From: Larkinella terrae
Lineage (GTDB): Bacteria; Bacteroidota; Bacteroidia; Cytophagales; Spirosomataceae
Assembly (NCBI RefSeq): GCF_009668025.1
Contig: NZ_WJXZ01000004.1
Coordinates: 248,001 to 312,000 of the forward strand
Length of the DNA: 64,000 nt
Direction: 5' to 3'
This document shows positions 1 through 64,000 of the stretch, in pieces. The notes under the pieces are model-generated. The model was not told the origin of the DNA. It ran no database searches and was given only the letters and a program-made list of their open reading frames with translations. The position numbers were made by a program, and so were the translations under genes. Position 1 is the first letter of the stretch. Each line of letters starts with the position of its first letter.

Positions 1-11
1 CGGCATTTCAA

Positions 12-36
12 AGCCCCCTTTAGGGGGTTGGGGGCA
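12..36. repeat. GC-rich intergenic repeat unit (single arm)
   Basis: A 25-base unit starting AGCCCCCTTTAGGGGG and ending TTGGGGGCA. The same unit occurs as an inverted pair at 56034-56117, so it belongs to a dispersed family. Here only one arm is in the window; its partner may lie beyond the left edge. It sits downstream of the cyclo-ligase gene, where it could help end transcription. Confidence 0.7.
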
Positions 37-86
37 AAGGGAAAATCTGAATTTTAGACAGTCCCTAAGTGATTAAAAATGATTTT

Positions 87-113
87 ATCCGTAAAATCCG
101 TTACATCCGTCAA
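87..113. repeat. Three 9-base tandem units (ATCCGTnnn)
   Basis: Three consecutive units ATCCGTAAA, ATCCGTTAC and ATCCGTCAA lie just downstream of the cyclo-ligase stop. No function is evident; it resembles the other short-period arrays between genes of this window. Confidence 0.5.
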
Positions 114-139
114 ATCGCATTGGCGATCCAACAGCATTC

Positions 140-721
140 CTACCCAAACTTCCAGACGTGATCGGGTGTCACGCAGAAATTCAGGGCAACATCGCCTTCG
201 TAAACATCCTCAATCGATTCAACCGGATCGAACAGCGACAAGCCGATTTTCAGACAATCCGGGCGGCATTCCGTCAGAAACCGGTCGTAAAAACCGCCCC
301 CGTAACCGACGCGATTGCCGGTTTGGTCGAAGATTAACAAAGGGAGTAAAATAATATCGAATAGCGAATTAGGAATAGCTAATAATGAAGTGGGAGGGGG
401 CTCGGGAATACCGTAGCGGTTTTTGACAAACACGGTTTCGGGCGTGATTTGATAGTTTTCCATCGTTCCGGCAACCAGATCGGTGACGGGCGCGGCTACA
501 TGAATGAGCGGAAAATCGCGCCAGAGCCGTCGGATGATGAGCCAGGTATCGACCTCCTTCCGGTTTTCAATGGGCAGGAAAATGCTCAAAACGGAATCCA
601 GTTTGATCGGAAAAGAGCTGAAAAACTGTTCGGAAATACCTGCGCAGCGGTTTTGCCAGTCGGCTTCCGACAGCGCCTGGCGTTTCTGGCGGAACTCGGA
701 ACGCAGCTCGGCTTTGGTCAT
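140..721 (-). CDS. 5-formyltetrahydrofolate cyclo-ligase
   Basis: Converts 5-formyltetrahydrofolate to 5,10-methenyltetrahydrofolate with ATP in the cytosol, returning a storage folate to the one-carbon pool. The 193-residue length is usual for the family. The N-terminal basic segment (MTKAELRSEFRQKRQAL) fits the ATP-binding start of the fold, and the family signature GYGGGFYDRFL is present at about residues 139-149, following the LLPLLIFDQTGNRVG strand. The ATG lies 3 bases after the bshC stop, so the two genes are probably co-transcribed. Recognition is by signature and length; no odd features seen. Confidence 0.93.
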   Translation of the reverse strand: MTKAELRSEFRQKRQALSEADWQNRCAGISEQFFSSFPIKLDSVLSIFLPIENRKEVDTWLIIRRLWRDFPLIHVAAPVTDLVAGTMENYQITPETVFVKNRYGIPEPPPTSLLAIPNSLFDIILLPLLIFDQTGNRVGYGGGFYDRFLTECRPDCLKIGLSLFDPVESIEDVYEGDVALNFCVTPDHVWKFG

Positions 722-724
722 CGC

Positions 725-2326
725 TCAGTCTTTCAGAATCTGCATCTGGTAGGCCAGCGGATCAAAAACCGTCAGTAGTTTCTGGATAAACTGCGGGTCG
801 TTGAGCTGGAAATTGAGGTAGTTTTCGGTCCGCTCCTGAATCCCGCCGTTCGGAAACAGCTTGGCTTTCAGTGTCATCAGCTGGCTCAAAACCGTCTCGT
901 AATTTTTTTCTTCGGTTTTCTTGAGCCGTTTTTCGAGGTGATCAATCGTGTGCATCAGCCGGGTTTTCTCGGCCAGAACGGCGCCCTCCAGCGATTTGTC
1001 GACCTTCACGGATTTGTTCAGAATCTCGGAAAAACATTGTTCCAGACACGCTTTTTCGTCCGAAAGATCGAGGGAATTGGCGCTGATTCGCTGCGTATAC
1101 GTCCGGCGCAGCTTTACTTCATCCCAGAACAGTTCTTCGGGCAAAACGCCCAGCTTTTCCATCTTTTTGGCACTGGCCGGATTGACGTACAGCGCAAAAT
1201 TCCGGGGCATCAGCAGCGGGAACGGAATTCCAAAATGATCAAAAACGCTTTTCAGTTGCAGCCAGTAGGGTACTTCCGACGGACCGCCGATGTACGTCAG
1301 GTTCGGCAAAATGACCTCCTGATACACCGGGCGCAGCACCACATTCGGGCTAAACCGCTCCGGGTGTTCATCGACCAGCGCCAGCAGTTCTTCCGGCGAA
1401 AACCGCAGATCCGTATTCAGCACCTCATATTTTCTGACGCCATCGGGACCGGTTTTCGCTACGATTCGCTCGCGCAGTTGATCTTCCAGGTAAAAAAGAT
1501 TGATTTCCCGGGGCGTTATCTGGGTTTTGTAACCGAGCGCTTCGAGTTGCTGAGTGGTTTTTGTGACGATTTCGCCGGTAGTCTGATTCAGCAATTCGTC
1601 CTTGATGATTGGCGCAAAAAGCCGCTTCAACTCCGCATCGTCCGCATCCAGGCAAACCAGGCCCTCGTTGCCCAGCAATTCGTTGGTATACCAGCGAACG
1701 GCGTCGGCCAGCGTATCGTGTTTCAGATAAGCCTCCTCGAACAGAAACAGCTTCTCCGGAATTTCGTTGAACAGGGTTTGCAGTTCCTGCGGGTTCATCC
1801 GCCCGACGGCCCCGCGCTGTTCCGTTTCCCACGTATGGTTTTTCCCAAACAGTGTAAAATGGTTGATTTCGGCAAAATCGTGGTCTTCGCTGGCCATCCA
1901 GTAAATCGGCACAAACCGGTATTCTGGATACGTTTCGTTCAGTTTTTTGGCCAGATTAATCGTCGTAATCCACTTATAGAGAACGTACAGCGGACCGGTA
2001 AAAATATTGAGCTGGTGCCCCGTTGTAACGGTAAAGGTGTTGGGCTGGGCGAGTACTGAAAAATCGGGTTTGTTGGGAATGTGCCGGTATTGCCGTTCTA
2101 AAACGTCCACCAGCGTCCGGCGTTTGGCGTCGTTGAACGGGCGGTTTTTGATCTGATCCGCAAAGGCTTCCAGGGTTGGAAAGCGGTTATAATACGGTTG
2201 GAGGACTTCTTTTTGAGAGATGTAATCGAGGAACAGATTCGAAAACTGGCCGGTAGTGGTTAGTGGCAGGTACTGACAGTCCATGAAAACGGGATTTTTG
2301 TCAGTCAACACAGAATTAGTAGTCAA
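725..2326 (-). CDS. bshC: Bacillithiol biosynthesis cysteine-adding enzyme BshC
   Basis: Putative ligase that adds cysteine to glucosamine-malate in the last step of bacillithiol synthesis, the low-molecular-weight thiol used by many Bacteroidota in place of glutathione. The 533 residues match the usual length of about 530-540. Family hallmarks are TTGHQLNIFTGPLYVLYK at about residue 100, followed by FVPIYWMASEDHDFAEI, and a C-terminal coiled-coil segment with a KRLKKTEEKN stretch near residue 470. It is first of a two-gene minus-strand unit with the cyclo-ligase. No other bacillithiol gene (bshA, bshB) is in the window. Confidence 0.93.
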   Translation of the reverse strand: MTTNSVLTDKNPVFMDCQYLPLTTTGQFSNLFLDYISQKEVLQPYYNRFPTLEAFADQIKNRPFNDAKRRTLVDVLERQYRHIPNKPDFSVLAQPNTFTVTTGHQLNIFTGPLYVLYKWITTINLAKKLNETYPEYRFVPIYWMASEDHDFAEINHFTLFGKNHTWETEQRGAVGRMNPQELQTLFNEIPEKLFLFEEAYLKHDTLADAVRWYTNELLGNEGLVCLDADDAELKRLFAPIIKDELLNQTTGEIVTKTTQQLEALGYKTQITPREINLFYLEDQLRERIVAKTGPDGVRKYEVLNTDLRFSPEELLALVDEHPERFSPNVVLRPVYQEVILPNLTYIGGPSEVPYWLQLKSVFDHFGIPFPLLMPRNFALYVNPASAKKMEKLGVLPEELFWDEVKLRRTYTQRISANSLDLSDEKACLEQCFSEILNKSVKVDKSLEGAVLAEKTRLMHTIDHLEKRLKKTEEKNYETVLSQLMTLKAKLFPNGGIQERTENYLNFQLNDPQFIQKLLTVFDPLAYQMQILKD

Positions 2327-2380
2327 GGTTCGGACGAGCTAAGATGAATACACGAATGGCAATTTTGGTAACACCAAAAT

Positions 2381-2707
2381 CTATACCACACCGGTTTTCG
2401 GAATCTGGTTCCAGAGGTGATTGCGGGTGGTATGAATTTCCTGCAAAGCCCGGCTGCCGCCCACCGTCACGCTGAAAAACCGCTTTCGGCGACCACCACG
2501 CTCGGCGGTTGCTCCACCCATCTGCGACTTCAGATAACCTTTCTCTTCGAGCCGTTGCAGCGTGGCATGAATGGCGCTCAGGCTGACCGTACGACCGGTT
2601 TGCTTCTCGATTCCTTCCAGAATAGCCACTCCGTAGGCCTGCCCGTTGAGCATAGCGACCGTCAGGAGAACCAGTTCTTCAAATTCGCCTAGATACGGAC
2701 GATTCAT
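2381..2707 (-). CDS. PadR family transcriptional regulator
   Basis: Small winged-helix repressor of 108 residues, typical of the short PadR-s2 class. LGEFEELVLLTVAML, GQAYGVAI and the recognition helix region LSAIHATLQRLEEKGYL are classic PadR sequence, followed by the beta wing with a RRKRFFSVT strand. These proteins usually repress a transporter or stress gene and their own promoter. Here no transporter adjoins it: bshC lies downstream on the same strand and the DUF1080 gene upstream. A perfect inverted repeat over its start codon (2706-2735) suggests autoregulation. The target is unknown. Confidence 0.9.
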   Translation of the reverse strand: MNRPYLGEFEELVLLTVAMLNGQAYGVAILEGIEKQTGRTVSLSAIHATLQRLEEKGYLKSQMGGATAERGGRRKRFFSVTVGGSRALQEIHTTRNHLWNQIPKTGVV

Positions 2708-2735
2708 ATTTGTTTAGGTTTTGTAAAACAAATAT
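2706..2735 (-). promoter_or_regulatory. Probable PadR operator with embedded -7 box
   Basis: Perfect 10-base arms ATATTTGTTT and AAACAAATAT are separated by 10 bases and overlap the padR start codon. Read on the minus strand, the upstream arm yields TATATTTG (2729-2736), a full match to the Bacteroidota -7 box TAnnTTTG. A dimer bound here would block both the box and the start region. Role is inferred from position and symmetry. Confidence 0.6.
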
Positions 2736-2793
2736 AATGAAGAAAGAAGAAAGAAGTTAGAAAAGAGAGTGGTCAGTAAAACCGGCATACGGT

Positions 2794-3516
2794 TTATAGC
2801 TGCCGGATTTTGATGTTGCGGAACCAGACCGAGCTGCCCCAGTCCTGCAAACCAATGCGTCCCTCCAGTTTGCCCTTGCTGATGGGAGCGTTTTTCAGGT
2901 TGCTTTCGGCGATCCGCTTTTTCCAGTCGGCGCTGTCGACGTTGTGTTCCTGAATGAGGTAGCCGTTCATGTAGACCGACAGTACTTTGTTTTTCAGCTT
3001 GAAATGAATCTGGTTCCACTCACCTACGGCTTTCGGCTCGCGGATGCGGGCGTTGGCGACGCTGAAGAAGTCACCGACGCGGTGTTTGTTTTCCGGCGCA
3101 CCTTCGTAAATCGCGTTGTCGAGTACCTGAAGTTCCAGACCGGTGTGGTAAATCTGCTGGTATTCCGGCGCTTCGGTGACGAAGAAGAAAATACCGCTGT
3201 TCGTAAACCGCTCGACTTTAAAATCCGCCTTGAATTCGAAATCGCCTTTGAAGATTTGATCGGTGGCCAGATCGCCCCCGTCTTTGGCTTTGTTCCCGGC
3301 GCGTTCCGGCACGTTCAACTTCAGCGCACCGTTCTCGATGATCCAGGCCGATCCGACACCGGTTTTGCCGTACGTATGCCAACCGCTGACGTCTTTTCCG
3401 TTGAAAAGCAGTTTCCAGCCCTCTTTCTTTTCCTGCGCCGACAGCGTGTTGGGAGCCTGCGCAAACAGTTGAATACTAAGTACTAAAAGCAATAAAGGAA
3501 GTAGAATTTTTCTCAT
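2794..3516 (-). CDS. Secreted DUF1080 protein (3-keto-glycoside hydrolase family)
   Basis: A protein of about 240 residues with a signal peptide (MRKILLPLLLLVLSIQLFAQ) and a single DUF1080 jelly-roll domain (WKLLFNGKDVSGWHTYGK near residue 40; final strands GRIGLQDWGSSVWFRNIKI). DUF1080 proteins are known to hydrolyse 3-keto-disaccharides and related keto-glycosides and resemble concanavalin-like lectins. The ATG at 3516 is preferred over one five codons upstream because it begins a standard signal peptide. The next gene upstream is a Gfo/Idh/MocA dehydrogenase, which could make the 3-keto sugar, a pairing often seen in this phylum. Substrate unknown. Confidence 0.88.
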   Translation of the reverse strand: MRKILLPLLLLVLSIQLFAQAPNTLSAQEKKEGWKLLFNGKDVSGWHTYGKTGVGSAWIIENGALKLNVPERAGNKAKDGGDLATDQIFKGDFEFKADFKVERFTNSGIFFFVTEAPEYQQIYHTGLELQVLDNAIYEGAPENKHRVGDFFSVANARIREPKAVGEWNQIHFKLKNKVLSVYMNGYLIQEHNVDSADWKKRIAESNLKNAPISKGKLEGRIGLQDWGSSVWFRNIKIRQL

Positions 3517-3545
3517 CGATTTTGAAATCAATTAATTTATCAAAA

Positions 3546-3622
3546 GCCCCTACATCCCCTGAAGGGGACTTGGACACAGCAGCATCCAGATGCACAAAGT
3601 CCCCTTCAGGGGATGTAGGGGC
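3546..3622. repeat. Long inverted repeat with 26-base perfect arms
   Basis: Arms 3546-3571 and 3597-3622 begin GCCCCTACATCCCCTGAAGG and its complement; the spacer is 25 bases. Each arm contains an inner palindrome CCCCTGAAGGGG or its mate. It lies between the dehydrogenase stop (3631) and the DUF1080 gene, so it could terminate or stabilise the upstream transcript. A related, less perfect copy is at 5900-5970. Confidence 0.75.
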
Positions 3623-3630
3623 AATTTTCA

Positions 3631-4980
3631 TTACATCGCCCAGCCCTGGCGGTATTCGCGTTTCAGGTACTGGTTCAGTTCGGGGGCGTTGGTAAAGGCC
3701 ATGTTATTGGTATCCCAGTTCAGTTTCGTGCCCTGTTTGTAAAGCGCGACGATGCCCAGCAACATGGTTTCGCACAATGGTCCGGCGTACTCAAACGGCG
3801 AAACTGCCTTGCCGTTCCCTTTGCAGGCTTCGGCCCAGTTCCGTTCGTGGCTCATGCCGACGCGCGGAATGGTTTGTGCCGGTTTTTTGTACGAATCCAT
3901 TTTTTCCTGCGGCAGCAGACGCGGTTTGGAACCGTAAGTTTCGTGGAACAATTTTCCTTTTGTACCGATGTATAAAACACCACCGCCTTTGGGGACGGGA
4001 CCGTCGCCGAATTCGACCGGTTTGGGGGGCAGAATACCACCGTCGTACCACGTCATCTTCAGCGGATTTTTCTTGTCTTTCGTGGCAAACTCGAAGGTCA
4101 CCAGCGACGAAATCGGGTAGCTCTGTTTGTTGAACGGCGTCGAAGAGGCTTCCACGGTAATCGGCGGATTCAGCCCCAGCGCCCAGAACGGGTGATCGAC
4201 CAGGTGAGCGCCCATGTCGCCCAGCGCGCCCGCGCCGTAATCGACCCAGCCGCGCCATTTGAACGGCGTGTAAGCCGGGTTATACGCCCGGTGCGGAGCC
4301 GGTCCTAAAAACAGTTCCCAATCCAGCGTCGAGGGTACATCCACCACTTCTTTGGGAATGTCCATGCCCTGCGGCCAGATGGGGCGATTGGTCCAGACGT
4401 GCACTTCCTGCACCTTGCCAATCGCACCGTCGGCAATCCACTCGTTGATCAGCCGGGCGTCGTCGTTGGAGTGGCCCTGGTTGCCCATTTGCGTAACGAT
4501 CTTCGGGTTTTCTTTCGCCATCCGCGCCAGTTCACGCGATTCCCAAACCGTTACGGTCAGCGGTTTTTGCACATAAACGTGCTTGCCGAGTTTCATCGCT
4601 GTCGAGGCAATGATGGCGTGCAGGTGGTCGGGTGTCGCAATAACCAGCCCGTCGATGTCTTTCTGCGCTTCGAGCATTTTGCGGTAATCCTTGTACCGCT
4701 TGGCATTCGGGTATTTTTCAAAAACCGGGGCTGCGTATTTTTCGTCGACATCGCAGAGCGCCACGATGTTTTCGGTAGGCGCCAGCGCGTTGATGTTGTT
4801 CTTACCCATACCGCCGATTCCGACACCGGCGACGTTTAGTTTATCAGACGGGGCAATGAACCCTCTACCGCCCAAAACATGGCGGGGCAGAATGGTCACT
4901 CCGGCCAGCGCCAGCGACGAGGCTTTGACAAAACCGCGTCGGCTAACAGGCTGATCTGCATTGTTTTTCAGATTGCTCAT
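3631..4980 (-). CDS. Tat-exported Gfo/Idh/MocA family oxidoreductase
   Basis: NAD(P)-dependent sugar or sugar-derivative dehydrogenase of 449 residues. The N-terminus carries a twin-arginine signal (SRRGFVKASSLALAGVTILP), so the folded protein is probably exported to the periplasm. The Rossmann glycine motif is VAGVGIGGMGKNN near residue 51, and EKPL of the family appears as the variant VYVQKPLTV near residue 140. The C-terminal part matches the long Bacteroidota branch (GALGDMGAHLVDHPFWAL). With the DUF1080 hydrolase downstream it may form a 3-keto-glycoside pathway, the dehydrogenase oxidising C3 before cleavage. Substrate cannot be read from sequence. Confidence 0.9.
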   Translation of the reverse strand: MSNLKNNADQPVSRRGFVKASSLALAGVTILPRHVLGGRGFIAPSDKLNVAGVGIGGMGKNNINALAPTENIVALCDVDEKYAAPVFEKYPNAKRYKDYRKMLEAQKDIDGLVIATPDHLHAIIASTAMKLGKHVYVQKPLTVTVWESRELARMAKENPKIVTQMGNQGHSNDDARLINEWIADGAIGKVQEVHVWTNRPIWPQGMDIPKEVVDVPSTLDWELFLGPAPHRAYNPAYTPFKWRGWVDYGAGALGDMGAHLVDHPFWALGLNPPITVEASSTPFNKQSYPISSLVTFEFATKDKKNPLKMTWYDGGILPPKPVEFGDGPVPKGGGVLYIGTKGKLFHETYGSKPRLLPQEKMDSYKKPAQTIPRVGMSHERNWAEACKGNGKAVSPFEYAGPLCETMLLGIVALYKQGTKLNWDTNNMAFTNAPELNQYLKREYRQGWAM

Positions 4981-5085
4981 ACGTGAAAGGTTCTATATAG
5001 ATAAGGGATGGAACGTGAATATGTCAAAAGTACAAAATCATTGCCTTTATAGTACTATTGAGCTGCGGCAAATTTGAAACGAAAA

Positions 5086-5119
5086 GCCGCTGTCAGGGCA
5101 TCTACACCCTGACAGCGGC
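5086..5119 (-). terminator. Rho-independent terminator of the lipoprotein gene
   Basis: Perfect 13-base arms GCCGCTGTCAGGG and CCCTGACAGCGGC around an 8-base loop. On the minus strand the hairpin is followed by TTTTCG, and it lies downstream of the stop at 5163. Confidence 0.75.
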
Positions 5120-5162
5120 CCCAAGACCCTGTCAGCGGTGAACCCAGACAAAACCACTCCGC

Positions 5163-5753
5163 TTACTGCAATTTCTTCGGATTGATCCGCCGGATCACTT
5201 CGCGCTTGTTAAAAACGATTCGCCAGACAACGAACGGCAGGGCTGCGTTGTCGGTACAGCTTTGGCAAATGAGGTCGCCGGTCGGAACGGGTGAGTTATA
5301 GACAAAAAGTGTGTCGTTCAGTTTCTGGATGTTGTCAATCTGCTCCAGTTTATTCCGGGCATTGTAGACGTACGCTCCCAGCAACTCGCGCTCTTTGGGG
5401 TTCAAAGCCGGGTTGGCGGTATCCTTCGCACTCAGGAGATCGATCGTCACGGCGTATTTTTGCTCCAGTTTCTGAATCGCCGGTACGGCTTTTAATGTAC
5501 AAAGGGCCGAATCGTGAGCGGTTTTGCTCAATTGGCTGGTCAGCGTTTTCCCGGCCGTCAGCACGAGGGCTTTTCCCCATTCATCGACGGTCGTGGTCAG
5601 TTGCACATCCGTCACCCGTTTGATTTTGTGATCGTTCATTTCCTGCACCAGCGCTTTGGTATTCTGGGTCCGTTCAGGATTGCAGGATGAGGCAAAAACG
5701 AGAAAAAAAAGGCTCCAGACGAGGGACGCGAAAGCCGAAAAGATACGATTCAT
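5163..5753 (-). CDS. Lipoprotein with DUF3365/Tll0287-like domain
   Basis: The protein has 196 residues from the ATG at 5753, which directly begins a lipoprotein signal ending FLVFASSC; an in-frame ATG 11 codons upstream would spoil the signal and is not preferred. The mature part is a probable sensor-like alpha/beta domain: the segment LSAKDTANPALNPKERELLGAY resembles the conserved N-P-N-x-P region of DUF3365 (Tll0287-like) domains. A CQSC pair near the C-terminus recalls the Cys pair of that family, though the His of a haem-binding CxxCH is absent (CQSCT). Function unknown; family assignment moderate. Confidence 0.55.
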   Translation of the reverse strand: MNRIFSAFASLVWSLFFLVFASSCNPERTQNTKALVQEMNDHKIKRVTDVQLTTTVDEWGKALVLTAGKTLTSQLSKTAHDSALCTLKAVPAIQKLEQKYAVTIDLLSAKDTANPALNPKERELLGAYVYNARNKLEQIDNIQKLNDTLFVYNSPVPTGDLICQSCTDNAALPFVVWRIVFNKREVIRRINPKKLQ

Positions 5754-5899
5754 TGCCAGGAACTTAGTGAAGTGAATTCTTGTCATCTATCTGGATAACG
5801 ATGGGTTTGGCGGTTTCGTTGACAAATGTACGACCGAACCGCAGACTGACCGAATTTTCGTAGATTTGCATTCGGTTATCCCAATAGTCGGCCGTGACC

Positions 5900-5970
5900 C
5901 CGGCCCTGAAGGGGGACTTTTGCAAATGGATTGTTTCGCGTCCAAATTCCCTTCAGGGGATTCAGGGGCG
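5900..5970. repeat. Imperfect inverted repeat upstream of prfA
   Basis: The segments around CCCTGAAGGGGGACTTTTG and AAATTCCCTTCAGGGGATT face each other across about 20 bases. The unit is related to the perfect repeat at 3546-3622. It lies between the divergent lipoprotein gene and prfA, 25 bases before the prfA start. Confidence 0.55.
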
Positions 5971-5994
5971 AGTTAGATATAATGTTTCTGACCC

Positions 5995-7068
5995 ATGATT
6001 GATCAATTAGAATCTATAAAAGAGCGGTTTGAGGAGGTTTCTCAGCAAATTATGATGCCGGAAATTGTTTCCGATCAGAAGAAATACACCAAGCTGAGCA
6101 AGGAATACAAGGAACTCGACAAGATCGTCAAACAGTATCAGGCGTATAAAAAGCTGGTGAACGACATCGACGGCGCGAAGGAGCTTCTGGCCACCGAACG
6201 CGACGAAGATCTGCGCGAAATGGCTAAAGCCGAACTCGACGAGTTGGTACCGCAGCGGGAATCGATGGAAGAAGTGTTGAAAGAAATGCTGATTCCGAAA
6301 GATCCCAACGACAGCAAGAACGTTATTCTGGAAATCCGGGCCGGAACCGGGGGCGACGAAGCCTCGATTTTTGCCGGGGACCTCTTCCGCATGTACCAGC
6401 GCCTGTGCGACCGCATGGGCTGGCGGATGTCGTTGATGGATTATACCGAAGGCACCTCGGGCGGCTACAAGGAAATTATCGTTCAGATCGAGGGCGAAGA
6501 CGTCTACGGCAAACTGAAATTCGAATCCGGTGTTCACCGCGTGCAGCGCGTTCCTGCCACCGAATCGCAGGGCCGGATTCATACCTCGGCGTCCAGCGTG
6601 GCGGTTTTGCCCGAAGCGGAGGAGGTCGACGTAGAAATCAACATGAACGACGTTCGGAAAGATACGTTCTGTTCGTCGGGCGCGGGTGGCCAGTCGGTCA
6701 ACACCACGTATTCGGCGGTTCGGCTGACACACATTCCGTCGGGTCTGGTGGTGCAGTGTCAGGACGAACGTTCGCAACTGAAAAATTTCGATAAGGCCCT
6801 GACGGTTTTGCGTTCACGGCTGTACGAAATCGAGTTACAGAAGCACAACGACGCCATTTCGTCCCAACGCAAGTCGATGGTGGGCAGTGGCGACCGTTCC
6901 GACAAAATCCGGACGTACAATTATCCCCAAAGCCGCGTCACCGACCACCGCATCGGTCTGACGGTGTATAACCTGCCGACGGTGATGGATGGCGACATCG
7001 ATAATTTCATCGATCAACTCCGCATTGCCGAAAACGCCGAACGGATGAAAGAAGCCGCCGTGGCCTAA
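5995..7068 (+). CDS. prfA: Peptide chain release factor 1
   Basis: Class I release factor that reads UAA and UAG in the ribosomal A site and triggers peptide release. The 357 residues match RF1. The stop-codon-recognition tripeptide PAT is in [18 protein letters not shown], distinguishing RF1 from RF2 (SPF), and the catalytic GGQ loop is in [12 protein letters not shown] at about residue 228. The N-terminal coiled-coil domain 1 spans roughly the first 100 residues. The gene faces uvrB, and both stops lie in a shared long inverted repeat. Confidence 0.97.
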
Positions 7069-7166
7069 GTACCACGGACTGGTAGTCCGTGTGAGCTTCA
7101 ATAACTAGTAGTTAGTACCAACTTAAAGATTATACTGGCTCACACGGACTACCAGTCCGTGGTACT
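7068..7166. terminator. Bidirectional hairpin between prfA and uvrB
   Basis: Perfect 29-base arms (7068-7096 and 7138-7166) start AGTACCACGGACTGGTAGTC and its complement. Each arm also has an inner palindrome CACGGACT-GG-TAGTCCGTG like. The arms overlap the end of uvrB and touch the prfA stop, so the element probably ends both transcripts. There is no clear T-tract, so the terminator role is inferred. Confidence 0.6.
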
Positions 7167-9192
7167 AAACAGCTGCGGTTTTCAGGCGGTCGCGCAGTTG
7201 GAATAGCTCGTCGCGCAAGCGGGCCGCTTCCATGAAATCAAGCTCCCTGGCGGCTTTTTCCATTTTCTGCTGCGTTTCCTTGATAACCTGTTCCAGATCA
7301 TTTTTACCCATGTACTGCACCACGGGATCGGCGGCAATCCGGAGTTCTTCGGGCTCGACGTAGTATTGTTTGGCCGCCGGACGCGAGTCGGCAATGCTCG
7401 TTTGACCCATAATGGCGTCGTGCGATTTCAGTACGGTTTTGGGCGTAATGCCGTGTTCCAGGTTGTACGCCATCTGAATTTCGCGCCGTCGGTTGGTTTC
7501 GCTGATTGCTTTCTCCATCGAACCGGTGATGCGGTCGGCATACATTAAAACGCGTCCGTTGGAGTTCCGGGCGGCCCGGCCAATCGTCTGAATCAGGGAG
7601 CGAATGTCGCGCAGGAAACCTTCCTTGTCGGCGTCCATGATGGCCACCAGCGATACTTCCGGCAAATCAAGTCCTTCCCGCAGCAGGTTAACGCCCACCA
7701 ACACGTCGAAAACGCCCAGCCGCAATTCCCGCAGAATTTCAACCCGATCCAGCGCTTTCACTTCCGAGTGAATGTAGCGGCCCTTAATGCCAACCCGTTC
7801 GAGGTACTTGCTCAGTTCTTCGGCCATGCGCTTGGTCAGGGTCGTCACCAGCACCCGTTCTTTGCGCTTGACGCGCGCGTCGATTTCTTCCAGCAAATCA
7901 TCGATCTGGTTCAGGCTGGGCCGCACTTCAATAGCCGGATCGAGCAAACCGGTCGGGCGAATCAACTGCTCGACCACAACGCCTTCGCTCCGGCGCAATT
8001 CATAATCGGAGGGCGTGGCACTGACGAAAATCATTTGCCCGGCCATTTGCTCGAACTCCTGGAACGTGAGCGGGCGGTTATCCAGCGCCGACGGCAACCG
8101 AAAACCGTAGTCCACCAGCGCTTCTTTGCGGGAGCGGTCACCGCCCCACATCGCCCGGATTTGCGGCATCGTCACGTGGCTTTCGTCGATAACCGTCAGG
8201 AAGTCATCCGGAAAATAGTCGAGCAGACAGAACGGCCGCTGGCCGGGTTGCCGGCGGTCGAAGTAACGCGAATAGTTTTCGATGCCCGAACAATAGCCCA
8301 GTTCGCGCATCATTTCAATGTCGAATTCGGTTCGTTCCTTGATCCGTTCGGCTTCCATATTCCGGAATTCAGACTGGAAATAGCGAATCTGAGCGACCAG
8401 ATCATTCTGGATTTCACCGATGGCCATGTTCAGCGTATCGCGGCCCGTTACGAACAGGTTGGCCGGGAAAATGGCAATGATCCGGTCGTCGCCGATCTTT
8501 TTGCCCGAGGCCGGGTCGATGCGCTGAATGGCCTCAATTTCGTCGCCGAAGAAAACGACCCGATACGCGAAATCCGCATAACCGGGAAAAATATCGACCG
8601 TATCGCCCTTGACCCGGAAGGTTCCGCGGGTAAATTCCACTTCCGTACGGCTGTAGAGAATCTCGACTAATTTGAAGAGAAACTGGTTGCGGCTGATGGT
8701 CTCGCCCACGCCCAGCCGCACGATGCTTTTCTGGTATTCCTGGGGATTTCCGGCACCATAAATGCAGGAAACCGACGCAATCACGACAATATCCCGCCGA
8801 CCGCTCATCAGCGCCGAAACCGTGGCCAGCCGCAGTTTGTCGATCTCTTCGTTGATCGCCAGATCCTTTTCGATGTACGTATTGGTCGTCGCGATGAACG
8901 CTTCCGGCTGGTAATAATCGTAATATGAGATGAAATATTGGACGGCATTTTCTGGAAAGAACTGCTTGAACTCGCCGTAGAGCTGGGCTGCCAGCGTTTT
9001 GTTGTGGCTCAACACGAGCGTCGGGCGGTCAAGTTGGGCGATGACGTTGGCTACCGTAAACGTTTTACCTGATCCGGTAACACCCAATAACACCTGCGAA
9101 GGTTCGCCTTCCTGAATACCTTTTACCAGCTTTTCAATGGCCTGTGGCTGGTCGCCCGTCGGTTTAAATTCTGATGTCAGCTTGAAATTCAT
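7165..9192 (-). CDS. uvrB: Excinuclease ABC subunit B
   Basis: DNA helicase-like damage verifier of nucleotide excision repair, loaded by UvrA and partner of UvrC. The 675 residues match the family. Walker A GVTGSGKT is at residues 37-44; the damage-clamping beta-hairpin lies in the SYYDYYQPEAFIATTNTYIE region near residue 90; helicase motifs include VIDESHVTMPQI and the arginine-finger region TIGRAARNSNGRVLMYAD. A UVR domain that binds UvrC closes the protein (REL-DFMEAARLRDEL, about 635-665). No uvrA or uvrC nearby, as is normal. Confidence 0.98.
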   Translation of the reverse strand: MNFKLTSEFKPTGDQPQAIEKLVKGIQEGEPSQVLLGVTGSGKTFTVANVIAQLDRPTLVLSHNKTLAAQLYGEFKQFFPENAVQYFISYYDYYQPEAFIATTNTYIEKDLAINEEIDKLRLATVSALMSGRRDIVVIASVSCIYGAGNPQEYQKSIVRLGVGETISRNQFLFKLVEILYSRTEVEFTRGTFRVKGDTVDIFPGYADFAYRVVFFGDEIEAIQRIDPASGKKIGDDRIIAIFPANLFVTGRDTLNMAIGEIQNDLVAQIRYFQSEFRNMEAERIKERTEFDIEMMRELGYCSGIENYSRYFDRRQPGQRPFCLLDYFPDDFLTVIDESHVTMPQIRAMWGGDRSRKEALVDYGFRLPSALDNRPLTFQEFEQMAGQMIFVSATPSDYELRRSEGVVVEQLIRPTGLLDPAIEVRPSLNQIDDLLEEIDARVKRKERVLVTTLTKRMAEELSKYLERVGIKGRYIHSEVKALDRVEILRELRLGVFDVLVGVNLLREGLDLPEVSLVAIMDADKEGFLRDIRSLIQTIGRAARNSNGRVLMYADRITGSMEKAISETNRRREIQMAYNLEHGITPKTVLKSHDAIMGQTSIADSRPAAKQYYVEPEELRIAADPVVQYMGKNDLEQVIKETQQKMEKAARELDFMEAARLRDELFQLRDRLKTAAV

Positions 9193-9285
9193 AACAAGCT
9201 AAGATACGGAAAAAAGCGAACGGAAACAAGGACGGTTTTAAAGATTCCGACTCTTCGGGACGATTTTTAGCGTAGAAATTTACGG

Positions 9286-10872
9286 TTATTGGTACGTTCC
9301 CACCAGCGTCACAACCGATTGGGGTTCCAGCCGAAGCTGGTCGGCCCGCACGCTGGTTTTGGTCAGCGTCTGGGTGTTGGAGGTGGTGTAACTGGCAAAA
9401 TGTCCGTTCCGGATTTTGAGTCCCTGAAGGGGAGCGGTCAGGACGTCGGACGTCATATTGATGCAAACCAGCACGAGCTGTCGGCGAGCGGGATCTTTGT
9501 AAGCCGACACCATCAACTGACCCGCTTCGGCAACCGGATTCGCTACCTGGCCGATGCGAACGGCCACCCGTTTCATGCCGGGGCGGATGAAGCGGGCGTA
9601 ATTGCCAAACGCCCAGAGCTGTTTGGAATCGACCACCTGCCCGTCCAGCCGGGCGTTGTTGTGGTTTTTATACTGGCCATCGGGCCCGTTGATGTAAACC
9701 AGCCCGTCGCTGTAATTGTACGGATTGATTGCCAGCCACCATTGCCACGACGTCACGTTAGCGATGGTCAGGTCGTTGTGAATCACTTTGGCCACGTACA
9801 AACCGTAGTCGATGCCGGTGTGGCGCGGGCTGCCGTTGTATTGCCCGCAGATATCGCCCAGAACGCCAAATTCGCTTTGCCAGAGCTGCGGATTGCCCAC
9901 GGTTTTGGCGCGCTGAGCCACTTTCTGACGCATGGCCACCAGTGCCGAATCCCGGCAGGTCGTAAAGTAGCTGTGATACGCCCAGACCGGTTCTACATTG
10001 GGGAGTTTGGCGAGAGCGGTTTTTTCTGAACCAAAAAAGTAATCGAGCTGATTTCCGCGTCCACTCTCCGCTTTCTCGTAGAGGTAATTGAGCTGACCCG
10101 CTTCGCCCGTTACCACCTTTGTTTTGGATTTTCCGGCTGCCAGTTTAATCGAAAAGGCTTTCGTTATCGCCAGAATATCACCATTTTCGGCCGGTGAGCC
10201 TTCCTGATTGGCTTTGCCGTTTTTACCGGCGGTCCAGTCCCACTGCGGTTCGTTGATGGGGCTCAGGTAATCGAATTTGAAATGATCGGACACGGTGACC
10301 AGAAAATCCGCAAATGGCCCCACGGCCTCCGGTTTCAGATTCAACGCTTTGCCGCCCGGCGAAAACGCTTTGCCGTTGCGCGTCATTTGCACCGGCGGGG
10401 AATTTGTAAATCCCAGCGTGTAGCGAACACCCCGCTGGCGAGCCGCCTGTAAAAACCACTGATTTCCGGCCTGCTTGCTCCAGTCATAGTGGCCGTCCGG
10501 GGCCAGAAAACACGCTTCCCGGCGCCATTCGTCCCGGATCGCGCTGCTGTCCTGCTGCTCAAGGCTCCCCGCGCCGATGTTGACGCGCCACAACGATAAG
10601 CCAATACCTTTTGGCTGGCCGTTCGGCAACGTATCCTGACTAAACAGTAGATCGGCAATCTGATTCTTTTTCCTCTCATCGTTCCATTGCCCAATAAACT
10701 TGGCCGACCAGCAATCAGACGCACCGAAGCTGTGGATCGTTTGAAATTCCTCGTTCAGGTTAATCGTTACTGCCGAAACGGGCAGTTTTTCCGGGCCCGT
10801 AAAACCGGGTCGGTGGCTGGTGCCGGTCAATACGATCAAAAGAAGCAGGGCGGTTTGGGCAAGGAGTTTCAT
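9286..10872 (-). CDS. Secreted glycoside hydrolase family 30 protein
   Basis: Retaining glycosidase of 528 residues with an N-terminal signal peptide. It has a (beta/alpha)8 barrel followed by a C-terminal beta domain, as in GH30. The start FQTIHSFGASDCWSA is the GH30 opening strand; the acid/base is predicted as Glu208 in SPINEPQWDW and the nucleophile as Glu334 in WQSEFG. The similarity is to the branch containing endo-beta-1,6-galactanases and related enzymes, so a beta-1,6-linked polysaccharide such as arabinogalactan side chains is a guess. It stands alone, without SusC/SusD partners. Confidence 0.9.
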   Translation of the reverse strand: MKLLAQTALLLLIVLTGTSHRPGFTGPEKLPVSAVTINLNEEFQTIHSFGASDCWSAKFIGQWNDERKKNQIADLLFSQDTLPNGQPKGIGLSLWRVNIGAGSLEQQDSSAIRDEWRREACFLAPDGHYDWSKQAGNQWFLQAARQRGVRYTLGFTNSPPVQMTRNGKAFSPGGKALNLKPEAVGPFADFLVTVSDHFKFDYLSPINEPQWDWTAGKNGKANQEGSPAENGDILAITKAFSIKLAAGKSKTKVVTGEAGQLNYLYEKAESGRGNQLDYFFGSEKTALAKLPNVEPVWAYHSYFTTCRDSALVAMRQKVAQRAKTVGNPQLWQSEFGVLGDICGQYNGSPRHTGIDYGLYVAKVIHNDLTIANVTSWQWWLAINPYNYSDGLVYINGPDGQYKNHNNARLDGQVVDSKQLWAFGNYARFIRPGMKRVAVRIGQVANPVAEAGQLMVSAYKDPARRQLVLVCINMTSDVLTAPLQGLKIRNGHFASYTTSNTQTLTKTSVRADQLRLEPQSVVTLVGTYQ

Positions 10873-11106
10873 GAGGATAACGAAAAAGATAAGAAACGTC
10901 CTTTCGTTTGATTTTTACTGTTCCGGAGGATTGTGTCAGGCCGAAAGTCACTTCAATTGTTCACATCCTCAACTCCGTTTGTGTGTATACAAGTATGACG
11001 AATAAAACATAATTCGTCTCAGAGAAGGAGCATTTTTTGAGATTGCTCAACTGGTAACAGCAAATATTCATTTGACAAAATTATCTGGCAAAGTAGTTAT
11101 GGTACA

Positions 11107-11871
11107 TTAAGGTTTGGTCAAGTTGAGGTTGTGAAATAAAAACAATCGGACTGCATGGTTATTGACAAAGTTGTTGCCAGAAGCTTGTTGCTGAAACAAA
11201 TTCATGTACCCTACTTGAGCTGAAAAGCTTTTCGTGAATGGATACGAAAAGCCCACAAAAAACCGGTTTTGATCAAAGTAATTGTAAATAATCTGCTTCC
11301 CGGCGTTGACATGGATTTCATCCTGGATGACGAAATTCGGTACACCCGGTTTCGGGGCATCTCCTTTGAATGGCACCTGTACCGTAATCATGTACCGAAA
11401 GCGGTAATTAAAACCATACTCATCCGCTAAGGCATTGCCTGCGGTTTTGCGGATATAGCGTTCCTCAGCCCTGATCCATTGATTCAAGTGCAGGCGTTTA
11501 AAATGGCCCAACCAATTAATCTGTTGCCAGAGACGATGCTCAGATCTGACCAACGGGTCAGCCCCGTTCGCTGGTGGGAGTGCCGGGTAGAGACGGGCAT
11601 GCGCATAGCCAACGGTGAGTCGAACCTGGTCGGACACATAATACGTTAGACCAGGCCGAACAATCAACGTGCTCCAGCGATCGAGGAAATCGTCCGTTCG
11701 CCGGGCGTGAAGATCCATCCAGATCCCCCAGCGGTTGCTCAACCGGGTTTGGTTGAAATAGCCTAACCACGCTTGTTGTTGCGTACGGATTTGTTTGACA
11801 GGAGGAGTCTGAGCAACAAGTGAATGGCTTAGGAAAATGCTAAAAAAAAGCAGCGAAATTGCTTTCTTCAT
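11107..11871 (-). CDS. DUF2490 outer-membrane-like protein
   Basis: A protein of about 254 residues from the ATG at 11871, chosen because it begins a clean signal peptide (MKKAISLLFFSIFLSHSLVAQ); a longer reading frame upstream overlaps the chrA remnant. The body is rich in alternating hydrophobic strands (RWGIWMDLHARRTDDFLDRW, RYMITVQVPF) and ends in an aromatic residue pattern, suggesting a small beta-barrel; DUF2490 is the matching family. It begins 7 bases after the chrA fragment and may once have been its operon partner. Function unknown. Confidence 0.75.
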   Translation of the reverse strand: MKKAISLLFFSIFLSHSLVAQTPPVKQIRTQQQAWLGYFNQTRLSNRWGIWMDLHARRTDDFLDRWSTLIVRPGLTYYVSDQVRLTVGYAHARLYPALPPANGADPLVRSEHRLWQQINWLGHFKRLHLNQWIRAEERYIRKTAGNALADEYGFNYRFRYMITVQVPFKGDAPKPGVPNFVIQDEIHVNAGKQIIYNYFDQNRFFVGFSYPFTKSFSAQVGYMNLFQQQASGNNFVNNHAVRLFLFHNLNLTKP

Positions 11872-11878
11872 TGGAAAG

Positions 11879-12244
11879 TTAGTCAAAGATACCTGACCGG
11901 AGCAACAGACCCAGAACGGCGGCCAATCCAATCACACCCAGTTCGGACAGTTTTTTAAAACGGAATAGCAATAAAGCGGTAACGACCGCGATTAAGATTG
12001 CCGGCACATCAATTAATTGTCGCCGGGCTAAGACCACGACGGCTCCGGCAATAGCACCGATTGCCGCAACTGTAATTCCATTGACAAATGCTTTCAAACC
12101 CGGATGTTTCCCGTAGCGTTTGAAATAGGGAGCTGGAAGAATAGTCAGTAAATAACAGGGAAGAAAGGTAGCCGCTGCTGCTACGCAAGCTCCCGGAAAT
12201 CCAGCCACTAAATAACCTATAAAAGCCACGGTAATATGAACGAG
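11879..12244 (-). pseudogene. chrA chromate transporter remnant (C-terminal half only)
   Basis: Only the last ~120 residues of a CHR-family chromate/proton antiporter remain: HITVAFIGYLVAGFPGACVAAAATFLP, then three to four membrane helices ending GLLLRSGIFD. Full-length ChrA is about 390 residues with two homologous halves; here the N-terminal half and start of the second are missing. Similarity stops at about 12243, exactly where RHS sequence on the other strand begins. The only possible start is an internal GTG at 12229 or a weak upstream codon. It is almost certainly non-functional. Confidence 0.8.
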
Positions 12245-14181
12245 ACCATACCGGCCGAATCCTGAAGGTGTCGCATAGTCTCAATGGCAGCACCCCGAAG
12301 GTTATTGACTATGAGTACGATGCGATTGGGCGTTTGAGCCGTAAAAAAATCAAGGGGAACCCTTCGGGCAGCCAGATTCTGAACCTAAAAGGTGTCTTGC
12401 AGGCGGCAACGATCACCGCCATCGGGAGCCTGATGACCGACCAATTACGTAGTCAGAATCTAATTCCCCTGCAGGAACCGTATACGAACCTGAATTATAC
12501 CCACCTTGGCAGTGGAGGAGAAACCACCACATCCTCGGTGCTGGCCGTGACGGGCAATAATGCCATTGTCGATTGGGTATTTGTTGAACTTAGATCCACC
12601 CCTACTCAGGTTGTTCGGACCAAAGTAGGGCTGCTACAACGGGATGGCGATGTCGTCGAACCCGACGGGATGAGCCCGCTAAATTTTAGCCTGTTGCCCA
12701 GTGATACGTATTATGTTGTCCTCCGGCACCGCAACCACCTGCCGGTCATGACCCAGAATGCGGTTACCTTCTCGGGAAACACGACGGTTGATTTCAGCAG
12801 CAGTAGTACGCTTACCTACGGAGCGGCCGGGACCGTAATTCCCCAGGCCAATACCTCTCAGGGCATGGCTTTATGGGGCGGAAATGTCGACGGTAATTAC
12901 CAGGTATCGGCCAATGCCGAGTATACGGCACTTTATAACATCGTTACTAACGCTCCAGGAAACTTTTTAAATAGGCCTAACTATGTCTATTCGGGTTATT
13001 CAGTAGGTGATGTCGATTTTTCGGGACAGACAGTTTATACTGGAGCGAATACTGATGTGACCCCTATTTACAATATTATCAGTAATCATCCCGGCAATTT
13101 TCTAAATAGTAGTTCTTTCGTAATTCAGAGTGGGGTCCCCGCGCCTACCTCCTATAACCTGGTTCAGGGAGGAAGTACCTCGGGCGACTATTTACAGGTG
13201 GTCGACCTGGCTTACCACATCCGGGGAAGTGTTAACTGTATCAACTGCAATGCCAGCGGGGTGCCCACCCTGAATGCGGCCGAAAAAGACGTGTTTGCCC
13301 TGCGGCTGGATTTTCACGATGACAACCGCTACTACAACGGGCAGGTCAGCAAACAAACCTGGCGGTCGTACCTGGCGCTGAACCCCCGCTCCTATACCTA
13401 CAGCTACGATGCGGCCGACCGACTGACAGCGGCTACCTACGCCGGGCAGGACTTTCCCGGTGAAAACTACAGCGTGCCCTCGGTGAGCTATGACCGCAAT
13501 GGCAACCTGACCAGCCTGACCCGGCGGGGGGCCCTGAGCTTTTCGGCCGGTGGGGTGCCCAGCAGCTTTGGTCTGGTGGACCAATTGACCTATACCTACC
13601 CCAACAGCTATAGCAATCAAATCAAACAAATCACCGATGCCATCATCGGACGGATGATGCAGGTGGATGCCTATGCGGACGTGGCGGGTCAGGAACGGCT
13701 CTCGCCCTACAACGGGTTGTATAACAGCCCGGTTTTGGTGACCGATCCCGACGGGAATTGCCCCAATTGCATCGCTGGATTAATTGGAGCGGGTATCGGA
13801 GGCCTGGTCAATTTGGGTGTCAAGGCTTTTCAGGGTAAAATTGGTAGCTTCAAGGATGGCCTTGCGGCTTTTGGCATTGGGGCAGCGGCAGGGTTTGTGA
13901 CCGGATTTACCGGTGGTGCAGCGGCTGGCGCGTTGGGCTTAAGCACAAGTAGTGTTTTAGGGGGAGCAGTTGCCGGTGGTGCGGGCTCGGTTGTTGGTTC
14001 TCCGATTCAGGGGCTTGGCAATGCGGCCTATTTTGGGGATGCTTACTCGGGTGGGCAGTATCTGACGGATATCGCCATTGGCGGGGTAGTGGGTGGCGTC
14101 AGTGGCGGGATTGGTAATCTGCTCAAAGGTGGTAAAACGGGTATTCGAACCAGTATTTGGACAGGCAAAAGCTTACACTAA
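12244..14181 (+). pseudogene. Rearranged RHS/YD-repeat protein remnant with inserted secretion-tail module
   Basis: An open frame of about 645 codons (GTG at 12268 is the best nominal start) made of pieces. First comes YD-repeat sequence (DHTGRILKVSHSLNG, YEYDAIGRLSRKK). Next is about 250 residues typical of the end of type IX secreted proteins (LMTDQLRSQNLIPLQEPY, AIVDWVFVELR, VGLLQRDGDVVEPDG, YYVVLRHRNHLPVMT, GNFLN..FVIQSGVP). RHS sequence then resumes (VVDLAYHIRGSV, YSYDAADRLTAATYAG). The RHS core is deleted, leaving only GRMMQVDAYADVAGQ and DPDGNC, followed by a glycine-rich pre-toxin region. No toxin domain follows and no immunity gene is seen. The N-terminus is lost at the chrA junction. 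Probably a silent remnant, though the frame is intact. Confidence 0.75.
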
Positions 14182-14279
14182 GGTCAAACCACTGTAGGAG
14201 AAATGCAATTTCTTCAACACCCCCCTTTAGTATATTAGTAAAGAAATCGTCCGATTATCAAACCAAAAAGCAATAAAGC

Positions 14280-14312
14280 AGAAAGACGCCGATCCTCGAC
14301 CCGCGTCTTTCT
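14280..14312. terminator. Hairpin between convergent RHS remnant and secreted protein gene
   Basis: Ten-base arms AGAAAGACGC and GCGTCTTTCT around a 13-base loop, 17 bases beyond the stop of the large secreted protein gene. A near copy with the same loop core (CGATC..TGACCC) lies at 18458-18486 on the other side of that gene. Confidence 0.6.
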
Positions 14313-14329
14313 CCCTTAGCGGCTGTATG

Positions 14330-17300
14330 CTATTGCTTCAACACCTTTACCGTAACGCTTTTAAGACCAATGCTGATTCGCAACAACAACAAGCCCGCCG
14401 GTTGCCCCTGAATCGATACCGAATGCGGCTCAACCGCTTTCGCGCTTTCAATCTGACGCTGACTCACCAACCGTCCACTGGCATCCGTGAGTTGCAACCA
14501 CACCGGCTGGCCTTCCGCTCCCCGGATTTCTATCCTCACCTGATCCGAAACCGGGTTGCCCAACACCGTCACCTGAAGCTCCGAACCGGTTTCGGCCGAT
14601 AAGCGGGCGGGGGCACATTGATACGCTTTGGGCGAGCCTTTGAGCTCATAGGTGCTGCCTAGCACCCGCGCTTTGATCAACGTACCATTGGTCACACTGC
14701 CCGGTGGCGTGAAGTTGTACGCGTGCGATCCGTTGCCTTTGCCAGCGTCTTTCAGATCCTGGCGGTAGAGGTTGGCCACGGTGCTGCCCAAAACCGTACC
14801 CGAGCCATCCAGATAGAATTCCACTGTCAGGGGCGTGTTGGGCTTTTTGCGATCCCAGACCCAGCCCCGGATGCCTCCGCAATCCAGCTTGTCCAGATAG
14901 CCTTCGAAACTGCCCGTCACCGTCGTCGTTTCGGCCGGATTGACCGTTAACTGAAAACTCACGCTGTTGCTGGCTCCCAGCGGGTCGGTCGCCTGATAGG
15001 TCAAGACAAATACCCCCGACTGAGTCGGTGTGCCGCTGATGATCCGGTTCGGCAGTTGCAGGCTTAAGCCTTCTGGCAAACCACTCAGTCCGTAGCTCAA
15101 AGTTCCGCCTTCCGGATCGGTGAAGGCAACCAACATGGCCGAGAAAGGAACGCCAACCTGGGCCACTACGGTCGTAACCAAAACCGTCGGCGTTGGGGGT
15201 TTCGGCGGTTGGTTACTTTCAGGTGTAAGGTTCCCCTGACAGATCAGGGTTTTCGGTGAATCTTTTAACACAAAGCTGTTGCCCGTCACCCGCGCTGAGA
15301 GACTGTGCGGCAAACCGTCTTTGAGACGTTCGGGGATCGGCCAGAAAAAGGCATGTTTCCCGTTCCCCTTGCCCGCGTCGAGCAAGTCTTGCCGAGGCTC
15401 ACTCGCCAGGATTGTCGCCAAGATGGCTGCTCCGTCAAGGATGTCGATGGAAATAGCGGTATTGGGTTTGTTACGGTCCCAGACCCAGCCCCGGAAGGTC
15501 GAGCAGTCCGCCCCGTTGATGAAACCATCAAAGGAACCTATCACCGTCGGGGCCGTTACCTCCACCGTCAAGCTGGCGGGATCACTGGTGCAGCTACTGA
15601 CGGTACAGGTGGCCTGATAGACAAACGATCCGGGCGTCGTAGTAGCAACGGTAATAGTGCCGGTCCCCGAAGTACCTCCCGGTCCATTCCAGTTGATGAT
15701 TCCTTTACAATTGGTGGCGGTCAACGTCACGGCCGGTGCTCCCTGGATGACGGTCGAACTGGCCATATTCGGAATGGGCGGTTTTGTTGGATCTCCACTA
15801 ATGGTCACACTGGTCGAAGCCGAACAGCCCCCGGTGGTGACCGTCACGGAGTAGGTGCCCGCCGTGGTGATGGTGCGGTTGGCACTGGTGGAGTTGTCCT
15901 CCCAGCGGTAGGTGGTACCTCCACTGGCGACTAGCTCAACCGACGGGTTTGCACAGGTCAAGGTCGCACTGCTGGGCGTGATGAGGGCCACCGGCTCTTC
16001 ACTACTGCCCGAGATGGTCACACTGGCCGTGGCCGTACAGCCACCCGGTGAGGTGAGCGTCACGGAGTAAGTGCCTGCTGTGCTCACGCTGATCTGGGCA
16101 GCGGTCGATCCCGTATTCCAGCGGAAACTCCCCGTGCCAATAGCCGTCAGGCTCACCGTAGGACTAATACAACTCAGGGTCGCACTGCTGGGGTTGATGC
16201 TGACCGAAGGAGCGTTGGTATTGCCACTCACTTCCACACTGGCCGTAGCTGTACGATTATCGGATGATGTTACCGTTACGGAGTAGGTACCCGCCGTGCT
16301 CACGCTGATCTGGGCAGCGGTCGATCCCGTACTCCAGCGGAAGGTGCCCGTTCCATTGGCCGTCAGGCTCACCGTGGGCGTGGAACAGCTCAGGGTCGCA
16401 CTGCTGGGAGTGATGCTGACCGAAGGAGCCTCTGTCCGTTCACTCACGACCACACTGGTGGTGCCCGAACAGTCGCCGACGGTACCCGTCACGGAGTAGG
16501 TGCCCGGCGTACTGACCGAAATACTTTCCGTCGTTTCCCCGGTCGACCATCGGTAACTAAGCGCTTCCGAAGCAGTCAGGGTAGTCGTCTGTCCCTGGCT
16601 GATGGTCAGAGAGGGGTTGGCCGTCACAATGGGACCGTCATTGGGCCCACCTCCTGGGGTAGTGGTCAGTAGGCCTGTGTTGTGGTCAACATCAAAATAA
16701 CCCCCATTGAGATTTCGTATTACCCCTGAATTATAAGTAATATTGCCACTACAGCAAGGCGCATACTCAATGATGAAACCGGAATTGTTAAAATTGGTAT
16801 ATACATCAAAGTTTTGGTTTACCTTGTTTACCCGGCGTAGAAACCAATGGCTTACGTTGCCATAGCTCTCGATATAGGCGTCACAACCGGCGTTGTAAAA
16901 ATTGCCTACATTACGAATACCATTCAAGCCGAATTGTTCGATGGCTCCGATAATAATCTGACCCTTGTTGGTGAACTCGGCATAGGTATCGATGCCAGGG
17001 CCAGCGAGCTGTGGTATACGGTCAGGATAAGGAAATATATTATCAGTAGCATCACCTTGAACAATCCGGTTATCCTCGTTCTTCAAGGCAAGGTTGGTTG
17101 TGCGGTCAATGGCGATAACTCCGCCCGGATTGTTGTTGAATGTTGTCTGATTATAGAGTCCCCAATAGGCTGCTTGTGCGATGCTGCCAATCGTAATTTT
17201 GGCTGCGTTGGTGACGATGCCAATGTTCCACATACCAAATTTGGACGTTCGGTCAATAGTGATAATGCCACCCGGATTATTGTCCAGGGAGCCCAGGTTA

Positions 17301-18040
17301 TAAAATCCAACGAAACCCACCTCTGCAGTGGCTCCGATGGAAATCTGAGCCGCGTTATTGAACGTCCCACTGTTTTGTAAGCAGTACCATTCTGTTCCGT
17401 TAATGGAGATAACACCCCCTGGATTATTATCGAAGCGAGCCGCGTTTGCCAGGCCTACGATTCCCACGGTTGTGTTAGCCCCGATGGTGATTTTCCCTGA
17501 GTTCGTGAATAGCCTTCCTGTAGTAGCACTGTTTTGCAAACCATAGCTGGTTGTTCGGTCGATGGCGATATCCCCCCCCGTTTCGTTCGAGAAGCTTCCC
17601 TTGTTTATAAGTCCATATCTACCTACCACTGCGGTGTTGCCAATCACTACCTGCCCCGCGTTGGTGACCGTGCCACCCGTGTAGAAAGCCGTTGTTTGGC
17701 CGCTACCAAAGTCCCTGGAGCCGTTTAAGGTCAGCTTACCACCACTGGTAATACTCAGTGTGGCTCCGCCCTGTACTTCTACGGAACCAGCCACCGCCGA
17801 GACCGTAAGAACGGGCTGTGTAGCGGCACTGGCGGCAATCACGACATTGTCGCTGGCCGTAGGAATGCCAGCCGGGCTCCAGTTGCTGGCGGTGTTCCAG
17901 TTCGTCGTCGTCCCGATCCAGGTTTTTTGCGCCTGCGCGTTCAATCCGGTCAGCAACAAAAGCAAGCCCGACAGAAGCCTGCCCAACAAACGGGTATAGA
18001 CGTTTCGTGGTTGATGGGCAAATGTGTAGTGTTGTCTCAT
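14330..18040 (-). CDS. Large type IX secreted repeat protein (beta-solenoid, Ig-like repeats, duplicated GWVWDR domain)
   Basis: A surface or secreted protein of 1236 residues, likely an adhesin. Order: signal peptide (to about residue 37, GLNAQAQ); a TTTNWNTASNWS start; about five 43-residue repeats with NNPGGVI.IDRT and ITIGA..VG..GLYN (about 130-330), probably a beta-solenoid; a Cys-containing linker; five SprB-like Ig repeats of about 72 residues (SVSITPSSATLSC ... TAGTYSVTVTS, about 480-790); a GWVWDR domain; an Ig-like cadherin-type domain (FTDPEGGTLSYGLSGLPEGLS); a second GWVWDR domain; and a C-terminal type IX sorting tail (VLGNPVSDQVRIEIRG ... GLKSVTVKVLKQ). DNA of adjacent Ig repeats is nearly identical, so the repeat number may vary. 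Function unknown. Confidence 0.8.
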   Translation of the reverse strand: MRQHYTFAHQPRNVYTRLLGRLLSGLLLLLTGLNAQAQKTWIGTTTNWNTASNWSPAGIPTASDNVVIAASAATQPVLTVSAVAGSVEVQGGATLSITSGGKLTLNGSRDFGSGQTTAFYTGGTVTNAGQVVIGNTAVVGRYGLINKGSFSNETGGDIAIDRTTSYGLQNSATTGRLFTNSGKITIGANTTVGIVGLANAARFDNNPGGVISINGTEWYCLQNSGTFNNAAQISIGATAEVGFVGFYNLGSLDNNPGGIITIDRTSKFGMWNIGIVTNAAKITIGSIAQAAYWGLYNQTTFNNNPGGVIAIDRTTNLALKNEDNRIVQGDATDNIFPYPDRIPQLAGPGIDTYAEFTNKGQIIIGAIEQFGLNGIRNVGNFYNAGCDAYIESYGNVSHWFLRRVNKVNQNFDVYTNFNNSGFIIEYAPCCSGNITYNSGVIRNLNGGYFDVDHNTGLLTTTPGGGPNDGPIVTANPSLTISQGQTTTLTASEALSYRWSTGETTESISVSTPGTYSVTGTVGDCSGTTSVVVSERTEAPSVSITPSSATLSCSTPTVSLTANGTGTFRWSTGSTAAQISVSTAGTYSVTVTSSDNRTATASVEVSGNTNAPSVSINPSSATLSCISPTVSLTAIGTGSFRWNTGSTAAQISVSTAGTYSVTLTSPGGCTATASVTISGSSEEPVALITPSSATLTCANPSVELVASGGTTYRWEDNSTSANRTITTAGTYSVTVTTGGCSASTSVTISGDPTKPPIPNMASSTVIQGAPAVTLTATNCKGIINWNGPGGTSGTGTITVATTTPGSFVYQATCTVSSCTSDPASLTVEVTAPTVIGSFDGFINGADCSTFRGWVWDRNKPNTAISIDILDGAAILATILASEPRQDLLDAGKGNGKHAFFWPIPERLKDGLPHSLSARVTGNSFVLKDSPKTLICQGNLTPESNQPPKPPTPTVLVTTVVAQVGVPFSAMLVAFTDPEGGTLSYGLSGLPEGLSLQLPNRIISGTPTQSGVFVLTYQATDPLGASNSVSFQLTVNPAETTTVTGSFEGYLDKLDCGGIRGWVWDRKKPNTPLTVEFYLDGSGTVLGSTVANLYRQDLKDAGKGNGSHAYNFTPPGSVTNGTLIKARVLGSTYELKGSPKAYQCAPARLSAETGSELQVTVLGNPVSDQVRIEIRGAEGQPVWLQLTDASGRLVSQRQIESAKAVEPHSVSIQGQPAGLLLLRISIGLKSVTVKVLKQ
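16081..16115. repeat. 35-base direct repeat, copy 1 (copy 2 at 16297-16331)
   Basis: A 35-base stretch beginning TGCTCACGCTGATCTGGGCA is identical at 16297, a period of 216 bases or 72 codons. It marks two Ig-like repeats of the large secreted protein that have diverged little, so unequal crossing-over could add or remove whole domains without breaking the frame. Confidence 0.85.
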
Positions 18041-18507
18041 GCTGGGTAAGAATATAAAGATGAATTGAAGTACCTACCACCAATCGGCTACCTTGGCGGA
18101 GCATTGATCTTGACTGGTCTCCGACCTGTCGGCTTTCCCGGTTTCTACCACTGGGGAATAGACCTGCTGCATTGATTTTCCCAAAAGTGATGTGGGGCTG
18201 TCCTTGCTAAAGATCAGGCCAAAGGTCGGGTGTGAATACCCTTTCAGACGATAACGCCTGTTCCAAATACGATAAGAGATGTTTCATTTTGGACTAAAAC
18301 ACTAAAAAATGCGGGGGAGCCACTCGCATTAGCACTAATCTATAAAGTCGCTGGGGCCGCAGGAAGTGGGTTGCCCGTGTCAGGCGGTAGTTGGGCAGCC
18401 GTCTGATTAGTGGCTCATGAAACGTCCAAATTCCAAGCTATGGTAGCCATAAAACAGAAAGGCGCCGATCATTGACCCGCGCCTTTGCCCCCCCGATAGT
18501 CAATGAA
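18041..18507. other. Intergenic region upstream of the large secreted protein
   Basis: No gene recognised. It holds the leader side of the secreted protein gene and, at 18458-18486, a hairpin AAAGGCGC/GCGCCTTT whose loop core resembles that of the terminator at 14280-14312. On the minus strand this hairpin follows the stop of the helix-turn-helix remnant (18508), so it may be its former terminator. A 56-codon plus-strand frame ending near 18402 has no recognisable similarity. Confidence 0.5.
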
Positions 18508-18696
18508 CTAATTCCGAAAAGCCTCTGTACACTGAATTTCTCCGACCCCAAGTAGTAGCCAGTCAAGACTGACCGGGAAAGCTTCTCCGATCCGGATCAA
18601 GGCATCAAACTTGGGCTCGTGTTCGCCCGTCAGGTAGCGATTGTGTTTGCACCTGTGCGTTTCGTCTTTGTCATTCTTGCGGGATTCACTTTAGCA
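18508..18696 (-). pseudogene. C-terminal remnant of an XRE-type helix-turn-helix protein
   Basis: An open stretch between in-frame stops, without a usable start, reads NRYLTGEHEPKFDALIRIGE then AFPVSLDWLLLGVGE. This is the second half of a Cro/CI-type domain, where E-P-x-x-x-x-L-x-x-I-A/G-x-A and VSLDWLLLG are typical. The N-terminal helices and recognition helix are not recognisable upstream. It is probably a decayed or truncated regulator; similarity is judged by eye from a short segment. Confidence 0.5.
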
Positions 18697-18728
18697 ATTT
18701 CAGCACATTTTCACATGCCCCTTATCCC

Positions 18729-18736
18729 TACTTTTG
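18729..18736 (+). promoter_or_regulatory. -7 box of the VOC-AraC operon
   Basis: TACTTTTG matches TAnnTTTG exactly and lies 25 bases before the VOC start codon, a normal leader distance. The -33 region has only TTTT, not TTG. Confidence 0.5.
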
Positions 18737-18761
18737 AATAAACTATTAACTCATTCAATTT

Positions 18762-19139
18762 ATGAACTCCATCTCGCCAAACATCTTTGTCAATGACTTA
18801 CAAGCAACCATCACCTTTTACACCAAACTTGGCTTTACAGTAACCGATGAAGTGATTACTCCCGAAGGCGAAAAAGTATTTGCCCTGATGACGAACGGAC
18901 GTGTCACCTTCATGTTTCAGATCTTTGCCAGCATTGAAGGCCAGCACCCGATGGTGAGTCGTGCCGATGGAGGATCGCTTTTGTTGTACATCAGTGTGGA
19001 TAACATCCGGCAATACTATGCTGATATCAACGAACACGTAACCGTGCTCACCGGCCTGGAGAAAACTTTTTATGGGGCTACTGAATTTTCGCTCTGCGAC
19101 AATAACAATTACCTGCTAACTTTCGCTGAACATGACTAA
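18762..19139 (+). CDS. VOC (glyoxalase/bleomycin-resistance fold) protein
   Basis: A protein of 125 residues with one vicinal-oxygen-chelate domain: SPNIFVNDLQATITFYTKLGFTV opens the first beta-alpha-beta-beta-beta module and GGSLLLYISVDNIRQYYADI the second. Such proteins bind metals, drugs or small electrophiles; the exact role cannot be read. Metal ligands are not obvious, as the usual His at the domain start is replaced by Asn. The stop overlaps the start of the HhH-AraC regulator by 8 bases, so the two are translationally coupled and probably work together. Confidence 0.85.
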   Translation: MNSISPNIFVNDLQATITFYTKLGFTVTDEVITPEGEKVFALMTNGRVTFMFQIFASIEGQHPMVSRADGGSLLLYISVDNIRQYYADINEHVTVLTGLEKTFYGATEFSLCDNNNYLLTFAEHD

Positions 19140-19980
19140 AGAGGAACTTAATCCACTGGAAGTAACACCCGCGGAAGTGAAAAAGCTGCGCGCGCTGAAA
19201 ATCAAAAAGAGTGAAATACACCTGCACAAAATAGAGGTATTGCAGAAATTGCTTGATACGTCAAAGATCAGGGCGATGGAGCTGTTTGCGCTATCCGAGT
19301 TTCAAAGTCTTCCCTCAATCGGGATACGCTTTGCGCATGACCTGATCGGGATGGGATATTATTCCCTACAGGACTTGAAGAGTGAGGACGGAGCGAAACT
19401 CACCGATCAATACGAATTGGAAAAAGGGGTATGGACAGATCCATGTGTGGAAGATCAGTTTCGGCTTGTGGTACATTTTGCCAACTACCCAAACAGTAAA
19501 CTCAACTGGTGGAACTTCACTCCCGAGCGCAAAGCCTTCCGCGAAAAGAATGGCTATCCCTCCACGCGGCCCACGAAGCCTTGGTTTGAGTCACCTCAAT
19601 ACCAAACGGGCAAAAAAATACCGGCCACGCACGAGGCCACCCAAAAAGACCTGCATAAAAAACTGAAACTCGCATTGGCGTACATGACCAAACATCCCGA
19701 AGAAAAAATCACCATCGCTCAACTGGCCGACCTAGCAAACCTCTCCCACTATCATTTTATCCGCTGCTTCCGCAGTGCCTATGAACTGACACCACTGCAA
19801 TACCTCACCCGACTACGATTAAAACAAGCATCTTTACTATTAAAGCAATCAGATGTTACCGTAAACAACATCGTTCCCCAATGTGGCTTTGAGAACGAGA
19901 GCGCTTTTACACGCTTGTTCAAAAAAGAATTCAGAATGACACCAACAGCTTACCGGAAGGAGTTTGGGAGGAAATTTTAA
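19132..19980 (+). CDS. HhH (Cdd1-like) - AraC fusion transcriptional regulator
   Basis: A 282-residue protein in two parts. Residues 1-150 resemble Cdd1 (pathogenicity locus) helix-hairpin-helix proteins: FQSLPSIGIRFAHDLIGMGY is the HhH, and the D-P-C-V-x-D-x-F-R motif (WTDPCVEDQFRLVVHFA) and WWNF are family marks. Residues 175-282 are an AraC DNA-binding domain with two helix-turn-helix motifs (IAQLADLANLSHYHFIRCFRSAY and IVPQCGFENESAFTRLFKKEF). The usual cupin sensor domain is replaced by the HhH part. It overlaps the VOC gene by 8 bases and probably controls it. The inducer is unknown. Confidence 0.85.
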   Translation: MTKEELNPLEVTPAEVKKLRALKIKKSEIHLHKIEVLQKLLDTSKIRAMELFALSEFQSLPSIGIRFAHDLIGMGYYSLQDLKSEDGAKLTDQYELEKGVWTDPCVEDQFRLVVHFANYPNSKLNWWNFTPERKAFREKNGYPSTRPTKPWFESPQYQTGKKIPATHEATQKDLHKKLKLALAYMTKHPEEKITIAQLADLANLSHYHFIRCFRSAYELTPLQYLTRLRLKQASLLLKQSDVTVNNIVPQCGFENESAFTRLFKKEFRMTPTAYRKEFGRKF

Positions 19981-20030
19981 GATTTTTTGGGCCATGATAT
20001 CAGGAGCGTGCCTAAGCCGGGAATTACCAG

Positions 20031-20486
20031 ATGACAAAACCTATTTTTGGTCAAAAACTAAAAACTATGCTGTCAAAATACCTTTGGATGACGGGCTCGT
20101 TGATCATCGCTGGGTTAGGATGTATTCACCTGTATCTTACCTTTTTTACCGCTGCGTTCTCCTCTACTAATGAGAACATGATTCAGCAGATGAAAGCCTC
20201 TTCACCCGTTCTGAGCCCAGCCATCACGATGTGGAAGGCCTGGATTGGTTTTAATGCCAGTCACAGCAGTGGGCTGTTATTTATTGGACTGCTCAACTTC
20301 TATATAGCACTTCGCTACTTTGGTACGGTTCAATTCGATCCCCTCTTTTTCATTATTACCATTCTGACAATTGGCTTTTACGTTTGGTTAGCTGAAAAGT
20401 ACTGGTTCAATATCCCCTTGCTAGGCGTATCAATGGCTCTAATTTGCTTTGTGGCTTCTTTCGTTTTAACCTTGATAAATGACTAA
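20031..20486 (+). CDS. Small four-helix membrane protein of unknown function
   Basis: A protein of 151 residues with four predicted membrane helices: WMTGSLIIAGLGCIHLYLTF, a segment around GLLFIGLLNFYIALRYF, PLFFIITILTIGFYVWLAE and PLLGVSMALICFVASFVL. Helix 1 holds a His in GCIHLY and the loop before helix 2 holds WKAWIGFNASHSSG, so conserved polar residues may face the membrane. I suspect the LIC_13387-type membrane family but cannot confirm this. An alternative ATG 12 codons downstream is possible. It follows the AraC gene after 50 bases on the same strand. Confidence 0.65.
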   Translation: MTKPIFGQKLKTMLSKYLWMTGSLIIAGLGCIHLYLTFFTAAFSSTNENMIQQMKASSPVLSPAITMWKAWIGFNASHSSGLLFIGLLNFYIALRYFGTVQFDPLFFIITILTIGFYVWLAEKYWFNIPLLGVSMALICFVASFVLTLIND

Positions 20487-20670
20487 TTCATCGGTTGGCG
20501 AATAGTCTGTCCAGGTTATCCATTAGTAGGTGTTTTTTGTAGGAATCGAGCTTACGATCAGTTCACAATGAAGCGAAAGACTAATTAGGGCACTCTACGG
20601 AAAGACGGGCTGGAGCCGCTGTAGTTGCTAATGTGCCGGGATCGAGGGTTCAGCGTAGCGTCACCCAGCA

Positions 20671-21294
20671 TCAGGGTCTGTAGAACTGGAAAAGATAGTT
20701 ATTGAGGTACTTCAGCGTTTGGATGAACTGCCTGCGTTCTCCCTCGTCCAGGTCGGCCAGTACGCTACTGGGAATCTGCTCGAAGTGCGCATAGATCCGG
20801 TTAAGCATGGCTTGGCCGTGATCGGTTAGCGACAGCCGTTTGGCCCGCCCGTCCCGCTTGTCGGGCATTTCCTGAATCAGCCCGTCTTTGACCAGTCGAC
20901 GAAGGATGTCCATGCCGGTCGTGAGTTCGGTTGCGTTGGCGAGGCACACTTCTTTCTTGATCGGCTGATCCATCCGGGAAATCAGCGACAAAAACAGAAA
21001 CTCGTCCGAACTGGCGAAACCGTGCGCGGCAACAATCGACTTGCCGTAGGATTTAGCGTACCGGCCGAGTCGCCCAATGAAAAAACCAGCCAGAAAATCC
21101 TCGCTGTCGAACGCTTCCGACAGCCGCTGACCCGATTTCATAATGGGTTCGGAGTCGGGCAGGTCCGGGCTTTGCCGCAGCGGATCCAGATGATGGAGCA
21201 GCCAGCTGGCAAACTCACGCAGGCCACCCTGCGGCTGCTCATCACAAAAACGCTCCCAGGCCGTCAGGACAGGAATAGCTGATAAATGGGACAT
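20671..21294 (-). CDS. MarR family transcriptional regulator
   Basis: A 207-residue winged-helix regulator. The DNA-binding domain is central to C-terminal: SSDEFLFLSLISR, CLANATELTTGMDILRRLVKDGLI as recognition helix region, and the wing DKRDGRAKRLSLTDHG with the D-x-R-D-x-R signature of the family. The N-terminal 60 residues are longer than usual. It is divergent from a flavin monooxygenase gene 115 bases away, the standard arrangement for a MarR repressor whose ligand is the substrate of the enzyme. Confidence 0.9.
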   Translation of the reverse strand: MSHLSAIPVLTAWERFCDEQPQGGLREFASWLLHHLDPLRQSPDLPDSEPIMKSGQRLSEAFDSEDFLAGFFIGRLGRYAKSYGKSIVAAHGFASSDEFLFLSLISRMDQPIKKEVCLANATELTTGMDILRRLVKDGLIQEMPDKRDGRAKRLSLTDHGQAMLNRIYAHFEQIPSSVLADLDEGERRQFIQTLKYLNNYLFQFYRP

Positions 21295-21409
21295 GTCTAT
21301 TTTATTTTCGTACTAAATAAACAACAATGATACGAAGTGGTTATTTCATCGTTCGTCGGTAATGACGGGCCTAAAGCTACACTGCCATACCAGTACTTCA
21401 TTTTCAACC

Positions 21410-22615
21410 ATGCCTACATCCGGAACAAAAAAGGTCTTACTGGCGGGAGCTAGCATTGCGGGTCCGACGATGGCTTTCTGGCTGGCCAGATACGGATTCG
21501 CCGTTACCGTGGTCGAACGGGCACCGGCCCTGCGCCTGGGGGGGCAGAACATCGACGTCAATGGGCCAGCCCGTCAGGTAGTCCGAAAAATGGGCATCGA
21601 GGCCGCCATTCTGGCCCAAAATACCACCGAAATCGGTTTGCAGATTATTGGGCAGGATGGCGAGGTAGCCGGTGAGTTTCCCAAAGAGGCATCGCTGACG
21701 GGAACCCGCGAACTGGAAATTCTGCGGGGCGACCTGGTTCAGATTCTCTATGATTGCTCAAAGGAGACCGTCGATTACCGCTTCGGTGATTCGATAACCG
21801 CCCTGGAGCAGCACCCCGACGAGGTATTTGTCACGTTCGCCAGTGGCAAATCCGAAACGTTTCATCTGGTCATTGCCGCCGACGGAGTTCGGTCGAAGAC
21901 CCGGCAGCTGATGTTTGGCGACGAACCCCAGTTCAAATCGCTAGGTCTCTACATCGCCTACATGACCATCCCCCGCCAGGAAAATGACAACGACTGGTGG
22001 CGCTGGTACACCGCTATCGACCGCCGGGTGCTCATGCTCCGCCCCGACAACAAAGGCACGATTCGGGCGTCGGTGGCCTTCCTGGAAGATGATACGGAGA
22101 CGGATGAGAAACGACCGACTGATGAGCAGAAAAGCCTCTTGAAGGCCAAACTGGCCGGTGCGGGCTGGGAAGCTGACCGGATCCGTCAGGCCATCGACGG
22201 AGCGGATGACCTGTATTTCGACCAAACCGGGCAGATTAAAGCTCCGCGTTGGTGCGATGGACGGGTGGCGATGATTGGCGACGCAGCTTATTGTCCTACC
22301 CCGATCAGTGGAAAAGGAACGACCCTGGCCATCGTGGGAGCTTACGTGCTGGCTGGTGAACTGTCGCGTCACGACCGGCACCAGGACGCCTTTGCGGCCT
22401 ACGAAAGGCTGATGCGCCCTTACGTAGACGAGGTGCAGAAACTGCCGCCCGGCACCCCCAAGCTGGTGTACCCGGAAACAAAATTCGGTGTAACGGTGCT
22501 CAATACGGTGGCGGGTATTGTGGCCAGCAAACCGGTTCAGAAGTTGGTGGGCCTGTTTAGTTCTGACGATGCCGAAGAAGAAAAAGAAGGCATCGACCTA
22601 CCCACCTACCTGTAA
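21410..22615 (+). CDS. FAD-dependent monooxygenase (PHBH/TetX-like)
   Basis: A class A flavin monooxygenase of 401 residues that would hydroxylate an aromatic or polyketide substrate with NAD(P)H and oxygen. The FAD-binding motif appears as LLAGASIAGPTMAFWLARYG near the N-terminus, the DG motif as VIAADGVRSKTRQL, and the second FAD motif as IGDAAYCPTPISGKGTTLAI near residue 290. The ATG at 21410 puts the Rossmann strand at the usual position; a longer frame adds 16 unmatched residues. The divergent MarR gene suggests inducible detoxification. Tetracycline inactivation is possible but not shown. Confidence 0.88.
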   Translation: MPTSGTKKVLLAGASIAGPTMAFWLARYGFAVTVVERAPALRLGGQNIDVNGPARQVVRKMGIEAAILAQNTTEIGLQIIGQDGEVAGEFPKEASLTGTRELEILRGDLVQILYDCSKETVDYRFGDSITALEQHPDEVFVTFASGKSETFHLVIAADGVRSKTRQLMFGDEPQFKSLGLYIAYMTIPRQENDNDWWRWYTAIDRRVLMLRPDNKGTIRASVAFLEDDTETDEKRPTDEQKSLLKAKLAGAGWEADRIRQAIDGADDLYFDQTGQIKAPRWCDGRVAMIGDAAYCPTPISGKGTTLAIVGAYVLAGELSRHDRHQDAFAAYERLMRPYVDEVQKLPPGTPKLVYPETKFGVTVLNTVAGIVASKPVQKLVGLFSSDDAEEEKEGIDLPTYL

Positions 22616-22840
22616 TCATTCGGTTGTTGATTTAACAAGCCGTGAGTTAGGTTAAATGATCAGTTCACGCAGGGCGGCTCGCCGAGCAACGCGCAAGCGC
22701 TGATAGATTTGATGAGGTAAGGGTAGCAGCCGGACTTGAATTAATTGCCAGCTTTATTCCATGCGTCAAAAAAGGAGCGTTTTGTGAGAATAGTTTTAAC
22801 CAACTAATAGTCGACTTAGGTGTGAGCCTATTTCCAAACT

Positions 22841-23629
22841 TTATTTTTTAAATGAAAATAACCACGGGAGCAAATCTGGTTCGGCAAATACTTTGCCCGT
22901 AATATCATGTTTTAAGCCAGGGTATTCCGTGTATTTGGCATTTTTTGCACCGCTCTGCCGTAACGCTTTAATCAGGCTCCTATCGGGCCATGGGTTGATT
23001 ATGTCATCAATCTCACCGTGAAAAATCCACACTGGAACATTGGCTGCTCTTTTAGGATACAGCTCTACGTTAGCCTGCCCGCATATCGGGAAGGCAGCGG
23101 CAAAATAACCGGGATAATGGATGATCAAATCGTAAGTACCAAAGGCGCCAAGCGAAGTGCCGCCCAAATAAATTCTTTTTCTGTCTGCGATTTTATGTTC
23201 AGCTAAACTGTCCATTAAAAGTTTCACCATCAGTTCTGGTGTTGATAGTGCCAGGGTATTCATCTTATGGTTAAATGCTGCTGTAGTATCATAGGGCGGC
23301 CCCGGAGGGATTTTAAACCACATACTGTCCGCAGGACATTGCGGCAAAACTACCAGAGCAGGGAATTTTTTCCGGACCGAATCATTTAAAAACAAACTAC
23401 CGCCATCGATGAATTGACGTTCATTATCATTTCCTCTTGCGCCCGCACCATGCAGGAAAACTACCAAAGGGTATGACTTTCCGGGGTCATAACTTTCCGG
23501 ATATAATATCCTGTAACACAACGTGTCTTTGCTCTGAATAAAGAGCGCTTTTTTATAGGCGCTGAAATCCTGCGCGTGTGAGAAATGAATACAAATCAAT
23601 AGCGTAACTAGCGGTAAGAAATTTTTCAT
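22841..23629 (-). CDS. Secreted alpha/beta hydrolase (esterase, PHB-depolymerase-like)
   Basis: A 262-residue protein with a signal peptide ending FSHAQ. The fold is an esterase of the type found beside polysaccharide enzymes: YPLVVFLHGAGARGNDNE supplies the oxyanion loop, the nucleophile is Ser159 in GGTSLGAFG, the acid is Asp208 or Asp209 in HGEIDDIINP, and the base is His241 in GLKHD. All three catalytic residues are in order. It is probably periplasmic or secreted and may cleave a carbohydrate ester. Its coding sequence is more AT-rich than the neighbouring core genes, suggesting acquisition. Confidence 0.85.
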   Translation of the reverse strand: MKNFLPLVTLLICIHFSHAQDFSAYKKALFIQSKDTLCYRILYPESYDPGKSYPLVVFLHGAGARGNDNERQFIDGGSLFLNDSVRKKFPALVVLPQCPADSMWFKIPPGPPYDTTAAFNHKMNTLALSTPELMVKLLMDSLAEHKIADRKRIYLGGTSLGAFGTYDLIIHYPGYFAAAFPICGQANVELYPKRAANVPVWIFHGEIDDIINPWPDRSLIKALRQSGAKNAKYTEYPGLKHDITGKVFAEPDLLPWLFSFKK

Positions 23630-24212
23630 TTGAAATATTTAGAAATAATTTTAACCGTAGTGAATGCGCCTAACAGGACGCAGTTAACATTTTCTGTAAA
23701 GCTAGGGACTCCAAAGATTTTTCAAAATAAGATTGACGACTGCCTTGCCACGGCATACGAGTGGCACATAATTATTGACCAGGCCAATCGTTGTCGAAAA
23801 AGTATAGTAGCTTAATAGGAGCGTTTTTGCGAGACCGTTGTATAGGCAACCTATTTGTAATTTACGCCCAGCAGCTTATGGGCAAAAATCCACCGCAGTC
23901 CGTAAAATCGAACGGTACAGGCCGCCCTGCGCCGAAGCGTCGGACCGCCGAAGCGTCGGACCGCCGATGCGGCTGCTTTTACGTTTTGTTAACCTTCTTT
24001 TACCGGTCATTAACAGACGACAGGATACAAACTTTTAGCTTTGCTGTCCACCGCAGTGGCGGCCACCGCAGTGGTTGAAATGCTTGAAATCAAAGAGAAA
24101 TGACTAAACTTCTGCCTGTATGTGCTTTAGTGATGGTTTTGTTTCACACTTCCTATGGAGAGTTTTAACAACACTTTTATACAAACCGAACCAACCACTG
24201 CGGTGGGTCGCT
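23630..24212. other. Gene-free stretch with short tandem and inverted repeats
   Basis: No convincing gene. It contains a 16-base tandem GCCGAAGCGTCGGACC at 23931-23946 and 23947-23962. The 12-base word CCACCGCAGTGG occurs at 24048-24059 and 24063-24074, and once inverted (CCACTGCGGTGG) at 24195-24206, just before the FISUMP start. The opposed copies could pair in the transcript leader. Confidence 0.6.
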
Positions 24213-24845
24213 ATGATAAACCAGCTCATCTTTACTCTATTTGTTACCTTGTTTTTTACTCAGGCATCAATTGCCCAATCCACCGGTGCCTTTACCGACT
24301 CACGCGATGGGCAAACGTATAAAACGATTAGCTTTAAAAATGCGTTGACAGGCACCACGGCTATCTGGATGGCCCAAAACCTGAACTACAAAGTTGAAGG
24401 TAGCTATGCGTATGATGACAATGAGAATAACCGAAAAGAGCTGGGCTTGCTTTACACCTGGGAGGCAGCGAAAAAAGCCTGTCCCAGCGGTTGGCATTTA
24501 TCGACGGATAGCGAATGGTCTCGGCTGGTAAGTGAATTTGGCGGAACCGACAAGGCCGGTGAAGCGCTAAAAAGCATCAAAGGCTGGAATGAAGACGGTA
24601 ACGGCACGAACAGCAGTGGCTTTAACGCTCTTCCAGCAGGTATTCGCAGAAAAGGGAGTTATGAAGTCTTGGGTACTCTCGGTTTCTTTTGGACGTCCTC
24701 ACCTGCTAATTCGATTGATAGAGCATGGGAATGGAACTTTCACTATGGTGGTCCTCCCAGTGGCAATAGACAAAATTTAAAAAAGGCGTTCCGTTTCGAT
24801 GGCGATGTTGCCGGCGGACTCTCGGTTCGTTGCGTCCGGGATTGA
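24213..24845 (+). CDS. Secreted FISUMP-domain protein
   Basis: A protein of 210 residues from the ATG at 24213, which starts a signal peptide (MINQLIFTLFVTLFFTQASI, cleavage after AQ); the frame runs 31 codons further upstream without sense. The body is a single Fibrobacter succinogenes major paralogous domain: FTDSRDGQTYKTI, WMAQNLNY, GLLYTWEAAKKACPSGWHLS, SDSEW-like SEWSRL, FNALPAG and LSVRCVRD at the end. The domain is widespread in extracellular proteins of Bacteroidota and Fibrobacteres and has a C-type-lectin-like look; no enzymatic role is known. Confidence 0.88.
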   Translation: MINQLIFTLFVTLFFTQASIAQSTGAFTDSRDGQTYKTISFKNALTGTTAIWMAQNLNYKVEGSYAYDDNENNRKELGLLYTWEAAKKACPSGWHLSTDSEWSRLVSEFGGTDKAGEALKSIKGWNEDGNGTNSSGFNALPAGIRRKGSYEVLGTLGFFWTSSPANSIDRAWEWNFHYGGPPSGNRQNLKKAFRFDGDVAGGLSVRCVRD

Positions 24846-25058
24846 TTTATCTAGTGAAAAGGGCATATAAGGTCAGAAGTAATTTGTATGCTGTTTCTTA
24901 AAAACGCCCGTTTTAGCAGGTGCAGGCTAACAGCCCAAAGGCTAGGCTAAACCTTAAAGAAGCGATCTCAAATTGTCGTCTCATAAATCAATGTCTCATT
25001 GTCAAGAAATTGCCTGATATAAGGAGACAAATGCACGCACCACTACAAAAGGTTTAGC

Positions 25059-26531
25059 CTAAAAGCCGATTCGATTGGCGCCTAACCAGTGGTAGCGGTT
25101 TTTCAAACCGGTTTCGTCATCGAGCGAAACGAGGAAAACCGCTGGTGCATTGGTCAGGTCGGCGGCGTCGTATTCCAGTTGCAGCGCGACAAACGCCAGG
25201 TACTCGTTCAGCAGCGGTTCCAGTGGTTCGTTGCCAAAAATGCAGCTTTTATAATACCAGTTGAGCGGTTCGTTGGCCACTTCCTCCGTAATAGCGCGGT
25301 AATCGTCGAGCGTGTAGCCAATGAACGGTTTTCCGAACCGCTCCCACATCAGCCGCATCACGTCGTCGAGCGAGCGGGCGTGGTTCCACTTCCGGCGAAT
25401 GTGCAGATCCAGAATCAGCGCGGCAATGGCCCCTTTGTAATACACCGACACTTTCCGATTGGGAACGCCTTTGTCGTAGCCGTCGAGCCACAAATCCCAG
25501 GATGATTCGGTGAGCGACTGAAACGACCGGCCGCTGGGCTCGAAATGCCGTTTCAGCAGCACCTGAAACTCTTTAAAATAGGCTGCATCATCGAAAACCT
25601 CCGCCCGCCGGAGGATCAGATCACCGTAATAGGTCGTTACGCCTTCGGCCACAAAGCAGGTCGTGAAGTAATTTTCGCGGGTAAAATCATACGGCAGAAG
25701 CTCCGTTGGACGAATGCGAATGACGTTCCAGGCGTGAAAGAGTTCGTGCGACGAAACACCCAGCAAATCCGTATACAGTCCCTCGCCTTCGTCGTTCGGC
25801 CCCAAAACTAGCATCGTCGAGTTGCGGTGTTCGACGCCGTGGTAAAAAGCCGTTGGCAGAATGAGCGTCAGAAAATGGTAATCTTTTTCCGGAAACTCGC
25901 CGAAAAGCCGGATTTGCGTTTCCGAAAACCGACTGAAATCGCGTTGAATGCGTTCCCAGTCCGGTTTGATGTTGCCATTGATCCAGACGTGAAAAACCGC
26001 TTCATTTACTTCATAATGAAGGTGTTGCAGGTCGGGCGACGCGATGAGTGGGCAGTCTGCCAGTTCGTAGAAATCGGCCGCCAACAACGTTTTGGGCGCG
26101 GTTTGTGGCAGGCCACAGGCAATCTGCCAGTTGTCGGGGATGTCGAGTTCGAGCGTGCAGGCTTCCCGCAACCGATCGTCGGCATACAGGCACAGATTAA
26201 CCGGATTGAGGTAAAGCAGCCGGTCGTCGGCGTAGCTGCTGCCTGCGTTGATGACGTTGCTGTAGTACGTATAGCGGGCAACCAGTTCCGAAACGCCTGC
26301 GGTTTGCACCCGCCAGCGGTCTTTGGTGATTTTCTGAAAGACGAGCGGTTTTTCGTTTGCGTCAAAAATCTCGAATCGCTGAATATTTTTGGCAAAATTC
26401 TGGAGTTCGTAGCGGCCCGGACGCCAGGCCGGAAGTTGCAGCTCAACGGTCGGAGCCGAAAGATTCGTCAGGAAAAAATCAACTTCAATGAGTCGGGATG
26501 CCGGATTGCCGGAAGAAATTCGGTAGTGCAT
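25059..26531 (-). CDS. M61 family metallopeptidase lacking the PDZ domain
   Basis: A 490-residue protein of the glycyl aminopeptidase family M61. The N-terminal beta domain begins HYRISSGNPASRLIEVDFFL; the zinc site is HELFH with His262, Glu263 and His266, and the third ligand Glu lies downstream in FVAEGVTTYYGDLI. Typical M61 proteins of bacteria are near 600 residues with a C-terminal PDZ domain; here the protein ends soon after the helical domain, so the PDZ is absent. No signal peptide is apparent, so a cytoplasmic site is likely. It is divergent from rpmH. Confidence 0.88.
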   Translation of the reverse strand: MHYRISSGNPASRLIEVDFFLTNLSAPTVELQLPAWRPGRYELQNFAKNIQRFEIFDANEKPLVFQKITKDRWRVQTAGVSELVARYTYYSNVINAGSSYADDRLLYLNPVNLCLYADDRLREACTLELDIPDNWQIACGLPQTAPKTLLAADFYELADCPLIASPDLQHLHYEVNEAVFHVWINGNIKPDWERIQRDFSRFSETQIRLFGEFPEKDYHFLTLILPTAFYHGVEHRNSTMLVLGPNDEGEGLYTDLLGVSSHELFHAWNVIRIRPTELLPYDFTRENYFTTCFVAEGVTTYYGDLILRRAEVFDDAAYFKEFQVLLKRHFEPSGRSFQSLTESSWDLWLDGYDKGVPNRKVSVYYKGAIAALILDLHIRRKWNHARSLDDVMRLMWERFGKPFIGYTLDDYRAITEEVANEPLNWYYKSCIFGNEPLEPLLNEYLAFVALQLEYDAADLTNAPAVFLVSLDDETGLKNRYHWLGANRIGF

Positions 26532-26583
26532 ATCGGCGAAGATAACCCGTTGTTGATGAAAACGCTAAATATGGGAGCCAAAC

Positions 26584-26614
26584 TTGTTTCGTTTCATAAG
26601 ATTCTCTACCTTTG
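26584..26614 (+). promoter_or_regulatory. rpmH promoter
   Basis: TTG at 26584-26586 and TACCTTTG at 26607-26614 are separated by 20 bases, matching the Bacteroidota housekeeping promoter (TTG, about 20 bases, TAnnTTTG). The start codon of rpmH is 43 bases beyond the -7 box. Confidence 0.7.
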
Positions 26615-26657
26615 CAGACTCATTTGAAAAACAGGCATATCAAGATATAATTAAGTC

Positions 26658-26825
26658 ATGAAAAGAACGTTTCAACCTTCGAACCGTAAGCGCCGGAACA
26701 AGCACGGCTTCCGTGAGCGCATGGCATCAGCCAATGGCCGCCGGGTTCTGGCCGCCCGTCGCGCAAAAGGACGTCATAAACTGACGGTTTCGGACGAGAA
26801 AAAAGGCGACCGGTTTAAAATCTAA
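26658..26825 (+). CDS. rpmH: Ribosomal protein L34
   Basis: A 55-residue protein of the large ribosomal subunit. It begins [19 protein letters not shown] and continues with the basic [17 protein letters not shown] and KLTV, the hallmark of L34; the short C-terminal addition [11 protein letters not shown] is typical in Bacteroidota. It heads the conserved rpmH-rnpA order and has a good promoter just upstream. Confidence 0.97.
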
Positions 26826-26826
26826 T

Positions 26827-26905
26827 CGTTTAAAGTTTATGGTTTAAGGTTTAACGTTCAGGTCGCTGAATTAAACCTTAAACTTTAAACCATAAACCTT
26901 AAACG
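26827..26905. repeat. Inverted heptamer array between rpmH and rnpA
   Basis: 7-base units of the form GTTTAnn (GTTTAAA, GTTTATG, GTTTAAG, GTTTAAC) run from 26828, and their complements (CCTTAAA, CTTTAAA, CCATAAA, CCTTAAA) return to 26905. The two arrays can fold into a long hairpin inside the rpmH-rnpA transcript. Confidence 0.75.
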
Positions 26906-26909
26906 GATT

Positions 26910-27305
26910 ATGAAGCAAACGTTCACGAAATCCGAACGGCTTTGCAGTAAAAAAACCATCGGAGAGTTATTTCAAAAAGGTAGTGCGACCACGCGGACGT
27001 TCTACCTTTTTCCATTTCGGCTCCTCTATAGAACGGACGCTGACCGAGGCCAGCCAGCCGGGACGGACCCACTTCCCGCCATCCTGATTACCGTCTCCCG
27101 CCGGAACTTCAAAAAAGCCGTCGACCGCAACCTCATCCGCCGTCGCATCCGCGAAGCCTACCGCCTGAATAAGTCGCTCCTGTTCGGAACGCCCGAAAAA
27201 CCGAAGCAGCCACCGTCCTATATTGTCTTTTTATATACCGCCCGCGAGAAAATTTCGTTTGAAGAGATAGAAAAAAGTATGAAATTAGCTTTGGGTCGAG
27301 TATAA
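26910..27305 (+). CDS. rnpA: Ribonuclease P protein component
   Basis: The protein subunit that binds RNase P RNA and helps mature tRNA 5' ends. The 131 residues show the start FTKSERLCSKKTIGELFQKG, the central strand ILITVSRRNFKKAVDRN and the RNR signature (RNLIRRRIREAYR) at about residues 75-87. The gene follows rpmH as in most bacteria; an insertion of about ten residues (TDADRGQPAGTDPLP) before the strand is a variable loop in this phylum. Confidence 0.95.
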   Translation: MKQTFTKSERLCSKKTIGELFQKGSATTRTFYLFPFRLLYRTDADRGQPAGTDPLPAILITVSRRNFKKAVDRNLIRRRIREAYRLNKSLLFGTPEKPKQPPSYIVFLYTAREKISFEEIEKSMKLALGRV

Positions 27306-27310
27306 TATTA

Positions 27311-27401
27311 TTTCGCAGAGCTAAGCGGAGAAAAACAGAGTTACGCAGAGAAAAAATATAGCTCCGCTAAACTCCCTTTTTCTCCGCTTAGCTCCGCGAA
27401 A
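27311..27401. repeat. Inverted repeat between rnpA and the S41 protease gene
   Basis: 25-base arms 27311-27335 and 27377-27401 (first arm starts TTTCGCAGAGCTAAGCGG) match at 24 of 25 positions. A shorter related unit CGCAGAGAAAAA lies between them. It may act as a terminator for rnpA. Confidence 0.7.
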
Positions 27402-27422
27402 CAACTCATTTTCCTTAAAGAT

Positions 27423-29078
27423 ATGCGCAAACGTCTGACTGTCGCCCTGGGGGCGGCCCTTCTGGCAGGAAGCCTGGGTTTTTATTCGTTCCGCAACGAC
27501 GACCGGTTTTTTGAAATCGCCCGCAACCTGGACATTTACGCGACGCTCTTCAAAGAACTGAATCTGTATTATGTCGACGAGCTGAACCCGAACCGGATGG
27601 TGAAGAACAGCATCGACGCCATGCTGAAATCGCTCGACCCGTACACGAATTTTTTTGCGGAAGACGAAATTGAGGACTACATGACGATGACCACCGGGCG
27701 TTACAACGGCATTGGCGCGCTCATCGGTTCGCGGCAGGGACGCAGCATCGTCATGATGATTTATGAAGGCACGCCCGCCGAAAAATCCGGGTTGCAGATT
27801 GGCGACGAAATCATCAAGGTCGATGGCGTGGACATCAAAACCCGGCGCGATCTGGATTCGGATAAACTGCTGCGCGGACAAACCAACACGGCGGTGAAGC
27901 TGACCGTGAAGCGGTTTGGTGCCAAAGATCCGATCGACCTGAGCGTGACGCGCGACGTGGTGAAAATGACTAATGTGCCGTATTACGGCATGATTACCAA
28001 CGAAGTAGGCTACATCGACCTGAAGGATTTTACGGGAACGGCCTCGCGCGAGGTGCGGAATGCGTTTGTCGAACTGAAGGGCAAAGGCATGAAAAAGCTG
28101 GTGCTGGACGTTCGCGAAAACCCGGGCGGTTTGCTGAATATGGCCATCGATATTGCCAACATCTGGTTGCCGCGCGAGTCGGAAATTGTGACGACGAAAG
28201 GCAAAGTAACCGAGTGGAACAAAACCTATACGGCGCTGAATCCGCCCCTGGATCTGGAAATTCCGATCGTGGTGCTGACCAACAGTCGGAGTGCGTCGGC
28301 CGCCGAGATTGTTTCGGGCGTTATTCAGGATTATGACCGGGGCGTTCTGGTTGGTCAGTTGACGTACGGCAAAGGGCTGGTGCAAACCACCCGCGAACTG
28401 TCGTACAACACCAAATTGAAAATTACGACGGCCAAATACTACATTCCGAGCGGACGTTGCATTCAGGCCATCGATTACAGCCACCGCAACCCCGACGGCA
28501 GCGTAGGCAAAATTCCGGATTCGCTGAAAACCGCCTTCAAAACCAAAGCCGGTCGACCGGTTTTCGACGGTGGGGGCGTTACGCCGGACGTTCCGGTGGA
28601 GCCGATAACGCCCGCGCCGATCGCGATCAGCCTGACGAACAAAGGATTAATTTTTGATTACGCGATTAAATACCGGCACGATCACCCGACGATCAAGCCC
28701 GCCCGCGAGTTTAGCCTGACGGATGCCGAATTTCAGGATTTTGTCTCGTGGCTGAAAGACAAGGAATACGATTACACGACGCAGGTCGAGAAAGAACTCG
28801 GAACGCTGGAAGCATCGGCCAAGAAAGAAAAATCGTTCGATCAGATTCAGGATCAGCTGAAAGCCTTACGCACGAAACTGTCGCACAGCAAAGATGTCGA
28901 TCTGGTGACGTTCAAAGGCGAACTGAAGACGCTGCTCGAACAGGAAATCGTAGGGCATTATTACCTGCAAAAAGGCATGAAAGAAATTTCATTCGCTACC
29001 GATCCCGAAGTCAAAGCCGCTCTCGACCTGTTCAAAGACATGAACCGGTATCAGTCCATTTTGAAAGGAAAACCATAA
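27423..29078 (+). CDS. S41 family C-terminal processing protease
   Basis: A periplasmic serine protease of 551 residues, tethered by or secreted through an N-terminal hydrophobic segment (VALGAALLAGSLGFYSF). After a helical part comes the PDZ domain (GIGALIGSRQGRSIVMMIYEGTPAEKSGLQIGDEII, about 95-175). The tail-specific protease core carries the Ser-Lys dyad: nucleophile Ser in NSRSASAAEIVSG and base Lys in GQLTYGKGLVQTT. The C-terminal 150 residues are the helical extension common in Bacteroidota. The order rpmH-rnpA-S41 protease is a conserved neighbourhood in this phylum. Confidence 0.93.
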   Translation: MRKRLTVALGAALLAGSLGFYSFRNDDRFFEIARNLDIYATLFKELNLYYVDELNPNRMVKNSIDAMLKSLDPYTNFFAEDEIEDYMTMTTGRYNGIGALIGSRQGRSIVMMIYEGTPAEKSGLQIGDEIIKVDGVDIKTRRDLDSDKLLRGQTNTAVKLTVKRFGAKDPIDLSVTRDVVKMTNVPYYGMITNEVGYIDLKDFTGTASREVRNAFVELKGKGMKKLVLDVRENPGGLLNMAIDIANIWLPRESEIVTTKGKVTEWNKTYTALNPPLDLEIPIVVLTNSRSASAAEIVSGVIQDYDRGVLVGQLTYGKGLVQTTRELSYNTKLKITTAKYYIPSGRCIQAIDYSHRNPDGSVGKIPDSLKTAFKTKAGRPVFDGGGVTPDVPVEPITPAPIAISLTNKGLIFDYAIKYRHDHPTIKPAREFSLTDAEFQDFVSWLKDKEYDYTTQVEKELGTLEASAKKEKSFDQIQDQLKALRTKLSHSKDVDLVTFKGELKTLLEQEIVGHYYLQKGMKEISFATDPEVKAALDLFKDMNRYQSILKGKP

Positions 29079-29079
29079 G

Positions 29080-29119
29080 GAGTTAAGACGGGGCCGCCCG
29101 GGCGGCCCCGTCTTAACTC
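29080..29119. terminator. Perfect 40-base palindrome between the S41 protease gene and tsaB
   Basis: Twenty bases GAGTTAAGACGGGGCCGCCC are followed at once by their exact reverse complement, with no loop. It begins 2 bases after the protease stop and ends 10 bases before the tsaB start. It lacks a T-tract, so it may serve as an mRNA-stabilising or terminating hairpin. Confidence 0.65.
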
Positions 29120-29128
29120 ATCTTTATT

Positions 29129-29818
29129 GTGCTCATTCTCTCCCTCGACACCTCCACCACCGTCTGTTCAGTGGCGCTTCACCACGATGGGGCGGTAGTG
29201 GCCTGTTACGAATTATTTACCGAAAAATCATCGTCGGGCATGCTGACGACCTTGATTCAGAACGCGGTTCAGCAGAGCGGTTATCCGCTTTCGGATCTGG
29301 ACGCCGTTGCCGTTGCTAAAGGGCCGGGATCGTATACCGGTTTGCGGATCGGCGTTTCGACGGCGAAAGGCCTGTGTTTTGCGCTTGATAAACCACTGCT
29401 GGCGATCAACACACTCGAGGCAATGGCGCATCAACTGAGCGGTTTTTACCCCAGGTCTTACGCCCTCTGCCCCCTGCTCGACGCCCGGCGGATGGAAGTC
29501 TACGGCGCGGTTTATGATTCGGAAGGTCGTGAAATCCGGCCAACGTCAGCGCAAATTATTGACGAACAGTCTTTTGCGGATTTGTTGGCGGAGCAACCCG
29601 TGGTTTTTTTCGGAAACGGAGCCGCCAAATGCCGGGCGGTTTTAAGCCATCAGCCGAATGCGGTTTTTCCGGATTCGGTCGTTCACCCTTCGGCCAAAAC
29701 CGTGGGCAAACTGGCCGCCCTTGCTTACACCGAAAACCGCTTCGAAAACGTGGCCGATTTTGAACCGTATTACCTGAAGGATTTTGTGGGAACCAAGCCG
29801 AAGAAATTGGTTGTTTAG
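29129..29818 (+). CDS. tsaB: tRNA threonylcarbamoyladenosine biosynthesis protein TsaB
   Basis: A partner of TsaD needed for the t6A37 modification of ANN-decoding tRNAs. The 229 residues show LILSLDTSTTVCSVAL at the start, VAKGPGSYTGLRIGVSTAKGLCFAL near residue 65 and LCPLLDARRMEVYGAVYD near residue 110, all typical of TsaB. It is an ASKHA-fold protein without the metal-binding His of TsaD. The start is GTG at 29129, since no ATG occurs before the LSLDTST motif. The DUF2480 gene follows after 5 bases. Confidence 0.95.
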   Translation: MLILSLDTSTTVCSVALHHDGAVVACYELFTEKSSSGMLTTLIQNAVQQSGYPLSDLDAVAVAKGPGSYTGLRIGVSTAKGLCFALDKPLLAINTLEAMAHQLSGFYPRSYALCPLLDARRMEVYGAVYDSEGREIRPTSAQIIDEQSFADLLAEQPVVFFGNGAAKCRAVLSHQPNAVFPDSVVHPSAKTVGKLAALAYTENRFENVADFEPYYLKDFVGTKPKKLVV

Positions 29819-29823
29819 CGGGT

Positions 29824-30342
29824 ATGGAAACGGAACTGATTGTCAATCGCGTGGCCAAAAGCGGCCTGGTATCCCTCGATCTGGAAGATTATTATCACCC
29901 CGGCGAACGGGTTGTGTATGATCTGAAAGACAACCTGTTTATGGGCCTGATCCTGAAGGAAAAAGACTTCCGGGAGTTTCTGAAGACCCACGACTGGAGC
30001 CAGTACGCCGGTAAAAATGTGGCCGTGACCTGCTCCGAAGACGCCATCGTTCCGACCTGGGCTTACATGCTGCTGACCATTCACCTGGAACCGCACGCCC
30101 ATACTGTTGTCTTCGGGTCGCTTCAGGACCTGGAAGAAAAACTTTATTTCGATGCCATTGCCCGCATCAACATCGAAGAGTACCGCGACGCCCGCGTGGT
30201 CGTGAAAGGATGCAGCAAAGTGCCGGTTCCGACGGCCGCGTACGTCGAAATCACCCGCCGGTTGCGCCCCGTCGCCCAAAGCCTGATGTTCGGCGAACCC
30301 TGCAGCACCGTGCCGTTATACAAGCGGCCGAAGCAAGGGTAA
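29824..30342 (+). CDS. DUF2480 family protein
   Basis: A soluble protein of 172 residues found almost only in Bacteroidota. It starts METELIVNRVAKSGLVSLDLEDY and has the conserved segments LFMGLILKEKDFREF, VAVTCSEDAIVPTWAYMLL and VVVKGCSKVPVPTAAYVEITRRLRP, whose Cys, Thr-Trp and Gly-Cys positions look like a possible active site. Function is not known. It follows tsaB by 5 bases and is probably co-transcribed. Confidence 0.9.
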   Translation: METELIVNRVAKSGLVSLDLEDYYHPGERVVYDLKDNLFMGLILKEKDFREFLKTHDWSQYAGKNVAVTCSEDAIVPTWAYMLLTIHLEPHAHTVVFGSLQDLEEKLYFDAIARINIEEYRDARVVVKGCSKVPVPTAAYVEITRRLRPVAQSLMFGEPCSTVPLYKRPKQG

Positions 30343-30433
30343 CGGTTTACGGATTTCCGTATTCGGTGGCTGACGCCTGCTACTGCATGAACGCGTCAGC
30401 CACCGTAAACGGAATACAGAAAACCGTAAACCG
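30343..30433. repeat. Inverted heptamer array between convergent genes
   Basis: The left part holds CGGTTTACGGATTTCCGTAT and GTGGCTGACGC, the right part their complements with extra 7-base units (GTTTACG, GTTTTCT, GTATTCC on the opposite strand). It can fold as one long hairpin directly after the DUF2480 stop and before the convergent lipoprotein gene, so it may terminate both. Confidence 0.7.
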
Positions 30434-30438
30434 ACAAC

Positions 30439-31221
30439 CTACTTGTTGTAAACAAACTCTTCTCGCCGGCCATCCGGGTAAGTCATGCGGACCGGATAAC
30501 CGTCGGAGCGGTATTCGTAACGATAACGCGCTATTTCCTCAATACCCGTAGTTAGGTTAATCGATCGGATTCCAACAATGTTGTTGGTACTCATAAACCA
30601 GCTGATTTCCGCATCGATCCGGACTGGTTTATAAGGGTTTGGGGCCGTATCGTACTCATAAACACCCTCCCCCGAGCCCTGAATCACGTTATCCCGGTTA
30701 TCGTACGCAAAGGTAGCAGAAGACGCCAGGCGGTTCGTAGGATCATAAATGTCTCTTTTGATGATCCGTTTTTGAGCGTCGTAGGTAAACCGACTGGACG
30801 ACCGGTAATCGAATTTGTTGTCGACGAGGGTATACGCCTTTCGTTCGCTGATGGTCGTATCGGCATTGTAAACCGTTTCGGTGTAGGAATAAAGCGCTAA
30901 CGGCAGATTGGAAACGCGGGTCGACGACCAGGGCGGATTTGTGTAGTATTGCTCGATTCGCAGGGTTGTTGAGTTAAGCCAGCGAAAAACCAGTTTACTG
31001 TCTACGTTGCCATCGGGCCGATTGGTGATGATTTCCTGAATGCGGTTATTCGGATCGTAAAGGTAGTGCGTCGATTCGACGGTGGTGGGTTTGGTCGGGT
31101 CCGCAAAATAATCGTGCCGAATCAGGCGAATGTCTTGTCCACGGGCCAGAATGGCATCGTCGTTCTGGCGGTTGCAGGCCGTCACCAGAATCAACAGCAA
31201 CAAAACCGGAATTGTCTTCAT
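30439..31221 (-). CDS. Lipoprotein with YD-like beta repeats
   Basis: A 260-residue protein with a lipoprotein signal (MKTIPVLLLLILVTAC). The mature part is built of short strand pairs such as STHYLYDPNNRIQEI, SRFTYDAQKRIIKRDIYD, TFAYDNRDNVIQG and YRYEYRSDGYPVRMTYPDG. They recall the YD repeats of RHS shells and the DUF4595-type lipoproteins of Bacteroidota. It probably sits on an outer-membrane face. Function unknown; no partner gene evident. Confidence 0.7.
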   Translation of the reverse strand: MKTIPVLLLLILVTACNRQNDDAILARGQDIRLIRHDYFADPTKPTTVESTHYLYDPNNRIQEIITNRPDGNVDSKLVFRWLNSTTLRIEQYYTNPPWSSTRVSNLPLALYSYTETVYNADTTISERKAYTLVDNKFDYRSSSRFTYDAQKRIIKRDIYDPTNRLASSATFAYDNRDNVIQGSGEGVYEYDTAPNPYKPVRIDAEISWFMSTNNIVGIRSINLTTGIEEIARYRYEYRSDGYPVRMTYPDGRREEFVYNK

Positions 31222-31296
31222 ACGGGTTTAGGTCAAAGGGAGATACGGACAGGACTCTGCTGAAGGACAAAGCGTTGGAAGCGGTTTTGATAAATT

Positions 31297-31887
31297 CTAC
31301 ACCAGCCGAAAACTCATCCGGTGCCAGCGACAGGGTCCGTGTTCCTGAATGGCCCGGCGGTGAAACGGCGTCGGATAGCCAACGTTCTTCTCCCAGCCGT
31401 AGTGCGGAAATTCGAGGGCCAGTTTTTCCATCAATTCATCGCGGTAGGTTTTCGCCAGAACCGATGCGGCCGCAATCGACAGAAATTTTGTATCACCTTT
31501 CACAATGCAGGTGTGCGGAATCATCGGGTAATTGACAAACCGGTTTCCATCCACCAGCAAATGATCCGGTTTGACGCCATCGGTTTGGCGCATCACTTCA
31601 TCCAGCGCCTGGTGCATCGCCAGAAAGCTGGCTTTCAGAATGTTGATGCGATCGATTTCTTCATTCGAAACTTCCGAAACCGCCCAGGCAAGGGCGTCGC
31701 GCTGCAACTCCTCCCGCAGTTTCTCACGTTGATCGCGGCTCAATTGTTTGGAATCGGTCAGGATCGGATGCGTGTAGTTTTTCGGCAAAATTACCACAGC
31801 CGCCACCACCGGCCCGGCCAGACAACCGCGTCCCACTTCATCCAGCCCCGCTTCAATGTAGTTTTCGTTGTAATGAGAAAGTAGCAT
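31297..31887 (-). CDS. rnhB: Ribonuclease HII
   Basis: Removes ribonucleotides from DNA and RNA from RNA-DNA hybrids. The 196 residues start with the catalytic motif AGLDEVGRGCLAGPVVAAVVIL, in which Asp and Glu are the first acid pair. The third acid is in DHLLVDGNRF near residue 110, and the fourth region is SIAAASVLAKTYRDELM. The C-terminus GYPTPFHRRAIQEHGPCRWHRMSF is also typical. Confidence 0.96.
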   Translation of the reverse strand: MLLSHYNENYIEAGLDEVGRGCLAGPVVAAVVILPKNYTHPILTDSKQLSRDQREKLREELQRDALAWAVSEVSNEEIDRINILKASFLAMHQALDEVMRQTDGVKPDHLLVDGNRFVNYPMIPHTCIVKGDTKFLSIAAASVLAKTYRDELMEKLALEFPHYGWEKNVGYPTPFHRRAIQEHGPCRWHRMSFRLV

Positions 31888-31896
31888 AGTTAGACC

Positions 31897-32013
31897 GTTG
31901 ACGATTGACGATTGACGATTGACGATGGACGATTGACCATGGACAATAGACGTGAGACAGGAGAGAGAACTGGTCCATCGTCAATGGTCATTCGTCAATG
32001 GTCAATCGTCAAC
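31897..32013. repeat. Inverted heptamer array between rnhB and batA
   Basis: Units ATTGACG, ATGGACG, ATTGACC, ATGGACA and ATAGACG run from 31897 to about 31952. After a 22-base gap their complements (CGTCAAT, GGTCATT, CGTCAAT, GGTCAAT, CGTCAAC) run to 32013. The array ends 4 bases from the batA stop and lies just upstream of rnhB on the same strand. Confidence 0.8.
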
Positions 32014-32016
32014 CTT

Positions 32017-33033
32017 TCAATCCTCCAATATATTTCCAAAAATGGTGTTTTTCAGGAACAGGGTTAGCAGCAGAAAAACTACGGCCCAGTACAGATACAT
32101 CCGGTAAAAATCTTTCACGTCCTTGTAAATCACGGTTTTGACGGGCGCTTTCTCCAGCCGGTCGATTTCGTTGAAAACCGTCTGAAGCCGGGTGGCATCG
32201 CCCGCCCGGAAAAAACTTCCGCTGCCGATGTTGGCAATCGTGGTCAAAATGCCTTCATCCATCGTCACCGTCGCCAGATTGCTGGACACGCTCGGCAACG
32301 GTGTCCGGCCGATGGCAACCGTGTAAATCCGGATGTTGAACGCCTTGGCCAGCCGGGCCACCGTCACCGGGTCGAGGTTTCCGGCGGTATTGTCGCCGTC
32401 GCTGAGCAGAATCGTCACCTTGCTTTTCACCTTTGATTCGCGCATCCGGTTGATGCAAACCGCCAGCGCGCTGCCAATGGCCGTGCCGGAGGTTTTGATC
32501 ATGCTGTCATCGAGGTCGTTCAGGTAACCGTTCAGCAGGTCGTGGTCGGTGGTGAGCGGGCAGAGTGAATAGGCTTCCCCGGCAAATATAACCAGCCCAA
32601 TCCGATCGTTCCGGCGGCTTTTGACAAAACTGCGGGCCACGCGTTTGGCGGCCTCCAGGCGATTGGGCTTGAGATCGGTTTCGGCCATCGACGACGAAAT
32701 ATCAATCGCCAGCATCAAATCGATGCCCTCGGCCACCCGTTCGGTTTCTTCGCGGACGAGCTGGGGCCGGGCCAGCGCCATCAGAATAAGCGTCGTGGCG
32801 ATAAAAAAACTGAGCGGCAGCAAATACCGCAAACTCCCCACCAGCGACGGCTGGAGCTCGGTCTGGTTCAGGGCCACGTTCAGCCGCTGCCGGGCCTGAC
32901 TGGACAAGAGCGTCCGCAAACCGAACAACACCAGAATAGCGGGAATGGCATACAGGTAGATCGGTTGCGCCCAGGTAAACTGGCGCAGCTGCGAAATTGT
33001 AAACCACTGGTACGAAAACCATTCCATGTTCAA
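32017..33033 (-). CDS. batA: BatA-like von Willebrand factor A protein
   Basis: A 338-residue membrane protein of the Bat (Bacteroides aerotolerance) system. Two N-terminal membrane helices (PIYLYAIPAILVLFGL and LLPLSFFIATTLILMAL) are followed by a VWA domain. Its metal-ion-dependent adhesion site is complete: DISSSM, the conserved Thr in MIKTSGTAIG, and LLSDGDNTAGN. A last helix (YLYWAVVFLLLTLFL) anchors the C-terminus. It follows the BatD-like gene by 4 bases and the DUF58 gene before that. No batB follows; rnhB comes next. Confidence 0.9.
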   Translation of the reverse strand: MNMEWFSYQWFTISQLRQFTWAQPIYLYAIPAILVLFGLRTLLSSQARQRLNVALNQTELQPSLVGSLRYLLPLSFFIATTLILMALARPQLVREETERVAEGIDLMLAIDISSSMAETDLKPNRLEAAKRVARSFVKSRRNDRIGLVIFAGEAYSLCPLTTDHDLLNGYLNDLDDSMIKTSGTAIGSALAVCINRMRESKVKSKVTILLSDGDNTAGNLDPVTVARLAKAFNIRIYTVAIGRTPLPSVSSNLATVTMDEGILTTIANIGSGSFFRAGDATRLQTVFNEIDRLEKAPVKTVIYKDVKDFYRMYLYWAVVFLLLTLFLKNTIFGNILED

Positions 33034-33037
33034 CTGT

Positions 33038-34027
33038 TCAAAGACGTTCTTTCTGACTCACTTCCTGCAACTGGACGCTGCTCCGGCGGTAGGCGTCGTC
33101 GGCCACCTCGTTCAGAATCCGGAGCGATTTCTGCGTCTGGTCGGAATAAACGCTGCCGTAAATAACGCCGTCAATCTCTTTTAAGGCGTCGGCCAGCCGA
33201 ATATCCTGTACGGATTCAACAATTTCGCGGGTTGTCAGCGACGTAAACGGTTTCCGTTCGAGCCGTTCCATGTATTTTTTCCATATCACCACCGCCCGTC
33301 CGGCGTCTTCGTGGGCGGTTTCGGGACCAATACCGCGCGTCAGTCGCGTGAAAGCCCGCTGAAAGTCCAGGTATTGCCGGTACAACTGATAACGCCGGAT
33401 GCGCGTTCGGATGCTTCGCCCGAAAAACAGAAGCAGAACACCCGCCAGCAGGCAAATTCCCGCCAGAATCGTCATCAGTAACGGATAATTCATTTGTTGC
33501 CGCAGCGAAACCACGGTTGTATTGGTCGACAGCCGGAGCGTGTCAGGCCGCATCGTCTGAATCCGTTCGCGCAGCCGAATCGTATCGGTATTGGAAAAAA
33601 CGACGGTGCTATCGGTGGGCGTTCGCAGTAACAAAACCGGTACGCGCAGGGTTTGCGTGGGCCCGGTTTCGAACGACACCAGCGTATACACCGAACTATC
33701 GAGACTGCCTCTCGCGTCGGTTTTGGTCGAAAAAAAAGAAACGTCGCGCACCAGAAAAGGCGGAAAATGCCGGGCCGTATCCGGAAACAGCACATCGACG
33801 CCGGGCCGGTGGCGAATGCTCAGCGAATATTGAAACGGTTTGCCAATCTCAATCGTATCGGTCAGAAAGACGCCTTTGGGGACTTGCGCGTGCAGGGGAA
33901 TGAATAATGAACAATGAACAATGAACAATGAACACCGAATGACGAATAGCGAATGGCGAACGAAAAACCGCTGGACGATTCGGGGCAATCGGAGTAATCT
34001 GGGAAACGGTCCGTAAGTTCTATTCAT
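33038..34027 (-). CDS. BatD-like single-span protein of the Bat locus
   Basis: A 329-residue protein with an N-terminal signal, a periplasmic Ig-like part (FLTDTIEIGKPFQYSLSIRHRPG, residues 55-180), one membrane helix (YPLLMTILAGICLLAGVLLLFF) and a cytoplasmic helical tail. This layout fits the BatD-related protein that usually stands between DUF58 and batA in Bacteroidota. Oddly, the signal peptide is encoded by a heptamer DNA array: SLFVIRC, SLFIVHC and SLFI repeat with a 7-residue period. The start ATG is inside a second opposed array. The ATG at 34027 is chosen because upstream ATGs in other frames stop at once. Confidence 0.78.
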   Translation of the reverse strand: MNRTYGPFPRLLRLPRIVQRFFVRHSLFVIRCSLFIVHCSLFIPLHAQVPKGVFLTDTIEIGKPFQYSLSIRHRPGVDVLFPDTARHFPPFLVRDVSFFSTKTDARGSLDSSVYTLVSFETGPTQTLRVPVLLLRTPTDSTVVFSNTDTIRLRERIQTMRPDTLRLSTNTTVVSLRQQMNYPLLMTILAGICLLAGVLLLFFGRSIRTRIRRYQLYRQYLDFQRAFTRLTRGIGPETAHEDAGRAVVIWKKYMERLERKPFTSLTTREIVESVQDIRLADALKEIDGVIYGSVYSDQTQKSLRILNEVADDAYRRSSVQLQEVSQKERL

Positions 34028-34041
34028 TGTTCATTGTTCAT
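33898..34041. repeat. Opposed heptamer arrays covering the BatD-like gene start
   Basis: Array one (33898-33961) has units such as CAATGAA and CGAATGG, and codes for the signal peptide. Array two (34022-34041, TTCATTG units) carries three minus-strand ATGs at 7-base spacing: 34041, 34034 and 34027. The two arrays are inverted relative to each other. Confidence 0.8.
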
Positions 34042-34057
34042 TTTGAACACGTTAGTG

Positions 34058-34948
34058 TCAACGGGTTTTGCGGACGCGGAACAGCTCGATCAGTTGCGGG
34101 ACGTAATCCGCCTGCGAATCGAGGGCCACATAATTGGCGTTGTATTGTTTACAAAACCGCTCCAGTTGCTGCTGGCTTTGCCGAAATGTTTGCTTGATAC
34201 TGTTCCGAAAACTGGGTGAAGACGTGTTTACCCAGACTGTCCGGCGGCTTTCCGTGTCGTAAACCGGGATAATGCCCAGCCGTGGCAGGTTAGTTTCGCG
34301 CTGGTCGTACATGTGAATCACCACCAGATCGTGTTTGCGGGCGAGAGCTTTCAGGTTGTGTTCGTAACCCGAATCGATAAAATCCGAAACCAGAAAAACC
34401 ACACTCCGGCGTTTCAGGACATTGAGCGTAAACAGCAGCGCGTCGGCCAGGTTGGTCCGGACTGACTCCGGTTTTAACTTAAACAGATTGACAATCAGTT
34501 GGTAACCCTGTTTCATACTGTTCGACGGTTTCAGGTACTTTTCCTTCTGGTCCGAAAAACAGTACATGCCGACGTGGCTGGCTTCCTTGATGGCCGATAA
34601 CGCCAGCACCCCGCAGACTTCGCGGGTGGTGTCGAGCTTCGAGTGGGCCGACGTTCCGATTTCCTGCGACGCACTGACGTCGATCACGAAAAAAACCGTC
34701 TGGTCTTTTTCTTCCCGGAAGATCTTGACGAAGGTTCCGTGGCCTTTGGACGAGACGTTCCAATCGATCGCCCGAACGTCGTCGCCGTATTGATACGTCC
34801 GTAAGTCACTAAATTCCAGGCCGGAACCTTTAAAGATCGACCGGAAATTACCGCGCATCTGCGAGTTGACGGCTTTTCGGATCCGGATTTCAAACTGATA
34901 GAGTCGTGCCAAAAATTCGTGCATCGTATTTTTTCGGCTAACCGGCAC
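34058..34948 (-). CDS. DUF58 domain protein of the Bat locus
   Basis: A soluble 296-residue protein with the DUF58 signature near residue 65: DLRTYQYGDDVRAIDWNVSS, followed by FVKIFREEKDQTVFFVIDVSAS, the VWA-like core. These proteins work with MoxR-type AAA ATPases in envelope maturation. The gene is first of the three-gene unit DUF58, BatD-like, batA on the minus strand. The MoxR gene that normally precedes it is missing; upstream lies the divergent DUF4296 gene. Confidence 0.92.
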   Translation of the reverse strand: MPVSRKNTMHEFLARLYQFEIRIRKAVNSQMRGNFRSIFKGSGLEFSDLRTYQYGDDVRAIDWNVSSKGHGTFVKIFREEKDQTVFFVIDVSASQEIGTSAHSKLDTTREVCGVLALSAIKEASHVGMYCFSDQKEKYLKPSNSMKQGYQLIVNLFKLKPESVRTNLADALLFTLNVLKRRSVVFLVSDFIDSGYEHNLKALARKHDLVVIHMYDQRETNLPRLGIIPVYDTESRRTVWVNTSSPSFRNSIKQTFRQSQQQLERFCKQYNANYVALDSQADYVPQLIELFRVRKTR

Positions 34949-35034
34949 TGAAAATTGGTTAAAAATTGTTCAGTGAAGACTAGCAGCGTGTTAGTAAGAA
35001 CAGGATTCCCGACATTTGTACCCAATTACCCGTT

Positions 35035-35580
35035 TTGACAAAAATAACGAAATTGAACGCGCAACTGTACAGCCAATTCCGCCAATGGATGCTGTTTGTC
35101 TTAATTAGTCTAACGCTGGCCTGTCAGAATTCGTCGACGGAAGCACCCGACGACCTGCTTTCGGAGAGTCAGATGGCGCAGATCCTTAGCGAAATCCACC
35201 TGGCCGAAGCGCGCGTTACGAAACTAAACCGGGTTTCGCAGGACAGTAATACGTTGATTTACAAACACCTGGAAAAGCGGATTTTTCAAAAATACAAAGT
35301 AGACACGGCGGCTTATTCCAAAAGCTACACGTATTACTCGTCAAACCCGGAACAGTTAGCGGACATTTATAAGCAGGTTACGGCAGAACTGGAACGGCGC
35401 AAAAAATTGACCGATACCATCAGCGTAGCCAAAGCGACAACACCCGTTCAGCCTCTGAAACCGGCCGATAGCAGCAAAACCGGCAAAAAGAAGTTGACGG
35501 CGCGAATCAAAACCGCGGTGGACAGCAGCCATGCGAACAAAAATAAACTGCCCGCCCGACTCAAAAATCTGAAGAAATGA
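35035..35580 (+). CDS. DUF4296 lipoprotein
   Basis: A 181-residue protein with a lipobox (VLISLTLACQ) near residue 30. The DUF4296 core is LLSESQMAQILSEIHLAEARV, continuing through FQKYKVDTAAYSKSYTYYSSNPEQLADIYKQVTAEL. The tail from residue 125 is a low-complexity Lys/Ala/Pro linker. The start is TTG at 35035; an ATG at 35089 would leave the signal without its charged start. The last four bases overlap the next gene (ATGA), so the oxidase is translationally coupled. Function unknown. Confidence 0.8.
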   Translation: MTKITKLNAQLYSQFRQWMLFVLISLTLACQNSSTEAPDDLLSESQMAQILSEIHLAEARVTKLNRVSQDSNTLIYKHLEKRIFQKYKVDTAAYSKSYTYYSSNPEQLADIYKQVTAELERRKKLTDTISVAKATTPVQPLKPADSSKTGKKKLTARIKTAVDSSHANKNKLPARLKNLKK

Positions 35581-36899
35581 TTGCCATTATTGGAGCGGGA
35601 ATCTCGGGTCTGACGCTGGCCTACGAACTCCAGCAACGTCAGGTGCCGTATCACTTATTCGACCGCAACAGCGAACCGGGTGGCGTCATGCTTTCCCGGC
35701 GCGAAGGAGAGTACCTGACCGAGCGCGGACCCAATTCGCTTTTGGGCGATGCGGAAATGCTGAACTGGCTCGATCAACTGGGTTTGACGCCGGAAATCAG
35801 CATGGCCCGGCCCGTCAGCAAGGCCCGCTATATTTATCGGAATGGGGCTTATCAGAAACTCCCAACCGGGCCGTTGTCATTGCTTTTTTCTTCCTATTTT
35901 AGCTGGGAAACCAAAAAAGCGTTTTGGCGGGAACGCTCCAACCGCACGGTTTCGCCCCCCGGCGAAACGCTGAGCGACTTTTTTCGCCGGCGGTTTTCGC
36001 AGGAAGTGGTCGAGTACGCGCTGGCGCCGTTTGTCGCGGGTACGTACGGCGGTGACCCCGACCGACTGCTGGTTTCGGAAACCTTTCCGATGCTGCTCGA
36101 TTACGAAAAGAAATACGGTTCGGTGCTGACCGGTTTTATGAAAAATGCGGGTTCGGCTGTTCGTCGGCAGTCGTTCAGTTTCCGTAACGGGCTGCAGACG
36201 TTGCCCATTGCGCTGGCTAATCGATTAAAAACCGCTCATTTCAACGATCCTGTAAACCGGCTCACCAAAACCGAAACCGGCTGGCTACTGGAAACGCCCA
36301 GCGGTTCGCATCCGGCTGATGCCGTGGTGCTGGCCTGCGATTCGGGCACTTCGGCGGGCTTGCTCGAACCGGTCTGGCCGGAAATAGCCGCACTGTTGCA
36401 ACAAATTGATTATCCGCCCATGACTGCCGTGCATACGGTTTATAAACGGGCTGACGTGGCGCACCCGCTCAACGGATTCGGCGGGCTGAATCCCCGCGTT
36501 GAAAACCGGTTTGTGGCCGGGCACATCTGGAGCAGTTCGGTTTTCGAAGGCCGTTGCCCGGCCGACGAAGTGCTGTTTACGAGTCTGGTAGGTGGTCGTC
36601 AAAGCGCTGAGAATGCCCGTCAGCCGGACGAAACCGTTCGGGAACGCGTGCATCAGGAACTGGTTCAGACGTTTGGGGTTCGGGCCAAAACGCCCGTTCG
36701 GCAGTGGCTCCAGCGCTGGGAGCGCGCCATTCCGCAGTACGACGCCCGGATGGTGCCGGTTCGGGAACAAATGCCGGGGCTGGAGCCGGATGGTCTGTTT
36801 GTGTGTGCCAACTGGTATCAGGGCGTTAGCCTGTCGGACTGCATCCGGAAAGCCAGCGAACTGGCCGCGCGGCTCTCGAAGCTGAAAATCGCTGAATAG
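35577..36899 (+). CDS. hemY: Protoporphyrinogen oxidase (HemY-type)
   Basis: An FAD enzyme of 440 residues that oxidises protoporphyrinogen (or coproporphyrinogen) in haem synthesis. The dinucleotide motif IIGAGISGLTLAYELQ is at the N-terminus, followed by GGVMLSRREGEYLTERGPNSLL, the family's second FAD contact. AGTYGGDPDRLLVSETFP near residue 155 and the C-terminal ANWYQGVSLSDCIRKA also match. Many Bacteroidota use this oxygen-dependent form. It overlaps the DUF4296 gene by 4 bases. Confidence 0.9.
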   Translation: MIAIIGAGISGLTLAYELQQRQVPYHLFDRNSEPGGVMLSRREGEYLTERGPNSLLGDAEMLNWLDQLGLTPEISMARPVSKARYIYRNGAYQKLPTGPLSLLFSSYFSWETKKAFWRERSNRTVSPPGETLSDFFRRRFSQEVVEYALAPFVAGTYGGDPDRLLVSETFPMLLDYEKKYGSVLTGFMKNAGSAVRRQSFSFRNGLQTLPIALANRLKTAHFNDPVNRLTKTETGWLLETPSGSHPADAVVLACDSGTSAGLLEPVWPEIAALLQQIDYPPMTAVHTVYKRADVAHPLNGFGGLNPRVENRFVAGHIWSSSVFEGRCPADEVLFTSLVGGRQSAENARQPDETVRERVHQELVQTFGVRAKTPVRQWLQRWERAIPQYDARMVPVREQMPGLEPDGLFVCANWYQGVSLSDCIRKASELAARLSKLKIAE

Positions 36900-36923
36900 T
36901 AGCGGGTTTTAACAAATTTTAAG

Positions 36924-36952
36924 ACCGGAATTACGTGAAACCGGTATTTTTT
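36924..36952 (+). terminator. Weak terminator after the oxidase gene
   Basis: Short arms ACCGG and CCGGT around a 12-base loop, followed by ATTTTTTTA. The stem is short but the T-tract and position 25 bases after the stop fit a terminator. Confidence 0.4.
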
Positions 36953-36993
36953 TATGTTATTGGTAAAAAGCGTACTCTAACCCGAATCAGACC

Positions 36994-37794
36994 TTGAAAG
37001 AATGTTTGGTGGTCATTCCGACCTATAACGAAATTGAAAACATTGAAGCCATCATTCGAAAAGTGTTGAGTTTACGGACACCTTTCGATGTGCTGATTGT
37101 CGACGACGGCTCACCGGATGGCACGGCCCGGCGGGTGAAAGAATTGCAGCAGGAATACGGGGCTGACGGATTGCCGTGGCGGCTTCACCTCATGGAGCGC
37201 AAAGGCAAGCTGGGCCTCGGCACGGCTTACATTGCCGGTTTTCAATGGGCGTTGGGTGAGGGATACCGGTACATCTGCGAAATGGACGCCGACTTTTCCC
37301 ACAATCCCGATGATCTGGTGCGGCTTTACGAAGCTTGTGCCAACGCGGACAACGATGTCGCCATTGGGTCGCGGTACATTACGGGCGTGAATGTGGTGAA
37401 CTGGCCGATGGGCCGGGTGCTGATGTCGTATTTCGCCGGGATTTACGTGCGGTTTATTACCGGCATGTCGGTGATGGACCCCACGGCGGGTTTTATCTGC
37501 TACAGCCGGGATGTCCTGAAAACCATCCTCCAGAATAATATTCGGTTTGTCGGCTACGCTTTCCAGATCGAAATGAAATTTCTGACCTGGAAATACGGCT
37601 ACCGCCTGACGGAAGTGCCGATTATTTTTACGGACCGGACCAAAGGCGTTTCCAAAATGTCGACCGGAATTTTTAAAGAAGCGGTTTTTGGCGTTCTCCA
37701 GATGAAAATCGGCAGCTTTTTCCGGCAATACATTCCCCCGCAGAAACAACCTGAACCGGTTCGGGCCAAACCGGAAACCTCAGAAGCGGTGTAG
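36994..37794 (+). CDS. Polyprenyl-phosphate mannose/glucose synthase-like GT2 glycosyltransferase
   Basis: A family 2 glycosyltransferase of 266 residues, similar to dolichol-phosphate mannosyltransferase. It starts LVVIPTYNEIENIEAII, has the nucleotide-sugar motif VDDGSPDGTA, the metal motif EMDADFSHNPDDL, and SRYITGV. GFICYSRDVL and FQIEMKFLTWKYGYRLTEVPIIFTDRTKGVSKM complete the DPM1 pattern. No membrane helices follow, so it resembles the short soluble DPM1 type. The start is TTG at 36994. It would make a lipid-linked sugar donor for surface glycosylation. The stop lies in a strong terminator. Confidence 0.88.
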   Translation: MKECLVVIPTYNEIENIEAIIRKVLSLRTPFDVLIVDDGSPDGTARRVKELQQEYGADGLPWRLHLMERKGKLGLGTAYIAGFQWALGEGYRYICEMDADFSHNPDDLVRLYEACANADNDVAIGSRYITGVNVVNWPMGRVLMSYFAGIYVRFITGMSVMDPTAGFICYSRDVLKTILQNNIRFVGYAFQIEMKFLTWKYGYRLTEVPIIFTDRTKGVSKMSTGIFKEAVFGVLQMKIGSFFRQYIPPQKQPEPVRAKPETSEAV

Positions 37795-37817
37795 GAAAGC
37801 CCTACACCGTTTTTTTT
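37787..37817 (+). terminator. Rho-independent terminator of the GT2 gene
   Basis: Perfect arms CGGTGTAGG and CCTACACCG with loop AAAGC, followed by eight T. The stop codon of the gene is inside the first arm. Confidence 0.9.
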
Positions 37818-38272
37818 CGCCCTGTCCGCAATTCGACTCTTTGAAAAATGAATCAACTGTTGCATTATTCAAAGGGAAGATAGACCATCTTTCGCTGCTT
37901 CCAAAAGCCTGATTTATTTCCCAAAAATGGCGTTTTCTTCGCCTTGCCTTCACTTTTCATTTGCCAGATTTCAGGTTGAAAACCGTATTTGATCGATAAG
38001 GTAAAAAATAAAATTGTACTATATAAAGAACTTTTGAATTTTTCAAATATTTCTCATTCTTGAGGAATCGGCTGGTCTAAAAATTAAATTACTCTTATTT
38101 TAAAATTAACAAAATATTATTTTGTGCGGATAAGTACAATTATAATTTAATATAGAATAGAAAATTGCACTGAAAATCAACAGCTTAAACGGGTAGAACT
38201 TTATATCATCTTTTTATAGTTACTTTGTTGAACAATAACAAAAGAGGTTTTTCACCGTAAACAAATAAAAAG
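37818..38272. other. AT-rich intergenic region
   Basis: No gene seen. It becomes strongly AT-rich from about 38020. A near-consensus -7 box TTACTTTG lies at 38220-38227, 46 bases before the next start, but no -33 TTG is at the right distance. Nothing else recognised. Confidence 0.5.
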
Positions 38273-38617
38273 ATGAACACCACACTCAAAGCTTCGTTAA
38301 TTGCCTTAGGAATGGCAATAGTTATGATTTTCGTTGTCGACGCAGTTACTCCGAAATCCCTGTTGAACTCTCTGGTAAACCACTCAGGGCCACAGGCGAA
38401 TGTAACGGTCGTTGTAAATAGAGTTGACGATCAGCCGATTACGGTTAAATTGTCAAAATTGAACGGCGAAGTAATTGCCAGTGAGCAATTGGGAGAAGGC
38501 AACACGATTCATTTCGGGTTGAAAGATGCCGAAAACGGAACGTACCGGGTTGAGGTTTCCAACGCAACCACGAAAAAAGTAAAAGAAGTCGTTCTTTCTG
38601 CTCAAAAGGCAGTTTAA
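38273..38617 (+). CDS. Small exported protein of unknown function
   Basis: A 114-residue protein with an N-terminal hydrophobic segment (LIALGMAIVMIFVVDAV). It is followed by a small beta-sandwich-like part (ANVTVVVNRVDDQPITVKLS, TIHFGLKDAENGTYRVEVSN, TKKVKEVVLS). The pattern recalls the T9SS sorting-tail fold, but the protein lacks a partner domain. It stands alone between an AT-rich leader and a strong terminator, suggesting a well-expressed monocistronic gene. Function not known. Confidence 0.7.
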   Translation: MNTTLKASLIALGMAIVMIFVVDAVTPKSLLNSLVNHSGPQANVTVVVNRVDDQPITVKLSKLNGEVIASEQLGEGNTIHFGLKDAENGTYRVEVSNATTKKVKEVVLSAQKAV

Positions 38618-38622
38618 TACTA

Positions 38623-38697
38623 AACGGATTAAAAATCCGTTCTGCTTACATGCTAAGCCCAACAGTTTTAATAACTTGTTGGGCTTAGCATTTTTTT
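38623..38697 (+). terminator. Double hairpin terminator abutting the S8 protease start
   Basis: Hairpin one: AACGGATT and AATCCGTT with 3-base loop (38623-38641). Hairpin two: 15-base perfect arms starting ATGCTAAGCCC (38650-38664 and 38677-38691), then seven T up to 38697. The next base is the ATG of the protease gene. Confidence 0.9.
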
Positions 38698-41600
38698 ATG
38701 TCTTTACTTTTCCGATACCTGTGCATTGGCCTGTTGGTGGGCGTGGCATTGGGAGCCAATGCGCAAAAACCGCTGTATAACCTGCAGCAGCGAACGACGC
38801 TCAACCGCCTGAGCCAGAGTTTGCAGCAAAACCGCCAGTCGTCGTATCTGCGGGCTGTCGAAATTGCCCGAAACCGCCGGATTCCGCTGCGTCAGGAACG
38901 CTCCGATGGAACCGTTCTGATTCTGAGCGACATCGACGAACGCGGCAATCTGCTGTTTAACGCCACGACCAGTGCGACCCGCGCCGGAAATACCACCCGC
39001 ACCTCCGCCCTCTATTCGGGCGGAACACTCGGTTTGTCGCTGTCGGGAAACAGTGCCAGCGTGCGCGACAAGCTGGGCATCTGGGACGGCGGTAAAGTCC
39101 GCTCGACCCACGTAGAACTGACCGGCCGGGTCACGCAACAGGATAGCGTCAAAACCATTGTAAACCACCCCACCCACGTCGCCGGAATTATGATTGGGCA
39201 GGGGGTGAACGAGCGAACGCGGGGCATGGCGTTTGGCGCAAACCTGAAAGCGTATGATTTCGACAACGATAATGCCGAAATCGCTGCGGCTGCGACGGAC
39301 TTGCTGCTTTCCAATCACTCCTACAACTTTATAGCGGGCTGGAGTTTCAACGCCGACCGGGCGGGCGACCTCAAATGGGAATGGTGGGGTGATACAACCA
39401 TCAGTGTTACAGAAGATTATAAATTTGGTATCTACAATGCCGGGGCGCGTAATTTGGACCGGATCGCCGTGGCGGCTCCTTATTACCTGATGGTGAAATC
39501 CGCCGGAAACACGCATGGTCTGAACGGCCCGGGCGCGGGGATTGCCTACTGGATTGGCAGTAGCAATACCATGAGCAAAACCGCCCGCAACAACCAGAAC
39601 GGCTACGATCAGATTTCGACGGATTGCAACGCCAAGAATATCCTGTCGGTGGGCGCCGTCAGCAGCATTTCGACCGATTACGCGCAGCCTTCGGATGTCC
39701 GTCTGGCCAGTTTCAGTTCGTGGGGACCAACCGACGACGGGCGCATCAAACCGGATCTGGTGGGCGTCGGCGTCAGCGTTTTGTCGGCCGGATCAGCCAA
39801 TGACAACGCTTATTCGACGCTTTCCGGCACGTCGATGGCGGCTCCGAACGTGTCGGGTTCGCTGCTGTTGTTGCAGGAATATTACGCCCAGTTGCACAAC
39901 GGCCAACTCATGCGCGCATCGACCCTGAAAGGGCTGGCGCTGCACACTACCGATGAAGCCGGAGACGCTCCCGGACCCGATTACCGGTTTGGCTGGGGTT
40001 TGCTCAATGTGGAAAAAGCCGCCCGGGTGATCGGGAATACCGACAAAAGTCACGTGCTGGAAGAACGAACCCTGAATCAGGGCGAAAAGCAAACCGTGCA
40101 GCTGGTGGCATCGGGGCGCGGGCCGCTGGTCGTAACCATTTGCTGGACCGATCCGGAAGCGGCTGCGTTGACCTCATCGGTGGCCAATTTGAATAACCGC
40201 AGTCCCCGCCTGGTCAACGATCTGGATATTCGGGTGACCGACGGCGCGCAAACCCGGCAACCGTGGGTGCTCGATCCCGCCAATCCGGCCAACGCGGCCA
40301 CGCGGGGCGATAATATTCGGGACAATGTCGAACAGATTCTGATTGCCGACGCCATTCCGGGGAAAACGTATACCCTGACCATTTCGCACAAAAACACGCT
40401 GCTGAACGGCAAACAGGATTTTGCGCTGATCGTCAGCGGAACCGGTGGAACCGCTTATTGCATCTCGGCTGCTACGTCGACGGGCACGGCCAACATCGAC
40501 CGCGTACGGTTTGGCACCATCGATCAGGCCGGAAACAGCGGTTGCCAGACCTATACCGACTTCACCAACGTAACGGCTTCCGTTTCGATCGGACAAAAAC
40601 TGCCGCTGGACATTACCATCGGTTCCTGCGGAGAAAACCGCCCGACGATCACTAAAGTCTTCATTGACTGGAACCTGGACGGCGACTTCGACGATACGGA
40701 CGAGCTGGTGGCTACTTCAGCGGTTTTGACTACTTCAGGAACGTTCTCCACGACAGTAACGACGCCGGGCGGTTTGACTGATGGGCAGTTTACCCGCCTG
40801 CGGATTGTGACGGTGGCGACGGCCGACGCCGGGGCGGTACAGGCTTGCGGAGCCTACGCGAATGGCGAAACGCAGGATTATCAAGTGCGGTTTGTTCGTC
40901 CGCAAAACGATGTCGGCATAAGTGCCCTGCTGTCGCCCCAGAACGGTTTTTGTAACCAGACCGACATTCAGGTGGCGGTGAGCATTCGCAATTATGGTTC
41001 AACTGAGCAGCGAAACATTCCGGTTTCCGTCCAGATTCTGGCTCCTTTCGGCACCACCGTTGCCAATTTGCGCGACACGTTGAAAGTGGCGCTGGGGCCT
41101 TCGCAGGAAGCCCAGCTGATTCTGCGTGGTCAGGCCGAATTCAAAACCGCAACCGCCTACCGCTTCACCATTCAGTCGCGTTTGGCCGCCGATCAGAATA
41201 CGGCAAACGATGAGCTGATAAAAATTCTGACCACGTCGGCGGCCATTAGCGATCAGGGGAGTTTTTCGGTTTCTGCCTGCGACAACAGCGCCGTTTCGCT
41301 GCGCAATACCGGCAGCGGCACGGCTTTCTGGTACGATGCCCCGACGGGCGGCAATCTGATTGGGGCCGGAAATCAGGCGACGGCGCTCAGCGTACCGGCC
41401 AGCGGGATTTATTACGCAGCTTTGAACCAGTTTTCGGGCGTCGTTGGCCCGGCGACCAAACAGGCGTTCGGCGGTGGAACGTATTCCGGCAACTTTGGTC
41501 CGCAACCGATTCTGGCAACGCAGGTTCCGATTGTGCTGGAAAGTGCCCGGCTGTACATCGGCAGCGCGGGCCGGATTACCTTTACGGTTCAAAAACCGGA

Positions 41601-42708
41601 TGGTGCGCCCATTTCCAGCGTTACACTCGATGTGACGCCGACGCGCAGTGCCAACACGCCCATCGGAACACCGCCAGCAGGCCAGCAATCAGACGATCCA
41701 ACCGATCCAGGTGCTGAATACCTACTGAATTTAGCGATCCCCGAACCGGGCGTTTACACAATTGCCATTGCTTACGAAGATGGAGCGTCCATTTTTCGAA
41801 GCAATCTGGGCGTAACCGGTTTTCCGTTCCAGATTCCCGGCGTGGTGAGCCTGAAGGGATCGCTGTTCAATAATGACACCCTGACGACGGCCTATTATTA
41901 TCTTTACGATCTGCGGGTCAAAGCCACCGGTTGCCCGTCGTCGGCGCGGGTGGCCGTGACGCCAAAACCGGGTGCTGCGGTGGTAGCCGTGGTAACGCCC
42001 GACGGATCGCCGGATATTTGCCGGGGTACTTCGGTGGTGTTGCGGGCGAAAGACGTGGTCGGGTATTCGTACCAGTGGTTTTTAAATGGGCAGGCGGTTT
42101 CGGGTGCAACTTCGGCCAGTCTGGCGGTAGCAAACGCGGGTTCGTACAGCGTTCGGGCGTCGGGCGAATGTCCGCCAGCGACTTCGGCGGCTGTGGTAGT
42201 GACCGTCAAAGACCCACAGCCGCCAACGATTACCCGCGATGGCTATAAGCTGACATCGAACGCAGCCACCGGCAACCAGTGGTTTCTGAACGGCGTTCCG
42301 ATTCCCGGCGCAACCCAGCAGTCGTATACCGCCCAGCAATCCGGCAAGTATTCAGTCCGCGCCAACGCTAATGGCTGCGCCGAACTGCTCTCGCAGGAAA
42401 TTACGCTGGACGTGATTACGGCGGTTAACCCGCCCGTTCTGTCGGATGCGGGACTCCGGATTTTTCCGAACCCGGCGGCTAAACAGGTGATGGTGGCGTT
42501 TGTGCCCCCAACCGTCAAAAGCCGGACCTACCGGTTTACGCTGGTGGATGTGCGCGGGATTGCGTTGCGGTCGGCGGTTTTGAGCCGGACCGCGACCGAT
42601 TATTCCGGCATCATCGACGTGTCGACCTTGCCCGCTGGTTTGTTTTTTGTGTTGATTCAGGACGAAGAAGGCCAGACGGTGCAACGGAGTAAGGTTATTA
42701 AGCAATAA
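38698..42708 (+). CDS. Type IX secreted subtilisin-like S8 protease with GEVED domain
   Basis: A 1336-residue secreted serine protease. Signal peptide to GANAQ. The catalytic triad is Asp130 (IWDGG), His160 (HPTHVAGI) and Ser379 (GTSMAAPNVSG). A beta-rich domain with LVNDLDIRV follows the catalytic domain. Further on are a GEVED domain (FIDWNLDGDFDDTDELV, about 595-735), a CARDB-like part (VGISALLSPQNGFC), two Ig-like repeats (YQWFLNGQAVSGATS and NQWFLNGVPIPGATQ) and a C-terminal sorting tail (GLRIFPNPAAKQVMVAF). It probably acts outside the cell or on its surface. No RBS space exists: the ATG follows a terminator T-tract directly. The kinase gene starts 5 bases after the stop. Confidence 0.9.
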   Translation: MSLLFRYLCIGLLVGVALGANAQKPLYNLQQRTTLNRLSQSLQQNRQSSYLRAVEIARNRRIPLRQERSDGTVLILSDIDERGNLLFNATTSATRAGNTTRTSALYSGGTLGLSLSGNSASVRDKLGIWDGGKVRSTHVELTGRVTQQDSVKTIVNHPTHVAGIMIGQGVNERTRGMAFGANLKAYDFDNDNAEIAAAATDLLLSNHSYNFIAGWSFNADRAGDLKWEWWGDTTISVTEDYKFGIYNAGARNLDRIAVAAPYYLMVKSAGNTHGLNGPGAGIAYWIGSSNTMSKTARNNQNGYDQISTDCNAKNILSVGAVSSISTDYAQPSDVRLASFSSWGPTDDGRIKPDLVGVGVSVLSAGSANDNAYSTLSGTSMAAPNVSGSLLLLQEYYAQLHNGQLMRASTLKGLALHTTDEAGDAPGPDYRFGWGLLNVEKAARVIGNTDKSHVLEERTLNQGEKQTVQLVASGRGPLVVTICWTDPEAAALTSSVANLNNRSPRLVNDLDIRVTDGAQTRQPWVLDPANPANAATRGDNIRDNVEQILIADAIPGKTYTLTISHKNTLLNGKQDFALIVSGTGGTAYCISAATSTGTANIDRVRFGTIDQAGNSGCQTYTDFTNVTASVSIGQKLPLDITIGSCGENRPTITKVFIDWNLDGDFDDTDELVATSAVLTTSGTFSTTVTTPGGLTDGQFTRLRIVTVATADAGAVQACGAYANGETQDYQVRFVRPQNDVGISALLSPQNGFCNQTDIQVAVSIRNYGSTEQRNIPVSVQILAPFGTTVANLRDTLKVALGPSQEAQLILRGQAEFKTATAYRFTIQSRLAADQNTANDELIKILTTSAAISDQGSFSVSACDNSAVSLRNTGSGTAFWYDAPTGGNLIGAGNQATALSVPASGIYYAALNQFSGVVGPATKQAFGGGTYSGNFGPQPILATQVPIVLESARLYIGSAGRITFTVQKPDGAPISSVTLDVTPTRSANTPIGTPPAGQQSDDPTDPGAEYLLNLAIPEPGVYTIAIAYEDGASIFRSNLGVTGFPFQIPGVVSLKGSLFNNDTLTTAYYYLYDLRVKATGCPSSARVAVTPKPGAAVVAVVTPDGSPDICRGTSVVLRAKDVVGYSYQWFLNGQAVSGATSASLAVANAGSYSVRASGECPPATSAAVVVTVKDPQPPTITRDGYKLTSNAATGNQWFLNGVPIPGATQQSYTAQQSGKYSVRANANGCAELLSQEITLDVITAVNPPVLSDAGLRIFPNPAAKQVMVAFVPPTVKSRTYRFTLVDVRGIALRSAVLSRTATDYSGIIDVSTLPAGLFFVLIQDEEGQTVQRSKVIKQ

Positions 42709-42713
42709 ATTCC

Positions 42714-45700
42714 ATGAAAACCCGGACTACCTTTCGTCTGCTGGTTTGCGTCTGCCAGTTCGTTGTTGCGGGGCTTGGGCTGAGTCGCGGTTGGGGGCAG
42801 CTTCCTTCCCATCAGGGATCGGGGCGGTTTTCCCATCTTTCGGCCGAACATGGGCTTTCCCAGAACTCCGTGCTGTGCATCTGGCAGGACCGGGACGGTT
42901 TTCTGTGGCTGGGTACGCGCGACGGCCTGAACAAGTACGACGGTTATTCCTTTACGGTTTATAAACCCGATCCGGCCGACCCGGCGCATACGTTTGGGCA
43001 CAACGTAATCACGGCCATCTGCGAAGACCGGGCGGGCCGGATGTGGGTAACGACGCTGGGTGGAGGGCTTCACCGGTTCGATCGGCAGAGCGGAAAAGCC
43101 CAGGCTTTCCGGATCGATCCCGCCCGGATTTCGCTCCGCAACGTGATGTATTCGGTCATCGAAGACCGGGAAGGAATGCTTTGGATTGCTTCGCGGGAAG
43201 GACTCAACCGGTTTGATCCGAAAACCAATACCTTTCAGACGTTCAATCCACCCAGCCCGACCGGGCCCGACATTTATGCGGTTCAGGAAGATCGCGAAGG
43301 AAAGCTCTGGGTTGGAACGCGGGAAGGCTTATTCCAGTTTGACCGCCGGACAATGGCCTACACCCGGACTGAATTACCGCTCGAAGCCACGGACACGACG
43401 ACTTCCATTTCAACCCTGGTGGCGGATCCGGCCGGAACGCTCTGGATTCAGTCCGAAAGTGGGAAGCTGTACCAGATGAAACCGGGTACCGCTCCCCTCA
43501 GTTACAATACCTTCAAAACCGTTCGGCACGATAACCGCTCGCTGTCCCTGAGCGGAGCCTTGTTCACCGACCGGTCCGGGAATGTCTGGATTGCTCCGCC
43601 CGGTCAGGGAGGCTTGTTCCGGCTGGAACTGGCTACCGGTCAATGGGTTCGCTTTCACGCCAATCAATGGCAATCGGGGAGTCTGAGCAGCAACATGATT
43701 TATTCGATTTTTCAGGATCGGGAAGCGAACATCTGGGTCGGAACGGACAACGGCCTGGATAAACTGAGCCCGGTGCCGGAGAAGTTTCAAACGTTTCAGG
43801 TGGTTTCGAACAACGGCGCGACGCGTTTACCGGAAAACAGCATTCGGGCGCTGTATCAGGACCACGCGGGAATTATTTGGCTGTCCAATGAGTCGGACGG
43901 GCTCTATTCGTACGAGCTTCGGACGGGCGTTTACCGGTATTTTCCGGCGGATGCGGCCCAATCCGGCCAGCTCGCCAGCAAGGATGTCAACGCCATCTGG
44001 GAAGACCACTCCGGTCAGTTGTGGATCGGTGCTGGAAGCTATTTGCACAGTTACGATCGGAAAACCGGTCGTTTTACCCGGTTTTTCAGCGAAGTGGGTG
44101 TCCGGAGCATTCGGGAGGCCGCGGACGGAACGCTGTGGATTGGCGGCCGGGGGCTGGCCCGTTTTGATCCGCGAACCCGGCAGTTTGTCTACTTCCGGCA
44201 TGACCCGAAAAATCCGGCGAGCCTGAGCGATGAAGGGCTGATTGTGGCCCTGCCCACCCGCGACGGAACCGTTTGGGCCGCTTCGAGTCGCAAAGGACTT
44301 AGCCGGCTTGAGGTCGGTACGGGGCGTTTCAGGCATTATCAGCCCGATTTGCAACACCCACAGCACCATTTAAACGACAAAGACATCCGGTGTCTGTACG
44401 AAGACATCCGGGGCCGGTTGTGGATCGGAACCAACCAGGGCGGTTTAAACCGCTACGATTCGAAAACCGATACATTTACGGCTTTCACCACGCACAACGG
44501 CTTGCCGAGCAATCACGTTGTTGGTATTCTGGAAGACAACGAAGGCAATTTGTGGCTGGCTACCAACCACGGCGTCTGCCGGTTCAACCCCAATTCGTAC
44601 GCGTGCCGGAATTACGACAAAAGTGACGGACTGCAGGCCAACGAATTCTTTGAAGCCTACGCCCGTGGGCCGGAAGGCGACCTGCTATTTGGGGGAGCCA
44701 ACGGCTTCAGCCTGTTTTCGCCCCACACGATCCGCACCAATTCGCGGATTCCACCCGTGCACATTACCAACGTCCAGATCGGAAAGAAAAACACTGCGCT
44801 GCCCGAAAAACCGCTGACCTTATTGTACAAAGACAACGACCTCTCGTTCGATTTTGTCGCTCTGAATTTCATCCAGTCCGAGAAAAACCAATATGCTTAC
44901 CAGCTAATCGGCGTCGACAAGGACTGGGTTTACTGCGGCACCCGGCGGTTTGTGAGCTACACCAATCTGCCGCCAGGTGAGTATCAATTCCGCGTCAAAG
45001 CCTCCAACAACGACGGGGTCTGGAACGAGAAAGGAACGTCCCTGAAAATCACCATTCAACCGCCGTTCTGGCGAACGGGCTGGTTCATTACCCTGAGCGC
45101 CATTGCCCTTCTGGGGCTGATTTACGTAGGATTTCGGTACCGAATCCGGCAGATTGAACGGAAAGAACGGCAAAAAACCGCGATCAATAAAAAGCTGGCT
45201 GAAATGGAAATGCAGGCGCTGCGCGCGCAGATGAATCCGCATTTTATTTTCAACAGCCTGAACTCGATCAACCGGTTTATCATGAAAAACGAATCGGAAG
45301 CCGCTTCGGATTATTTGTCGAAATTTTCGAAATTAATCCGGCTGATTCTGCAACATGCCACGGCCCCGACAGTTAGTTTAGAAAGCGAACTGGAAGCCCT
45401 TTCGTTGTACGTAAAGCTGGAATCGGTGCGGTTTGACGGGCAGTTTACGTTTACCATTCAGGTGGACGAGCAGATCGAACCGGCGTATACCATTATTCCG
45501 CCGATGATTATTCAGCCCTACGTAGAAAACGCGATCTGGCATGGTTTGATGCAAAAAGATCTGGGCGGGCACCTGACCATCGACGTTCGGAAGCAGGATA
45601 AACTGCTGATTTGCACCATTGAAGACAATGGCGTGGGCCGCCAGAAAGCCGCTGAGCTGAAAAGTAAATCGGCGACGCACGCCAAATCGATGGGGATGCA

Positions 45701-45842
45701 GATTACCGCCGACCGCCTGAAGCTGAGCCAGACGCTGTACGGCCAGCAGCCGACGGTGGTGATCCACGATCTGGTGGACGCGCTGGGTGAACCGGCCGGA
45801 ACCCGCGTGGTGCTGAAGATTCCGCTGGCGCATTCCAGCTAA
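42714..45842 (+). CDS. Propeller-sensor histidine kinase (Y_Y_Y, LytS-type)
   Basis: A 1042-residue sensor kinase. After a signal peptide come about 14 two-component-regulator propeller repeats (LSQNSVLCIWQDRDGFLWLG is the first), forming two beta-propellers over residues 35-690. A Y_Y_Y domain (about 705-785, NLPPGEYQFRVKASNNDGVW) and one membrane helix (WFITLSAIALLGLIYVGF) follow. The cytoplasmic part is a His_kinase domain with phospho-acceptor His843 in MNPHFIFNSLNSI and an ATPase domain (IIPPMIIQPYVENAIWHG; IEDNGVGR). Unlike hybrid polysaccharide sensors it lacks receiver and AraC domains; its regulator is the next gene. It starts 5 bases after the secreted protease. Confidence 0.93.
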   Translation: MKTRTTFRLLVCVCQFVVAGLGLSRGWGQLPSHQGSGRFSHLSAEHGLSQNSVLCIWQDRDGFLWLGTRDGLNKYDGYSFTVYKPDPADPAHTFGHNVITAICEDRAGRMWVTTLGGGLHRFDRQSGKAQAFRIDPARISLRNVMYSVIEDREGMLWIASREGLNRFDPKTNTFQTFNPPSPTGPDIYAVQEDREGKLWVGTREGLFQFDRRTMAYTRTELPLEATDTTTSISTLVADPAGTLWIQSESGKLYQMKPGTAPLSYNTFKTVRHDNRSLSLSGALFTDRSGNVWIAPPGQGGLFRLELATGQWVRFHANQWQSGSLSSNMIYSIFQDREANIWVGTDNGLDKLSPVPEKFQTFQVVSNNGATRLPENSIRALYQDHAGIIWLSNESDGLYSYELRTGVYRYFPADAAQSGQLASKDVNAIWEDHSGQLWIGAGSYLHSYDRKTGRFTRFFSEVGVRSIREAADGTLWIGGRGLARFDPRTRQFVYFRHDPKNPASLSDEGLIVALPTRDGTVWAASSRKGLSRLEVGTGRFRHYQPDLQHPQHHLNDKDIRCLYEDIRGRLWIGTNQGGLNRYDSKTDTFTAFTTHNGLPSNHVVGILEDNEGNLWLATNHGVCRFNPNSYACRNYDKSDGLQANEFFEAYARGPEGDLLFGGANGFSLFSPHTIRTNSRIPPVHITNVQIGKKNTALPEKPLTLLYKDNDLSFDFVALNFIQSEKNQYAYQLIGVDKDWVYCGTRRFVSYTNLPPGEYQFRVKASNNDGVWNEKGTSLKITIQPPFWRTGWFITLSAIALLGLIYVGFRYRIRQIERKERQKTAINKKLAEMEMQALRAQMNPHFIFNSLNSINRFIMKNESEAASDYLSKFSKLIRLILQHATAPTVSLESELEALSLYVKLESVRFDGQFTFTIQVDEQIEPAYTIIPPMIIQPYVENAIWHGLMQKDLGGHLTIDVRKQDKLLICTIEDNGVGRQKAAELKSKSATHAKSMGMQITADRLKLSQTLYGQQPTVVIHDLVDALGEPAGTRVVLKIPLAHSS

Positions 45843-45856
45843 TGAACTGAATTTCT

Positions 45857-46594
45857 ATGATTAAAGCCGTCATCATCGACGATGAAGCCCACTGCCGGGA
45901 AACACTTTCCATGCAGCTGGAAAAATATTGTCCTGAAATTCAGGTGGTTGCTCAGTTTCGATCCGCCCCCGAAGGTTTGCGGTTTTTGGTGGAACAGGCC
46001 CCGGATGTATTGTTTCTGGATGTCGAAATGCCGGTGATGAACGGTTTTGAGCTGCTGGAGCAACTGACGACCATTCCGTTCGATGTTATTTTTACGACGG
46101 GCTACGATTCGTACGCCATCAAGGCCATTCGGTTCAGCGCGCTCGATTATTTGCTCAAACCGATCGATAAAGACGATCTGCGCAAAGCCGTTGCCAAAAT
46201 AAAACGACCCTCGGAACAGCAGATGGCCCAGCAGATCGAACTGTTGTTGCAAAAGTTGGACACGAAAAAAGTCCTGCAAAAAATCGCGCTGCCGACCAAT
46301 CAGGGTTTTGAAATGGTGCCGATTGAAGCGATTATCCGCTGCGAAGCCGACAATAATTACACCCATGTGATCCTGAAAACCGGCAAGCCGTTGCTGGTGT
46401 CGCGCACGTTGAAAGAAATTGAAGAACTGCTCGAAGGCAGCTCATTTCTGCGGGTTCACCAGTCGCACCTGATCAATCTGAACGAAATTCTGCGCTACAT
46501 CCGGGGCGAGGGCGGCTACGTGGTGATGAGCGATACCTCTTCCGTGCCCGTCTCGCGCAGCCGCAAAGAAATTCTGCTGAGCGTGTTCAATTAG
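45857..46594 (+). CDS. LytTR-type response regulator
   Basis: A 245-residue regulator with a receiver domain (acidic pocket IIDDE at the start, phospho-acceptor Asp55 in LFLDVEMPVMNGFELL, Lys in DYLLKPI near residue 105). The LytTR DNA-binding domain covers about residues 145-243 (IIRCEADNNYTHVIL, FLRVHQSHLINLNEI, SVPVSRSRKEILLSVF). It starts 14 bases after the propeller kinase and is its cognate partner. Targets are unknown. Confidence 0.95.
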   Translation: MIKAVIIDDEAHCRETLSMQLEKYCPEIQVVAQFRSAPEGLRFLVEQAPDVLFLDVEMPVMNGFELLEQLTTIPFDVIFTTGYDSYAIKAIRFSALDYLLKPIDKDDLRKAVAKIKRPSEQQMAQQIELLLQKLDTKKVLQKIALPTNQGFEMVPIEAIIRCEADNNYTHVILKTGKPLLVSRTLKEIEELLEGSSFLRVHQSHLINLNEILRYIRGEGGYVVMSDTSSVPVSRSRKEILLSVFN

Positions 46595-46751
46595 CGGTTT
46601 TCCACCAGCGTGATTCCGCAAATTACTCACCGAAAACCACCGAATACTCGACCGCAGTAGGAGCGGAGGTGGGATTCCCGTAGTTTGTGTCCCGCGATAG
46701 AAAATTCGCAATACTGACTCACCTAAACCCGCCTTTTTTGCGGCACCTGTA

Positions 46752-46961
46752 ATGACTGAACGACAAAACATAAAAGCATTTTTTTCGGACGAGACGCGAA
46801 AACTGGTTCGTGTTCAGATCGTTGAAAAAATGGCCGGTATTCCGGTGAAAACACTGGTTCATTTTCTCAAATCCCGGAGAGATTTGCGGGATGATCACTT
46901 AGTAAAAATCGTTCCGGTTTTGGAAAAGGTTGGTTATCAGCCAATTCATGGTGTAAATTAA
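46752..46961 (+). CDS. Small putative helix-turn-helix protein
   Basis: A 69-residue basic protein. KMAGIPVKTLVHFLKSRRDL looks like helices 2-3 of a Cro-like DNA-binding domain, and DHLVKIVPVLEKVGYQP like the last helix, as in short phage-type regulators. The N-terminal helix is MTERQNIKAFFSDETRK. A clear terminator follows within 25 bases, supporting a real gene. It may be a stand-alone small regulator; no target or partner gene is evident. Confidence 0.5.
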   Translation: MTERQNIKAFFSDETRKLVRVQIVEKMAGIPVKTLVHFLKSRRDLRDDHLVKIVPVLEKVGYQPIHGVN

Positions 46962-46984
46962 TCTCGTAAGCCATCTGTTTTTTG

Positions 46985-47016
46985 CGCCTTGCACTGAAAA
47001 GTGTAAGGCGTTTTTT
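46985..47016 (+). terminator. Terminator of the small HTH gene
   Basis: Arms CGCCTTGCAC and GTGTAAGGCG (one G-U pair) around TGAAAA, followed by six T. Confidence 0.85.
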
Positions 47017-47443
47017 GTTGAACTCCAGCCCTTCCAAAACCGCTTCAACCCCAGGCTGCCGCAAAAACTAAAGAAAGTCCTCTATCTCCGGTAAACTCAA
47101 TACCGGTTTTCAGAGCCAATCGGGAAGTAAACAAATGCATGCCATTTAATTTCAAGCACACAAGTATTTAGCTCGGAGCAACACGATATTCGTGCTAAAA
47201 TCTTAATTGATTCAGCAAAACATGAATACGAAAAATCATATAACTAAAGATAGCTTATCCTTTTAAAATTCAGACTATTTAAGTGTGACTTGTCAGACAT
47301 TTATTGTTGATTGATTCAGACTTTGTGAGGAAATAATGAGCCGCTTAATAAATGCATAAAAAAGTTATCTGTTAGATAATCAGGCATTTGGCATCATTTT
47401 TGTTACTGGATTTAGTATTGGAGTAACCTAATCCATCACTGCC
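47017..47443. other. Gene-free AT-leaning stretch
   Basis: No gene, repeat or clear promoter recognised. A TAGTATTG (47414-47421), one base off the -7 consensus, lies 23 bases before the next gene. Confidence 0.4.
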
Positions 47444-47824
47444 ATGCACGAAGATATTGCCCAATGTTTCATGGATTATGCTGAGCGGTTCCAAACCGGC
47501 AAAAACGATGAAAAGCGCCCGTATTCCCGGCGGCATCTGGACAGGATTACTTCCGCAGTGGGTGATTTTTTCGACACACACCCCCATTTACTGACCAACG
47601 ACGTCATTGAACTGATTGCCGTTGGCGATGAGGCTGAAAAACAGGCGCGTTTCGGCCATCTCAATGAGTTTCATTCCCTGAACGACGCGGTGGTCACGTA
47701 CTTCAACAGCCTCCAGCCCAGGTCGAAAAAAGCGTACGGATTTGGCTTCCTGCGAAATCTGGTGCGCTGGAACCGCCCGCAGGTTGCCCCCAAAATGTCG
47801 TATAACTCGACCGTTAACAGTTAA
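47444..47824 (+). CDS. Hypothetical protein
   Basis: A 126-residue, mostly helical soluble protein without signal or membrane segment. Segments such as HLDRITSAVGDFFDTHPHLL and FHSLNDAVVTYFNSLQPRSKKAYGF show no motif I know. Codon use is like that of the neighbours and the start ATG follows an AT-rich leader. Not recognised; function unknown. Confidence 0.6.
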   Translation: MHEDIAQCFMDYAERFQTGKNDEKRPYSRRHLDRITSAVGDFFDTHPHLLTNDVIELIAVGDEAEKQARFGHLNEFHSLNDAVVTYFNSLQPRSKKAYGFGFLRNLVRWNRPQVAPKMSYNSTVNS

Positions 47825-47957
47825 TTCTGCTCCCGCATTCAGTTACTTAAAACCGGGTTCATTTCACGATTTTAAAATTCTTTCCTCGTTCGTTTGCAAC
47901 GCTCAATCAGCCGGTTGCGTAAGGTTTAGAAAATACAACCTGACCACGTACTGAAAA

Positions 47958-48722
47958 ATGCGGATGCTGATCATTGGCGGCTGCCATACCTATGGCTATG
48001 GGTTACGCCCCGGAAAGAGTTTTGTAGAGCAATTTGGCCGACGATTGCAACAGGTCGGCGAGCAGGTCAGCATGGATTATTACACGCCCTTCGACCTGCC
48101 CCTGGCCGGTTCGCTGGTGCGCCAGCTGGACCTGGATTCGTACGATCTTATTGTTCTGCAACTGGGCAACTACCGTCTTCAGCACCCGTCGGCGTTTGCG
48201 AACTTACTCAAAAAACATCAGCAGATAATCCTGAAACCGGGTGCGGGCCAGCGGCCTAAACCGGCCAATCTGGGCGCGCTGCGGAGCCATTCGCCTGTTC
48301 CTTTTCCCAATCCTCCTTCGACCTTGAAACGGATCAAGAGCGCGTTTAAACTGCTGACATTGAAAGCGATGGCGCAGGTTGGGCAGGTTGGTCGGTTAAC
48401 CGAAATGCAGCAGCAACTGACCGATTTACTGCATTACCTGCAGCCCCACCGCCGGAAAGTCGTTTTGTTAACGCCGTTTCCTCACCTCGATATGGTGAGC
48501 CGGTGGCTGCGGGAGCGGGGCCGTGACTTATTCCGGCAAATCGGCCAGCAGCAAGGCGTTCATGTGCTGGACACGCACCTCTACATCTGTCCCGAAAAAC
48601 AGTATTTCCTGACCGACGATTCCGGCCACCTGAACACAATTGGCCACGAGTTGATCGGCCTGTATCTGTTTGATTTCTACCAGAATCAGGTGCGGGAGCG
48701 GCTGGCGGAAGCGGTTTTTTAG
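47958..48722 (+). CDS. SGNH/GDSL-like protein with Cys in place of the nucleophile Ser
   Basis: A 254-residue cytoplasmic-looking protein with the layout of SGNH hydrolases. Block I is LIIGGCHTYGYGL where GDSxTxG is expected, so the catalytic Ser is Cys and the Asp is Gly. Block III is QLGNYRLQ (GxND variant), and block V is LTDDSGHLNTIGHEL, keeping the D-x-x-H pair. This could be a Cys-type esterase or a binding protein that lost catalysis. It lacks a signal peptide. Neighbours give no hint of the substrate. Confidence 0.65.
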   Translation: MRMLIIGGCHTYGYGLRPGKSFVEQFGRRLQQVGEQVSMDYYTPFDLPLAGSLVRQLDLDSYDLIVLQLGNYRLQHPSAFANLLKKHQQIILKPGAGQRPKPANLGALRSHSPVPFPNPPSTLKRIKSAFKLLTLKAMAQVGQVGRLTEMQQQLTDLLHYLQPHRRKVVLLTPFPHLDMVSRWLRERGRDLFRQIGQQQGVHVLDTHLYICPEKQYFLTDDSGHLNTIGHELIGLYLFDFYQNQVRERLAEAVF

Positions 48723-48737
48723 GATTGCAAAGGGATT

Positions 48738-49184
48738 TTAAACTTTACCTTCCTCAAATTGCCGGATCGCCTTTGCAATGCGCCCTTGCCGGGTCTGCTC
48801 GGTTTTGGCGTCCTCAATACTCAGGATGTGACGTCGTTTGTTGCTGTACGACAGGCTTTCAAAAAACCGCTTCGCATCGGCGTTTTCTTCCAAGGCCCGC
48901 ACAAAATCAGCCGGGAGCGCCACTTCGCGGGGTTCGGTATCGAGTTCCAGCTCCACGTCGATGGTATCTCCGGCGGCAACGCCCGCGCCCGCCCGGTTTT
49001 CGGCACTGACGCCCAGCATAAACTTACCACCCATGACGGCCACGCTGCTCCGGTACGTGTATCCGTTGATGGTCACCCGAACCGCGGGCTTTTTGCTCGT
49101 TCCCAGACTGGCCACCACCTCCGGCGGCACCTCAACGCCCGTAGCGGTTTTCCCGTGGCTGAGGAGGGTTGTTTGGAATTTCAT
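48738..49184 (-). CDS. YdeI/OmpD-associated, DUF1905 domain protein
   Basis: A 148-residue soluble protein. The N-terminal DUF1905 barrel is KFQTTLLSHGKTATGVEVPPEVV, then VRVTINGYTYRSSVAVMGGKFMLGVS and GDTIDVELELDTEPREVALP. The C-terminal helical part FVRALEENADAKRFFESLSYSNKRRHILSIEDAKTEQTRQGRIAKAI is the YdeI/OmpD-associated domain. Some relatives protect against bacteriocins or antimicrobial peptides, but the mechanism is unclear. It converges with the SGNH gene, separated by 15 bases. Confidence 0.88.
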   Translation of the reverse strand: MKFQTTLLSHGKTATGVEVPPEVVASLGTSKKPAVRVTINGYTYRSSVAVMGGKFMLGVSAENRAGAGVAAGDTIDVELELDTEPREVALPADFVRALEENADAKRFFESLSYSNKRRHILSIEDAKTEQTRQGRIAKAIRQFEEGKV

Positions 49185-49283
49185 GGGAGTTGGGGTTAGT
49201 TTATGTAAAAAAACTGTAAAGTTGTTTGAAATGGCCTATATGTAAATTCGTTTATTCTAGAGTAATAACGATAAATATTTTCT

Positions 49284-49291
49284 TATATTTG
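49284..49291 (+). promoter_or_regulatory. -7 box of the AT-rich islet
   Basis: TATATTTG matches TAnnTTTG in full, 36 bases before the leader ORF and 132 bases before the main gene. No TTG at the -33 position. Confidence 0.45.
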
Positions 49292-49327
49292 GCATATATT
49301 ATATCCAATTTATATCAGAATTAACAA

Positions 49328-49405
49328 ATGGGCATTAAAAGAAGTAGCAATAGTAAGTATGTATCATTAAAAATGAATATGCTTAAGCTTGCAGTTATAA
49401 ACTAA
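49328..49405 (+). CDS. Tiny leader ORF (25 codons) upstream of the PD-(D/E)XK-like gene
   Basis: An ATG-started frame beginning MGIKRSSNSKYVSLK and ending LKLAVIN, basic, with its stop 18 bases before the main start at 49424. It lies between the probable promoter and the main gene, so it would be translated first. It may be a regulatory leader peptide or chance in AT-rich DNA. Confidence 0.3.
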   Translation: MGIKRSSNSKYVSLKMNMLKLAVIN

Positions 49406-49423
49406 ATATTGATCTGTCATTTA

Positions 49424-50581
49424 ATGAAAAAGACTATTCAGTTTACACTGAACAAATTTCCTACAATTCCTGATAAGCTTCGTAAGGATCCAACTATAAA
49501 TTTTGCTTGTAACGAATTCGATGTTGACTTATGTAGATTATACCATCATTATTATACGGATAGTTACAATATTAGCCCTCCTGATCCTGATCACACAAAT
49601 TTTGAGTACTTACGTTTCATGGCTTCATGTATGGATTTTAGATTTTTCGGCGAAGGGCCTGCCGCGAATACTGCAAAAAAAAGAGCATTATCAAATGAAT
49701 TAGGGCAGGCTTTTTGTAGATATTTTTTATATGAATTTTGTGGCATTACTTATTTTGCCCACATGGATAAAGTCCTTAATAAAGAAGCTCATCCCGCCTT
49801 TAACGGTTTAAAAATTAAACGCATTGTAAATGGCGATGTTCCTGATTATCTCTGTGCTAAGTCTGTTGATAAACCATTTATTGGAGAAGCAAAAGGTAGA
49901 TTTAATAGTATAAATTTTAATTCTAATGAATTCGATAAATGGAGAGAACAATTTAAGAGAATTTCTGTCAATGATAGATTTGACAGGCCTAACAAAGTAA
50001 AAGGCTATATAATAGGTACAAGATTCTGCACGGAAAATAATAGAGTAAACACTAAATCCAAAATCTTCGCCGAAGATCCTGAAACAGATGGCAAGAGAGG
50101 TCTATTAGAGGATGAAATAGGTTTAGGCAGAGGTTGTATTGCTGTGCACTATTCGAGATTAGTATATAAACTTGGATTAAATCTTATTGCCAATGCGTTA
50201 GATTTAGGATTCACTATACCACAAGATTTAAGATTTAATTTACCTGTTTGGAGATGCAACTTTGGCCCGATAGCAGGGGAGAGATTTATTGGGGGATATT
50301 TCGGTGAAGTAGAACCACATATGGTAAAGACAGACAGTAATCGTATCCATTTTCAACCCAATATATTAAAGTTGGGAGTACCTTCACATACATTTTTCGG
50401 TTTGAAGATAGAAGTATTTAGAAGCCTCAGAAAAGCCTGCTTAGGTGATTGGAGTCAACTAGTTGACCTACCACAACTACCTGATACTTATGCGAGACCA
50501 AGTAATCTTGCTTGGCTAAGAGATGGTTCTATATCAGGAGGATTAGAATTTTTCGAATTTGAAGGTTTTCAACAAATTTAA
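49424..50581 (+). CDS. AT-rich orphan gene with a PD-(D/E)XK nuclease-like motif
   Basis: A 385-residue protein of unknown family. DVPDYLCAKSVDKPFIGEAKG near residue 145 fits the restriction-endonuclease fold signature: Asp in PD, 13 residues, then E-A-K. A following helix has KWREQFKRI, whose Gln position is often conserved in such nucleases. No signal peptide, membrane helix or helicase domain. The N-terminal third is Cys/Tyr/His-rich (VDLCRLYHHYY). The gene is far richer in AT than its surroundings and uses different codons (many AAA, TTA, ATA), a sign of transfer. The ATG at 49424 is preferred to a TTG five codons earlier. It may be a defence or effector nuclease; this is inference from one motif. 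Confidence 0.5.
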   Translation: MKKTIQFTLNKFPTIPDKLRKDPTINFACNEFDVDLCRLYHHYYTDSYNISPPDPDHTNFEYLRFMASCMDFRFFGEGPAANTAKKRALSNELGQAFCRYFLYEFCGITYFAHMDKVLNKEAHPAFNGLKIKRIVNGDVPDYLCAKSVDKPFIGEAKGRFNSINFNSNEFDKWREQFKRISVNDRFDRPNKVKGYIIGTRFCTENNRVNTKSKIFAEDPETDGKRGLLEDEIGLGRGCIAVHYSRLVYKLGLNLIANALDLGFTIPQDLRFNLPVWRCNFGPIAGERFIGGYFGEVEPHMVKTDSNRIHFQPNILKLGVPSHTFFGLKIEVFRSLRKACLGDWSQLVDLPQLPDTYARPSNLAWLRDGSISGGLEFFEFEGFQQI

Positions 50582-50682
50582 AATTATTGTTCTAATACAG
50601 CCTTAATGTAGCTTTTACATTGATTTTGGAAATAACATAAAAGAAGCAAATATAGATTTAATAATACACTAAGTTCTTCTCA

Positions 50683-51297
50683 TCAAAACGTAATTCCATC
50701 CTCCCTCAACAATTCCGCCAGATTCAGCTTACAACCCTCCAAAACCGTCACATCATCGGCCCAGGTTTGCGTGATCCAAGGTTCGTTGCGCCCGGCTACG
50801 AATACCTTCCGGGCTGCGGAGGTAATCCAGATGACGCGTTCGACGCCGAAGGCCAGCAGTTTATCGGTTTTGTCCCAAATGTAGTCCTGATCACCGGCTG
50901 CGTAGTCTTCAACGTCCACTTTGATGTCAAATTCTATGACTACTTTGGGCGGTATTTTGAAATACTTTCCGTGGAGTTCGGTAATGGTATTCCGGTCAAA
51001 AATAGCAATATCGTTCGCCGTGCGGCCCAGATTCGGCATCAGCAAACCGACTTCGTTCGTCGTTAGTAAATAGGCTTTACGGTTGATGTGGGTATATAAA
51101 TGGCCCAACAGAGCCGCCACGACCGCTCCCTGAATGTCGCTGCAACCCATAATTTCTTCCGGTGTTTTGCGTCCCGCCAGCACCTCTTTGTATCCTTTGT
51201 AATACAAGGTGCGTCGGCCCAATTTCTCATAAATCAGGTAATCGGGCACTTTTGGATTCCGGCGTTTGATCTGCTCTTTAATGACAATCGTTCCCAT
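50683..51297 (-). CDS. Uma2 family endonuclease-like protein
   Basis: A protein of 204 residues from ATG 51297 (a longer frame has no support). Uma2 (DUF820) proteins share the restriction-endonuclease fold: here NDIAIFDRNT supplies the Asp of the site, and PKVVIEFDIKVD the E-x-D/K strand, where the usual Lys pattern E-x-x-S is altered. YTHINRKAYLLTTNEVGLLMPN precedes it as usual. The family is expanded in Cytophagales and cyanobacteria; cellular role unknown. It converges on the AT-rich PD-(D/E)XK-like gene. Confidence 0.85.
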   Translation of the reverse strand: MGTIVIKEQIKRRNPKVPDYLIYEKLGRRTLYYKGYKEVLAGRKTPEEIMGCSDIQGAVVAALLGHLYTHINRKAYLLTTNEVGLLMPNLGRTANDIAIFDRNTITELHGKYFKIPPKVVIEFDIKVDVEDYAAGDQDYIWDKTDKLLAFGVERVIWITSAARKVFVAGRNEPWITQTWADDVTVLEGCKLNLAELLREDGITF

Positions 51298-51349
51298 TGT
51301 TGAGTCTGCGTTAACAAAGCCAAGATACGAAATCCCGGTCAGTTGACCC

Positions 51350-52258
51350 TCACTCCAGCGCAATCTTCGCCTGAATCACCGGGTGTTCGCCCAGGCCGAC
51401 CCGCGAGAGGGGCGCGTTGCGTCGCCAGGTGCCGCCGTTGATGCGCTCCCAGTAGGTCGCCGTGCGGAGTTCGCGATTGAACGCCAGGTATTGCCCGAAA
51501 CACTCCCGCTCATTTTTCTGACCATCCGGCATTTTGAACGAAGTGGAGAATTTGTACTTGGCTTCGTCGGTCGGGAGCCATTCCATCGCGATGAATAAGC
51601 CTTCTTTCGGAAACGCAATCTGGTAGTGCGACAGATCGACTTCGCACCAGCTGTTTCCCCGGCGGGCGGATGTTACCACGCTCTGCGGCAGCAGATCCGC
51701 CCCCGGTTCGCCGTCCGTGATGGCATACACGCGCACCCGGAAAGGCGCCGTCGGCACACCCCCGCGCGCAATCAGGTACGAAACCCGGTGCAGATAACCC
51801 TGAATTCCATTAGTGTTGCGGACGTGCAGAGCAAATTCGATGTTCCGGCCCGAACAGTTTCCCCAGACAATCGGCGCCCGCTTCCGGGTGGCTCCCACCG
51901 TTGCAACGCGCGGTTTTCGTCCCCGAACTACAATTTCGGTCAGGACATTCGGCTTCGCGTGCAGCCGGTAAGCCGTGGATTCGGACAAACCGGTCAGCGG
52001 CAACAGCAAATTTTCAAAGCCAACGCAGCTGATTAGGAGCGTATCGATGCCTGCCGGAATCGTAGCCGAAAACCGGCCCTGCGCATCGGCGTAGGTACCA
52101 AACCGGTGCTGGGGTTCCGTAATCAGCGCGTAAGGAACCGGCTGTTCACCGGTTTCGATCAGCACCTGGCCTTTCAAAGTCGTTTGAGCAAACACATAAA
52201 AAGAGTTGAATAAAAAGACAATCAGAATCAGAAACCGGCAGCGGGCGTTTGTATACAT
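51350..52258 (-). CDS. Secreted carboxypeptidase-regulatory-like domain protein
   Basis: A 302-residue protein with a signal peptide (FLILIVFLFNSFYVFAQ) and an N-terminal CarboxypepD_reg-like domain (TTLKGQVLIETGEQPVPYALI ... GRFSATIPAGIDTLLISCVGF). These domains usually head TonB-dependent receptors, but here a beta-rich domain of about 190 residues follows instead (GRNIEFALHVRN ... YQIAFPKEGLFIAMEWLP). It is probably periplasmic or on the outer membrane. The stop is 52 bases before the Uma2 gene on the same strand. Confidence 0.75.
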   Translation of the reverse strand: MYTNARCRFLILIVFLFNSFYVFAQTTLKGQVLIETGEQPVPYALITEPQHRFGTYADAQGRFSATIPAGIDTLLISCVGFENLLLPLTGLSESTAYRLHAKPNVLTEIVVRGRKPRVATVGATRKRAPIVWGNCSGRNIEFALHVRNTNGIQGYLHRVSYLIARGGVPTAPFRVRVYAITDGEPGADLLPQSVVTSARRGNSWCEVDLSHYQIAFPKEGLFIAMEWLPTDEAKYKFSTSFKMPDGQKNERECFGQYLAFNRELRTATYWERINGGTWRRNAPLSRVGLGEHPVIQAKIALE

Positions 52259-52279
52259 GGAAAACCGTCAACAATTCGG

Positions 52280-52287
52280 TAGTTTTG
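52280..52287 (+). promoter_or_regulatory. Possible -7 box for gcvT
   Basis: TAGTTTTG matches TAnnTTTG, 76 bases before the gcvT ATG. No TTG at the -33 position. Confidence 0.35.
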
Positions 52288-52363
52288 TAATTCGGGTTAA
52301 AGATAGGGCGCGCGATCGATGCGTGAAACCGGAATCCGACTGCATTCTCAATTCTTCCGTTTT

Positions 52364-53458
52364 ATGGAATTAAAGCACGTACCGCTCGAGCCTATTCACG
52401 AACAACTCGGGGCAAAAATGGTGCCGTTTGCCGGATTTCTCATGCCGGTTCGGTATTCGTCCGACATTGAAGAGCACCAGACCGTCCGCAACGGCGTCGG
52501 GGTTTTCGATGTTTCGCACATGGGCGAGTTCATTCTCAAAGGTGAAAAAGCGCTGGATCTGATTCAGAAAGTGTCGGCCAACGATGCTTCACTGCTTTAC
52601 GACGGCAAGGTGCAGTATAGCTACCTGCCGAACGATCAGGGTGGTGTGGTCGACGACCTGCTGATTTACCAGATTAGCCCGATCGAATACCTGCTGGTGG
52701 TCAACGCGTCGAACATCGAAAAAGACTGGAACTGGATTCAGAGCCAGAACGATTTTGGCGACGGGCTGGAAATGATCAATATTTCGGACGATACCTGTCT
52801 GTTTGCCGTGCAGGGACCGCTGGCGGCTCAGGCGCTGCAACCGCTGACGAATGTTCTGTTGGATTCCATGTCGTATTATACGTTCGAAAAGGCGGATTTC
52901 GCCGGTTTTCCGAACGTGATTATCTCGGCGACGGGCTACACCGGCGCGGGCGGTTTTGAAATCTACGTCGCCAACGAACAGGCCGAAGCGGTCTGGAAGG
53001 CAATTTTCGAAGCCGGGGCGCCGTTCGGGATCAAGCCCATCGGTCTGGGCGCGCGCGATACGCTGCGGCTCGAAATGGGCTACTGCCTCTACGGCAATGA
53101 TGTCGATGATACGGTTTCGCCCCTGGAAGCCGGTTTAGGATGGGTAACGAAATTTACCAAACCGTTCGTCAATTCCGAAAATTTGCAAAACCAGAAAAAA
53201 GAAGGGCTGAAACGCAAACTGGTCGGCTTTGAACTCATCGACCGGGGCATTCCGCGCAGTCATTACGAACTCTGCGACGCCGACGGCAACCGGATTGGCG
53301 AAGTGACCTCCGGTACGCAGTCGCCCACGCTCGGCAAAGGCATCGGCATGGGCTATGTACCAACCGAATACAGCAAACCGGGCTCCGAACTATTTGTCAA
53401 AGTCCGCGACCGGCTGCTGAAAGCGCAGGTTGTAAAATTACCTTTTGTAAAGAATTAA
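52364..53458 (+). CDS. gcvT: Aminomethyltransferase (glycine cleavage T protein)
   Basis: Transfers the methylene group from the aminomethyl-lipoyl H protein to tetrahydrofolate, releasing ammonia. The protein has 364 residues from ATG 52364, usual for GcvT; a longer frame adds 15 unmatched residues. Marks: [35 protein letters not shown] near residue 60, [15 protein letters not shown] near residue 190, and [33 protein letters not shown]. The H and P protein genes are not nearby. Confidence 0.96.
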
Positions 53459-53469
53459 AAACCGTTCCC

Positions 53470-54186
53470 TTGAAAACCATCGACGTCTGCCTGACTCCTG
53501 ATTTACTTCACCTTCATACCGATTCCCTCGAAAATTCCATTGTGGTCGTTGCCGACGTGTTTCGGGCCACCTCGTGCATGGTGACGGCTTTTGCCCACGG
53601 TGTCAACAGCATCACGCCCGTCGCGACGATCGAGGAGTGCAGCCAGCTGCAGAGCCGGGGGTATCTGGCGGCCGCCGAACGCAACGCCCAGAAAGTAGAA
53701 GGGTTTGATCTGGACAACTCGCCGTTTAGCTACATGGATGAGCGACTCATTGGCGCCAACATTGCCATGACCACCACCAACGGAACCTATGCCATTACCC
53801 GTTCGCGGAACGCCGTGAAAGTGCTGGTCGGGTCGTTCCTGAATCTGGAGGCCGTTGTGCGGTTTTTACAGGGCGAACGCTACGATGTTCTGATTTTGTG
53901 CGCGGGCTGGAAAGGACGCGTCAACCTGGAAGATACGCTGTTTGCCGGGGCGCTGATCGAGCGGCTCAAAGACGAATACATGATTCCGGAAGACAGCGGT
54001 TTGATGGCCTGGCGGCTCTATGCCCAAGCGAAAAACGACCTGCCCGCTTACTTAGCACCTTCCTCTCACGTCCGGCGGCTCCACCGGCTGAGCATCCACA
54101 AAGACATTATTTACTGTTTGCAGCACGATCTGTACGACGTCATTCCGGTTTTACGCGGAAGCGCGCTGGTGAGTATGGAGGTGTAG
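53470..54186 (+). CDS. comB: 2-phosphosulfolactate phosphatase (ComB family)
   Basis: A ComB-family phosphatase of 238 residues. In methanogens and some bacteria it removes phosphate from 2-phosphosulfolactate. VVVADVFRATSCMVTAFAHGVNSI, LAAAERNAQKVEGFDLDNSPF, MTTTNGTYAITRS and LCAGWKGRVNLEDTLFAGALIERL are the family motifs. The start is TTG at 53470. No other sulfolactate or coenzyme M gene is in the window, so the true substrate in this organism is uncertain. It follows gcvT by 11 bases and may be in its operon. Confidence 0.88.
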   Translation: MKTIDVCLTPDLLHLHTDSLENSIVVVADVFRATSCMVTAFAHGVNSITPVATIEECSQLQSRGYLAAAERNAQKVEGFDLDNSPFSYMDERLIGANIAMTTTNGTYAITRSRNAVKVLVGSFLNLEAVVRFLQGERYDVLILCAGWKGRVNLEDTLFAGALIERLKDEYMIPEDSGLMAWRLYAQAKNDLPAYLAPSSHVRRLHRLSIHKDIIYCLQHDLYDVIPVLRGSALVSMEV

Positions 54187-54238
54187 AAGGGCAGCAAATG
54201 GAATCGGCGCTTTGTTATTATCAGACGTAAAAAGAAAA

Positions 54239-54275
54239 AACCGGAATGCTGGCCCGTTGAGGTTGCATTCCGGTT
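54239..54275 (-). terminator. Terminator between comB and acpP
   Basis: Perfect arms AACCGGAATGC and GCATTCCGGTT around a 15-base loop. On the minus strand it is followed by TTTTTTCTTTTT, so it mainly serves acpP. Confidence 0.85.
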
Positions 54276-54303
54276 CTTATATAACCGTATTTTTAGAATG
54301 GTA

Positions 54304-54543
54304 TCAGTCCTGTAAGGCGACGTGTTGTTCAGTCTGCAAATAATCGACAACGCCCTGAAAGGTAGTCAGTTTTGAGTAATCTTCGTCGGGAATCCGAACG
54401 CCGAATTCCTGTTCCAGCTGCATAATTAAATCAACCGTATCCAGGCTGTCAAGACCCAGGTCGCGCGTAAAGTGAACGGTAGGGTGAATGGCCGATTCCT
54501 TAATGCCGAAATTCTTGAGGATGTTAATTACGCGATCTTTCAT
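54304..54543 (-). CDS. acpP: Acyl carrier protein
   Basis: A small acidic carrier (79 residues) for acyl chains in fatty acid or related synthesis. The phosphopantetheine site is Ser in LGLDSLDTVDLIMQLEQEFG at about residue 33, followed by VRIPDEDYSKLTTFQGVVDYL. It stands apart from fabF/fabD genes and has its own terminator, so it may be a second, dedicated carrier rather than the housekeeping one. Confidence 0.92.
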   Translation of the reverse strand: MKDRVINILKNFGIKESAIHPTVHFTRDLGLDSLDTVDLIMQLEQEFGVRIPDEDYSKLTTFQGVVDYLQTEQHVALQD

Positions 54544-54688
54544 AGTGGTAAACTGTTTTCAGGTTGTCTAGTTGTGCAGATGAGCATCTGCCGGTGTGTG
54601 AGAGCGGCTATCCGTGAAGGAACCCCATTTAAAGAACCGTCGGTTTTCTTTTTTAGTTTACCAGACAATGAACTTTTCGTTCCGTTTA

Positions 54689-55990
54689 TCACAAATTTTC
54701 GCCCAACAGACGCTTGTACTCTAACTGATTGAGTAAAAGCTGGTACTGATAATTCAATCGCGCCAATTCCGCTTCTTCGATACCGGTTTCGGCACTTTGC
54801 AATTCAACCGGTGTAATGACGCCGGACCGCAACCGGATCTGGGCAATTTCCAGCGCCTTGCGGGCCTGTAACACCTGCGTTTCCAGGTTCTGTAGCCGCT
54901 GCTGGTTACTCCGGATATCGGCGTTTAGCTGTTCCAGATTCTGGCGTAACTGCGCATTGGCATTTTCTACTGCGTACCGGCTCGCGTCCAGATTCAGACG
55001 GGCGGCCTGGTTTTGCAGACTGTAACGTTTGCCGGAATAAATCGGCACCGTCAGATTGACGCCCGCGGCTACATTAAACCGCATTGCGGCAATATCCGGC
55101 AGGTAGCCGTTTTTGAAACCTGCCGAACCGTTAAAGCTCAGGTTAGGCCGTCCGCTGCGGTCTTGCGCCAGCAAATCGGTCTGGGCCACCCGAACCCGGT
55201 CTTGCGCTAGTTGTACTTCCTTGTTATTGCTTTGAGCCGTTTGCAGGCTTCCTTCCAGTGTGAATGGCTGAACCTGTGCCTCAAACTGGGCGGCAGCAGG
55301 ACTGATGGCCGGATTTGGATCGCCGGTCAGATACGTCAATAACGCCCGTTGCCGCTCCAGATTGTTCTGCAAGTCAATTTTTCGGTTCTGGGCGGTTTTC
55401 AGCCGAACCTGCTGCGTCAGCAAATCATACTGCAAAGCTTCGCCGTTCTGTAAGCGGTTGGCAAAAATCTGGATATTTCCCTGCGCTACCTTGATGACCG
55501 AATCCTGCACCACGATGCTTTTTTGCAGAAAACCGATGCCGTAATAAGTGGCCGCCACCTGATAGCCCAGCGTTTGCCGGGTCAGTTCAATGTTTCGTTT
55601 CAGCAGATCGACCTGATCAGCCGCCTGCCGGATGCTGGCGTCCGTCCGGCCAAAATCATAAATCGTTTGCCCGACGCCAATGTTGGCGTTCATGTTATGA
55701 TTCGGCTGAAACTGAATGGTTTGGTCGTTGCCGTTGACCGGCAAGGTAGCTTTGGCGACGGGCGTTACGTACTGATAGGTTCCGTTGCCGGTAATGTTCG
55801 GCTGGTAGGCCGAGCGGGCAATGTCTACCCGCACTTCGCCCGCCCGAAGAAGTTGCTGCTGTTCTTTCAGGCGCGGGTAGTTGGTATTGGCCTGATTGAT
55901 CAACGCCCGCAGGTCGTCCGGAATCGACTGGGCCTGCGCGGCTGTGGTGATCAGCAGCGTGATAACTATAAATAAGCTTAACTTTTTCAT
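54689..55990 (-). CDS. TolC family outer-membrane efflux protein
   Basis: The outer-membrane channel of a tripartite pump. The protein has 433 residues from ATG 55990, which starts a signal peptide (MKKLSLFIVITLLITTAAQ). The two outer-membrane-efflux repeats are visible as long coiled-coil helices (VDLLKRNIELTRQTLGYQVA; QLNADIRSNQQRLQNLETQV) with beta segments (GVGQTIYDFGRTDAS; AAGVNLTVPIYSGKR). It is third in the operon emrA-emrB-tolC on the minus strand. A long inverted repeat lies between emrB and this gene and could lower its expression. Confidence 0.93.
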   Translation of the reverse strand: MKKLSLFIVITLLITTAAQAQSIPDDLRALINQANTNYPRLKEQQQLLRAGEVRVDIARSAYQPNITGNGTYQYVTPVAKATLPVNGNDQTIQFQPNHNMNANIGVGQTIYDFGRTDASIRQAADQVDLLKRNIELTRQTLGYQVAATYYGIGFLQKSIVVQDSVIKVAQGNIQIFANRLQNGEALQYDLLTQQVRLKTAQNRKIDLQNNLERQRALLTYLTGDPNPAISPAAAQFEAQVQPFTLEGSLQTAQSNNKEVQLAQDRVRVAQTDLLAQDRSGRPNLSFNGSAGFKNGYLPDIAAMRFNVAAGVNLTVPIYSGKRYSLQNQAARLNLDASRYAVENANAQLRQNLEQLNADIRSNQQRLQNLETQVLQARKALEIAQIRLRSGVITPVELQSAETGIEEAELARLNYQYQLLLNQLEYKRLLGENL

Positions 55991-56033
55991 TATTAGTAGA
56001 ATAAGCACTGTCTGAAAATTCGTTTCTAACCGA

Positions 56034-56117
56034 TTCTGGAATGCCCCCAACCCCCTAAAGGGGGCTTTCAAAAACGGAGATTTTAGCCCCCTTTAGGGGG
56101 TTGGGGGCATTCCAGAA
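56034..56117. repeat. Long GC-rich inverted repeat with 33-base perfect arms
   Basis: Arms 56034-56066 and 56085-56117 contain TGCCCCCAACCCCCTAAAGG and its complement, with an 18-base spacer. The unit is the same as at 12-36. It lies inside the efflux operon, between emrB and the outer-membrane gene. Confidence 0.85.
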
Positions 56118-56121
56118 TTGA

Positions 56122-57699
56122 TTAGTGGGCCGCATCGGCGGCTGCTTTGGCGGCTGCCGGGTCCATTTTTTTGTTTTGCATTAAGAACAGCAGCGGCAGC
56201 GTTACCACGAAAAATAGCCCGGCCAGCCGGAAGGTATCGAGGTACGAAATCATTAGCGCCTGTTTGGAGATAATGGCATCGAGGTTTCGATAGGCTCCCG
56301 TTACCGAATCGAGCGCGTTGACACCCCGGGCCGCCAGGCTTTGCGCCATTGCGTTCAGCCGGTCGGTGGTCAGCATATCGCCGGGTTGCAGATTCGAAAC
56401 CAGATCGCTGCGGTGAACGGCGCTGCGCTGGGCGATGTACGTGTTCGTAATGGCTACCCCGAACGCCCCCCCCAACTGCCTGACCATGTTGGTAAAGGCA
56501 ATACCGGTTGGCAGTTCCTGCGGTTTCAGCGTCGAAATCGACTGGTTGATCAGGGGCGCATTGATCATGGCCAGACCAGCCCCGCGCACCAGCAACGCCC
56601 AGGTAAAGTCGCGCTCGCTGGCATCGGCGTTCAGGTTCGACATCATGAAACAGAAGAGAATGAACGCGATGTAACCAAGAATCGCGAAAATCCGGGGCGA
56701 AACCCCACTCGCCATCGACCGCCCGACCACCGGAAACATGATCAGCGCAACGGCCCCGCCCGGAATCAGGATGTTACCGGTTTTGGTCGCCGTATACCCG
56801 ACAATGCGCTGCGCAAAGAGCGGGAACAGCAGAATGGAGGTAAATAAACCGTAGCCGATGATGAATACCAGAATGGAGCCAATGGCCAGGTTGCGGTTTC
56901 GTCCAACAACCCGCAGATCCATGACCGGGCTCTTCGTTTTCAATTCCCACCAGAGAAACAGCGGAATCGCGATAACCGCCACAATCGACAGGTACAGAAT
57001 CGTATGATCGTCGAACCAGTCGTCGGCTTCACCGCGTTCCAGCACGTACTGCAAACTGCCCACGCCCACGGCCAGCAACAGAATGCCGATCTGGTCGATG
57101 TGAATTTTGCTGCGGTCGATGTTGAACTCGTAAGGCTGTTTTTCGACAAAGGTCGTGCAGAGAAAAACCGCCAGAATGCCGATCGGAACGTTGATGAAAA
57201 ACATCCAGCTCCAGTGGTAATTGTCGATGATGTAACCGCCCAGCGTTGGTCCGAGCGTGGGTCCCATCACAATGCCCATTCCAAACAGGGCGGAAGCAAT
57301 GGCGCGCTGGCTCGGCGGAAAGGCATCATACATGATGCCCTGCGAAGTCGACAGCAAAGCGCCCCCGCCAATGCCCTGCAAAAACCGGAAAGCCACCAGC
57401 GTCCACAAATTATCGGCAATCCCGCACAGATACGATGCCGTTGTAAAGAGAATAATGGAACCGATGTAATAGGTTTTCCGACCGAAAAAATTCTGCAAAA
57501 AACCGGTCATCGGAATGATGATCACGTTGGCGATGGCGTAGGACGTTACGACCCACGAAATGTCTTCAATTGTTACGCCCAGATTCCCGGCCATCTGAGT
57601 CAGACCGACGTTCACAATCGAGGTGTCGATCAGTTCCAGAATGGCCGCCGAAACGGTGGTAATGACGACAATCCATCGCCTAAATCCTGTTGTTGCCAT
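56122..57699 (-). CDS. emrB: EmrB/QacA-type DHA2 drug efflux permease
   Basis: A 525-residue major-facilitator permease with 14 membrane helices, exporting drugs with the proton gradient. The first helix carries ELIDTSIVNVGLTQMAGNLG (motif D1 of DHA2), motif C-like GMGIVMGPTLGPTLGGYIIDNYHWSWMFFINVPIG follows at about residue 140, and LQGIGGGALLSTSQG is the helix 4 region. It starts 2 bases after the emrA stop and works with EmrA and the TolC-like channel as a tripartite pump. Confidence 0.95.
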   Translation of the reverse strand: MATTGFRRWIVVITTVSAAILELIDTSIVNVGLTQMAGNLGVTIEDISWVVTSYAIANVIIIPMTGFLQNFFGRKTYYIGSIILFTTASYLCGIADNLWTLVAFRFLQGIGGGALLSTSQGIMYDAFPPSQRAIASALFGMGIVMGPTLGPTLGGYIIDNYHWSWMFFINVPIGILAVFLCTTFVEKQPYEFNIDRSKIHIDQIGILLLAVGVGSLQYVLERGEADDWFDDHTILYLSIVAVIAIPLFLWWELKTKSPVMDLRVVGRNRNLAIGSILVFIIGYGLFTSILLFPLFAQRIVGYTATKTGNILIPGGAVALIMFPVVGRSMASGVSPRIFAILGYIAFILFCFMMSNLNADASERDFTWALLVRGAGLAMINAPLINQSISTLKPQELPTGIAFTNMVRQLGGAFGVAITNTYIAQRSAVHRSDLVSNLQPGDMLTTDRLNAMAQSLAARGVNALDSVTGAYRNLDAIISKQALMISYLDTFRLAGLFFVVTLPLLFLMQNKKMDPAAAKAAADAAH

Positions 57700-57701
57700 A
57701 C

Positions 57702-58787
57702 TTACTGAACTTTTACGGCGATGTCCGTGCTCAAACCCGCACGCAGCAACCCTTTGTATTTCTCCGGATTTTCGATTTCAATTTTCACCGGAACCCGTTG
57801 CGTTACCTTCACGAAGTTGCCGGAAGCATTATCGGCGGGCAGCAGGGCAAATTTGGCCCCGGTGGCTTCCGAGAGCGAAACCACCTTGCCTTTCACCTCC
57901 AGATCCGGGTAGGCATCGACTTTCACGTCCACCGGTTGGCCGACGCGCATGTGCTCCAACTGGGTTTCCTTAAAGTTGGCCACGACCCAGAAAGTCGAGT
58001 CGTTCACAATTGTGAACAGGTTCTGGCCGGGCTGTACATATTGGCCCACGACGATGCCTCTCTTGCCGATTTTACCGGTGATGGGCGCCGTAATTTTGGC
58101 GTATCCCAACCGGAGCTTGGCGTTGTCGATGGCGGCCTGTTTCACTTTCAGGAGCGCCTGCGCTTTCAGAATATTGGCCTGCGCTTTCGCAATAGCAGCC
58201 TGGGCCACAGCTTCCGAGGTTTTGGCCAGCCCGATTTGTTGCACGTTCGCTTCGTACTGCCGGTTTTGAACTTCCGCATTATTGCGCGAATCGTCCAGTT
58301 GTTTTTGCGTCAGCGACTGGCCTTTGTAGAGATTTTCGTCACGCTTGAGATCGTTGGCGGCTTTCGTGACGCGCGACTGCTGAACGTCGGCGTTCGATTG
58401 CGTCACTTTCAGATTCTGTTGCACATTGCGGTAACTGGCCTGCGCGTTCTGCAAATCCGCCCGGGCGGTCTGAACGTCGGCCAGCGTTTGCTGGTAATCG
58501 GCTTCGGCCTGTTGCAGAGCTACTTCGTATTCCTGCGGATCGACGGTGATCAGTTCCTGGCCACGCTTCACGGTAGCGTAATCCTCGACAGAAACCTGCT
58601 GTACGTAACCGGCGACGCGCGCCAGAACCGGAGCAGTGCTCCCCTCAATTTGCGCGTTGTCGGTTGTTTCGTAGTGTTGATTATAGCGGTATGATTGAAA
58701 TCCGTAGAAAGCAGCCGCCACCACAACGACCAGCACGATCAGACGCGGAAGGTACTTTTTGACGGGTGTGGTTTGTTCTGTTGCCAT
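57702..58787 (-). CDS. emrA: EmrA-type membrane fusion protein (HlyD family)
   Basis: The periplasmic adaptor (361 residues) of the pump. One N-terminal membrane helix (LPRLIVLVVVVAAAFYGF), then TTDNAQIEGSTAPVLARVAGYVQQV, the usual HlyD start, and a long coiled-coil hairpin rich in Gln and Ala (about 95-215). The lipoyl return strand is LRLGYAKITAPITGKIGKRG, and the final barrel has PVKIEIENPEKYKGLLRAGLSTDI. First gene of the efflux operon, with a promoter and operator in the region shared with the divergent MarR gene. Confidence 0.95.
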   Translation of the reverse strand: MATEQTTPVKKYLPRLIVLVVVVAAAFYGFQSYRYNQHYETTDNAQIEGSTAPVLARVAGYVQQVSVEDYATVKRGQELITVDPQEYEVALQQAEADYQQTLADVQTARADLQNAQASYRNVQQNLKVTQSNADVQQSRVTKAANDLKRDENLYKGQSLTQKQLDDSRNNAEVQNRQYEANVQQIGLAKTSEAVAQAAIAKAQANILKAQALLKVKQAAIDNAKLRLGYAKITAPITGKIGKRGIVVGQYVQPGQNLFTIVNDSTFWVVANFKETQLEHMRVGQPVDVKVDAYPDLEVKGKVVSLSEATGAKFALLPADNASGNFVKVTQRVPVKIEIENPEKYKGLLRAGLSTDIAVKVQ

Positions 58788-58842
58788 TGTTGTAAAAAGT
58801 TTAATAGACTTGTTTTAGTAAACTTGGTTGACTAGTTTTGTG

Positions 58843-58873
58843 CAAAAGTAGGCCGAGGTATGTTGATAGTCAA
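58843..58873 (-). promoter_or_regulatory. emrA promoter
   Basis: On the minus strand TTG (58871-58873) and TACTTTTG (58843-58850) are 20 bases apart, a full Bacteroidota promoter. The TTG is part of the operator at 58866-58886. Confidence 0.65.
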
Positions 58874-58894
58874 CTTAATTGACTATTATTTTTG
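58863..58894 (+). promoter_or_regulatory. marR promoter
   Basis: TTG (58863-58865) and TATTTTTG (58887-58894) are separated by 21 bases, and those 21 bases are exactly the operator palindrome. The leader to the MarR start is about 110 bases. Confidence 0.65.
58866..58886. promoter_or_regulatory. Probable MarR operator of the efflux divergon
   Basis: Perfect 8-base arms ATAGTCAA and TTGACTAT with 5-base centre CTTAA. It fills the marR promoter spacer and covers the -33 element of emrA, so a bound dimer would silence both directions. A further half-site TTGACTA is at 58828-58834. Confidence 0.7.
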
Positions 58895-59006
58895 GTACTT
58901 TAACACAATTTTAATGTTGGTCCGGGCAGTCTGGTTTAAATCCCAGATTGTCATCGCATTGTGAAAATTTTGTAACTTGCCGGACCAGTAACGACTACCT
59001 ATCAGA

Positions 59007-59525
59007 ATGAAAACCGAGGTGTTTACGGCCGAAAAGCCGTTTGATTTTCAGTTTTTTTACAAAATACGTGAGCGGACGCTGGGCCGTGTCATGTCGAAAA
59101 TGAAGCGTTTTATGGGCCGCTACATTGAACAGCGGCTTGCCGAGATAGGCTTTACGGATTTTAAGGCGAGTTACATCGCTTTTCTGGGGAATCTGGAAGA
59201 ACACGGGATCACGAACAACGAGCTGGCGAAGCGGGCGGGTGTCACCAAACAGGCTATGAGTAAAATCGTGAAGCTGCTGGAAGACGACGGCTATATTTAT
59301 ACCGTAAAAAGTGAGCGGGATTCGCGGTCGAGCCAGATTTTTATCAATGAGCGCGGGAAAGAGCTCATGGTGGCGGTTTATAGTTGTACGGAGGAGGTTC
59401 GGGAGAAGTTTCATCGTATTGCCGGTTACGAACAGGTTGAGCAAATGATCGATACGATGGTGTTGCTGGTGCGGGAAATTGAGAAAGATACCGGTCCGCT
59501 GACGGGTATTCAGTGCTCGTCCTAG
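59007..59525 (+). CDS. MarR family repressor of the efflux operon
   Basis: A 172-residue winged-helix regulator. Helical dimerisation segments flank the DNA-binding part: ASYIAFLGNLEEHGITNNELAKRAGVTKQAMSKIVKLLEDDGYI, then the wing TVKSERDSRSSQIFINERG. It is divergent from emrA, and a palindrome in the shared promoter region suits a MarR dimer. The inducer is likely a pump substrate. Confidence 0.93.
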   Translation: MKTEVFTAEKPFDFQFFYKIRERTLGRVMSKMKRFMGRYIEQRLAEIGFTDFKASYIAFLGNLEEHGITNNELAKRAGVTKQAMSKIVKLLEDDGYIYTVKSERDSRSSQIFINERGKELMVAVYSCTEEVREKFHRIAGYEQVEQMIDTMVLLVREIEKDTGPLTGIQCSS

Positions 59526-59545
59526 CCTTTTGGCTAACAATATTC

Positions 59546-59579
59546 ACCCCAACTGATCAATCGGTTGGGGTATTTTTTT
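59546..59579 (+). terminator. Terminator of the efflux MarR gene
   Basis: Arms ACCCCAAC and GTTGGGGT, extended by imperfect pairing across the loop, followed by ATTTTTTT, 21 bases after the stop. Confidence 0.85.
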
Positions 59580-59604
59580 GTTTAGAAATAAAAACCACCT
59601 TGCC

Positions 59605-60963
59605 ATGAAGTTTACGTCTGTCAATCCCTATACCCAGCAGAAAATCAATTCGTACCCGGCCCTGAGTGCGCAGGCCCTCGACCGGAAAATCCGGCAGGCC
59701 GACCGCGCTTTCGCCGACTGGTCGGCGTTATCACTGGAAAACCGCCTTGCTTTTTTTCGGAAAGTTGCTGCTTATCTGCGAAGCGAAAAACAGCGTTACG
59801 GCGAACTGATGACCGCCGAAATGGGCAAAACGCTCAAGGAATCCATCGCTGAAGTTGAAAAATGCGCCGTGGGCGTCGATTATTACATCGAACACGCTCC
59901 GAAATTTCTGGCCGATCTGACAATTCCGACGGAAGCCAGAAAGAGTTTTGTGGCTTACCAGCCGCTGGGGGCCGTGCTGGCGATCATGCCCTGGAATTTT
60001 CCGTTCTGGCAGGTGTTCCGGTTTGCCGTGCCATCGCTGCTGGCCGGGAATGTCGGTTTGCTGAAACATGCCGCCAACGTCAGCGGTTGTTCGCTGGCCA
60101 TCGAGGAAATTTTCCGGGCCTGCGATTTTCCGACCGGTGTTTTTCAGTCGCTGCTCATCGAATCGAAAACCGTTGAAACCGTTCTGAAAGATGCGCGCGT
60201 GAAGGCCGTCACGCTGACCGGCAGCGAAAAAGCCGGGGCGTCGGTGGCGTCGATTGCCGGAAGTCAGATCAAAAAATCGGTGCTGGAACTGGGCGGAAGT
60301 GACGCTCTGATCGTTCTGGCGGATGCTGATCTGGAACAAGCCGCCCAGGTTGCGGTGCAGTCGCGGATGCAGAACGCCGGGCAAAGCTGCATTGCCGCCA
60401 AGCGGTTTATCGTCGAAAAAACGGTCAAAAAAGAGTTTACAGACCGCGTTCTTCACCACATTCAGGCCATTCAACAGGGCGATCCGATGGACGAAGCGAC
60501 CACGATGGGGCCGGTGGCGCGGATCGATCTGGCCGAAGCGATTGAAAGCCAGTGTGCCAAAACCGTCCGGCAGGGCGCGCGGATGTTGCACGGAAATGCG
60601 GAGCGAAACGGCTGCAATGTAGCACCGATTCTGCTGGATAAAGTAAAACCGGGGATGACCGGTTTTGACGAAGAAACCTTTGGTCCACTGGCGGTTATCG
60701 TCGAAGCGAAAGACGAACAGGACGCGGTGAAGCTCGCCAATCAATCCAACTATGGCCTGGGTTCAGCCCTCTGGACGAAAGATCTGGACCGGGCCGAGCG
60801 GCTGGCGCGGCAGATTCAGGCCGGTTCGGTGTTTGTCAATTCGTTGATGCGCTCCGATCCGCGCGTGCCGTTCGGCGGGGTAAAGCTGTCGGGTTTCGGC
60901 CGGGAATTGGCGGAAGTTGGAATGAAGGAATTTTTGAACATCAAAACCGTCTGGATCGACTAA
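59605..60963 (+). CDS. NAD(P)-dependent succinate-semialdehyde dehydrogenase
   Basis: An aldehyde dehydrogenase of 452 residues from ATG 59605, short like the Sad/YneI branch. The catalytic Cys262 is in AGQSCIAAKRFIV and the general base Glu228 in LELGGSDALIVL. PWNFPFWQVFRFAVPSLLAGN and LLKHAANVSGCSLAIEEIF are typical of this branch, which oxidises succinate semialdehyde to succinate. It stands alone; no GABA transaminase is near. Confidence 0.88.
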   Translation: MKFTSVNPYTQQKINSYPALSAQALDRKIRQADRAFADWSALSLENRLAFFRKVAAYLRSEKQRYGELMTAEMGKTLKESIAEVEKCAVGVDYYIEHAPKFLADLTIPTEARKSFVAYQPLGAVLAIMPWNFPFWQVFRFAVPSLLAGNVGLLKHAANVSGCSLAIEEIFRACDFPTGVFQSLLIESKTVETVLKDARVKAVTLTGSEKAGASVASIAGSQIKKSVLELGGSDALIVLADADLEQAAQVAVQSRMQNAGQSCIAAKRFIVEKTVKKEFTDRVLHHIQAIQQGDPMDEATTMGPVARIDLAEAIESQCAKTVRQGARMLHGNAERNGCNVAPILLDKVKPGMTGFDEETFGPLAVIVEAKDEQDAVKLANQSNYGLGSALWTKDLDRAERLARQIQAGSVFVNSLMRSDPRVPFGGVKLSGFGRELAEVGMKEFLNIKTVWID

Positions 60964-60977
60964 AATCCGTGGATACG

Positions 60978-62930
60978 TTAGACTGCGACTTCCACCACGG
61001 TGCCACGGTCGGAGTAAATGCGGAAATGACCGCCGAGTTCTTCGGCGCGTTTCTTCATGTTTTGCAAACCGTAGTGGTTTTCCATCGATTCGTCGTTGTT
61101 CCAGGATAGACCGTTGCCGTTATCGCTGACACTCAATTGAAAAGAACCGTCTTCTCTGGCACTGAGCAAAACCGTTACTTCCGTAGCCTGGGCGTGTTTG
61201 ACGACGTTGTGTAGGGCTTCCTGCATAATCCGGAACATGTTCAGCGCCTGAACAGAGGTCAACGGCTGGGCGAGCGTTCCTTCCGTTCGAATGCTCACCT
61301 GGAGCGGTTCCAGTTGCTGGAAATACCGGCTGACGTAATGATTGATCCGATCCTCGAACTCCTCCAGCGTAAAACTTTCCTGGTGAATCGCCCAGATGGT
61401 GTCCCGAAGCATCTTGATGGCTTCGCGCGTGTAATCGACTACCGACCGTAACTGCGACGACAGCTGGTGCGTATTAGCAAAAACCTGCTTTTCGGCCTGA
61501 CGCCCGATCTGCTGTAAGCTGTTGACAATGAACGATAATTGCGCGCCGACGTTGTCATGCAGGTCGCGGGCGATGCGCTCTTTTTCGTGCAGCGATTCGT
61601 TTTTGAGCTGCAATCCCTGAACGTGCGCTTCGTACACCAGCCGCAACTGGTGGTTTCGTTCTTCGTTCAGTTGTTCGTTGCGGTCGCGGATGAGTTTGTA
61701 GCGATACGCCAGTCCAAATGTCAAAACCACCACTTCAAACAAAGCCGCCAGCGCGTAGTTCTCGTAGCTCTCCAGAAAGGCGTAGGTGGGCAAAATCCGG
61801 AAATTGCAGAGAATGATCAGAAAATTAAGCGTATAGAACGGACTGACCGCGACCAGATACAGCCACGCTTCCTGGGTGCGGTACCGCCGGATGAGATTTA
61901 TGACGATAAAAGCCCAAATCAGGGGCATGGGCAGCCAGTAAAAAACGATGAACAGCCGCATCAAAATCAACTCGACGGTCGGGGAGACGTAAAGCACCCA
62001 TTCGGCCATCAGCGAAACCAGGCAAAATACCCCGCCGACCAGTGCCACCGTCGCAATGCGATGCCACAAACGGCTGGGCGTTTTTTCCAGCGACAGAAAG
62101 GATCGGACGAACAGCAACTGGAAGAAAAACAGCAACAACGGAAACACGAAATAGACGTTTCGGTTCGGCATCCGGAACTGACTGCCGAAGAAAAACTGGT
62201 ACAGAAAACCGTCGTTGATGAAGAAATAACCGGCCAAACCAATGACGCACAGAATGTATTTCGCGTAAATCCGGTCGAAAGTAGTGAGGAAAAAGAAGAG
62301 GCTGATGACGGTAACAAACAGAAAAATGGCGAAAATGCCGCCCCAGAAAGCGTAATCGCTCAGCACAAAAGTATCCAGCGCGCCCTGCGGTCGGATGGTA
62401 ATTGGAACAACCTGCACCCCCCGGCTTTTGAACGCCCGAACGTAACAGGTAACTTCCATCCCCGCAGGCAGCGTAAAGGGAAACCAGTAATTTCGGTGAT
62501 ACACCATTTTGTCCGTCAGGGGCGTTTTCCAGCCATAAACGGGCGAGTTGTAGCGTATTTGCTTACCGTCGGTTATGAACAGTTGCAACTCGTCGAAAGC
62601 CCAGAAGTCGATTTCGCTGAACAGCGCCAGCACCTGACCAGAGGTGTTTTTTAGCTTGAAACGCAGCCAAACCGGATGCGCATGCTGGCTCCCGCTGGTG
62701 TATCCGAAGTTAGGAATGGGCGATTCAGCAGGCTGGAATTTTGACGCAATTTCCGGGTGCTGAACCTGATCAATAGTCAGGTGATTGGAGGTGTCCTGCA
62801 CAAACCAGAGATCGTGATCGATCAGGACGGTAGAGTTGCCGGACGAAATTGGTATAACCGGTTGATCTGCCCGGGCAAAAACCGGGGACAGGAGCCACAG
62901 AAAAGCAATAAACCGGTAAAGAGGAGCCAT
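60978..62930 (-). CDS. 7TM-DISM sensor histidine kinase (NarL-partner type)
   Basis: A sensor of 650 residues from ATG 62930, which starts a signal peptide (MAPLYRFIAFLWLLSPVFARA). A periplasmic 7TMR-DISMED2 domain (WLRFKLKNTSGQVLALFSEI, about 85-190) is followed by seven membrane helices (205-410), a coiled coil, a HisKA_3 domain with the phospho-acceptor His in IARDLHDNVGAQLSFI (about residue 458) and an ATPase domain (MFRIMQEALHNVVKHAQA; SVSDNGNGLSW; HYGLQNMKKRAEELGG). The expected LuxR-type regulator is not next to it. It lies downstream of rimO. Confidence 0.94.
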   Translation of the reverse strand: MAPLYRFIAFLWLLSPVFARADQPVIPISSGNSTVLIDHDLWFVQDTSNHLTIDQVQHPEIASKFQPAESPIPNFGYTSGSQHAHPVWLRFKLKNTSGQVLALFSEIDFWAFDELQLFITDGKQIRYNSPVYGWKTPLTDKMVYHRNYWFPFTLPAGMEVTCYVRAFKSRGVQVVPITIRPQGALDTFVLSDYAFWGGIFAIFLFVTVISLFFFLTTFDRIYAKYILCVIGLAGYFFINDGFLYQFFFGSQFRMPNRNVYFVFPLLLFFFQLLFVRSFLSLEKTPSRLWHRIATVALVGGVFCLVSLMAEWVLYVSPTVELILMRLFIVFYWLPMPLIWAFIVINLIRRYRTQEAWLYLVAVSPFYTLNFLIILCNFRILPTYAFLESYENYALAALFEVVVLTFGLAYRYKLIRDRNEQLNEERNHQLRLVYEAHVQGLQLKNESLHEKERIARDLHDNVGAQLSFIVNSLQQIGRQAEKQVFANTHQLSSQLRSVVDYTREAIKMLRDTIWAIHQESFTLEEFEDRINHYVSRYFQQLEPLQVSIRTEGTLAQPLTSVQALNMFRIMQEALHNVVKHAQATEVTVLLSAREDGSFQLSVSDNGNGLSWNNDESMENHYGLQNMKKRAEELGGHFRIYSDRGTVVEVAV

Positions 62931-62991
62931 ACCGTCGGTGGGGTTCGGCTCCAAATATACTTAAAAACCAGCTTGGATGAGAGATAGTTAG

Positions 62992-64000
62992 CTATTTTTG
63001 TTCGGCAACCACACCATACAGGTCGAACTCGTGAGCCTCAGTGATGCGGACGTTCGCAAAATCGCCCTGGCGAACGTATTGACCCGCCGGAACCAGCACT
63101 TCGTTGTCAACTTCAGGGGAATCAAATTCCGTGCGGCCAATAAAAAAACCGCCTTCTTTCCGGTCGAACAGTACCTTATACGTATTGCCCAGTTTAGCCT
63201 GGTTCAGTTCCGACGAAATGCCCTGCTGAAGATCCATGATGGCGTCGGCGCGTTCCTGCTTGATCTCAGCCGGAATGTCGTCGGGTAGGGTGTACGAGTG
63301 CGTATTGTCTTCGTGGGAATACGTGAACGCGCCTAAGCGATCAAACCGCATTTTTTCAACGAAGTTATACGTTTCGTCAAACATCGCTTCGGTTTCGCCG
63401 GGGTGTCCGACAATGAGCGTGGTACGGAGCGCAATGCCCGGCACTTTCTCACGAATGGTGTCGATCAGGGCTTCGGTTTTCTCGCGGGTAATGCCCCGGC
63501 GCATGATTTTGAGCAGCTCGGTCGAACCGGTTTGCAGCGGCATGTCCAGGTACTTACACACGTTCGACCGCTCACGCATGACATCCAGCACGTCCATCGG
63601 AAAACCGGACGGGTACGCATACTGCAACCGAATCCAGTCGATGCCTTCGACGTTGGCCAGTCGGTTGATCAGGTCGGCCAACGTGCGTTTTTTGTAAATG
63701 TCCAACCCGTAATAGGTCAAATCCTGTGCGATCAGAATCAATTCTTTGGTACCGCGCCGGGCCAGCGATTGCGCTTCTTTCACCAGTTCTTCCGCCGGAC
63801 GCGAAACGTGATGACCCCGCATCAGCGGAATGGCGCAGAACGAGCACGGACGATCGCAGCCTTCGGCGATTTTCAGGTACGCAAAATGGGCGGGTGTCGT
63901 CAAAAGCCGCTCGCCCACGAGTTCGTGTTTGTAGTCGGCTTTCAGCGTTTTGAGCAGGCGCGGGAGTTCGTTGGTCCCAAACCACGCATCGACGGTCGGG
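62992..64000 (-). CDS. rimO: Ribosomal protein S12 methylthiotransferase (5' end outside window)
   Basis: A radical-SAM enzyme that methylthiolates Asp of ribosomal protein S12. Only the C-terminal part of about 335 residues is in the window; the frame is open to the right edge (DAWFGTNELPRLLKTLKADY). The cluster-binding motif CDRPCSFC is in EGCDRPCSFCAIPLMRGHHVSR, and SRPAEELVKEAQSLARRGTKELILIAQDLTYYGLD is typical of RimO rather than MiaB. The TRAM domain closes the protein (GNTYKVLFDRKEGGFFIGRTEFDSPEVDNEV). Confidence 0.95.
   Translation of the reverse strand, partial: PTVDAWFGTNELPRLLKTLKADYKHELVGERLLTTPAHFAYLKIAEGCDRPCSFCAIPLMRGHHVSRPAEELVKEAQSLARRGTKELILIAQDLTYYGLDIYKKRTLADLINRLANVEGIDWIRLQYAYPSGFPMDVLDVMRERSNVCKYLDMPLQTGSTELLKIMRRGITREKTEALIDTIREKVPGIALRTTLIVGHPGETEAMFDETYNFVEKMRFDRLGAFTYSHEDNTHSYTLPDDIPAEIKQERADAIMDLQQGISSELNQAKLGNTYKVLFDRKEGGFFIGRTEFDSPEVDNEVLVPAGQYVRQGDFANVRITEAHEFDLYGVVAEQK

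Follow-up and report, generated by a model that had tools for sequence, protein, structure and literature searches.

A rare accessory gene of Larkinella terrae encodes a candidate stand-alone PD-(D/E)XK nuclease

An AT-rich gene between two genes of the opposite strand

The window, by which we mean the whole 64,000-nucleotide stretch of Larkinella terrae DNA that was analysed, contains a gene, here called X, which a preliminary description had singled out as an orphan sharply richer in AT than its neighbours. The open reading frame list places its ATG at 49424 and its stop codon at 50579-50581, giving a protein of 385 amino acids; a TTG five codons upstream of the ATG is a possible alternative start. 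The features of the locus are as follows:

48738-49184, minus strand: gene with DUF1905 and OmdA domains (YdeI-type; Pfam match), flanking X
49202-50681, no strand: segment differing from the sister genome G402 (flank matches 89% and 91%)
49284-49291, plus strand: promoter-like box TATATTTG, a consensus fit not beyond chance
49424-50581, plus strand: gene X, candidate stand-alone PD-(D/E)XK nuclease (open reading frame, alignment of 20 relatives)
49688-49744, plus strand: residues 89-107, LSNELGQAFCRYFLYEFCG, proposed helix A, with G94 and R99 invariant (21/21 rows)
49835-49858, plus strand: residues 138-145, DVPDYLCA, proposed strand with putative catalytic D141; P140 and D141 invariant (21/21)
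49871-49897, plus strand: residues 150-158, KPFIGEAKG, proposed strand with putative catalytic E155-A-K157; E155, A156 and K157 invariant (21/21)
49922-49972, plus strand: residues 167-183, proposed helix B, with Q176 invariant (21/21)
50069-50581, plus strand: residues 216-385, a possible sensor or specificity part, with D218 and P219 invariant (21/21)
50683-51363, minus strand: Uma2-like gene (match under the Pfam cut-off), flanking X

The described AT-richness is borne out by base composition: X has a G+C content of 0.347 overall and 0.24 at third codon positions, versus 0.49-0.58 and 0.58-0.68 for the eight other window genes compared. Measured against 1158-bp stretches of the window taken at 50-bp steps (mean 0.520, s.d. 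0.045), X lies 3.8 s.d. below the mean (34.7% versus 52.0%), and at this sampling the stretches of lower G+C all overlap X and its upstream region. Both neighbours are on the opposite strand and X therefore stands alone. The neighbour called YdeI-type indeed matches DUF1905 and OmdA; the one called Uma2 lies on the side named and does match that family (E = 1.5e-4), but at 21.7 bits, below the Pfam cut-off of 27.

X had also been credited with a promoter-like box of its own. The -7 consensus of Bacteroidota is TAnnTTTG, and TATATTTG fits it. The box is thus present, but at chance level: 0.22 matches are expected in the 223 bp upstream of X, at least one match arises in 21% of mononucleotide shuffles of these 223 bp (P ~0.21), and no TTTG at the usual -33 spacing was seen when the upstream sequence was read by eye. 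Because the box is within chance and lacks a TTTG at -33, it does not establish a promoter of X. A 25-codon open reading frame at 49328-49405, between the box and X, shows no sign of translation by eye.

Conserved residues and likeness to PD-(D/E)XK nucleases

We aligned the window protein with 20 relatives (21 rows, identity to the window protein down to 17%). Loci carrying relatives are given by L numbers: L007, L017, L018, L055 and L060, which are broken, cut or fragmentary, were left out of the alignments, L008 was dropped as a duplicate in gene content of L014, and the row for L004 starts inside its open reading frame. Eleven columns are invariant: G94, R99, P140, D141, E155, A156, K157, Q176, K193, D218 and P219. 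The nuclease-like motif reported for X, PD followed by 13 residues and E-A-K, is present exactly (P140-D141-x13-E155-A-K157), and D141, E155 and K157 are kept in every row; a loss of these residues among homologues, proposed earlier as a refutation, was therefore not seen. Nucleotide differences fall mostly at third codon positions, the pattern that purifying selection on a protein produces: for the first, second and third positions they amount to 5.1, 2.3 and 18.2% between L002 and L014, and to 34, 21 and 57% between the window and L010.

The PD-(D/E)XK core consists of a hydrophobic strand, PD, a hydrophobic strand, E-x-K and a helix with Gln, and the superfamily is defined by a conserved Asp and (D/E)-x-K set on an alpha-beta-beta-beta-alpha-beta core. 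X appears to match this pattern around its motif: a predicted hydrophobic strand, PD, a second hydrophobic strand, E-A-K-G and a Gln helix, and all homologues aligned keep the Asp and (D/E)-x-K set (21/21 rows). Of the Gln helix noticed earlier, the Gln-containing stretch stands, with Q176 invariant, while the helix itself is a prediction.

Library searches returned little. With E values up to 10 allowed, the X protein matches nothing in Pfam, NCBIfam or PADLOC; PHROGs gave only two matches, both weak (E 0.038 and 0.27). Searching 15 family members by hmmscan gave no Pfam family for 14 at E up to 1, and for the remaining one a chance-level match to AvrPto (E 0.13); PADLOC-DB 2.0.0 contained no match for X or for the 15 members. 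Single-sequence and profile searches of the PDB gave chance matches only and no nuclease, and no description of the family was found in a literature search covering open-licence papers.

VRR_NUC (PF08774) was chosen for comparison because its motif is alike, which makes it a biased choice of family; it has no match in X at E up to 10 and none in the 15 members at E up to 1. A profile of the X core (residues 78-215) was aligned with 29 VRR_NUC domains, taken from 29 of 30 fetched loci and excised around a short motif pattern. The match is weak (score 21.7, P 0.0045, probability 7.7%) and aligns PD on PD and EAK on EVK. None of 300 column permutations of the core reached 21.7 (maximum 21.0, mean 11.6), the best coming within 0.7 of the true score, and the reversed core, the N-terminal part and the C-terminal part scored 14.0, 12.2 and 10.4. 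Clade II of the family (see below) scored 20.5 alone; clade I, to which the window protein belongs, scored 12.6 alone, within the null.

This profile match agrees weakly with a PD-(D/E)XK fold. We infer that fold from the motif, its conservation and the VRR_NUC match taken together, and X is very probably an uncatalogued candidate member of the superfamily. That X is not a nuclease, its conserved residues serving some other fold or a non-cutting nucleic-acid binder, we regard as very unlikely: the weak VRR_NUC match does rest mainly on the motif, as this explanation would have it, but the D, E-x-K and Q set is invariant whereas most of the protein is not, only 11 columns being so across 21 rows.

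A rare and patchy family

Single-protein scans of genome contigs and viral contigs with X gave no match, and phages gave none for the window protein or for L005. A tblastn search of plasmids with X found six relatives, and a profile of three members found ten genomic loci, the best in Algoriphagus at ~60% identity. Two relatives occur on viral contigs, one of which (L008) has the same genes as the genomic locus L014, and a plasmid search with a clade II member returned 34 records. Besides the query genome, the single protein was found in none of 394 genomes of the class and none of 58 relatives. Profile searches, in which the best 4 or 5 candidates per genome were scored, found the family besides the respective query genome in 0/394 genomes of the phylum, 2/384 of the class of L016 and 0/368 of the class of L011. 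The X family is rare and patchy.

This distribution bears on the idea that X serves as a nuclease in DNA repair or housekeeping. PD-(D/E)XK members include repair enzymes, and VRR_NUC proteins are present in 40 of the 59 genomes of the relatives set; none of the other 58 genomes, however, has X, the composition of which is strongly atypical, and we consider a housekeeping role highly improbable.

A FastTree tree of 20 rows, from which L062 was left out, has two clades. Clade I holds the window protein and those of Algoriphagus, Halomonas, Ensifer, Roseibium, a Spartobacteria MAG, Janthinobacterium, Agrobacterium, Pararhodobacter, Szabonella and Mesorhizobium; the named members of clade II are Alphaproteobacteria. 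Clade I spans phyla, a sign of horizontal movement.

Broken or fragmentary copies of the family lie at L007 7776-8892, L017 8732-9903, L060 4426-5007 and L062 4501-5277 and among plasmid matches H37-H39, a pattern typical of accessory genes that are gained and lost.

A shared cargo slot and the mobility of X

In the best-matching congener, G402, a low-G+C gene of DUF5677 type, now split, takes the place of X. A slot anchored by gcvT was seen in the fetched stretches of seven of eight congeners, bounded by the gcvT/CBP genes on one side and by the next conserved genes on the other (L040-L044), and holds other cargo in five of the seven. Besides that of G402, these cargoes are a 410-aa gene of 27% G+C without a Pfam match in G400 (L041 2883-4115), a DUF488 gene with a partner in G399, a HigB gene with the gene after it in G397, and HepT in G396; G395 and G398 have no low-G+C cargo in the slot, and in the fetched stretch of G401 the slot was not found. 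X is one of several alternative small cargoes at a site shared by the genus, and in two of the alternatives, HigB and HepT, the domains are toxin-like. A search for repeats at the borders of the window insert found none.

Plasmids carry relatives of X, as do a prophage and a viral contig, and one relative is flanked by two attC-like sites. This last case is L011, where a DUF4238 gene and X (8849-11254) lie between the two sites: by the attC rule, one site reads GCATAAC...GTTATAC, while the other ends in GTTGAGC, its far end one base off the rule. This position suggests that X probably moves there as integron cargo. By eye, a stretch resembling a fragment of an integron integrase is visible at L011 4049-4408, upstream of the pair.

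X might itself be the agent of this movement, as a homing or TnsA-like endonuclease, selfish or linked to transfer, that mobilises its own gene or cassette. Its movement as a single gene among unrelated slots, the integrases near L019, L058 and L059 and the pair of attC-like sites around it in L011 are consistent with such a role, but no repeats bound the window insert, other genes fill the same slot without X, and elsewhere X rides on plasmids, in a prophage and probably in a cassette, all of which have machinery of their own. We find the selfish role quite unlikely, and read X as what the observations describe: a horizontally acquired single accessory gene of a rare family.

Defence genes near clade I members

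Homologues in defence islands had been named as support for the nuclease reading. Within 10 kb of X, a known defence gene is present in seven of the 11 distinct clade I loci besides the window (excluding L018, a fragment). L002 has annotated CBASS genes and AbiH, with a Cap15-like match just below the cut-off; L003 has ZacA and ZacC; and L010 has a NotI-type enzyme followed by a D12 methyltransferase. L011 has a retron III-A PRTase with a reverse transcriptase (RVT_1), presumably the same gene as the RT_III-A match of the batch search below, and DUF4238. ABC-3C domains lie near X in L014, the setting of which looks like a prophage, judging by eye from terminase- and portal-like genes. L016 has Tmn and PDC-S21, and L017 has Aga_Nuclease ~1.8 kb downstream of its broken X, with a weak REase_II match (E 5.8e-8). 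Among the neighbours tested in L012, L013, L015 and L019 (part of each locus, one neighbour in L015) there was no defence match; L019 adjoins an integrase. The gene following X in L014 (11661-13016) resembles ParB or a DNA methyltransferase by eye.

In a batch search, open reading frames of at least 150 aa within 6.5 kb were taken from six of eight loci (L011, L012, L013, L016, L017 and L019), leaving out L010, whose contig is too short, and the fragment L018. Among the matches listed for these 53 neighbours, retron III-A, Aga_Nuclease, Tmn and PDC-S21 reached E 1e-50 or better, and strong defence matches fell, again among the matches listed, in three of the six loci (L011, L016 and L017). As a control, 59 proteins encoded on those contigs at a distance of at least ~50 kb were searched, and their matches were confined to mad3 (three), mad8 (two) and ATPase-Toprim (one). 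Aga_Nuclease and PDC-S21 were assigned to their loci after the batch, which raised the clade I count from six to seven. By guilt by association, which does not prove it, these neighbours suggest a defence role for X.

HipBA genes beside some clade II members

In clade II, the gene order is HTH-HipA-X in L005, L006 and L062, with a 4-base overlap of HipA and X as annotated in L005 and L062; in L006 the overlap is 4 bases only if X begins at TTG 7773, its annotated start being 7821. X follows an AriA-like ATPase in L009, a viral contig, and an abortive-infection gene in L057. From their gene order, the HTH-HipA-X sets may form a three-part HipBA-nuclease module carried by alphaproteobacterial plasmids; the main text of a HipA phylogeny paper (PMC8262856) contains neither "nuclease" nor "third gene".

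This order and these overlaps, along with the toxin-like HigB and HepT in the congeners' copies of the slot, would also fit a toxin-antitoxin or addiction set with X as its toxin-like effector, kept inactive by a regulator (in part of clade II, HipB-HipA) and killing or arresting the cell when freed. We think this unlikely, since no HipBA lies beside X at the loci examined in the window's clade, no HTH or HipA gene is in an operon with the window copy, which is alone, and no antitoxin-like small gene is fixed beside X.

Proposed function

We consider it reasonably probable that X is a horizontally acquired, single-chain, metal-dependent PD-(D/E)XK nuclease that serves as an anti-phage or anti-plasmid effector without a dedicated partner. 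In such a nuclease D141, E155 and K157, assisted by Q176, would coordinate metal and cleave nucleic acid, DNA being the probable substrate. X would act on foreign nucleic acid, and the C-terminal 170 residues, with the invariant D218-P219, may recognise either a trigger or some feature that is modified or specific to phages. With no methyltransferase fixed in the family, X must be triggered or modification-dependent if host DNA is to be spared; it might thus spare host DNA without a methyltransferase, working as type IV restriction enzymes do or as an abortive nuclease that needs a trigger. Of the original suggestion of a defence, restriction or effector nuclease, defence or effector is the best reading; restriction is not supported, no methyltransferase being fixed beside X. 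On present sequence evidence, X is probably a defence gene.

A bolder proposal, which we offer as an outside chance, is that the family comprises new defence nucleases of two designs, one self-contained and the other gated by HipB-HipA or by a phage AriA-like ATPase. If true, the target under control of the HipA kinase or its repressor would be a DNA-cutting effector, in place of translation or in addition to it; the family in any case links HipBA modules to a candidate nuclease, a link that can be tested. Defence catalogues lean on operons with recognisable domains, and single-gene nucleases of the kind proposed here are easily missed: no library searched has a model for this family, whose carriers include plasmids, a prophage and probably an integron. 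The cargo slot of the genus is a place to seek further small systems in Bacteroidota.

Comparison with known systems

Type II restriction-modification systems differ from X, which has no methyltransferase beside it in the window and none fixed in the family; the D12 methyltransferase of L010 pairs with its own NotI-type enzyme and not with X. As for HipBA modules, HTH and HipA genes precede X in some clade II members (L005, L006 and L062), but X is a third gene, neither HipS nor HipT, and the window copy is without HipBA. With VRR_NUC (PF08774) X shares G-x-PD, ~13 residues, E-x-K and then Gln. Lys and Gln are farther apart in X (19 residues) than in VRR_NUC, and the VRR_NUC matches in the relatives' genomes are mostly open frames of ~560-600 aa, versus 385 aa for X. 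Type IV (modification-dependent) restriction enzymes are nucleases without a methyltransferase of their own: X differs from them in that no known recognition domain was detected in it, and is like them in that it, too, stands without its own methyltransferase.
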